From assembly GCA_035570235.1 (NCBI GenBank), contig DATMML010000124.1:1-32734 (forward strand): 32,734 bases of DNA, read 5' to 3'. The notes beneath the pieces were generated by a model. It was given only the letters and a program-made list of their open reading frames with translations, was not told the origin of the DNA and did not search any database. The position numbers and the translations under genes were made by a program. Below, piece by piece: positions 1-32,734 of this stretch. The DNA comes from Vicinamibacteria bacterium (GTDB lineage: Bacteria; Acidobacteriota; Vicinamibacteria; Fen-336). How positions within the stretch are numbered: position 1 is the first letter of the stretch; each line of letters opens with the position of its first letter.

Positions 1-837
<837 letters not shown>

Positions 838-838
838 C

Positions 839-1873
839 TCACCTCCCCAAGAGCGCGCGCAGGGTTTCCGTATAGGGCGCGCGCGCTATGCCCCGCTCGC
901 AGATGATGGCGGTGACGAAGCGGTGGGGAGTCACGTCGAAGGCGGGGTTGCGCACGCGGACCCCCTCCGGGGCCAGGCGCCGGCCGCCGTGGTGGGTCAC
1001 CTCCGACGAGGCGCGCTCCTCGATGGGGATGCCGTCCCCGGAGGGTGTCTCGAGATCGAAGGTGGAGGCGGGCGCGGCGACCAGGAACGGAAGGTTGTTC
1101 TCCTTGGCGAGGACGGCCAGGGTATAGGTCCCGATCTTGTTGGCGACGTCCCCGTTGGCGGCAATGCGGTCTGCCCCCACGAGCACCAAATCCACCTCGT
1201 GCGTGGCCATGAGGTGCCCGGCCGTGCTGTCGGTGATGAGGGTGGCGGGAATCCCGTCCTGCGCCAATTCCCAGGTCGTGAGGCGGGCACCTTGCAAGTA
1301 GGGGCGCGTCTCGTCGGCGAAGACGTTTCTCACCTTCCCCTGGCGGGCCGCCGAGCGGACCACCCCCAGGGCGGTTCCGTAGCCGGCCGTGGCCAGGGCC
1401 CCCGCGTTGCAGTGGGTCAGGATGCGGGCTCCCTCCGGGACGAGGCTCGCCCCCAGGTCTCCCATTCGCCGGCAGGACTCCAGGTCTTCGGCCTGGATGG
1501 CCAGGGCCTCTTCGAGCAGGGCCGCCCGCAAGACCGCTCCGCCCCGGGGAAGAGCCTCGTTGAAGCGGCGGCGCATCCGCTCGATGGCCCAGAAGAGGTT
1601 GACGGCGGTGGGGCGGGTGGCGCGGAGCTCCTCGCAGATCCCCTCGAACGCAGCCTGTAGGGAGGGGCCTTCCGCGGGGGTGCCCCGGACTCCCAGGGCC
1701 ACCCCCAAAGCGGCGGCTACCCCGATGGCGGGGGCACCCCGGATGGCCATCCCCCGGATGGCCTCCGCCACCTCACGGTGGTCACGGCAGCGGAGAAAGA
1801 CCTGCTCCTCGGGCAGGCGCCGCTGGTCGATCATGACCACGGCTTCGTCCTCCCAGCTCACGGTGGGGACCAC
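839..1873 (-). CDS. mtnA: S-methyl-5-thioribose-1-phosphate isomerase MtnA
   Basis: Cytosolic aldose-ketose isomerase of the methionine salvage pathway, converting methylthioribose-1-phosphate to methylthioribulose-1-phosphate. The 344-residue length is normal for the family. Seen: RGAPAIG near residues 45-51, the THCNAG motif with the catalytic cysteine at about 155, and [20 protein letters not shown] with the catalytic aspartate at about 235. I prefer the GTG at 1873, which has GGAGG six bases upstream and gives the usual family N-terminus. A TTG at 1888 is in frame and would add five residues. A TAGGAT -10-like box at 1895-1900 (minus strand) would place the transcript start near 1888, which also favours the GTG. 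mtnA is first in a two-gene unit with tsaD; no other salvage genes are in the window. Confidence 0.95.
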
Positions 1874-1930
1874 TCCGGACCTCCGCAAAGCCCCATCCTA
1901 GTTCAAAAAGCCGTGGTCACCGGCCCCGGT

Positions 1931-1959
1931 TTGACGGGGCGGGGGGTGGGGCCTAGAAT
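1931..1959 (+). promoter_or_regulatory. Sigma-70-type promoter for the GDH-like gene
   Basis: TTGACG (1931-1936), a 17-nt spacer and TAGAAT (1954-1959). The match to the housekeeping consensus is close in both boxes at optimal spacing. It would give a leader of about 85 nt, which contains a small CGCCGA/TCGGCG hairpin and a GGGAGGT ribosome-binding site before the ATG at 2052. Confidence 0.65.
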
Positions 1960-2051
1960 CCCCGCGCACCGCCGAGAACCCCTCCTTCGGCGTGGCGCGA
2001 GGGCCGATCCCTGAGGCCCTGCGCCCCTGATCGCCGGGAGGTCGGTCGCTC

Positions 2052-3302
2052 ATGCCTCAAGAGAGCCTGAATCCCTTTGACGTCGCTCTACGACAGTTCG
2101 AAGCGGCCGCGGAGCTGCTCGGCCTCCCGGACGGCTTGCGGAGTCTCCTGCGGAGCCCGAAGCGACAGCTCCTGGTGTCGGTTCCCACCCTGATGGACGA
2201 CGGCTCCGTCCACGTATTCGACGGATACCGGGTCCAGCACAACGTCGCGCGTGGTCCCTCCCTGGGGGGGACGCGTTACCACCCGAAACTGAACCTCGAT
2301 GAGGTCAAGGCCTTGGCGGTCTGGAGCACCTGGACCGCGGCCACCGTCAACATCCCCTTCGGAGGAGCCGCGGGCGGGGTGGCCTGCGATGCTCGGAAGC
2401 TCTCCCGGGGCGAGCGGGAGAGGATGACCCGACGCTTCGCCGCGGAGCTGTCGATCCTCCTCGGTCCCGATCGCGACATTCTCGCCCCCGACCTCTACAC
2501 CGATTCCCAGACCATGGCCTGGATCGCCGACACGCATTCCCTCGGCCAGGGTCATTCCGCCCTGGGGGCGGTGGCGGGGAAGCCGGCGGAGCTCTTGGGC
2601 GGAAGCCGCCCGGAGGCCGTGGCTCGGGGTGCCCTCTTCTGCATCCACGAGGCCTGCTCGCTCCTGCGCAAGCCCGTTCGCGGGGCCACCGTCGTGGTCC
2701 AAGGCTTCGGCAGCGTGGGGGCGGGCGCGGCCCGCCTCCTGCACCAGGATGGCGCCAAGGTAGTGGCGGTCTCCGACAGCCGGGGGGGCGTCTATTCGGC
2801 TCGGGGCCTGGACCTGGGCCCCCTCCTGGAGCACAAGGAGCGAACGGGCTCGGTGGTGGGCTTCAAGGGGGCGGAGCGAGTCACGGGCGAGGAGCTGATC
2901 CAGGTCAAGTGCGATGTACTGGTCCCCGCCGCCCTCGAGAGCCAGATCACGCAGCGAAACGCCAGCCGGGTGCGGGCCCGCATTCTGGCCGAGGTGGCGA
3001 GCGGCCCCACCACCCCCGGAGCGGACCGGATTCTGCGCGACCGAGGGGTGTTCTTGATCCCCGACATCCTGTGCAACGCGGGGGGGGTGATAGCCTCCTA
3101 CCTGGAGCGGGCGCGGGACCTCCAGGGCCTCTGCGGGGAGGAGGCGGAGGGCGCGCGCCACCTGGAGCGGGTTATGCGGCGCGCCTTCCACGAAGTGAAC
3201 GAGACCGCGAAGCGCCACAAGACAGACATGCGGACCGCGGCCCAAGCCCTCGCCGTGGGGCGCGTGGCCGAGACCACGCGTACACGCGGCCTCTTCCCCT
3301 GA
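2052..3302 (+). CDS. Glu/Leu/Phe/Val dehydrogenase family protein lacking the signature lysines (possible pseudoenzyme)
   Basis: A full-length 416-residue member of the glutamate dehydrogenase family, whose members oxidatively deaminate glutamate (or make it from 2-oxoglutarate) in the cytosol as hexamers. The fold is intact: N-terminal catalytic domain, Rossmann domain with VVQGFGSVGAG (GxGxxG at 218-223), and the C-terminal PDILCNAGGV. The active site is not. The usual GPxKGGxRYHP reads GPSLGGTRYHP (lysine to L71). The usual MTWKCAV reads STWTAATV (lysine to T95). The usual GGAKGG reads GGAAGG (catalytic lysine to A107). These match K89, K113 and K125 of the Clostridium symbiosum enzyme. 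The aspartate of the APD motif (D147) is kept. ASGPTTP replaces the usual A(N)GPTTP. It has its own promoter and stands alone. Family membership is certain; dehydrogenase activity is doubtful. A regulatory subunit, like the non-catalytic GdhA of Thermus thermophilus, is the best alternative. Confidence 0.93.
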   Translation: MPQESLNPFDVALRQFEAAAELLGLPDGLRSLLRSPKRQLLVSVPTLMDDGSVHVFDGYRVQHNVARGPSLGGTRYHPKLNLDEVKALAVWSTWTAATVNIPFGGAAGGVACDARKLSRGERERMTRRFAAELSILLGPDRDILAPDLYTDSQTMAWIADTHSLGQGHSALGAVAGKPAELLGGSRPEAVARGALFCIHEACSLLRKPVRGATVVVQGFGSVGAGAARLLHQDGAKVVAVSDSRGGVYSARGLDLGPLLEHKERTGSVVGFKGAERVTGEELIQVKCDVLVPAALESQITQRNASRVRARILAEVASGPTTPGADRILRDRGVFLIPDILCNAGGVIASYLERARDLQGLCGEEAEGARHLERVMRRAFHEVNETAKRHKTDMRTAAQALAVGRVAETTRTRGLFP

Positions 3303-3323
3303 GCCCGCCGCCTCGCCGGGCTC
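3301..3323 (+). terminator. Hairpin at the end of the GDH-like gene, possible terminator
   Basis: A perfect 7-bp stem, GAGCCCG (3301-3307) with CGGGCTC (3317-3323), around a 9-nt loop, starting inside the stop codon. No T-run follows, so intrinsic termination is uncertain. In the rest of the gap before moeA I see only a weak TACTAT -10-like box at 3453-3458 and no convincing -35. Confidence 0.35.
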
Positions 3324-3558
3324 ACCCGGCGTCGGTGTCCTCCACGTGCGGTTCGTTCCTCCCGCGGCGTCCGCCAAAACCTCGGCGGGGTTCTCGCCCC
3401 TCCACTCGTTCCCTGACTGGCGCCCGTCCGGGAGCGAGTCCGGCGCCCGTGCTACTATGAGCGGACGTCCAACAGGACGGCAGCCCTTGCTCGGTCGCAA
3501 CCGGCTGCCGGGGGGTCGCTGACGATCGAGCGCTCCGATGTGAGTAGGGGGTACGGGC

Positions 3559-4788
3559 GTGATCCCTGTTGAAACGGCGTTGGAGATCGTCCTCTCTCAC
3601 ACGCCGACGCTGCCCACTGAAGAGGTCCTGTTGGCGGACGCCCTAGGTCGCGTTCTGGGGGAGGACGTCCGCTCCGACGTCGATCTGCCTCCTTTCGATC
3701 GCGCGGGGATGGACGGCTACGCCCTGCGCGCCGGCGATGCCGCCCACGCCCCCGCCACCCTAGAGGTCGTCGGCCAGGCCCGCGCCGGGCAGTGGCCGGA
3801 GCTGGTGCTGGCGGCGGGCCAGGCCCTGGAGGTGATGACGGGCGCGCCCGTGCCCGCGGGCGCCACCGCGGTGCAGCAGGTCGAGCACACGCGCGTCCTC
3901 GATCGCGGTCGGCGAGTCGAGATCGTGGTTGCCGTGGAAACGGGCCAGAATATCGCGCGCCAGGGGAGCGAGGTGCGGGCGGGCGACCTTGTCCTCCCGC
4001 GGGGGGAGACCCTCGACCCCGCGGCCATCGGGGTGCTGGCCGCGGTGGGCAAGGGCCGGGTCCGGGTGGGGCGGCGGCCCACGGTTTCGGTGCTGGTCAC
4101 GGGGGACGAGCTGGTGGACGTGTGGGAACGGCCGAGCGGCGGCCGCATCCGAAACAGCAACGGGTATGCGCTAGTGGCGCAAGCCCGCTGGGCGGGGGCG
4201 GACGTGACCAGCTTGGCCGTCCTCCCCGACCAGGTGGACCGGATCGCGGAGGGCGTGCGCGAGGGCTTTCGCTCGGACGTGCTCATCCTCTCCGGAGGCG
4301 TCTCCGAAGGCGCCTTTGACTTCGTGGAGGAGGTGCTGGCCCGTTTCGATGTGGGGTTGCTGTTCACGAAGGTCGCCATCAAGCCGGGGGCGCCCCTGGT
4401 CTTCGGCCGCCGGGGGGACAAGCTGGTCTTCGGCCTACCCGGCAACCCCGTCTCCGCCCAGGTGACATTCGATATCTTCGTGCGCGCCGCCCTCCTTCGC
4501 TTGCAGGGAGCCCGCCAGGTCTCGCGGCCTACGGTGGAGGTCGAGCTCCTAGAGGCCGTGAAGAACCGCTCGGGACGAAAGGCCCACCTCCCTGCGCGGG
4601 TCCGATCCGAGGGGGGGCGGCTCCTGGCCAGCCCCGTCTCCTCCCGGGGCTCCGCCGACCTCGTGGCCCACGCCAAGGCCAACGCCCTCCTGGTCCTCGA
4701 CGCCACGCGGACACGGGCGGAGGCCGGGGAAAGGGCGCCCGCCCTGCTCCTCGGGAATTTCCTGGAACGTGACGGCACGCCAATCTAA
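3559..4788 (+). CDS. moeA: Molybdopterin molybdenumtransferase MoeA
   Basis: MoeA inserts molybdate into adenylylated molybdopterin in the last step of molybdenum cofactor synthesis. The protein is 409 residues, the usual length. Seen: the N-terminal VLLADALGRVLGEDV, then PPFDRAGMDGYAL (about 43-55), EVMTGAPVPAGATAV (about 93-107), RQGSEVRAGD, the MPT-binding core with VLVTGDEL and GRIRNSNG, ILSGGVSEGAFDFV, and the C-terminal KPGAPLVFG...GLPGNPVSA. Translation starts at GTG 3559; an AGGGGG-type ribosome-binding site lies about 8 nt upstream. The last 20 nt overlap moaC, so the two form a cofactor-synthesis operon. No molybdate transporter or other moa/mob genes are present in the window. Confidence 0.96.
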   Translation: MIPVETALEIVLSHTPTLPTEEVLLADALGRVLGEDVRSDVDLPPFDRAGMDGYALRAGDAAHAPATLEVVGQARAGQWPELVLAAGQALEVMTGAPVPAGATAVQQVEHTRVLDRGRRVEIVVAVETGQNIARQGSEVRAGDLVLPRGETLDPAAIGVLAAVGKGRVRVGRRPTVSVLVTGDELVDVWERPSGGRIRNSNGYALVAQARWAGADVTSLAVLPDQVDRIAEGVREGFRSDVLILSGGVSEGAFDFVEEVLARFDVGLLFTKVAIKPGAPLVFGRRGDKLVFGLPGNPVSAQVTFDIFVRAALLRLQGARQVSRPTVEVELLEAVKNRSGRKAHLPARVRSEGGRLLASPVSSRGSADLVAHAKANALLVLDATRTRAEAGERAPALLLGNFLERDGTPI

Positions 4789-5269
4789 GGCCGCACGGGC
4801 TCCCCGCTTGAGCCACCTCGACGCGCGGGGGGGGGCGCGCATGGTGGATGTGTCGACGAAGCCCGCCACCCTGCGGGAGGCGGTGGCGCGCGGCCGCATT
4901 CGCATCGCCCCTGCCGCCCTGCGTCTCCTCCGTGCGGGACGGCTGCCCAAGGGGGGCGTGATCGAGACGGCCCGGTTGGCCGGCATCCTGGCCGCCAAGC
5001 GGACGGGGGATGTCATTCCCCTCTGCCACCCCCTCCCCCTCACGCACGTGGACGTCGACCTTCTTCCGCGGCGCGACGGCTTTGCCATTGTGGCGCGGGT
5101 CAGGACCGAGGCCCGGACGGGGGCGGAGATGGAAGCCCTCCACGCGGTCGCGGTGGCGGCCCTCACCGTCTACGACATGGTCAAGGCCGCGGACCGAACG
5201 ATGGTCATTACGGACATCGTCCTCGTCAAGAAGACGGGCGGCAAGAGCGGGGAGTATCGGCGGGGGTAG
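4769..5269 (+). CDS. moaC: Cyclic pyranopterin monophosphate synthase MoaC
   Basis: MoaC, together with MoaA, converts GTP to cyclic pyranopterin monophosphate, the first stage of molybdenum cofactor synthesis. The 166-residue length is normal (about 160). Seen: RMVDVSTKPATLREAVARG near the N-terminus, KGGVIETARLAGILAAKRTGDVIPLCHPLPLTHVDVD in the middle, and EMEALHAVAVAALTVYDMVKAADR followed by KKTGGKSG near the end. The common YDMCKA reads YDMVKA; this cysteine is not part of the strictly required set that I know of. The start is GTG 4769, inside the end of moeA (20-nt overlap), which points to coupled translation. Stop is TAG at 5269. Confidence 0.95.
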   Translation: MTARQSKAARAPRLSHLDARGGARMVDVSTKPATLREAVARGRIRIAPAALRLLRAGRLPKGGVIETARLAGILAAKRTGDVIPLCHPLPLTHVDVDLLPRRDGFAIVARVRTEARTGAEMEALHAVAVAALTVYDMVKAADRTMVITDIVLVKKTGGKSGEYRRG

Positions 5270-5359
5270 ACGCGCCGAGCCCGCGCGAGCCGCAGAGAGC
5301 CACCGAGAAGGTCCCGGCCGCGAACCCGGGCCGAGACTCGTGAGGGTGGGCGGACCGAC

Positions 5360-5365
5360 TATACT
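5360..5365 (+). promoter_or_regulatory. -10 box of a possible leaderless promoter
   Basis: TATACT lies eight bases before the ATG at 5374, so transcription would start at or next to the start codon. No good -35 box and no Shine-Dalgarno sequence are visible, which fits a leaderless message. Low confidence because the call rests on one hexamer. Confidence 0.35.
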
Positions 5366-5373
5366 CCCGCCCC

Positions 5374-6300
5374 ATGAGGCGGATCGCCCGGCGCGCTTTG
5401 GCCGCCCTCTCTTTGCTCGTCGCCCTCGGCGGCGGGCTGTTCCTGCGCTACCGCGAGAAGCCCCTGCCGCCGGAGGTAAAGGGGACCCTTGTCTTCGTGA
5501 GCGACCGCGAGGGGGTGGACTCCCTCTACGTGAGACGACTCCCGGGGGGTGAGGAGCGGCGGCTCATCGCTACCAGTGAGCCCGTCCGCGATCCCGCCCT
5601 TTCCCCCGACGGACGACAAGTGGCCTTCGCTATGGGAGGGCGGATCGGGCTCGTCCCCGTCGAGGTGGGCGTCGCGCGCATCCTCACCCTGGGCGTCGAC
5701 TGGCGGGACGCCTCCCCGGCCTGGCGGCCCAACGGCAAGGGGCTCGTGGTCTCGTGCCGGAAAAGCGACGGCGCCAACGCGGAGCTGCATCTCATCGACG
5801 ACGACTCGTCGGGTGTGACGCGTCACCCCCTCACCCGGACCCGAGGACTCGACGACACCGCGCCCGTTTTCAGCCCCGATGGTTCCTTCGTGGTCTTCGT
5901 GCGCGAAGACAACCTCTTCCGGGTGGGGTTGGCCGACGGCCGCACCTCCCGCCTCACGGGGGGCTTCAAGCGGTCGCGCCGCCCTCGTTTCCTCCCTTCG
6001 GGCCGGCTGCTCTGCCTGTGGAGCGAGGGCAAGAACTACGGCATCGACGTGCTGGATGCGGACGGTAGGAACCGGGAGACCCTCTCCCAGGGCTCGGTCT
6101 ACTACCGCAGCGTGGTGCCTTCCCCGGACGGGCGTTTCCTGGCCGCAACCTTCACCTTCGATCTGCGCTTTCACCCCACGCAGGCCCTGAAACTGCGCCA
6201 GACGGAAGAGGTTCACCTCCTGGACGCGCGGGGCTCCTTCCTCCGGGACCTCGAGCGGTCCTGGCGCTACGCCAGCCACTCCCCAGACTGGAGCCGCTAA
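5374..6300 (+). CDS. Membrane-anchored TolB/PD40-type beta-propeller protein
   Basis: A 308-residue protein with an uncleaved N-terminal anchor: a basic start (MRRIARR), a hydrophobic segment at about residues 9-24, then RYREK. The rest is a beta-propeller made of WD40-like (PD40) repeats: LVFVSDREGVDSLYVR, then ALSPDGRQVAFA, AWRPNGKGLVVS, VFSPDGSFVVFV, RFLPSGRLLCLW and VPSPDGRFLAAT, each about 45-50 residues apart, suggesting about six blades. It would face the periplasm. TolB is the well-known relative, but this protein is shorter, has no TolB N-terminal domain and is not next to tolQRA; a pal-like gene is 1.4 kb downstream. The true partner is unknown. Start at ATG 5374; see the leaderless promoter call. 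Confidence 0.8.
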   Translation: MRRIARRALAALSLLVALGGGLFLRYREKPLPPEVKGTLVFVSDREGVDSLYVRRLPGGEERRLIATSEPVRDPALSPDGRQVAFAMGGRIGLVPVEVGVARILTLGVDWRDASPAWRPNGKGLVVSCRKSDGANAELHLIDDDSSGVTRHPLTRTRGLDDTAPVFSPDGSFVVFVREDNLFRVGLADGRTSRLTGGFKRSRRPRFLPSGRLLCLWSEGKNYGIDVLDADGRNRETLSQGSVYYRSVVPSPDGRFLAATFTFDLRFHPTQALKLRQTEEVHLLDARGSFLRDLERSWRYASHSPDWSR

Positions 6301-6319
6301 CGGGCATGGGTCTCTGGGG

Positions 6320-6325
6320 TATGAT
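6320..6325 (+). promoter_or_regulatory. Possible -10 box upstream of the LysW-like gene
   Basis: TATGAT sits 57 nt before the ATG at 6383, just after the end of the propeller gene. No convincing -35 hexamer is seen. The 63-nt leader carries a good GGGAGGT ribosome-binding site. Confidence 0.3.
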
Positions 6326-6382
6326 CGAAGGCCCCGCGGGAGGCGACCGTTCGCGCTCTCAGGCTCGTGGGAGGTAGCGGCG

Positions 6383-6553
6383 ATGGCGGTCTGTCCCGAG
6401 TGCGAGGCGGACATAGAGATAGACGAGTACGACGTGGACAAGGACGACATCATCAACTGCCCCGAATGCGGCGTCGACCTCAAGGTGGTGGGCCTCTCGC
6501 CCCTCGAGCTCGACCCGGCCCCCCCCGAGGACGAGGACGAGTGGGAGGAGTGA
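6383..6553 (+). CDS. lysW: LysW-like amino-group carrier protein
   Basis: A 56-residue acidic zinc-ribbon protein. Seen: CPEC at residues 4-7 and CPEC at about 26-29 (four zinc-binding cysteines), then GVDLKVVGLSPLELDPAPP and the C-terminal tail EDEDEWEE. This matches the LysW family, whose members end in EDWGE and carry aminoadipate or glutamate on the terminal glutamate's gamma-carboxyl during lysine or arginine synthesis. Here the terminal E and the W two residues before it are kept, but the glycine is E. A GGGAGGT site precedes the ATG. The stop and the larE start share one base (TGATG), so the two are coupled. LysW normally sits with lysX/argX-type ligases, none of which are here, so the substrate is uncertain. 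It is the kind of small gene that automated calls may miss. Confidence 0.85.
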   Translation: MAVCPECEADIEIDEYDVDKDDIINCPECGVDLKVVGLSPLELDPAPPEDEDEWEE

Positions 6554-7383
6554 TGAAGAGCCCTACCCCTCCGCAGAAGGAAGGAGCGCTCGACCGTCTC
6601 CTGGCGGAGATGGGCTCGGTGGTGGTCGCCTTCAGCGGGGGGGTGGACAGCGCCTACCTCGCCGTGCGCGCCCACCGCGTGCTCCAGGCGCGGGCCCTGG
6701 CCGTGACCGCGGACTCCCCCTCCCTGGCCGAGGCCCAACGCGCCCAGGCCCGGGAACTGGCCCGCGACTTCGGCTTCCCCCACCGTCTGGTCAGAACCGA
6801 GGAGTTCGAGAACCCCCTCTACACCCGCAACGCCCCCGACCGCTGCTACCACTGCAAGGTCGAGCTCTTCCGTCATCTACTGCCCCTGGCCGCGCGCGAG
6901 GGCTACGCGCATGTGGCCTACGGGTTAATCGTGGACGACCTTGGCGAGTTCCGCCCCGGCCACCGGGCGGCGGCGGAGGCGGGGGTGAGGAGCCCCCTCG
7001 CGGAGGCGGGCCTCGGCAAGGCCGACGTCCGCCTCCTCTCCCAGGCCCTGGGCCTCCCCACCTGGGACCGGCCGGCCTCCCCCTGCCTCTCCTCGCGCGT
7101 CCCCCACGGCACGGCCGTCACTCCCGAAGTCCTGCGCCGCGTGGAGCGGGCCGAGGAGGGCTTGCGTGCGCTCGGTTTTTCGGAGCTGCGGGTCCGCCAC
7201 TTCGGAGAGCGGGCCCGCGTGGAGATCGCGCCCCTGGAGATGGCGCGGCTCGAGGAAGAAGGGATGCGGCGGGCGGTCGAGACCGCCGTCCGCGCCGCGG
7301 GTTACGCCGAGGCCTCGATCGATCCCCTGGGCTACCAGAGAGGCCGGCTCAGCCCGGGCGCCGATGTCCTCACTCCCCCTTGA
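6553..7383 (+). CDS. larE: LarE-type ATP-dependent sacrificial sulfur transferase
   Basis: LarE-family PP-loop enzymes adenylate a pyridinium carboxylate and donate sulfur for the nickel-pincer cofactor of lactate racemase. The protein is 276 residues, normal for the family. Seen: the PP-loop SGGVDS (28-33), ADSPSL (about 53-58), RCYHCK with C98 and C101, and PASPCLSSRVPHG with C178, at the position of the sacrificial C176 of Lactobacillus plantarum LarE. Three cysteines fit the [4Fe-4S]-dependent LarE type described in Thermotoga maritima; matching these cysteines to the cluster is my inference. Start is ATG 6553, overlapping the lysW-like stop. No larA, larB or larC is in the window, so a role in another sulfur-transfer reaction is possible. 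Confidence 0.87.
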   Translation: MKSPTPPQKEGALDRLLAEMGSVVVAFSGGVDSAYLAVRAHRVLQARALAVTADSPSLAEAQRAQARELARDFGFPHRLVRTEEFENPLYTRNAPDRCYHCKVELFRHLLPLAAREGYAHVAYGLIVDDLGEFRPGHRAAAEAGVRSPLAEAGLGKADVRLLSQALGLPTWDRPASPCLSSRVPHGTAVTPEVLRRVERAEEGLRALGFSELRVRHFGERARVEIAPLEMARLEEEGMRRAVETAVRAAGYAEASIDPLGYQRGRLSPGADVLTPP

Positions 7384-7385
7384 GC

Positions 7386-7414
7386 TTGGAGTATCATTGT
7401 CGTGATGCGATAGT
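7386..7414 (+). promoter_or_regulatory. Putative promoter for tatA
   Basis: TTGGAG (7386-7391), a 17-nt spacer and GATAGT (7409-7414), immediately after the larE stop. Both boxes match four of six consensus bases. The leader would be about 40 nt and contains the CCGGGAGGGAAG ribosome-binding region before ATG 7460. Confidence 0.4.
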
Positions 7415-7459
7415 TTCCTCGGAGCTGCCGTCGGCAACGCCCATCCCGGGAGGGAAGTC

Positions 7460-7624
7460 ATGTTCAACTTGGGTTTCCCAGAAGTCGTCCTCATCCTCAT
7501 CGTCTTCGTGCTGATCTTCGGGACGAGCCGGCTTCCGGAGCTGGGCAAAGGCATCGGGGAAGGCATCAGGAACTTCAAGAAGTCGCTGAGAGAGGGCGGG
7601 GAAGACGAAAAAAAGAAGACCTGA
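7460..7624 (+). CDS. tatA: Sec-independent translocase subunit TatA/TatE
   Basis: A 54-residue inner-membrane protein of the twin-arginine translocation system, which exports folded proteins. Seen: a single N-terminal hydrophobic helix (about residues 5-20, LGFPEVVLILIVFVLIFG), the conserved FG at the hinge, then the amphipathic helix with LPELGKGIGEGIRNFKKS, and a short charged tail ending EDEKKKT. The FGxxxLPELGK hinge is diagnostic for TatA/TatE. An AGGGAAG ribosome-binding site precedes the ATG. There is no tatB or tatC next to it, so those genes lie elsewhere. The flanking promoter and downstream hairpin suggest a single-gene transcript. Confidence 0.93.
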   Translation: MFNLGFPEVVLILIVFVLIFGTSRLPELGKGIGEGIRNFKKSLREGGEDEKKKT

Positions 7625-7659
7625 GCCGCGCTCTTGAGCGCAAGAACGGTTTCATCACC

Positions 7660-7691
7660 AAGGCGCACCCAACCCGGGAATCGCGCCTTTT
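7660..7691 (+). terminator. Hairpin with short T-run after tatA, likely terminator
   Basis: AAGGCGC (7660-7666) pairs with GCGCCTT (7683-7689) in a perfect 7-bp stem with a 16-nt loop, ending in TTTT (7688-7691). A smaller 5-bp hairpin, GCGCT/AGCGC, lies just upstream at 7628-7641. This is the best intrinsic-terminator candidate in the window, though the T-run is short. Confidence 0.45.
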
Positions 7692-7713
7692 ACCACCAAA
7701 GAGGGGTGCTGGA

Positions 7714-8277
7714 ATGAGACACTGGACCTTGTTCACCGCTCTCGTAGCCACCGTCGCTTTCGCAGGTTGCCACCCTAACGCACCGCCGCCGGCCCCGCCC
7801 GCTCCCCGGGCCGCGGCTCCCGCCGCGCCGCCGCCGGCACCGGCCCCGGCCCGGGCGCCCGAAGTGGCTCCCCAGGTGGACGAGTACGCGAAGCTGAAGG
7901 GGACGCCGGCCGACGAGATCGACCGCATGGGCCTCCTGGCCGACATTCATTTCGAATTCGACAAGTCCGACCTCCGGGAAGGCGACCGCCAGATTCTCAC
8001 CAAGAACGCGGAGGTCTTGAAGCGGTTCGATTTCCTCCGGATCACGGTCGAGGGACACTGCGACGAGCGGGGCACAGTCGAGTACAACTTGGCCCTGGGC
8101 GAGCGCCGGTCTCGGGGCGCCTACGACTACCTGGTCTCCCTCGGGGTGGGGAAGGAGCGCCTGAAGACCGTCTCCTACGGAAAAGAGATCCAAGTCTGCC
8201 ACGAGGCGACCGAGGAGTGCTGGGCCCGCAACCGACGCGACCGGTTCACCGTGACCGGCAAGGCCGGCGGGCACTGA
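7714..8277 (+). CDS. pal: Peptidoglycan-associated lipoprotein (OmpA/Pal family)
   Basis: A 187-residue outer-membrane lipoprotein. Seen: an N-terminal signal ending in the lipobox FAGC with the lipidated cysteine at residue 19, an Ala/Pro-rich linker (about 22-50), then an OmpA-like domain with IHFEFDKSDLREGDRQIL, ITVEGHCDERGTVEYNLALGERRS and RRDRFTV. The EGHxDERGTxEYNxALGxRR stretch is the Pal peptidoglycan-binding motif. Two further cysteines (VCHEATEECW) may form a disulfide. Start ATG 7714 has GAGGGG upstream. The usual tolB/ybgF neighbours are absent, though a TolB-like propeller lies at 5374. Pal normally links outer membrane and cell wall during division. Confidence 0.9.
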   Translation: MRHWTLFTALVATVAFAGCHPNAPPPAPPAPRAAAPAAPPPAPAPARAPEVAPQVDEYAKLKGTPADEIDRMGLLADIHFEFDKSDLREGDRQILTKNAEVLKRFDFLRITVEGHCDERGTVEYNLALGERRSRGAYDYLVSLGVGKERLKTVSYGKEIQVCHEATEECWARNRRDRFTVTGKAGGH

Positions 8278-8344
8278 CAAAAAGGCTCTCGAACATCCGG
8301 CCGCGCGCCCCGCGATGGGCTGCGCTTCGGGCCGCTGCTGAGGG

Positions 8345-8374
8345 TTGACACCCCCGGGGCCGATGCCTTCTAAT
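8345..8374 (+). promoter_or_regulatory. Sigma-70-type promoter for the Ser/Thr kinase operon
   Basis: TTGACA (8345-8350), an 18-nt spacer and TCTAAT (8369-8374). Six of six and five of six consensus bases match. It is correctly placed in the 142-nt gap between pal and the kinase gene and would give a leader of about 40 nt. Confidence 0.55.
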
Positions 8375-8419
8375 GCCCCTGTCCCTGGGAGGAGTGTCTC
8401 CGGAGCCTGAAGCACGCCC

Positions 8420-10834
8420 ATGACTGACCAGCCCGACGCCACGTCGCTATCCCAGGCGCCCCTCAAAGAGCTCTCGGGAAGGATCGGCAAGTACGAGATC
8501 ATGAGGCCCCTGGGCAAGGGAGCCATGGGGATCGTCTACCTCGCCCACGACACCGTGCTCGAGCGGGACGTGGCCCTCAAGGTCATGGTCTCCCAGATTG
8601 CGGACGACCCCGAGCTGAAACAGCGCTTTGAGCGCGAAGCCCGGGCCGTGGCCAAGATGACCCATCCCAATGTGGTCACCGTCTTCGACCTCGGCAGCCA
8701 CACCGACGGCTCCCCCTTCATCGCCATGGAGCTCTTGAAGGGCACCGACCTCCAGCGAGCGGTTCGGCAGCCGCCCCCCCTGACCCTGGAACGCAAGGTC
8801 TCGATCATCGTGCAGGTCCTGGCCGGGCTCGCCCACGCCCACCAGGCGGGGATCGTGCACCGGGACATCAAGCCGGCCAACATCTTCATCAACACCGAGG
8901 GCACGGTTAAGATCATGGACTTCGGGGTGGCCCGCCTCACCACCGCCTCCATGACGGGCACCGGCAACATCGTGGGCACGGCCGACTACATGTCCCCCGA
9001 GCAGGTCAAGGGCTCCCGGGTGGACGGGCGCAGCGACGTTTTCAGCGTGGGCTGCATGCTCTACGAGCTGCTCTCGAATCGCCGGCCGTTCCACTCCGAC
9101 AACCTGATGGCCATCTTCTACAAGATCACCCACGAGGAGCCCAACTTCGATGTGATCCCGGTGGGCGAGGAATACGACAGCCTGCTGCCGGTGCTCAAAA
9201 AAGCCCTAGCCAAGGACCTCGACGGCCGCTACCAGACGGCCTATGAGTTCGCGGTGGACCTTCGGGAGTGGCTGAAGGCCAACGCCACTACGCCCTCCAG
9301 CCGGCACGCGCTCGAGACCTTGGTGGACATGGAGGCGCCCCCCAGCTCGCCACCCTCGCCGTTGACCGATGGCGGGGGAGCCACCGTCATCCCCGCGGAT
9401 GTGGGCGAGGTGGGCGGCTCCGGAACGAAACGGGTCCTGTCCACCCGTGGGCGTGGGGGTCCCACCAGCACGGGCGCGAGGGCCGACCCCACCTATGTGC
9501 CCGGCCGCGCCGCCCCCACTTTCCTGGCTCCCGGGCCCGCGAGCGCGGTCACCGCCAAGCCCGGCACCACCCGCTTGGGCCCGGCCGCCCCCCCGACCGT
9601 GTTCAGCCCCACCCGGCCCGAGCCGCGCCGGGCGCCCGGGGGGGGGAGCCCGATCCTCTACTCCACCCTGGGGGGAATGTTCGTCCTCCTGCTCGGCGCG
9701 GGCGGGTACATCTATTGGAAGCAGAACCAAGTGCCGCCCGCGGCGCCCCCGAGCCCGACGGCCTCCGTGCCCACCTCGATGGCGCCGCCGCCCGCCACAA
9801 CCTTACCCGCGCCGCCCCCTGCGACCCCCACTACGGTCGCCTCGGTGGACATCAAGCCTCGGGGGGGCGCCTCCCTCCATCTCGCCCAGGCTCAGTTCAA
9901 CGCCGGCAACTACGACCGCGCCCTCGGCGCCGCCCAGGAGGCTCTGCGGGAGGACCCCAGAAGCCCCGAGGCTCAGAAGCTGGTGGAGAGCGCCCTCAAC
10001 GGCCAGAAGGCCGAGACCCATCTGCGGACGGCGGAGACGGCCTTGCGGCAGGGCAGCTACGATCAAGCCTCTTCAGAGGCGGAGGCGGCCCAAGGCCTCG
10101 CGCCCTGGGACGCGCGTGTCACAAACCTCACCTCCCGCATCCGCGAGGCCCAGGTCCAGGCCCAGCAGCAGCAGCAACGCAAGGCCCAACAGCAGGCGCT
10201 CAGCGCGGTGAACGGTCTTCTGGCCAAGGCGGACGACGCCCTGGCCACCCAGAAGTACGACGCTGCCATCAACCTCTACGACGAGGTCCTGAAGGCAGAG
10301 CCTCAGAATCAGCGCGCGACCCTTGGCAAGACCAGCGCGGTGGGAGCACGAGCGCTGACCCAGGCCGCGGCCCAGGGCGGGCCCCACTCGGCCCTCGGGC
10401 GGTCTTTCGTGGCCGGCAAGACCATGGCCCAGAGCGCGGAGACCAGACAGGGCAACGCCCCCGAGGGCTTCGAGGAGTCGGCGGGGGTTACAGTCAAGAA
10501 GGGCACGCAGCCGGCCGACCTCCCGGGCAAGATCAACTTCGAGTTCAGCCCCGGCGTGCCCAAGCCGGGGGAGAAGTACACGGCCAGCATCTCCCTCGTG
10601 AACGAGGGCCTGGCCCCCATCCAGCTCCGGGACATGATCGTCACCACCACCGTCAACGGGAAGCGCTCCCAGGGGCCGGTGCCGCCCTTGACCAAGGACG
10701 TGGCCCCCAAGCAGAAGGCGCTTCTCCTCTCCCTCCCCGACCTCTGGAAGGAGGACACCACCACCTGGACGATGGAGATCGTGGTGCACACCACCCGCGG
10801 AGAGACCTACAAGAACCAGGTGACCTGGAAGTAG
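8420..10834 (+). CDS. Transmembrane Hanks-type Ser/Thr protein kinase with TPR and C-terminal Ig-like region
   Basis: An 804-residue receptor-like kinase. Seen: a complete kinase domain at about residues 25-285, with the glycine loop LGKGAMGIVY (31-40), ATP-binding K54, HRDIKPAN near 147, DFG near 170, the GTADYMSPEQ activation-segment end and DVFSVGCMLYEL. A Pro/Thr/Gly-rich linker (about 290-410) leads to one membrane helix (about 413-433), so the kinase is cytoplasmic. Outside lie another Pro/Ala linker, a TPR-like stretch (about 490-650, e.g. AQFNAGNYDRALGAAQEALREDP and a Gln-rich coil near 575-590) and a beta-rich C-terminal domain (about 695-804, INFEFSPGVPKPGEKYTASISLVNEG). All catalytic residues are present. 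Two exported proteins follow in the same unit, which suggests an envelope signalling role; the ligand is unknown. Confidence 0.92.
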   Translation: MTDQPDATSLSQAPLKELSGRIGKYEIMRPLGKGAMGIVYLAHDTVLERDVALKVMVSQIADDPELKQRFEREARAVAKMTHPNVVTVFDLGSHTDGSPFIAMELLKGTDLQRAVRQPPPLTLERKVSIIVQVLAGLAHAHQAGIVHRDIKPANIFINTEGTVKIMDFGVARLTTASMTGTGNIVGTADYMSPEQVKGSRVDGRSDVFSVGCMLYELLSNRRPFHSDNLMAIFYKITHEEPNFDVIPVGEEYDSLLPVLKKALAKDLDGRYQTAYEFAVDLREWLKANATTPSSRHALETLVDMEAPPSSPPSPLTDGGGATVIPADVGEVGGSGTKRVLSTRGRGGPTSTGARADPTYVPGRAAPTFLAPGPASAVTAKPGTTRLGPAAPPTVFSPTRPEPRRAPGGGSPILYSTLGGMFVLLLGAGGYIYWKQNQVPPAAPPSPTASVPTSMAPPPATTLPAPPPATPTTVASVDIKPRGGASLHLAQAQFNAGNYDRALGAAQEALREDPRSPEAQKLVESALNGQKAETHLRTAETALRQGSYDQASSEAEAAQGLAPWDARVTNLTSRIREAQVQAQQQQQRKAQQQALSAVNGLLAKADDALATQKYDAAINLYDEVLKAEPQNQRATLGKTSAVGARALTQAAAQGGPHSALGRSFVAGKTMAQSAETRQGNAPEGFEESAGVTVKKGTQPADLPGKINFEFSPGVPKPGEKYTASISLVNEGLAPIQLRDMIVTTTVNGKRSQGPVPPLTKDVAPKQKALLLSLPDLWKEDTTTWTMEIVVHTTRGETYKNQVTWK

Positions 10835-10850
10835 ACCCCGAGGGACGCTC

Positions 10851-11360
10851 ATGACACCCTCTCGATGCGCGCTCGCCTTGGCCGTCTGGGCCCTGCCCCT
10901 CGCGACCGCGGCGGGCGACCCGCCCGTGATCGAGCACCAGCCCGTGCCCTGCACCGTGCCCGGCAAGGCGATCTCCCTCTGCGCGGCCGTGAGCGCCGAC
11001 ACCATGGTGGCCACCTCCCGGATCTACTTCCGGCCCGCGGGGGAGGACTTCTACAGCTTCGTGGACATGACCTTCGGGGGGATCAGCTACTGCGGGACCA
11101 TGCCCGCACCCCGCGAGGGCAAGTTGAAGGTCATCGAGTACTACCTGCAAGCGGTGGACGATCAATACCAGCCCACGCGCACCAGCACCTTCCAGATGAA
11201 CGTCCAACCGGAGGGGATGTGCGAGTTCCCTCCCATCGAGAAGGACGCAGGCAAGGCCGCCGCCATCAAGGTCTTCGCCACCAACCGGAAGCAGGGCAAC
11301 CGAATGCACGATGCCTTCGTGACGGCCGGGGTCACCTTTGTGCCCGTCCTCGGCCGGTAG
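10851..11360 (+). CDS. Exported protein of unknown function in the kinase operon
   Basis: 169 residues. I do not recognise the family. Seen: a signal peptide (MTPSRCALALAVWALPLATAAG, cleavage near residue 21) and a mature part with four cysteines (VPC, SLC, SYC, GMC), an even number that could form two disulfides. The text IYFRPAGEDFYSFVDM...YYLQAVDD resembles beta-sandwich domains that describe physical attack or binding surfaces, but this is only an impression. It starts 16 nt after the kinase stop with GAGGGACG upstream and overlaps the next gene by 23 nt, so it is co-transcribed. It may act with the extracellular part of the kinase. Confidence 0.75.
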   Translation: MTPSRCALALAVWALPLATAAGDPPVIEHQPVPCTVPGKAISLCAAVSADTMVATSRIYFRPAGEDFYSFVDMTFGGISYCGTMPAPREGKLKVIEYYLQAVDDQYQPTRTSTFQMNVQPEGMCEFPPIEKDAGKAAAIKVFATNRKQGNRMHDAFVTAGVTFVPVLGR

Positions 11361-12183
11361 GCCGCGTCGCTTCTCCACCATCGTCCCTTTCGTTGCCCTC
11401 GTCCTCTTTCCCGTCGCCGACGCGCGGGCGGGAGCCCGCTTCGAGGTCTCGGGGACGGTGGAGGCGACGGAGAGCGAGATCGCGGTGCGGGTGAACCTCA
11501 GGAATGTGGGCGATCGCGCTACGGGGTCGGTGAGCGTCGAGGGGGAGTTCTTGGGCCGTCGTCAGGAGGGAACCCTCGACCAGGGGGTGCCCGCGGGCGA
11601 GTCGCGGAGCCTTCTCCTGCGCTATCCGCCGGAGGTGCCGCGGCGGGGCGTGCACCCGCTCACCCTCCTCCTCGACTTTGCCGAGGCCGCATCGCCGGCC
11701 AACGCCAGCCCGCCCGCCGAGAGCCAACGCGCTTTCCTTCTCCTCGCTCTGGGCGCCAACGCCCCGCCCGCGGTGCGGGTGGACGCGGCCGAGGGCCGCC
11801 TGGAAACGCGTTCGAGCCTGGCCGTGGGTCTCGAGAGCCTGGACGGCGCCTCCCACCGGGTGCGCCTCCGCGTCCTCACCCCCCACGGCTTGCGGGCGGA
11901 GAACCCGCCCGCGGATGTGGAGGTGCCGGCCGCCGGCCGCGTGTCCGTGCCCATCCCCCTTCTCCGCTCCGGCGCCCCCCGCGGCTCGCGCCAGGGCGTG
12001 CTCTTCGTGGCCGAAGCCGCCGACGGCCCCCTGGCGAGGACGACCGTGACCACGGGGGTCGTGGAGATCGCGCCCGATCCCGCCCTCATGCCGCGCTTGC
12101 GACTCCCGCTGTGGGTGTTGGCCGGGCTTCTTCTCGCGACGGCGGTGGCCCTGGAGTTCCGTCGCCGCCGCGAAAAAGCCTGA
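11338..12183 (+). CDS. Signal-peptide protein with C-terminal membrane anchor, unknown function
   Basis: 281 residues. Seen: a Sec signal (RPRRFSTIVPFVALVLFPVADARA, cleavage near residue 31), a long beta-rich extracytoplasmic region with two repeated-looking segments (FEVSGTVEATESEIAVRVNLRNVGDRATGSVSVEG and VGLESLDGASHRVRLRVLTPHGLRA), then a membrane helix (about 255-273) and a basic tail RRRREKA. This is a type I topology with the beta-sandwich domains outside. No catalytic motif is visible. Start is probably TTG 11338, overlapping the preceding gene by 23 nt; no ATG or GTG start gives the signal peptide. Likely the third member of the kinase operon. The start codon is the least certain part. 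Confidence 0.65.
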   Translation: MCPSSAGRPRRFSTIVPFVALVLFPVADARAGARFEVSGTVEATESEIAVRVNLRNVGDRATGSVSVEGEFLGRRQEGTLDQGVPAGESRSLLLRYPPEVPRRGVHPLTLLLDFAEAASPANASPPAESQRAFLLLALGANAPPAVRVDAAEGRLETRSSLAVGLESLDGASHRVRLRVLTPHGLRAENPPADVEVPAAGRVSVPIPLLRSGAPRGSRQGVLFVAEAADGPLARTTVTTGVVEIAPDPALMPRLRLPLWVLAGLLLATAVALEFRRRREKA

Positions 12184-12398
12184 AGCCTGCCGCGCGGGAG
12201 CCTCGCGGGGAGGTCACTTTCCTAAGGGTGGCCCGTGACGCCCTGGGACGCCCGCTCTTTTTGGGGCGGGGCCTTATCTTTCCCCGCACTCGGGGGCACC
12301 GGCTGTGCTAGGCTTCCCCTCCGAATTCTTGCGGGAGGAGGTCTTCCCGCTGCGCGCTCGCTCCGGGGCGCAGCGACAACGCTCAAGGAGGGGACGCC

Positions 12399-13175
12399 GT
12401 GGATATTCTGAACGCCTTGTTCCGCTGGCTGCACATCCTGGCCGGTGTGGTTTGGATCGGGATGCTGTACTTCTTCAACTGGGTCAATGGGCCGTTCGCG
12501 GGCACCATGGATGGCGATACCAAGAAGAAAGTGGTGCCGGAGCTGATGCCCCGCGCCCTCTACTGGTTCCGCTGGGGGGCGGCTTGGACGTGGGTGACCG
12601 GCGTCCTGCTCCTCCTCCTCGTCTTCTACCACGGCGGGATCATGTTCGACGGGGACAGGGGCTGGAGTGCGGGCGCCGGCGTCATGGTCGCGGTGACTTT
12701 CCTCGCCCCCTTCCTCTATGACGCGCTCCACAAGAGCGGGCTCGGCAAGGACCCCAAGGTTTTCGGCGGCGTGGCCTTTGTCCTGACCGCAGTGGTGGTT
12801 GTGCTCATGGCCACCTGGGGCGGGTTCAGCTACCGGGCCTTCAACATCCACCTGGGCGCCCTCTTCGGCAGCATCATGGCCTTCAACGTCTGGTTCCGCA
12901 TTTGGCCCGGCCAACAGAAGATCATCACCGCCGTGAAGGGGGGAACCGCTCCCGACCCCGCCGTCGTCGCCCTGGCCGGGGCACGCTCCCGCCACAACAC
13001 CTACATGTCGGTGCCGCTGCTCTGGGCCATGATCAACTCTCACACCACGACCGTAACGACCGAAATCGGGATACCGGCAGAGTACGGGTATGTGCTGCTC
13101 CTCCTGGTGATCCTCCTGGGGTGGCACATCGTCTGGCATCTCTACAAGCGAGCCCCCAAGGTCAAGGGGTTCTAA
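12399..13175 (+). CDS. PuuD-type (urate oxidase N-terminal domain) multi-pass membrane protein
   Basis: 258 residues with about seven hydrophobic helices. Seen: LFRWLHILAGVVWIGMLYFFNWVNGPF at the N-terminus, RALYWFRWGAAWTWVTGVLLLLLVFY, and a later HNTYMSVPLLWAMINSHTTT and GYVLLLLVILLGWHIVWHLYKR. The WLHxxxGxxWIGxxYFFNxVN start and RHNTYMSVPLLxxM stretch are typical of the urate hydroxylase PuuD membrane domain. In characterised PuuD a cytochrome c domain follows the membrane part; here the protein stops right after the last helix, so it is the membrane half alone. The histidines at the helix ends could bind haem. Start is GTG 12399 with AAGGAGGGG upstream. No purine-degradation genes are near, so urate as substrate is unproven. 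Confidence 0.75.
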   Translation: MDILNALFRWLHILAGVVWIGMLYFFNWVNGPFAGTMDGDTKKKVVPELMPRALYWFRWGAAWTWVTGVLLLLLVFYHGGIMFDGDRGWSAGAGVMVAVTFLAPFLYDALHKSGLGKDPKVFGGVAFVLTAVVVVLMATWGGFSYRAFNIHLGALFGSIMAFNVWFRIWPGQQKIITAVKGGTAPDPAVVALAGARSRHNTYMSVPLLWAMINSHTTTVTTEIGIPAEYGYVLLLLVILLGWHIVWHLYKRAPKVKGF

Positions 13176-13319
13176 GCTCTGGGTGGGCCGTCGGGTGCCT
13201 GGCGGCACCTCGGCGAAGCAAGGCGTGGCGGAGCACCGACCTCGGGGGGGATGGGCTCGTCCGCCCGCTGGCCGGAAACAGCGCTGCCTGCGCGCCCTAA
13301 CCCCGGTGTTCCTTTCCAC

Positions 13320-13349
13320 TTGACACGCCTTCGGGCCACGACCTATGGT
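13320..13349 (+). promoter_or_regulatory. Putative promoter of the dnaJ-like gene, nearly leaderless
   Basis: A perfect TTGACA (13320-13325), an 18-nt spacer and TATGGT (13344-13349). The -10 box ends 10 nt before the ATG at 13360, so the message would carry almost no 5' leader. No Shine-Dalgarno sequence precedes the ATG, which fits. Confidence 0.45.
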
Positions 13350-13359
13350 GTAGCTGGGA

Positions 13360-13932
13360 ATGGATAAACCCAAGGATTACTACCGGATCCTTGGCGTCTC
13401 CCGGGATGCCAGCCCCGGCGCCATCAAGCGCGCCTACCGCCGGCTGGCCAAGCGGTACCACCCCGACGTGAGCGCCAACGTCAGCCAAGAGGCCTTCCAG
13501 GACCTGCAAGCGGCCTACGAGACCCTGGCCGACGCGGACCGCCGCCGCCGGTACGACGAAGCCCTGGGGCGAGCGGAGCGGCTCGAGCCCCTGGCCTGGT
13601 CGTTCGTGCGGAGCCCGGCCGTGGGCGACCTCCGGCGGCCGATCCAGCCCGGCAGCCTCAGCGGCGAGATCCTCCTCACGCGGGGGGAAGCCGCCAACGG
13701 GGGCGTCCTTCCCTTGGACGTGCCCCTCACCACCACCTGCGACCTCTGCGAGGGGACCGGCGGCTACGTCTTTGACTGCGAGCGGTGCGGGGGGGAAGGA
13801 AAAGTGGAGCGGCGCCTGCCCCTCCCCATCAGCATTCCCCCCGGCGTTCGCGACGGCGAGGTCTTTCAAGTGGCGGTGGACGACCCCGGGCTACTCTCCG
13901 TCTTCCTGACCGTTCACATCCGAAGGTTCTAG
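13360..13932 (+). CDS. Compact DnaJ-like co-chaperone with a single zinc-binding module
   Basis: 190 residues. Seen: a J domain (about 5-68) with YYRILGVSRDAS, the HPD motif in KRYHPDVS, which stimulates DnaK ATPase, and RRRYDEALG. A linker without the usual long G/F region is followed by two CxxC motifs (CDLCEGTGG and CERCGGEGK), enough for one zinc site rather than the two of full DnaJ, and a short beta segment PLPISIPPGVRDGEVFQVAVDD. Full DnaJ is about 375 residues, so this is a shortened type. No dnaK or grpE is nearby. Start ATG 13360 gives the exact J-domain N-terminus. Confidence 0.87.
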   Translation: MDKPKDYYRILGVSRDASPGAIKRAYRRLAKRYHPDVSANVSQEAFQDLQAAYETLADADRRRRYDEALGRAERLEPLAWSFVRSPAVGDLRRPIQPGSLSGEILLTRGEAANGGVLPLDVPLTTTCDLCEGTGGYVFDCERCGGEGKVERRLPLPISIPPGVRDGEVFQVAVDDPGLLSVFLTVHIRRF

Positions 13933-13957
13933 CAGGTTATCATCGGCCGCACGAAGA

Positions 13958-13981
13958 GCGCGCCCCAAGCCGGGGGCGCGC
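13958..13981. terminator. Strong GC hairpin between dnaJ-like gene and gmhA
   Basis: GCGCGCCCC (13958-13966) pairs perfectly with GGGGCGCGC (13973-13981) around a 6-nt loop. A 9-bp all-G+C stem in a 104-nt gap is likely structural, but there is no T-run on either strand, so it could be a transcription barrier or RNA-stability element rather than a classic terminator. Confidence 0.4.
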
Positions 13982-14036
13982 CCATTGCTGAGCGGCGGAG
14001 ACCTCGGGGGAGCGTCGCCTCGGCCTGTGCTCTCAT

Positions 14037-14609
14037 ATGGATGAAGACGGCATCCGCCGCATCGCCGCGGAGAGCATCGCCCTCAAGCAGCGCTTCTTCG
14101 AGGAGAACGCGGGGCTTTTGGTGGAGGTGGGCGGGCGCTTGTCCGAGTGCCTCCGCTCGGGGGGCAAGGTGCTGGCGTTCGGCAACGGGGGCTCTGCCGC
14201 CGATGCCCAGCACCTGGCCGCGGAGCTGGTAGGCCGCTTCCTGCGCGAACGGCCGGGGCTCCCCGCCCTTGCCTTGACCACTGACTCCTCGGTCCTCACT
14301 GCCATCGGCAACGACCAAGGTTACGAAGCGATCTTCCGCCGGCAGGTGGAGGCCCTGGGCCGCCCCGGGGATGTGGCCATCGGCATCAGCACCTCCGGCC
14401 GGTCGCCCAACGTGGTGGAGGCCCTGCGCGCGGCCCGCGCCCGTGGGCTCCTGACCGTCGGTCTCAGCGGCGGCGGGGGGGGGCGCCTCGGGGGACTCGT
14501 CCACTACCTGATCGACGTGCCCCACCACGAGACCCCGCGCATCCAGGAGGTCCACAGCGTGGTCGTCCACATCCTGTGCCAGATGGTGGAAGAGGCGATG
14601 ACCCGCTGA
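14037..14609 (+). CDS. gmhA: D-sedoheptulose-7-phosphate isomerase GmhA
   Basis: Cytosolic SIS-domain isomerase that makes D-glycero-D-manno-heptose-7-phosphate from sedoheptulose-7-phosphate, the first step of ADP-heptose synthesis for lipopolysaccharide core. The 190 residues are the usual length. Seen: FGNGGSAADAQHLAAELVGRF (about 48-68) with the active-site loop, LTTDSSVLTAIGNDQGYEAIFRRQVEALG, GDVAIGISTSGRSPNVVEAL, and the C-terminal IQEVHSVVVHILCQMVEE with the conserved Glu and His. The ATG at 14037 gives a full N-terminus; no strong Shine-Dalgarno is visible. Its stop shares a base with the next start (TGATG). No other heptose genes are in the window. Confidence 0.92.
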   Translation: MDEDGIRRIAAESIALKQRFFEENAGLLVEVGGRLSECLRSGGKVLAFGNGGSAADAQHLAAELVGRFLRERPGLPALALTTDSSVLTAIGNDQGYEAIFRRQVEALGRPGDVAIGISTSGRSPNVVEALRAARARGLLTVGLSGGGGGRLGGLVHYLIDVPHHETPRIQEVHSVVVHILCQMVEEAMTR

Positions 14610-15586
14610 TGCGCCCGCCCCCTCGTCCACGGCGCGCCCGGCGCGTCCTCCCCCTGGACCTGGCGGGCGTGCGCACCTACCCCTTGTCCCGCCGCCGGAG
14701 CGGGGTGGCCCTCCGCGACTTCGCCCGTCCCCATGCGCGGGGCGGCACCGTGGCCGCGTTCCTGAAGGGGCTCCCCCGAATCCTGGGGGCCGCAACCCTC
14801 CGGGCGCTCGTCGCCGACATCCTCCGGGCCCGCGTCCGCCGAAAGCCCATCCTCTGGGGGATCGGGGCTCACGTCATCAAGGTGGGCCTCTCCCCGGTGC
14901 TCATCGACCTTATGGAGAGGGGGCTCCTGACCGGGCTGGCCTTGAACGGGGCGGGTATCGTCCACGACTTCGAGCTGGCGGTCGCGGGGCGGACCTCGGA
15001 AGACGTAGCCGCCGGCCTCCGGGCGGGGGAGTTCGGGATGGCCCGGGAGACGGGGGAGGAGATCAACCGCGCCATTACGGGGGGGGATGCGGACGGGCTG
15101 GGCCTGGGGGCCGCGCTCGGCCGCTACCTCGAATCGCGGCGCCCCCCCCACCTGGGGGTGAGTCTGCTGGCGGCGGCCCGCCGGCTGGGCCTCCCCGCGA
15201 CCGTGCACGTGGCGGTCGGGACGGACATCGTGCACATGCATCCCTCCTGTGATCCCGCCGCCCTGGGCCGGGCAACCCATCTGGACTTTCGGCTCTTCGC
15301 CGCTCAGGTCGCGCGCCTGGGTGGAGGCGGGGTCTACTTGAACGTGGGCTCCGCGGTCCTGCTCCCGGAGGTGTTCCTAAAGGCAGTGACCCTGGCCCGC
15401 AACCTCGGGCACCCGCTCCGGGACTTCAGCACCGCCAACTTGGACTTCATCCAGTCCTACCGGCCCAACGCCAATGTGGTGGAGCGCCCCACCGCGGGCG
15501 GGGGCCGCGGCTATCGGCTCACCGGCCACCACGAGCTGCTAGTGCCGCTCCTCGCGGCGGCCCTCGTGGAGGGGCGCCGGCGCTGA
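14609..15586 (+). CDS. Deoxyhypusine-synthase-like protein, function unknown
   Basis: 325 residues. Seen: PILWGIGAHVIKVGLSPVLIDLMERGLLTGLALNGAGIVHDFELAV (about 88-133), SEDVAAGLRAGEFGMARETGEEIN, GTDIVHMHPSCD, ARLGGGGVYLNVGSAVLLPEVFLKA, DFSTANLDFIQSYRPNANVVERP and the end GHHELLVPLLAAAL. The order matches the NAD-binding fold of deoxyhypusine synthase and its bacterial relatives. The lysine motif of true deoxyhypusine synthase (AVSWGK) is absent, so the spermidine-dependent reaction is doubtful. Bacteria lack eIF5A; some related proteins make homospermidine. It is translationally coupled to gmhA (TGATG), and I chose ATG 14609 because of this overlap and the basic start. aguB and aguA lie 2.4 kb away. 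Family likely, function unknown. Confidence 0.75.
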   Translation: MRPPPRPRRARRVLPLDLAGVRTYPLSRRRSGVALRDFARPHARGGTVAAFLKGLPRILGAATLRALVADILRARVRRKPILWGIGAHVIKVGLSPVLIDLMERGLLTGLALNGAGIVHDFELAVAGRTSEDVAAGLRAGEFGMARETGEEINRAITGGDADGLGLGAALGRYLESRRPPHLGVSLLAAARRLGLPATVHVAVGTDIVHMHPSCDPAALGRATHLDFRLFAAQVARLGGGGVYLNVGSAVLLPEVFLKAVTLARNLGHPLRDFSTANLDFIQSYRPNANVVERPTAGGGRGYRLTGHHELLVPLLAAALVEGRRR

Positions 15587-15596
15587 CCACGTCGTA

Positions 15597-15617
15597 CCGC
15601 GCGGCGCGCTAGCGCGG
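15597..15617. terminator. Palindromic hairpin between converging genes
   Basis: CCGCGC (15597-15602) pairs with GCGCGG (15612-15617); the overlapping 15605-15616 is a perfect 12-base palindrome, CGCGCTAGCGCG, which contains the stop codon of the minus-strand transporter. It fills the 22-nt gap between two converging genes, the expected place for a bidirectional terminator, but no T-runs flank it. Confidence 0.35.
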
Positions 15618-16973
15618 AGCCCCCGCGACGCGGCCGGTGAGGGCGCGGTTCTCCCTGATCAAGAGCACGGCCGTCACCAGCCAAAGCCCGATCAGCAGGA
15701 GGTTGGTCCCCGCGAAGCCGCGGGTGTCCAAGGCCAAGAGGGTCGTGCCCACGTAGACGAAGCCCGCGGAAAGCACGTCCCCCGCCCGCACCACGAAGGT
15801 GTCCATGGCCTGCTTGGCCTTGTACTTCTCCTCCCTCCGGGTGGGCAGCCAGAGCATTTGGCGGGCGGTGTTCATCACCGAGTAGTCGGTCGCGTTCTCC
15901 GCGGTCTTGGCCCAACGGATGGTGCTCAGGAATGCGGCCCCCGTCACGATCGAGCCGTAGGCCCCCAAGGCCACGATGGGAAGGGCCAGGACCGCGCCCG
16001 CGAGGCCCAGGTGCTTGACGATCCGCGAGACGAGGAGGGCCTGGATGACGATGGCGCCGATGCTGACCCAGAAGTTGTACTCCCCGTAGAACGCGCCGAT
16101 GAAGGCCTCCTCGTGAAAGTCCGGGCGCGAGGCGGAAAGGCGGGCCGCCTGCATGACCACCACCCGACCCAGGATGTACTCGCCCGTCGTGTTCACGAGG
16201 TTGAGGAGCACGATGAGCAGGGCGATGAGCCGCAAATAGTGGCTGCGGCCGATGAGGACAAAGCCGCCGGAACCAGCCTCCAGGCGGGAGGTCGGGGCGC
16301 CCCCCCGCGCCCTCCGGACGCCCTCCCGCCTCTCCACGAGGGCGAAGAGCCCCATCGAGATGACCAGGATCACGGCCGTGATCTGGAGCATGTTGTAGGC
16401 GGAGACCCCCGCCCGGAAGAGCTGGGCCGCCATCCATGATCCGACCGGGCTGCCCAGAGTGGCGCCGATGCCGATGACGGGGAACAACCGCTGGCCCACA
16501 TCCGGCCGGTAGACGTCGTTGCCATAGGACCAGAACTGGGCCACGATCGCGTTGTTGAAGATGCCGACCCAGATGAAGAAGGCCACGCCCAGGTAGGGCA
16601 CGCCCAGGTGAGCGCCCAGCCAGAACATCTCGATGTTCACGATGAAGAAGAGGAGCAGCCCGAAGATGAGGCGAATCCGGTCCACCTTGGACGCGAACCA
16701 GGAGTACAAGGGAATGAAGCCCATGAGCACGAGGGCCATGCCCGCGGCCGCATAGGACTTCGCCTCCGCCCCTCCCGAGGCCAGGATCAGGGGCTCGCGG
16801 ACGGTCTTGGCGATGTAATAGCCGGCTAGGATAAGGAAGATGTTGGTGAGCATGAGGACGGCGGTGACGGACTCCCCCGCTTGCACGTCCCCGAAAACGC
16901 GCAGCAATCGGTCGAGAAGCCCGGCCTCGGGTCGAGGGCCAGCATCGGGCCCGGCCACGGCCGAGGTCGCCAT
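15609..16973 (-). CDS. NTP/NDP exchange transporter (ATP/ADP translocase family)
   Basis: 454 residues with about 12 membrane helices. Seen: LTNIFLILAGYYIAKTVREPLILASGGAEAKSY (about 43-75), typical of the TLC/ATP-ADP antiporter family, then ASKVDRIRL, WVGIFNNAIVAQFWSYGNDVY, GIGATLGSPVGSW, and in the second half NTTGEYILGRVV, SIGAIVIQALLVSRIVKHLG and the amphipathic YSVMNTARQMLWLPTRREEKYKAKQAMDTFVVR. Parasites use such carriers to import host ATP, but homologues occur widely in free-living bacteria, where the substrate is unknown. Start ATG 16973 has GGGAGGA upstream. A TATGAT -10-like box lies at 17030-17035 on the minus strand. It is divergent from the SDR gene. Confidence 0.88.
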   Translation of the reverse strand: MATSAVAGPDAGPRPEAGLLDRLLRVFGDVQAGESVTAVLMLTNIFLILAGYYIAKTVREPLILASGGAEAKSYAAAGMALVLMGFIPLYSWFASKVDRIRLIFGLLLFFIVNIEMFWLGAHLGVPYLGVAFFIWVGIFNNAIVAQFWSYGNDVYRPDVGQRLFPVIGIGATLGSPVGSWMAAQLFRAGVSAYNMLQITAVILVISMGLFALVERREGVRRARGGAPTSRLEAGSGGFVLIGRSHYLRLIALLIVLLNLVNTTGEYILGRVVVMQAARLSASRPDFHEEAFIGAFYGEYNFWVSIGAIVIQALLVSRIVKHLGLAGAVLALPIVALGAYGSIVTGAAFLSTIRWAKTAENATDYSVMNTARQMLWLPTRREEKYKAKQAMDTFVVRAGDVLSAGFVYVGTTLLALDTRGFAGTNLLLIGLWLVTAVLLIRENRALTGRVAGAPR

Positions 16974-17029
16974 GAGTTGTCCTCCCGAGGCCCGGGGCCG
17001 AGCGCGGGTCCACGCAGCTTGCGATTTCT

Positions 17030-17035
17030 ATCATA
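17030..17035 (-). promoter_or_regulatory. Possible -10 box for the nucleotide transporter
   Basis: TATGAT on the minus strand, 57 nt upstream of the transporter ATG, in the 111-nt divergent gap. No good -35 box is seen. Five of six consensus bases match. Confidence 0.3.
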
Positions 17036-17084
17036 CCCGCTGCGCCACCCCACCGCGGGTATGGTCGCGGGCCGGAGGCCGCCG

Positions 17085-17948
17085 ATGCCAGAGCCGGTGA
17101 GGGCGGACCTGGGCGGCCGGACCTGCCTCGTGACCGGAGGCAGCGCCGGCATCGGGAAGGCCATAGCGAGGGAGCTCGCCCGGATGCGGGCACGGGTGAT
17201 CCTGGCCTGCCGCAGCGCGGAGCGGGGGGAGGCCGCGCGGCAGCAGATCGCGGGGGAGACCGCGAACCCGGAGGTGGAGGTGATGCTGGTGGACCTGTCC
17301 CGCCAGGCTTCCATCCGCGAGTTCGCCCGGACCCTCCGCGGGCGACACCCCGCGCTCAACGTGCTCGTGAACAACGCGGGGGTCTGGCTCCAGAGACGGC
17401 AGGAGAGCGCGGAGGGGATCGAGATGACTTGGTCCACCAATGTGCTCGGCTACTTCCTTCTCACCGAGCTTCTCCTTCCCGCGCTCCAGAAGGCGGCCCC
17501 GGCGCGGATCGTGAACGTGGCCTCCCAGCTGGCCAGCGACCTCGATCTCCGCGACGTTCAGTTCAAGACCCGGCCCTACGCCGGCCGCGCCGCCTATGCC
17601 CAGAGCAAGCAGGCCGACCGCATGCTCACCTGGGCCCTGGCCCGGCGACTCCGGGGGACGGGCGTCGCCGCTAACGCCATGCACCCCGGCTTCGTGAGCA
17701 CGGAGCTCTTCTCCAAGGCGGGCGGCCTGCTGGGGAGGGCGGCCTCGTTCTGGGCCAAGCTCCAGGCCCGGCGGCCGGAGGAGGGAGCGGACACCGCGGT
17801 GTGGCTCGCGGCCAGCCCGGAGGTGGAGGGGCGATCCGACGCATATTGGATCGACCGTCAGGAGCGGGCCTGTCGCTTCCGTAGCCTCGCGGGGGAGGAC
17901 GCGCTCTGGGATCTCTGCGAGTCGATGACCCGCCCCCGCCCGGTGTAG
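17085..17948 (+). CDS. Short-chain dehydrogenase/reductase (retinol-dehydrogenase-like)
   Basis: 287 residues, an NAD(P)-dependent oxidoreductase with a Rossmann fold. Seen: the cofactor motif TGGSAGIG (about 17-24), ILACRS (favouring NADP), VNNAGVW, the catalytic serine region VNVASQLAS and the YxxxK pair YAQSK (Y171, K175), then MHPGFVSTELF. The composition resembles retinol dehydrogenase/WW-domain oxidoreductase types, but the substrate cannot be read from sequence. I chose ATG 17085, which has GGAGG seven bases upstream; ATG 17061 in the same frame has no such site. It ends 11 nt before aguB and may be co-transcribed with the agmatine genes. Confidence 0.9.
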   Translation: MPEPVRADLGGRTCLVTGGSAGIGKAIARELARMRARVILACRSAERGEAARQQIAGETANPEVEVMLVDLSRQASIREFARTLRGRHPALNVLVNNAGVWLQRRQESAEGIEMTWSTNVLGYFLLTELLLPALQKAAPARIVNVASQLASDLDLRDVQFKTRPYAGRAAYAQSKQADRMLTWALARRLRGTGVAANAMHPGFVSTELFSKAGGLLGRAASFWAKLQARRPEEGADTAVWLAASPEVEGRSDAYWIDRQERACRFRSLAGEDALWDLCESMTRPRPV

Positions 17949-17959
17949 ACTCGCCCGGG

Positions 17960-18850
17960 ATGACGAGCCCCTCGCGCTTCCAGATCGGCCTGGTCCAGAT
18001 GGCCATGTCCGCTGATCCCGCCCGCAATCTGGAGAAGGCGGTGGCCAAGATCGAGGAGGCGGCCACGGGCGGGGCGGCGGTGGTCTGCCTGCCCGAGCTC
18101 TACCGCTCGCCCTACTTCTGCCAGAAGGAAGACGCCCGTCTCTTCGATCTCGCGGAGCCCGTGCCGGGGCCCAGCACCGAGGTTCTCGGCCGCGTGGCCC
18201 GCGACAAGCAGGTGGTGGTGATCGCGCCCATCTTCGAACGGCGGGCGCCCGGCCTGTACCACAACAGCGCCGCCATCCTCGACGCCGACGGTCAGCTGGT
18301 GGGCCTCTACCGCAAGATGCACATCCCCGACGACCCCGCCTTCTACGAGAAGTTCTACTTCACCCCCGGGGACCTCGGCTTCCGAGCCTTCGACACCCGG
18401 GCCGGGCGCATCGGAGCCCTCATCTGCTGGGACCAGTGGTATCCGGAGGGGGCGCGGCTGACCGCGCTGCAGGGGGCGGCGGTGCTCTTCTATCCCACCG
18501 CCATCGGCTGGCACCCGCACGAGAAGGAGCAGCACGGCGCCGCCCAACGCTCGGCCTGGCAGACCATCCAACGCGCCCACGCCATCGCCAACGGGGTTTA
18601 CGTGGCGGCGGTGAACCGGGTCGGCCATGAGGGGTCGCCGGAGGCCGGGCCGGGCCTTGAGTTCTGGGGATCCTCTTTCCTGGCCGACCCCTTCGGGGTC
18701 GTGGTGGCGGAAGCCACGGTGGACAAAGAGCAGATCGTGCGGGGCGAAGTGGACCTGGGACGCATCGAGGAGGTGCGACGCAACTGGCCCTTCCTGCGCG
18801 ATCGGCGGATCGACGCCTACGCCGGGATCGAGCGGCGGTTCCTGGATTGA
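17960..18850 (+). CDS. aguB: N-carbamoylputrescine amidase AguB
   Basis: Nitrilase-superfamily enzyme that hydrolyses N-carbamoylputrescine to putrescine, CO2 and ammonia, the second half of the agmatine route to putrescine. 296 residues, as expected. Seen: the catalytic triad Glu (LPELYRSPYFCQ, E46), Lys (YRKMHIPDDPAFYEKFYF, K119) and Cys (ALICWDQWYPEGARL, C156). The CWDQWYPE context and IGWHPHEKEQHG are typical of N-carbamoylputrescine amidase rather than other nitrilases. It sits 11 nt after the SDR gene and 22 nt before aguA, whose product supplies its substrate. Functional call is strong. Confidence 0.95.
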   Translation: MTSPSRFQIGLVQMAMSADPARNLEKAVAKIEEAATGGAAVVCLPELYRSPYFCQKEDARLFDLAEPVPGPSTEVLGRVARDKQVVVIAPIFERRAPGLYHNSAAILDADGQLVGLYRKMHIPDDPAFYEKFYFTPGDLGFRAFDTRAGRIGALICWDQWYPEGARLTALQGAAVLFYPTAIGWHPHEKEQHGAAQRSAWQTIQRAHAIANGVYVAAVNRVGHEGSPEAGPGLEFWGSSFLADPFGVVVAEATVDKEQIVRGEVDLGRIEEVRRNWPFLRDRRIDAYAGIERRFLD

Positions 18851-18872
18851 GCGGTCACCGGTCCCGGCCGCG

Positions 18873-19982
18873 ATGACCACGCCCCGCGCGCTCCGCGGGG
18901 GGACGCAGCGATCCTCCCGGGCCGGCCGCTTCCGCATGCCCGCGGAATGGGTCCGCCACGAGGCGACCTGGCTGGGCTGGCCCCACCGGCGCTCCGACTG
19001 GCCGGGCCGGTTTGCGCCCATCCCCTGGGTCTACGGCGAGATCGTACGCAAGCTCGCGGAGGGCGAGACGGTGCGGATCATCGTGCCCTCCCGGGAGCAG
19101 GAAGCCCGCGCCCGCGTCGTGCTGGGCCGGGTGGGGGCCCAGGGGAGCCGGGTCGAGTTCTTCCGCTGGCCCACCGACCGCGGGTGGACCCGCGATTTCG
19201 GTCCGCTGTTCATCCGCGGGGGGGGGCGCGCGCCAAAACTGGCCATCGCCCGCTTCCGCTTCCGCGCCTGGGCCAAGTACCCGGACTGGAAGAAGGACGA
19301 CCAAGTGCCGGAGCGCGCAGCCGCGGCCTTGGGCCTGGCCCTGCGGCCGGTCACGTGGAAGGGACGTTCGGTGGTGCTCGAGGGGGGGGCCATCGACGTG
19401 AACGGGCGGGGCACCCTCATCACCACCGAGGAGTGTCTGCTCGACCCCGCCGTGCAGGTGCGGAACCCCGGTCTCTCCCGCTCCGACCTCGAGCAGATCC
19501 TCCGCGATTCCCTGGGGGCCACCAACGTGCTCTGGCTCGGGCGGGGCATCGCCGGCGACGACACCCACGGGCACGTCGACGACGTCTGCCGCTTCGTCGG
19601 GCCCCGTACCCTCGTGCTCTGCCGCGAGACCAACCCCCGCGATGCGAACTACCGTCCCCTCGAGGAGAACCGCGAGCGCCTGCAGGGGATGCGGTTGGAG
19701 GACGGCTCGCGCCCGGAGGTGGTGGGCCTGCCCATGCCCGCCCCCCTCGTCTTCGCCGGCCAGCGCCTGCCTGCCAGCTACGCCAACTTCTACATCGGGA
19801 ACGCGGCCGTGCTCGTCCCCACCTTCAACGACCCCGCCGACCGCCGAGTCCTGGGCACGGTGGGGGAACTCTTCCCCGACCGACCGGTGGTGGGCATCCA
19901 CGCCGTGGACCTGGTCTGGGGCCTGGGCACGCTCCACTGCCTCACCCAGCAGCAGCCCGCGCGGGAAGGCCGCTACTCGTAG
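18873..19982 (+). CDS. aguA: Agmatine deiminase AguA
   Basis: Guanidino-group-modifying enzyme that converts agmatine to N-carbamoylputrescine and ammonia. 369 residues. Seen: FRMPAEWVRHEATWLGWPHR (about 20-39), PTDRGWTRDFGPLF, VLEGGAIDVNGRGTLITTEECLLDP, DDTHGHVDDVCRFV, YANFYIGNAAVLVPTFNDPAD and the catalytic LHCLTQQQP with C356. The usual GGGxIHCITQQ reads GLGTLHCLTQQ. ATG 18873 is chosen over in-frame ATG 18936, since family members usually have about 20 residues before MPAEW. Its last 10 nt overlap the end of the converging permease gene. With aguB it forms a complete agmatine-to-putrescine module; no arginine decarboxylase is in the window. Confidence 0.95.
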   Translation: MTTPRALRGGTQRSSRAGRFRMPAEWVRHEATWLGWPHRRSDWPGRFAPIPWVYGEIVRKLAEGETVRIIVPSREQEARARVVLGRVGAQGSRVEFFRWPTDRGWTRDFGPLFIRGGGRAPKLAIARFRFRAWAKYPDWKKDDQVPERAAAALGLALRPVTWKGRSVVLEGGAIDVNGRGTLITTEECLLDPAVQVRNPGLSRSDLEQILRDSLGATNVLWLGRGIAGDDTHGHVDDVCRFVGPRTLVLCRETNPRDANYRPLEENRERLQGMRLEDGSRPEVVGLPMPAPLVFAGQRLPASYANFYIGNAAVLVPTFNDPADRRVLGTVGELFPDRPVVGIHAVDLVWGLGTLHCLTQQQPAREGRYS

Positions 19983-21238
19983 CGCAGCGCCTCGATCGGG
20001 TCCTGGCGGGCGGCCTTGATGGCCGGCCACATGCCGAAGAGCAGCCCCACCGCGGTGGAGACCCCGAAGCCGAGGAGGACCGACCAGGCCGGAGCCGCGG
20101 CCTGGAAGTCGAAGGCGAGACGGGCGGCCAAGGCCGCGCTCAGGCCCAGGCCGATGCCGAGAGCGCCCCCCACCCCGGTCAAGGTGACGGCCTCCGTCAG
20201 GAACTGGGTGGCGATGTCCCGCCGGGTGGCGCCCAGCGCCTTGCGCAAGCCGATCTCTCGGGTGCGCTGGGTCACGTTCACGAGCATGATGTTCATGACC
20301 CCCACCCCGCCCACCACGAGCGCGATGGCCGCGATCACGATCATGGCCGCCGCCACCCCTCCCGTGATCTGTTGGAAGTCGCGGAGCTGGCCCTCGCTCG
20401 TAAAGATGGCGAAGTCGTTGGCCTGGTTCGGACGCAGCCCGCGGCGGGTGCGCAGGATCGCGGTCTCCTCCTCGATCAAGGCCTGGTAGTCCTCCGCCCG
20501 TGCGGGCACGGTGGCAATGTGGATGGTGTCGCCGCCCCCGTTCTTGATCTCCGGGAACTGGTCGTCGAAGGCGGTGATGGGGATGGTGACGAAGTTGTCG
20601 TTGCTGCCCCCGAAGAAGGATCCCTTTTTCTCGAAGAGCCCGATCACCTGGTAGGCGCGCCCGTTCACGGTCAGCACCTGGCCGATGGGATCCCGGTGGG
20701 GGTAGAGGGCGTCCGCCACGTCGACGCCGATCACGCAAACCCGCGCTCCGTGGGCGAGGTCGGCGTCGGTCAAGAAGCGGCCGTCCTGGATGAAATGGCT
20801 GTTGGCGGGGGAGTAGTCGGGGTTGGTGCCGAGCAGAAGCGGGGAGTTGGCCTCCTCCTTGCCCGCCTTGACGGTCACGTTGCTGAAGATGTATCGCTCC
20901 TGGGAGACCGCGGCCACCAGGGTGGAGAGACGCTTCAAGGCCCGGGCGTCCTCCACGGTGAGATCGCGGCGGTTCCGCTGCTCCTCCGGGGGCCCGCCCG
21001 GCCCCCCGAAGCGCGGCTCGTACTTCTGGAACTGAACGAGGTGCGTCCCGAAGGCGGTGAATGCGGCCGTCACTTGATTGTTGAAGCCCACCACGAAGCT
21101 CACCATCATGATGACGGTGGCCACCCCCGCCATGACCCCCAGGAGGGTCAGGAAGCTGCGGAGCTTCTGGGACCGCATGGCCCCCAGCGCGAAGCCCACG
21201 TTCTCCGTCCAGGGGACGCGGAACAAGCGGGTTCGCAT
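19973..21238 (-). CDS. MacB-type ABC transporter permease (second of pair)
   Basis: 421 residues. Seen: the N-terminal helix after LRSFLTLLGVMAGVATVIMMVSFVVG (about 26-52), a large periplasmic MacB_PCD domain with GRFLTDADL...VCVIGVDVADALYP and GQVLTVNGRAYQVIGLFEKKG, and three C-terminal helices containing VVGGVGVMNIMLVNVTQRTREIGLRKALGATRRDI, the coupling region that contacts the ATPase. FtsX-like permeases of this kind act in efflux or as mechanotransmitters. The ATG at 21238 shares a base with the stop of the first permease (TGATG); a GTG one codon upstream is possible. It ends with a 10-nt tail-to-tail overlap with aguA. Confidence 0.92.
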   Translation of the reverse strand: MRTRLFRVPWTENVGFALGAMRSQKLRSFLTLLGVMAGVATVIMMVSFVVGFNNQVTAAFTAFGTHLVQFQKYEPRFGGPGGPPEEQRNRRDLTVEDARALKRLSTLVAAVSQERYIFSNVTVKAGKEEANSPLLLGTNPDYSPANSHFIQDGRFLTDADLAHGARVCVIGVDVADALYPHRDPIGQVLTVNGRAYQVIGLFEKKGSFFGGSNDNFVTIPITAFDDQFPEIKNGGGDTIHIATVPARAEDYQALIEEETAILRTRRGLRPNQANDFAIFTSEGQLRDFQQITGGVAAAMIVIAAIALVVGGVGVMNIMLVNVTQRTREIGLRKALGATRRDIATQFLTEAVTLTGVGGALGIGLGLSAALAARLAFDFQAAAPAWSVLLGFGVSTAVGLLFGMWPAIKAARQDPIEALRYE

Positions 21239-22458
21239 CACTCCGTCCTCAGAGCGTCCACCACGGGCAGGTTGGAGGCGCTCCGGGCCGGCCAGTAGCC
21301 GGCGAGAAGGCCCACGCCCACCGAGAGCAGGATGCCCGCCACCAGGATGGGGGGTGTGACTTCGGCCGGGAAGTCAAGGATGCCCTTGACCCCGAAAGCT
21401 GTCAGGCTGCCCAGAACCACGCCCGCCAAGCCCCCACCCAGGGAGAGCAGCGCCGCCTCTAGCAGGAATTGGCGGCGGATGTCCCGTTTGCGGGCGCCGA
21501 GAGCCATGCGCACGCCGATCTCCCGGGTGCGCTCCACCACCGCGACCAGCATGATGTTCATGATCACGATCCCCCCTACGCCCAGGGAGACGGAGGCGAT
21601 GAGGAGGGAGAGGATGAAAGCCGCGGCCGAGATCTGGGTCCACAGGGTCTGCAGGCTCTCCGCGGTGACCACGCCGATGGGATCGGGGGCGCGGAAAGCG
21701 GTGTGGCGCAGCGAGCGCATCACTCCCCGGACCTCGTCGACCGCATCCTCCACCCCCGTGACCCCTCCCTTGGCCTGCACCAGGATGTTGAGGGAACTCC
21801 GAGCTCCGAAAGCCCGCCGGTAGGTCTGGACGGGGACGAAGACCTGGCTGTCCCGGCTCTGGCCGAGGGTACGTCCTTGTTTGGCGAGAAGGCCGATCAC
21901 CCGGTAGGGGGCCCCCCCCAAGAGGAGGGTGCGCCCCACGGGGTCGAGCTGGGGGAAGAGCTCGTCCTTTACGTCCCACCCCACCACCGCCACCGCCTGG
22001 GCCGTCTCGTCCTCGCTCTCGGCGAAATATCGGCCGGAGTCGAGATCGAGGCTCATCATGCGCCCATAGTTGGCGGTTGTGCCGTGGACTTGGATGTCGG
22101 GCAGGCGGTGGTCGCGAAACTTCACCGCCGAATTGCCCACCGCCTCCGCCGCCACCTGCTCCGCCTTTTGGAGCCGGCTCGCCAGCCGCTCGTAGTCGCC
22201 CCACTCGACGTTCTTCCGCTTGAGCGCGTCCAGGAACTCCTCGCGACTGCGGATGATCCCGAACTTGGTGACTACGAACACGTCCGGGGAGAGAGTAAAG
22301 ACCTTCTCCCGCACGAAGGCGTTCAGGCCGTTGATGACGGAGACCACGCCGACCAGCGTGGTCACCCCGATGATGATGCCCAGGAGGGTGAGGACGCTCC
22401 TCAAGGCGTGGGCGCGGATGGCTCGGAGCGCTTCGCGGGTGAGCTCGCGGAGATCCAT
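21238..22458 (-). CDS. MacB-type ABC transporter permease (first of pair)
   Basis: 406 residues, the paralogue of the next gene. Seen: LRSVLTLLGIIIGVTTLVGVVSVINGL after the cytoplasmic N-terminus, a periplasmic domain with LDLDSGRYFAESEDETAQAVAVVGWDVKDELFP and VGRTLLLGGAPYRVIGLLAKQG, and the C-terminal helices with LGVGGIVIMNIMLVAVVERTREIGVRMALGARKRDI. ATG 22458 is separated by one base from the adaptor stop (TGACATG). The two permeases probably form a heterodimer. Neither carries an ATPase domain, and no ATPase gene is in the operon part that can be seen. Confidence 0.92.
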   Translation of the reverse strand: MDLRELTREALRAIRAHALRSVLTLLGIIIGVTTLVGVVSVINGLNAFVREKVFTLSPDVFVVTKFGIIRSREEFLDALKRKNVEWGDYERLASRLQKAEQVAAEAVGNSAVKFRDHRLPDIQVHGTTANYGRMMSLDLDSGRYFAESEDETAQAVAVVGWDVKDELFPQLDPVGRTLLLGGAPYRVIGLLAKQGRTLGQSRDSQVFVPVQTYRRAFGARSSLNILVQAKGGVTGVEDAVDEVRGVMRSLRHTAFRAPDPIGVVTAESLQTLWTQISAAAFILSLLIASVSLGVGGIVIMNIMLVAVVERTREIGVRMALGARKRDIRRQFLLEAALLSLGGGLAGVVLGSLTAFGVKGILDFPAEVTPPILVAGILLSVGVGLLAGYWPARSASNLPVVDALRTE

Positions 22459-22459
22459 G

Positions 22460-23782
22460 TCAGATCGGGCGCCGGTCCTCGCCCTTTCTTGGCTTCTCCA
22501 GCTGGACGGGGTCACCCGGCTTGAGGGCGCGCAGCGCCTTGAAGGGCCCCGTGATCAGGGTCTCGCCTCCCTTTAACCCGTCGTGCACCTCCATGTTGAA
22601 TTCACCCAGCAGGCCCGTCTTGATGGGTTGGAAGCGGGCCTTGCCGTTCTCCATGAGGTAGACGCCTTCCTCTTCGCGGGGGGCGCCCGGCTTGGGAGCT
22701 TCCCCGGGCTTGCGTTCAATGTCGCGGATCACAAGGGCTTGGATGGGGACGACCAGGGCCCGGCCGGAGAAGCCGGTGAGGATATCCGCCTGAACGGAGA
22801 GGCCGGGCTTGATGTCGGGGGGCGGGTTCTTGATCTGGATCTTGACCTTGAACTTGATGGCCTCGGTCTGGGCGTTCGTCTTCACGAGGGGGCTGTTGCC
22901 CACTTCCGTGACCAGGCCCTCGAAGTTCTGGTTGGGGTAGGCGTCGATGCGCACCCGCGCCTCCTGCCCCAGCTGGACGGCGGGGATAGAGGTCTCATCC
23001 ACCTCCATCTCCGTCTCCACCACCGACATGTCGGAGATGGTGAGGAGCACGGTGCCGGGCTGGTTCAACACTCCTACCACCGCCACCTCGCCCTCCTCCA
23101 CGCGCTTGGCGGTCACGATCCCCTCCATGGGGGCGAGGACGGTGGTCTTGGCGAGGGTGTCCTGGGCCCCTTCCAGCGTGGCCCGGGCCTGCTCCACACG
23201 ACGCTCGGCGGACTGCGCCGCCGCTTCGTTGGTCGCGAACGCGGTCCGGGCCCGGTCGAGGTCTGCCTCGGAGATGATGCGGGCCCGATAGTTCTCCTGG
23301 GCGCGACGCCAGTCGGTGCCGGCCTGTTCCCGGTTGGCCCGGGCCGACTCCAAGTCCTTGAGCAGGGCCTGCATCGAGGCTTCGGAGCTGCGCGCGGCCG
23401 CCCGGGGGTTCACGGGGTCGATCTGGAGGAGGAACTGACCCTTCCGGACCCCGTCCCCCTCTTTCACCGCGAGGTGCGTGATCTGTCCGGCAACGGTGGC
23501 GGAGATGTCCACCTTCTTCTGGGCCTGCACCTTGCCGTTAGCGGTGACCTTGGCCTGCACGTCCTCTCGGCCCACGAGCGCGGTCTGCACCGGGGTCGCC
23601 TCGGGGCCGCGGTGGAAGGCGACCCATAGCCCGCCCGCAATCACGACGACCGCCGCCAGGAGCCAGGCGCGTTTCCGCTTCACCCCTACCCGCTTTCGCC
23701 GACTCGAGATTGTAAACTCCCGCCAGTCCCTCGCGTCAGACGGAGTCTCGAGGGAGGTCGAGTTCAGCAGATTGGACGACAT
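22460..23782 (-). CDS. HlyD-type periplasmic adaptor (membrane fusion protein)
   Basis: 440 residues. Seen: a cytoplasmic N-terminus, one membrane helix (AWLLAAVVVIAGGLWVAFH, about 38-56), a lipoyl-like first half (VQAKVTANGKVQAQKKVDISATVAGQITHLAVKEGDGVRKGQFLLQID), a long coiled-coil hairpin (about 115-205, LLKDLESARANREQAGTDWRRAQENYRARIISEADL), the second half TTVLAPMEGIVTAKRVEEGEVAV, and a beta-barrel plus membrane-proximal domain. Such adaptors link inner-membrane ABC or RND pumps to TolC. I chose ATG 23782, which has GAGG upstream; GTG 23683 would give a shorter start just before the helix. It is first in the adaptor-permease-permease operon, divergent from the ArsR-methyltransferase gene. 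Confidence 0.9.
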   Translation of the reverse strand: MSSNLLNSTSLETPSDARDWREFTISSRRKRVGVKRKRAWLLAAVVVIAGGLWVAFHRGPEATPVQTALVGREDVQAKVTANGKVQAQKKVDISATVAGQITHLAVKEGDGVRKGQFLLQIDPVNPRAAARSSEASMQALLKDLESARANREQAGTDWRRAQENYRARIISEADLDRARTAFATNEAAAQSAERRVEQARATLEGAQDTLAKTTVLAPMEGIVTAKRVEEGEVAVVGVLNQPGTVLLTISDMSVVETEMEVDETSIPAVQLGQEARVRIDAYPNQNFEGLVTEVGNSPLVKTNAQTEAIKFKVKIQIKNPPPDIKPGLSVQADILTGFSGRALVVPIQALVIRDIERKPGEAPKPGAPREEEGVYLMENGKARFQPIKTGLLGEFNMEVHDGLKGGETLITGPFKALRALKPGDPVQLEKPRKGEDRRPI

Positions 23783-23906
23783 GGGTGGGTCCTCGCTGGT
23801 TTGGACTGGCGAAGTGCTTCGAGAGCAGATACGTGCCCCCGAGGGGCCCGGTTCCCTGGGAGGGTCCTGGTCCCGGAGGGGGCTGTCCCGTAGGGATAGG
23901 CGGAGC

Positions 23907-23948
23907 TTGACACCGCACGGCAAGGCCATATATCCTTTAATCCGGATT
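23907..23948 (+). promoter_or_regulatory. Promoter of the ArsR-methyltransferase gene with overlapping palindromic operator candidate
   Basis: TTGACA (23907-23912), a 16-nt spacer and TATATC (23929-23934). A perfect 10-base palindrome, AATCCGGATT (23939-23948), lies where transcription should start, and ATCC/GGAT half-sites also recur at 23932-23935 and 23944-23947. The ATG is at 23951, so the message would be nearly leaderless. The position suggests autorepression by the ArsR-type protein encoded just downstream. Confidence 0.5.
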
Positions 23949-23950
23949 GA

Positions 23951-24949
23951 ATGATGAAGCGCGATCGTCCACCCCACGACCTGCTGGCACGGATGGAGAG
24001 CCTGGCCGACCCCACTCGTCTGCGCCTGCTCCGCCTTCTGGAGCGGCACGAGCTGGCGGTGGCGGAGCTGTGCGACGTGGTCCAGCTCCCCCAGTCCACG
24101 GTCAGCCGTCACCTTAAGATGCTGGCCGATCAGGGTTGGGTGCGCAGCCGCTCCCAAAGGACAACGAACCTCTATCGGATGGACACGGGGGAGCTGCCCT
24201 CCGGGGCCCGTCGGCTGTGGCTGCTCGCGCGCGACCAGACGGAGGGTTGGGCCACCCTGGCCCAAGACCAGCTCCGGCTGGCCCGTCGCCTGGAGGATCG
24301 TCGGGAGCGGGCGGAACGGTTCTTCGCCGGCGCGGCCGCGCAGTGGGACCGCCTGCGTCGAGAGCTTTACGGAGACGCCTTCGGGGAGGCCGCGTTCCTG
24401 GCCTTGCTCCCCGCGGGCTGGGTGGTGGCGGACCTCGGGTGCGGAACGGGGGCTCTGACCGCGGCCCTCGCTCCCTATGTGGGGCAGGTGTTCGGGGTGG
24501 ACCAATCCGCTGCCATGCTGCGCGCGGCGGAGCGGCGGACGGCTGCGCTCGGCAACGTGGTCCTCAAGCAGGGCCGGTTGGAGGCCCTGCCCCTGCCCGA
24601 CGGGGAGTGTGACGCCGCCCTCATGCTCTTGGCCCTCAGCTACGTCTCGGACGCTCCCCGCGCGCTGCGGGAAGCCACCCGCATCCTCCGCCCAGGCGGA
24701 AAAGCGGTGATCGTGGACCTGCTCGGCCACGATCAGGAGGAGTTTCGGCTTCGAATGGGACAGCAATGCCGGGGCTTCGAGCCAGGAGAGCTCTGCCGTG
24801 GGCTGGCCGAGGCCGGCCTCGAGTCCGCGTCCTGCCGGGCCCTCCCCCCGGAGCCGGGGGCCAAGGGCCCCGCCCTGTTCCTGGCCTCGGCCAACCGGCC
24901 TCTGGCCCTCGCGCGGCCGGCGGCCCGGCCCGCATTCCCGCGTTCATGA
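23951..24949 (+). CDS. ArsR-family regulator fused to a SAM-dependent methyltransferase domain (SahR-like)
   Basis: 332 residues with two domains. The N-terminal winged helix (about 10-80) has [47 protein letters not shown]. The usual metal-binding ELCVCD is ELCDVV, so only C41 remains and metal sensing is unlikely. The class I methyltransferase domain (about 125-310) has [17 protein letters not shown] (159-175), [32 protein letters not shown] and [14 protein letters not shown]. ArsR-family SahR regulators respond to S-adenosylhomocysteine and control methionine-cycle genes; ahcY follows after 20 nt here, so the methyltransferase fold may serve as a SAH or SAM sensor. That is inference. ATG 23951 is followed by a second ATG in frame. 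The extreme C-terminus is Pro/Ala-rich and may be unstructured. Confidence 0.88.
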
Positions 24950-24969
24950 AGAAAGAAAGAGAGAGACCT

Positions 24970-26436
<1,467 letters not shown>

Positions 26437-26531
26437 GCAATCTCTGGAAGGGGGGCTCGCACCCTCGCCGGCCGCGTCTTCTAGGTAGGGCGCGACGCCC
26501 CCGTTCCTCCACGTGCCTGAGCCGCTCGGTG

Positions 26532-26553
26532 CTCCGTGCTTCGCGGCACGGAG
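26532..26553. terminator. Hairpin downstream of ahcY
   Basis: CTCCGTGC (26532-26539) pairs perfectly with GCACGGAG (26546-26553) around a 6-nt loop, 95 nt after the ahcY stop. There is no T-run. It lies at the border between the backbone-style region and the less G+C-rich stretch of small genes. Otherwise I see nothing specific in the 231-nt gap 26437-26667. Confidence 0.35.
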
Positions 26554-26667
26554 GCGAGACGACCAGCCCTTCCCCAGCTTGCGAGGCTGAGACCGCAGGC
26601 CGAGATGGTGTTGGAGTGAACGTACTAGGCCGGGCTTCCTTTACAGGTTGGGACGCCCCGAGGCCCA

Positions 26668-27120
26668 ATGATGCGCATGTGGGCCGTTTGTACCCCGATG
26701 CTCCTCGTCGCCTGCGCGCGACCGCCCGAGCGCGTGTTCGTGCCTGGCAGTCCGTTTAAGCATGTCATCGAGGTACGCACGTCCCAAGGTGTGTCGGCGA
26801 ATGTCCGAGTCGGTGAGTGGCTTACGCTGCACGCTCGGCGTGCAACGGGGCCGTGGGTGACCGTCGAGCGCAGGAAGCTCGGCCCCGGGGGTTGCTGGGT
26901 AGCTCCTTCCCCGCCGGAAGAGGAGACCGAGGTTGCGGATAACGTGGCCTGGAAGGCCTACCCGGCAAGTCAAGGAGAGTTCAACATTGGGATTCTCGGT
27001 GACCACACTCGCCGAGTTCGTTTCTCGGCTCCGGGCCGCTACTCGCTGAAGGCGACTAGTTCGACTTGGTGCAGTCCGAAAGTGGAAAGCAGCGAGCTGA
27101 CGGTTGTGGTGGGGCAGTGA
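26668..27120 (+). CDS. Small lipoprotein of unknown function
   Basis: 150 residues. Seen: an N-terminal signal with a good lipobox, MLLVAC (lipidated cysteine at about residue 16), followed by ARPPERVF. The mature part is beta-rich, has two further cysteines (GGC at about 76, TWC at about 135) and repeats an Ig-like strand pattern (WLTLHARRATGPWVTVERRKLGPGG, VRFSAPGRYSLKATSS, ESSELTVVVGQ). I do not recognise the family. Three candidate starts (ATG 26668, 26671, 26677) are in frame; no strong ribosome-binding site decides. The gene is less G+C-rich than its left neighbours (35/60 in 27061-27120), so it may have been acquired. Confidence 0.72.
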   Translation: MMRMWAVCTPMLLVACARPPERVFVPGSPFKHVIEVRTSQGVSANVRVGEWLTLHARRATGPWVTVERRKLGPGGCWVAPSPPEEETEVADNVAWKAYPASQGEFNIGILGDHTRRVRFSAPGRYSLKATSSTWCSPKVESSELTVVVGQ

Positions 27121-27186
27121 TTGAGCACGATATCCAGACAGCGCGGCCCTCGCGGGTGACGTCAGGGCTGGCGGACGACATCGAAC

Positions 27187-27939
27187 ATGCCGATCAAGGT
27201 TGGTGAAGTAGAGGCGCTCTTTCGGTACCCAGTGAAGTCCATGAGCGGCGAACTTCTCGAGGTCGCCGACCTGGGCTGGCACGGTCTTGACGGCGACCGG
27301 CGCCTGGCCTTCCGTCGGGCGGACGATCGCGGCGGTTTCCCCTGGCTGACGGCCAGCAAGCTACCGGAGCTGATTCTCTTTGTTCCGCTGCGGCGGGCGC
27401 CCGCCGCCGGTGGAGACCTCCCCACGCACGTTCGTACGCCCGAAGGAGAGGAGCTGGCTGTTTTCGGCCAAGAATTGGCAGCGGAGGTCGGTCGCCGCCA
27501 TGGTTCACCGGTTCAGATGATGAACCTGAATCGTGGCATATTCGACGAAGCGAGTATCTCCGTGATTACCTTCGCCACGGTCGGTGAAATCGGGAGGCTA
27601 GCGGCGCAGCCTCCAGACGTCCGGCGATTCCGACCGAACATCCTGATTGCATCGCTGCGATCAGTCCCCTTCGAGGAGGACGAGTGGGTGGGAGGCGTCC
27701 TCTCGTTCGGAGAAAGCAACGAGGCCGCCGCCATAGCCATCACTATGCGCGACGAGCGCTGCTCGATGGCGAACCTCGACCCTGACTCGGCGCGCCCCAC
27801 CGCCGAGGTGTTGAAGGCGATCGTTCGGGTGAGGGACAACATGGCTGGGGTCTACGGGACCGTCACTCGACGCGGCCGCCTCGCGCTCGGGCAGCCCGTA
27901 CTCTTCGAGCCGGCAGCCGAGCATCGGGAGCACAGGTGA
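27187..27939 (+). CDS. MOSC-domain protein (YcbX-like)
   Basis: 250 residues. Seen: the N-terminal MOSC_N beta-barrel with VGEVEALFRYPVKSMSGELLEVADLGWHGLDGDRRLAF (about 5-42), then the MOSC domain with PNILI, WVGGVLSFG and RDERCSMANLDPDSARPTAEVLKAI (conserved cysteine at about 197), ending in VYGTVTRRGRLALGQPVLF. MOSC proteins bind molybdenum cofactor or handle its sulfur; YcbX detoxifies N-hydroxylated compounds. moeA and moaC elsewhere in the window show that the cell makes the cofactor. Start ATG 27187 gives the full MOSC_N strand, but no clear Shine-Dalgarno is present. Stands alone, on the plus strand. Confidence 0.88.
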   Translation: MPIKVGEVEALFRYPVKSMSGELLEVADLGWHGLDGDRRLAFRRADDRGGFPWLTASKLPELILFVPLRRAPAAGGDLPTHVRTPEGEELAVFGQELAAEVGRRHGSPVQMMNLNRGIFDEASISVITFATVGEIGRLAAQPPDVRRFRPNILIASLRSVPFEEDEWVGGVLSFGESNEAAAIAITMRDERCSMANLDPDSARPTAEVLKAIVRVRDNMAGVYGTVTRRGRLALGQPVLFEPAAEHREHR

Positions 27940-28048
27940 ATCGACCGGAGTCTCATACGGTGATCGCCAACAACCGGGCGCAGCTGACAAGGCACGCGGG
28001 GTCCCGAAGCCGCGGCCCTTGCGACTGCCTGGGAACTCGGTGCCCTAG

Positions 28049-28573
28049 ATGATCGGGAGTCCGCCCGTGGAACTGCGCACCCAAAGGCTCCTCTTGCGGC
28101 ATTTCCGTTCGACAGACATCGATGCCTATGCATCGATGTGCGCCGATCCGGATGTCATGCGCTACCTCAATCCAAGCGGAGAAGTACTCTCTCGAGGGGA
28201 TGCGTGGCGTCAGATGGCCATGCTCGCGGGCCACTGGCAGTTTCGTGGCTACGGCATGTGGGCGGTCGAGGAGCTGCGGACCCAGCGGTTCGTCGGGCGG
28301 GTGGGTCTGCACTATCCCGAAGGCTGGCCGGACCGCGAGCTCGGTTGGACACTCTGCCGGCAATTCTGGGGGCACGGTCTCGCGAGCGAGGCGGCGCGGG
28401 CAGCAGCAGAGTACGCCTTTCGAGAGCTGAACTGGCCGCACGTGATCAGCCTGATTGCGCCTGGCAACGCCCGGTCGATCAAGGTCGCGGAGCGGCTCGG
28501 CTCCAAGCCCGCGGGTACAGTGTCGGAGCGCGGCGTTGAGCACGTCGTTTACCGACTCGACTCCTGGGCGTAG
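28049..28573 (+). CDS. GNAT-family N-acetyltransferase (RimJ/RimL-like)
   Basis: 174 residues. Seen: LRTQRLLLRHFRSTDIDAYASMCADPDVMRYL at the N-terminus, typical of the RimJ/RimL group, then GYGMWAVEELRTQRFVGRVGLHYPEGWPDRELGWTLCRQFWGHGLASEAARAAAEYAF with the acetyl-CoA-binding region (about 95-125; the usual Q/RxxGxG/A appears as QFWGHGLA), and VISLIAPGNARSIKVAERLGSKPAG with the conserved Asn and Ser. These enzymes acetylate small molecules or protein N-termini; the substrate cannot be inferred here. Start ATG 28049 is preceded by a weak site only. Confidence 0.9.
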   Translation: MIGSPPVELRTQRLLLRHFRSTDIDAYASMCADPDVMRYLNPSGEVLSRGDAWRQMAMLAGHWQFRGYGMWAVEELRTQRFVGRVGLHYPEGWPDRELGWTLCRQFWGHGLASEAARAAAEYAFRELNWPHVISLIAPGNARSIKVAERLGSKPAGTVSERGVEHVVYRLDSWA

Positions 28574-28694
28574 CATGCAACCGTACAAAGGGCTGAGGCT
28601 GACGTCCGTGCTGTGTCGAAACCCGATCTTCTCAGGTTGTTCGGGGGCTACGGACAAGGGGGTTTGACTGCGACTGCCCGCACTTGTTCTTCGG

Positions 28695-29054
28695 ATGGTG
28701 GGAGTCAATGCCTTGAATGTCGTGCTTGCCTCGTGTGGCGCTCACGCGGGCGGAGACTGCCTGGCCCTCCCCTGCCCCTTGCCACTGGCGATCACGGTCA
28801 GGGTTACTAACGACACCACGGGCGACCCCGTGAACGACGCAACCCTTCGAGTATCGGGCGCAGCTACCGCGACCGTTCGCTGCAATGGGCTGTGCTACCT
28901 ACCCGGCACGGCCGGGACGTACGTTCTGGACATGAGCGCTCCTGGCTTCCAGAGCAGTCGGCTCACGGTGGTAGTGCAAGGGACGACTCCTGAATGCGGA
29001 TGTCCAACCGTGATAGCCCAGGAATTGCATATTGCGCTGTCGCCCGGCCCGTGA
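28695..29054 (+). CDS. Small exported protein with a carboxypeptidase-regulatory-like domain, start uncertain
   Basis: At least 119 residues. Seen: ITVRVTNDTTGDPVNDATLRVSGAATATVRCNGLCYLPGTAGTYVLDMSAPGFQSSRLTVVVQG, a pattern typical of carboxypeptidase-regulatory or Ig-like domains in exported proteins, with several cysteines (RCNGLC, ECGC). Close to the N-terminus VVLASC looks like a lipobox. From ATG 28695 the hydrophobic stretch is short. The frame stays open upstream to a stop at 28665, and a CTG at 28668 with an AAGGGGG site before it would give a proper lipoprotein signal (LRLPALVLRMVGVNALNVVLASC). Function unknown. Confidence 0.55.
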   Translation: MVGVNALNVVLASCGAHAGGDCLALPCPLPLAITVRVTNDTTGDPVNDATLRVSGAATATVRCNGLCYLPGTAGTYVLDMSAPGFQSSRLTVVVQGTTPECGCPTVIAQELHIALSPGP

Positions 29055-29369
29055 GCGCGCGACCGTTCTTAGCGCCGCATCTTTGGCGAGGCTGGAAGCT
29101 CATCGGGCTTCTAGAAAAACCTGCCGCCTGAACGTGGGTGGAGCTGACGGCGTCCACTATCGGAACGGGTGCGGTGGTTCGACAGACGTCGAGGCATGCG
29201 GTGGCGTTTTAAGAGCAAGACCCTAGAGCGCGGCCGCGGTGATGCCGTGCGGGCGGCGCCCTTCGACGCGCGCCAACTCACCGGGGCAGACGAACAGGGA
29301 TTAACTCTGGCCGCCACAACCCATCCATCGTGCTAGACGCGTCCATTGCCTTGGCGCAGAATCCGTCTG
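29055..29369. other. 315-nt gap without a recognisable gene
   Basis: No open frame with coding character, tRNA-like fold or clear repeat was seen on either strand. A TAGACG-type weak -10-like element lies near 29333-29338, shortly before the SET gene, without a -35 partner. It may hold remnants of a lost gene. Confidence 0.4.
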
Positions 29370-29891
29370 ATGACCAGCTGGTTCAATCCGAAGACCGAGA
29401 AGCGCGTCAGCCATATCCAGGGGCGGGGGCTCTTCGCTCGGGATGCGATCGCGGCCGGTGAGATCGTAGCCGTCAAGGGCGGCTCCATCATGGACCGCTC
29501 GACCTTGGCCGTGGTCGGGTCGGAGATCGCGGCCGCCGAGATTCAGGTCGAGGACAATCTGTTCATCGCGCCGCGCACCGCGGTGGAGCGCGAAGCGAAC
29601 ATGCTTTACCTCAACCACTCGTGTGCCCCGAACGTCGGAGTGCGCGGCCAGATTACATTCGTCGCGATGCGCGATGTCTCGCCAGGATCTGAGCTCACGA
29701 TCGACTACGCGATGATTGACGGCGATCCCTCTGAGCGAATGGTGTGCTCGTGTGGCACACGTGGGTGCCGCAAGGTGATCACGGGGGAGGACTGGCGCTT
29801 GCCCGAGCTGCAACGGAGGTACGCGGGCTACTTTTCTCGGTACATCGAGGATCGGGTTGCTGTCGACGCGGGCGGCCAAACGACGAGCTGA
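29370..29891 (+). CDS. SET-domain protein, probable lysine methyltransferase
   Basis: 173 residues. Seen: SHIQGRGLFARDAIAAGEIVAVKGG at the N-terminus (GRGLFA is the SAM-binding start of SET), the NHSCAPNVGVRG motif (N82), VSPGSELTIDYAMID with the catalytic tyrosine, and a post-SET-like zinc segment MVCSCGTRGCRKVITG. These are the hallmarks of SET-domain lysine methyltransferases, which are common in eukaryotes and scattered in bacteria. The substrate is unknown. ATG 29370 gives the natural N-terminus; a TTG at 29346 in frame would add eight residues. Stands alone between two gaps in the less G+C-rich part. Confidence 0.9.
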   Translation: MTSWFNPKTEKRVSHIQGRGLFARDAIAAGEIVAVKGGSIMDRSTLAVVGSEIAAAEIQVEDNLFIAPRTAVEREANMLYLNHSCAPNVGVRGQITFVAMRDVSPGSELTIDYAMIDGDPSERMVCSCGTRGCRKVITGEDWRLPELQRRYAGYFSRYIEDRVAVDAGGQTTS

Positions 29892-30096
29892 GCCCAGAGC
29901 CGCGCGACGGACGAGGCGCTTGGGGTCCTCGGCATCCGTTGCAGTTTAAGCCGCAGGCGTTCGGTAGAGCGCGGTCAGGTAGGTGATAACTGTGAGTGGT
30001 AGCGTTGGGAATGACCGCTCTGTCCTGCCTGTGGCACGAGGGTCATGGTCGCTGTGCCCGCCAGAAGCCGCGAGCCGAGGCTGCTCTAGGAGGAAT

Positions 30097-30636
30097 ATGC
30101 GGCAAGTCATGGGATCGATCGAAGGTGAATACCGGCGATATAAAAAGCTCGGTGAAACGGCGATGGAGCAGCTCACCGATGAGCAGCTGTCCTTGGCAAA
30201 CACGGTCGCCGGCAACTCCATTGCGACCCTCGTATGGCACATTTCAGGCAACCTCGCGTCGCGATTCACGGATTTCCTCGAATCCGACGGCGAGAAGCCC
30301 TGGCGTGACCGAGACGAGGAGTTCCTCCACCGGACCGTTCCCCGGGCTGAACTCCTGGCGAAGTGGGAGAAGGGCTGGGCGATTCTTCTTCAATCCCTGG
30401 CCCAACTCGACGACGAGAGGCTGCACGCTCCGGTGAAGATCCGCGGAGTGCCGCTCTCGGTCCATGAAGCTCTGCATCGGTCGCTTGCGCACACGAGCTA
30501 CCATGTTGGCCAAATAGTCTTTCTGGCCAAGGCGCTCCGAGGTGCCGACTGGAGATACCTGACCATTCCCCCAGGCGGGTCGGCGGCCTACAACGAGAAC
30601 CCCTTCGCGGAGAAGCCCCCCCGACCGTCCCCGTGA
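30097..30636 (+). CDS. DinB-like / DUF1572 family protein
   Basis: 179 residues, a four-helix-bundle protein. Seen: SIEGEYRRYKKLGETAMEQLTDEQL at the N-terminus, SIATLVWHISGNLASRFTDFLESDGEKPWRDRDEEF and VHEALHRSLAHTSYHVGQIVFLAKALRGADWRYLTIPPG, with three well-spaced histidines (WHI, AHT, YHVGQ) that form the metal site in DinB-type proteins. Relatives are thought to be metal-dependent thiol transferases or hydrolases. The ATG at 30097 follows a perfect AGGAGG (spacing of three); ATG 30109 is an alternative with better family alignment. The longer open frame from 29983 has no family character before this point. Confidence 0.83.
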   Translation: MRQVMGSIEGEYRRYKKLGETAMEQLTDEQLSLANTVAGNSIATLVWHISGNLASRFTDFLESDGEKPWRDRDEEFLHRTVPRAELLAKWEKGWAILLQSLAQLDDERLHAPVKIRGVPLSVHEALHRSLAHTSYHVGQIVFLAKALRGADWRYLTIPPGGSAAYNENPFAEKPPRPSP

Positions 30637-30834
30637 AGGAAGGGGAAAAGCCGCGGCCGAAACAGCCGTCGGCTCCCGTCGAGAGTCGACGCGCGAAGCA
30701 AGACGGTTGCACTAGCGGGCAGGCAGTGATTGGGAGTCCACCCGCGGGCGCCTGAGCCGGCGGTCGGGCCAAAGACAGCCCGCGACTGATCTACCGAGCG
30801 CAGCAATGTCCCCGTGGGTTGAGGTACGTGAGCG

Positions 30835-31107
30835 ATGATCTTCATGGTGATCGAGAACTTCCGGTCCGGCCAAGCTCCTGAGGTGTACCGTCGCTTCCGT
30901 GACCGGGGACGTATGGCGCCGGGCGGGGTGGGGTACGTCTCGAGTTGGGTTGATCTCGGATTCCGGCGCTGCTTCCAAGTGATGGAGGCGGACAGCGAGG
31001 CCCTCCTGCGGGCGTGGACAGCCCAGTGGGAGGACCTGATCGAGTTTGAGATCATTCCCGTGAGAACGTCGGTGGAAGCGGCCCGGGCCATTGCGCCCGA
31101 GCTCTGA
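30835..31107 (+). CDS. Small DUF3303-like protein
   Basis: 90 residues. Seen: MIFMVIENFRSGQAPEVYRRFRDRGRMAPGGVGYVSSWVDLGFRRCFQVMEADSEALLRAWTAQWEDLIEFEIIPV, which resembles the DUF3303 dimeric alpha/beta-barrel family in order of secondary structure and in the WxxxxxDLIEFEIIPV end. Function unknown. No strong ribosome-binding site precedes ATG 30835. It stands alone, 198 nt after the DinB-like gene and 74 nt before the TetR gene; the gap 30637-30834 holds nothing I recognise. Confidence 0.75.
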   Translation: MIFMVIENFRSGQAPEVYRRFRDRGRMAPGGVGYVSSWVDLGFRRCFQVMEADSEALLRAWTAQWEDLIEFEIIPVRTSVEAARAIAPEL

Positions 31108-31117
31108 GGGCGCGGAC

Positions 31118-31146
31118 TTGACAGGAGACCGCTGGGTCTGGAAAAT
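31118..31146 (+). promoter_or_regulatory. Promoter of the TetR-tolC operon
   Basis: TTGACA (31118-31123), a 17-nt spacer and GAAAAT (31141-31146). The -35 is perfect and the -10 matches four of six bases. The operator begins three bases after the -10 box, so repressor binding would block transcription. Confidence 0.55.
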
Positions 31147-31148
31147 GA

Positions 31149-31176
31149 CTCTACGGTCAGTCCACTGACCGTAGAG
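31149..31176. promoter_or_regulatory. TetR operator: perfect 13-bp-arm inverted repeat
   Basis: CTCTACGGTCAGT (31149-31161), a CC centre and ACTGACCGTAGAG (31164-31176), a 28-bp site with no mismatch. The sub-site GGTCAG occurs again at 31176-31181 and pairs with CTGACC (31165-31170) across five bases, giving a second overlapping inverted repeat. The site lies between the -10 box and ATG 31182 of the TetR gene and covers the expected transcription start. Confidence 0.85.
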
Positions 31177-31181
31177 GTCAG

Positions 31182-31805
31182 ATGGGCGCCCTGCGCAAGA
31201 GCAAGACCAAAAGGGACGTTGTCACAGAGTTCCGCCACGGGGAAATCCTGGAGGCGGCCCGCCGTGTGTTCGCGCGCCGGGGCTTTACAGAGGCGTCCGT
31301 GGAGGCGATTGCCCAGGAGGCGGGGCTGGCCAAAGGCACGGTTTACCTCTACTACGCCTCCAAGCGCGCGCTATACTGGGCGGCCTTGCGCCACGGGCTG
31401 CTCGGCCTCGGCGAGGAGCTGGCACGGCGCGTCGCGGCTGCGGAGTCCCTCCGGGAGAAGATCCGGGCCTTCGTGGACACCAAGGTGTCGTACTTCGAGG
31501 AGCACCGTGACTTCGTGCAGATCTACTACGCCGAGTTCGCCAACGCGGTGGCCCACCCCTGTGCACCCCTTCGGGACTTCCGGGATTTCTACCTGCAGCA
31601 GGTCGGCATCCTGAAGGCAGAGATCCGCGAAGCCGTGCGGAAGCGGGCCATCGGCCGCGTCTCCGAAGAAGCGGCGGCCTTCGCTATCTTCGACCTGACC
31701 CGGGGCGTGATCATGCGGCGGATGCTGGGCTGGTCTCGGTCGCGCCCAAAGGAGGACATCGATTTCGTGGTAGACCTGGCCTGGCGGGGGTTGGCCCCGC
31801 GATGA
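31182..31805 (+). CDS. TetR/AcrR-family transcriptional repressor
   Basis: 207 residues. Seen: an N-terminal TetR helix-turn-helix (about 18-65) with ILEAARRVFARRGFTEASVEAIAQEAGLAKGTVYLYYASKRALYWAALR, then an all-helical ligand and dimer domain (about 70-205) with KIRAFVDTKVSYFEEHRDFVQIYYAEFANAV. The ligand cannot be inferred. The protein probably binds the perfect inverted repeat directly upstream, so it should repress itself and the following tolC-like gene, whose ATG overlaps its stop (ATGA, 4 nt). This is the standard arrangement of a drug or solvent efflux regulator. Confidence 0.93.
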   Translation: MGALRKSKTKRDVVTEFRHGEILEAARRVFARRGFTEASVEAIAQEAGLAKGTVYLYYASKRALYWAALRHGLLGLGEELARRVAAAESLREKIRAFVDTKVSYFEEHRDFVQIYYAEFANAVAHPCAPLRDFRDFYLQQVGILKAEIREAVRKRAIGRVSEEAAAFAIFDLTRGVIMRRMLGWSRSRPKEDIDFVVDLAWRGLAPR

Positions 31806-32734
31806 AATACCGGCTCGCTGTTCTCAGCGCGGTCGTCTTGGTGCCGCCGGCCGCCATCGCGCAGCAGGGGGTTCCGCCCTCCGTCTTCCAGGGTGGGGTG
31901 CCCACGGGCGAGGCCACTTCTGATGAGCTCTCGCTCTCTATCTCCGACGCGGTGGAACGTGGACTCCACTACAACCTAGGGCTCATCCTGGGGCGGGAGG
32001 ACGTGCGCGCGGCTCAGGGCGCGCGGGGAGAAGCTCGGGCCGATCTGCTCCCGCAGGTGCGGGCGGGACTTCTGGAGACCCGCCAGAAGATCAACCTCGC
32101 CTCCTTCGGGTTTACCGGCTTCCCCGGCCTCCCCGAAATTGTGGGCCCTTTCAATGTCTTCGACGCCCGCGCCTCCGTCTCGCAGGCCGTCCTCGATCTC
32201 AAGGCCCTCCATCACGCCCGGGCCGCCTCCCAGGAGCTGCGCGCCGCTGAACACGAGGAGCGCAACACACGCGAGCTGGTTGTGCTGGCCTGCGCGGGGC
32301 TGTACCTGGAGACGGTGGCGGGGGAGAGCCGCATCGACGCCACTCGGGCCCAGCTCGATACGGCCGAGGCCCTGCTTGCGCTGGCTCGCGACCGCAAGAC
32401 GGCGGGCCTGGCCACGGGGCTCGACGCCCTGCGGGCGGAAGTGCAAATGCAGGCCCAGCGCCAGCGGCTGCTGGTGGCGGAAGAGGAAGCCGCCAAGGAT
32501 AAGCTGGCCCTCGCGCGCGCGCTCGGCCTTCCCCTCGGTCAGCGCTTCCGGCTCACCGATCCCATGCCGCTGGCCACCTTGCCGCCGCTAAGCCCCGAGG
32601 AGGCGGTGGCGCGCGCTTGGCGCGAGCGGCCCGATCTAAAGGCTGCCCAGGCCCGCGTCGAGGCCGCGGAAGCCCAGCGCCGATCCGCCCTCGGCGAGGG
32701 GCTTCCATCCTTGGCCGTGAACGCGGACTACGGC
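31802..32734 (+). CDS. TolC-family outer membrane efflux protein (partial, C-terminus off window)
   Basis: 311 codons are visible and the frame runs off the right edge. Seen: a Sec signal peptide (MKYRLAVLSAVVLVPPAAIAQQ), then LSISDAVERGLHYNLGLILGREDVRAAQGARGEARADLLPQV, ARASVSQAVLDLKALHHARAASQELRAAE, a second helical repeat start ALARDRKTAGLATGLDALRAEVQMQAQRQRLLVAEE, and RPDLKAAQARVEAAEAQRRSA, as in the coiled-coil barrels of TolC proteins. TolC forms the trimeric outer-membrane channel of tripartite pumps. It overlaps the TetR gene by 4 nt, so is co-repressed. An adaptor and pump probably follow beyond the window. Confidence 0.93.
   Translation, partial: MKYRLAVLSAVVLVPPAAIAQQGVPPSVFQGGVPTGEATSDELSLSISDAVERGLHYNLGLILGREDVRAAQGARGEARADLLPQVRAGLLETRQKINLASFGFTGFPGLPEIVGPFNVFDARASVSQAVLDLKALHHARAASQELRAAEHEERNTRELVVLACAGLYLETVAGESRIDATRAQLDTAEALLALARDRKTAGLATGLDALRAEVQMQAQRQRLLVAEEEAAKDKLALARALGLPLGQRFRLTDPMPLATLPPLSPEEAVARAWRERPDLKAAQARVEAAEAQRRSALGEGLPSLAVNADYG

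Follow-up and report, generated by a model that had tools for sequence, protein, structure and literature searches.

LysW carries an amino acid attached to the side chain of its C-terminal Glu, inside an EDWGE motif that is recognised by LysX/ArgX (PMC10433800). In the TtuA-TtuB system of 2-thiouridine synthesis, TtuB supplies sulfur via a C-terminal thiocarboxylate (PMC9283937). Thermotoga maritima LarE uses a CXXC-C motif to hold a [4Fe-4S] cluster carrying the transferred sulfide, so that no protein cysteine is sacrificed (PMC9283937). About 15% of genomes have been reported to contain larB, larC and larE without larA (PMC11796402).

We analysed a window of 32,734 nucleotides (contig DATMML010000124.1) from a Vicinamibacteria bacterium, in which a gene for a small LysW-like protein lies directly upstream of a larE gene. 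No description of this gene pair was found in the open-access literature searched. The small protein shares with the LysW/ArgW carriers (3wwl, 5k2m) a four-Cys zinc ribbon, an acidic tail and a W-x-E end; it differs from them in that the EDWGE motif is not intact, the terminal Glu is variable among linked homologues and the genome has no LysX/ArgX. TtuA-TtuB and the window pair both combine a PP-loop [4Fe-4S] sulfur-transfer enzyme with a small protein, here a putative partner, but the LysW-like protein, unlike TtuB, consists of a zinc ribbon and a tail that varies. The window LarE resembles that of T. maritima in its PP-loop SGGXDS, its CXXC-C cluster motif and its co-occurrence with larB and larC, whereas its start is overlapped by the small LysW-like gene and its genome lacks larA.

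The LysW-like gene and its overlap with larE

The LysW-like gene (6383..6553, plus strand, as for all features of the window given here) encodes a 56-aa zinc-ribbon protein, MAVCPECEADIEIDEYDVDKDDIINCPECGVDLKVVGLSPLELDPAPPEDEDEWEE, with Cys residues at positions 4, 7, 26 and 29, two CPEC motifs and a short acidic tail ending in W-E-E. This confirms the length, both CPEC motifs and the C-terminal W-x-E given in an earlier note on this DNA. A ribosome-binding site, GGAGG (6370..6374), is located 8 nt 5' of the ATG at 6383. The protein scored 48.6 bits against Pfam Zn_ribbon_LysW (PF21344; cut-off 27) and 46.2 bits against NCBIfam lysW (TIGR01206), below the equivalog cut-off of 53.2; the solved LysW 3wwl matched it at 1.1e-10 over its full length, tail included. 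As judged by these matches, it is a genuine LysW homologue. Alignment of 21 LarE-linked homologues indicated that the four Cys residues are invariant; the ribbon, a few core residues and the acidic tail are what these proteins conserve.

The same genome, which has no LysX match, contains a second LysW-like gene (L116; C44:16425-16580, minus strand), located directly behind a polyprenyl synthetase gene and with a product ending in LADEDEE. Second copies resembling L116 were also found in other genomes of the window's family.

The LysW-like gene and larE meet at GTGATG (6550..6555). Within TGATG (6551-6555), the stop codon TGA (6551-6553) of the LysW-like gene shares one base with ATG 6553, a possible LarE start; the other possible start, GTG 6550, gives a 4-nt overlap. 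ATGA/GTGA overlaps of 4 nt were the commonest form among relatives (23 of 35 LysW-like/LarE pairs), and by homology LarE perhaps starts at GTG 6550 instead of ATG 6553. The one-base overlap in TGATG, as noted earlier, was present, but the accompanying phrase 'fused in translation' overstated a gene overlap of 1 or 4 nt: GTGATG is a gene overlap with translational coupling and no protein fusion. At one related locus (L140; G009:C475), the LysW-like frame extends beyond the usual stop and the added stretch ahead of LarE is basic, which is likely a frameshift or an assembly error. In a single pair, L129, the two genes read through in one frame.

LarE and its place in nickel-pincer nucleotide synthesis

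The downstream gene (6553..7383) encodes a 276-aa LarE, pyridinium-3,5-biscarboxylate mononucleotide sulfur transferase, which scored 301.6 bits against TIGR00268 (curated cut-off 150). The closest PDB entries were L. plantarum LarE and 8cnz (5udq, 3.1e-37; 8cnz, 1.5e-20). Its PP-loop SGGVDS (6634..6651) comprises residues 28-33, and S28, G29, G30, D32 and S33 were kept in >95% of 119 aligned LarE rows. The CXXC part of the CXXC-C cluster motif (Cys98 and Cys101; 6844..6855) was Cys in 119 of 119 rows, and the third Cys, Cys178 (7084..7086), in all 118 rows having a residue at that position; in the alignment to 5udq, Cys178 showed a one-residue shift from Cys176 of LarE-Lp. By this invariant CXXC-C motif, as in T. 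maritima LarE, the window LarE is of the [4Fe-4S] type. A sacrificial-cysteine LarE was rejected on the presence of CXXC-C, and the earlier statement that LarE gives up a cysteine sulfur found no support (cf. PMC9283937).

Matches to LarB (296 bits, C90) and LarC (465 bits, C42) were located elsewhere in the genome, both far from LarE, which bears out the earlier observation that no lar genes adjoin the pair; larA gave no match in the genome. Among 60 genomes of the same class, the window's own included, 55 had LarE, 53 LarC and 54 LarB, and mismatches were few, indicating that the three largely co-occur. This co-occurrence disfavours a LarE of a non-NPN (nickel-pincer nucleotide) pathway. Since larB and larC are present elsewhere in the genome and LarE contains CXXC-C, the window LarE is most likely an ordinary LarE that makes NPN, as suggested by its motifs and co-occurrence. 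The genome of the window and many relatives were alike in having larB, larC and larE dispersed and no larA found.

Distribution of the pair and of unpaired LysW-like genes

Adjacency in the 60-genome set was determined by joining gene coordinates by hand. The LysW-like gene lay directly upstream of LarE on the same strand in 36 of the 55 LarE-bearing genomes, and so the arrangement, whose frequency across genomes the earlier note had proposed to count, is not peculiar to this genome. The pair was found in eight families (f1, f4, f5, f7, f9, f10, f12 and f13) and in three gene contexts, for which part of the neighbour-gene names were assigned by reading the sequences. In f1 it is preceded by moeA-moaC-PD40 and followed by tatA-pal-STK; in f10 it is preceded by moeA-moaC-penicillin acylase; in most other families a P-type ATPase and a PilZ regulator come before it, and a membrane protein and pal after it. 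The molybdenum cofactor genes moeA and moaC, at 3559-5269 of the window, lie shortly upstream of the pair; they have this position in f1 and f10 genomes and are absent there in other families. A LysW-like gene stood directly upstream at all LarE loci of this type that were read, 34 besides that of the window. The adjacency is more than chance, with an identical gene order recurring in dozens of genomes.

Among 80 LarE loci from many phyla, L020 and L028 were the sole pairs, and both grouped with the other pairs. A profile search combined with a loose CxxC pattern search of the fetched loci found no zinc-ribbon partner upstream of LarE in other phyla beyond these two. In a quick LarE tree of 117 rows, the pair label needed three changes, compared with ~30 when shuffled. 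In f38, a family of another class, a LysW-like gene precedes larE with a gap of about 190-380 bp (G164:C34, L164; G094:C37, L165). In G043 the LysW-like and LarE genes lie at contig ends, which fits a split pair, and this genome was rejected as a case of a broken pair.

The LysW-like gene was kept in the absence of LarE from the locus in four lineages: f2, f6 (genus g16), f8 and f4 (genus g26). These orphan copies kept the same neighbours (PilZ or P-type ATPase, Pal, and PyrF/PyrD or STK). Their dN/dS was ~0.09 in f2 and ~0.05 in f6, similar to the 0.05-0.09 of paired copies, indicating continued purifying selection in these two lineages; the f4 pair was too similar to yield a ratio. The genomes of f2, f6 and f8 contain, away from this locus, a LarE of another clade, and the LysW-like protein could still serve that LarE. 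In G037 and G041, each with a completeness rating of 100%, no larB, larC or larE match was obtained and the LysW-like gene was kept, in nearly alike copies (dS 0). Thus, the LysW-like protein has a role not requiring LarE beside its gene. Elsewhere in the phylum, LysW-like genes stand mostly alone among unrelated genes, f38 excepted, and the copy in G127 occurs without any LarE match.

Both genes are gone in f11 and in f6-g40. G058 was rejected as a further joint loss: pyrF of the same locus is also missing, which probably reflects an assembly gap. The orphan gene at L182 (G037:C14) contains an internal direct duplication, in which CASTLRIAALDPR is repeated, that is absent in its sister L183. 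Compact lar operons with divergent LarE were observed as larC-larE-larB in G014:C81 (L153) and G016:C7, and as larE-larB-larC in G035:C1. These belong to lineages whose native locus lost LarE, and the operons look like replacement by transfer.

Roles of the two proteins

We tested the carrier reading of the LysW-like protein. No match to LysX/ArgX (TIGR02144, E <= 1e-10) was found in the genome, which is 99.6% complete, and the protein is therefore not the LysW of a lysine or arginine pathway, whose presence the earlier note had suggested checking. That it might be the carrier of a normal lysine/arginine pathway with its other genes lying apart draws on its homology to LysW, and is given next to no probability: besides the missing ligase, relatives having LysX contain a separate LysW directly beside it, with an EDWGE end in the copies read. 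This identity was rejected. The window protein ends in EDEWEE. The last residue among LarE-linked homologues was E, D, S, T, N, P or A, with non-Glu ends in several lineages, some of them in the window's own family. Glu was terminal in 23 of 35 linked copies, which together with LysW homology reaching into the tail could favour a covalent chemistry on the C-terminal Glu, activation or thiolation, carried out by LarE or some other ligase. However, Glu tracks the start/stop overlap: it was terminal in 20 of 23 pairs with a 4-nt overlap and in 3 of 11 without (L140 set aside), and this overlap restricts the third base of the last LysW-like codon to A or G. The terminal Glu was for this reason rejected as support. 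The presence of larB and larC gives LarE its usual substrate, the motif of LarE marks it as a [4Fe-4S] enzyme, and four lineages have kept the LysW-like gene at a locus from which LarE is gone. The carrier-bound sulfur or amide chemistry proposed earlier is accordingly not supported, and we consider it very improbable. By the tests available, the LysW-like protein is no amino-group carrier and appears to be LysW-derived, with the features of the carrier lost.

A dedicated accessory of LarE fares better. An acidic zinc ribbon might dock on LarE, aid cluster loading, shield the cluster or hand thiolated intermediates to LarC, with no covalent carrier chemistry. Several observations point this way: the gene order is conserved across eight families and three contexts, often with overlap; both genes were lost jointly in f11 and f6-g40; a LysW-like gene also precedes larE in f38, in another class; and no LarE of this locus was seen that lacked the LysW-like gene. 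Paired LarEs were also slightly more basic (mean net -0.8 versus -2.5, relatedness not corrected for). Against it, the orphan copies argue that any such service is not exclusive: they occur in four lineages and are under selection in two, and G037 and G041 keep the gene without any larB, larC or larE. In addition, no LysW-like gene accompanies LarE at the loci retrieved from other phyla. We regard the accessory role as possible, short of probable. A broader form of it seems rather unlikely to us, namely that NPN synthesis, in at least one class of the phylum, recruited a LysW-derived zinc ribbon as an accessory subunit, which would dock onto [4Fe-4S] LarE, and onto LarEs of other origin that replaced it, to load sulfide or pass thiolated intermediates.

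The probable explanation, in our judgement, is that the two genes have separate jobs and have stayed adjacent through an ancestral arrangement with translational coupling, in which an ordinary NPN LarE follows an acidic zinc-ribbon protein that derives from LysW and is no carrier. LarE would be the [4Fe-4S]-type sulfur insertase of NPN synthesis, with its partners LarB and LarC encoded elsewhere; its motifs and co-occurrence suggest that it adenylates the P2CMN carboxylates and delivers cluster-held sulfide. The small protein would be a LysW descendant that lost the carrier role, as its non-conserved terminal Glu and the missing LysX/ArgX suggest, and kept the zinc ribbon and acidic tail; its most likely function is that of an acidic adaptor or docking protein, with a partner distinct from LarE or additional to it. 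Separate roles are indicated by the retention of the LysW-like gene without LarE, by selection on the orphan copies and by G037 and G041, whereas the LysW-like gene upstream of all 34 LarE genes read and that of the window, through three contexts, and the joint loss in f11 and f6-g40 count against them.

The LysW-like/LarE pair is thus a real conserved gene arrangement and poor evidence for a new carrier-bound chemistry. What has been documented is a conserved gene pair and a family of LysW-like proteins in which the features of the amino-group carrier are lost, and in genomes lacking the lysine pathway such genes are liable to be annotated as 'lysine biosynthesis protein LysW'. The genome of the window joins the group with larB, larC and larE but no larA. 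If the accessory reading were true, NPN synthesis would have a fourth component in these bacteria.
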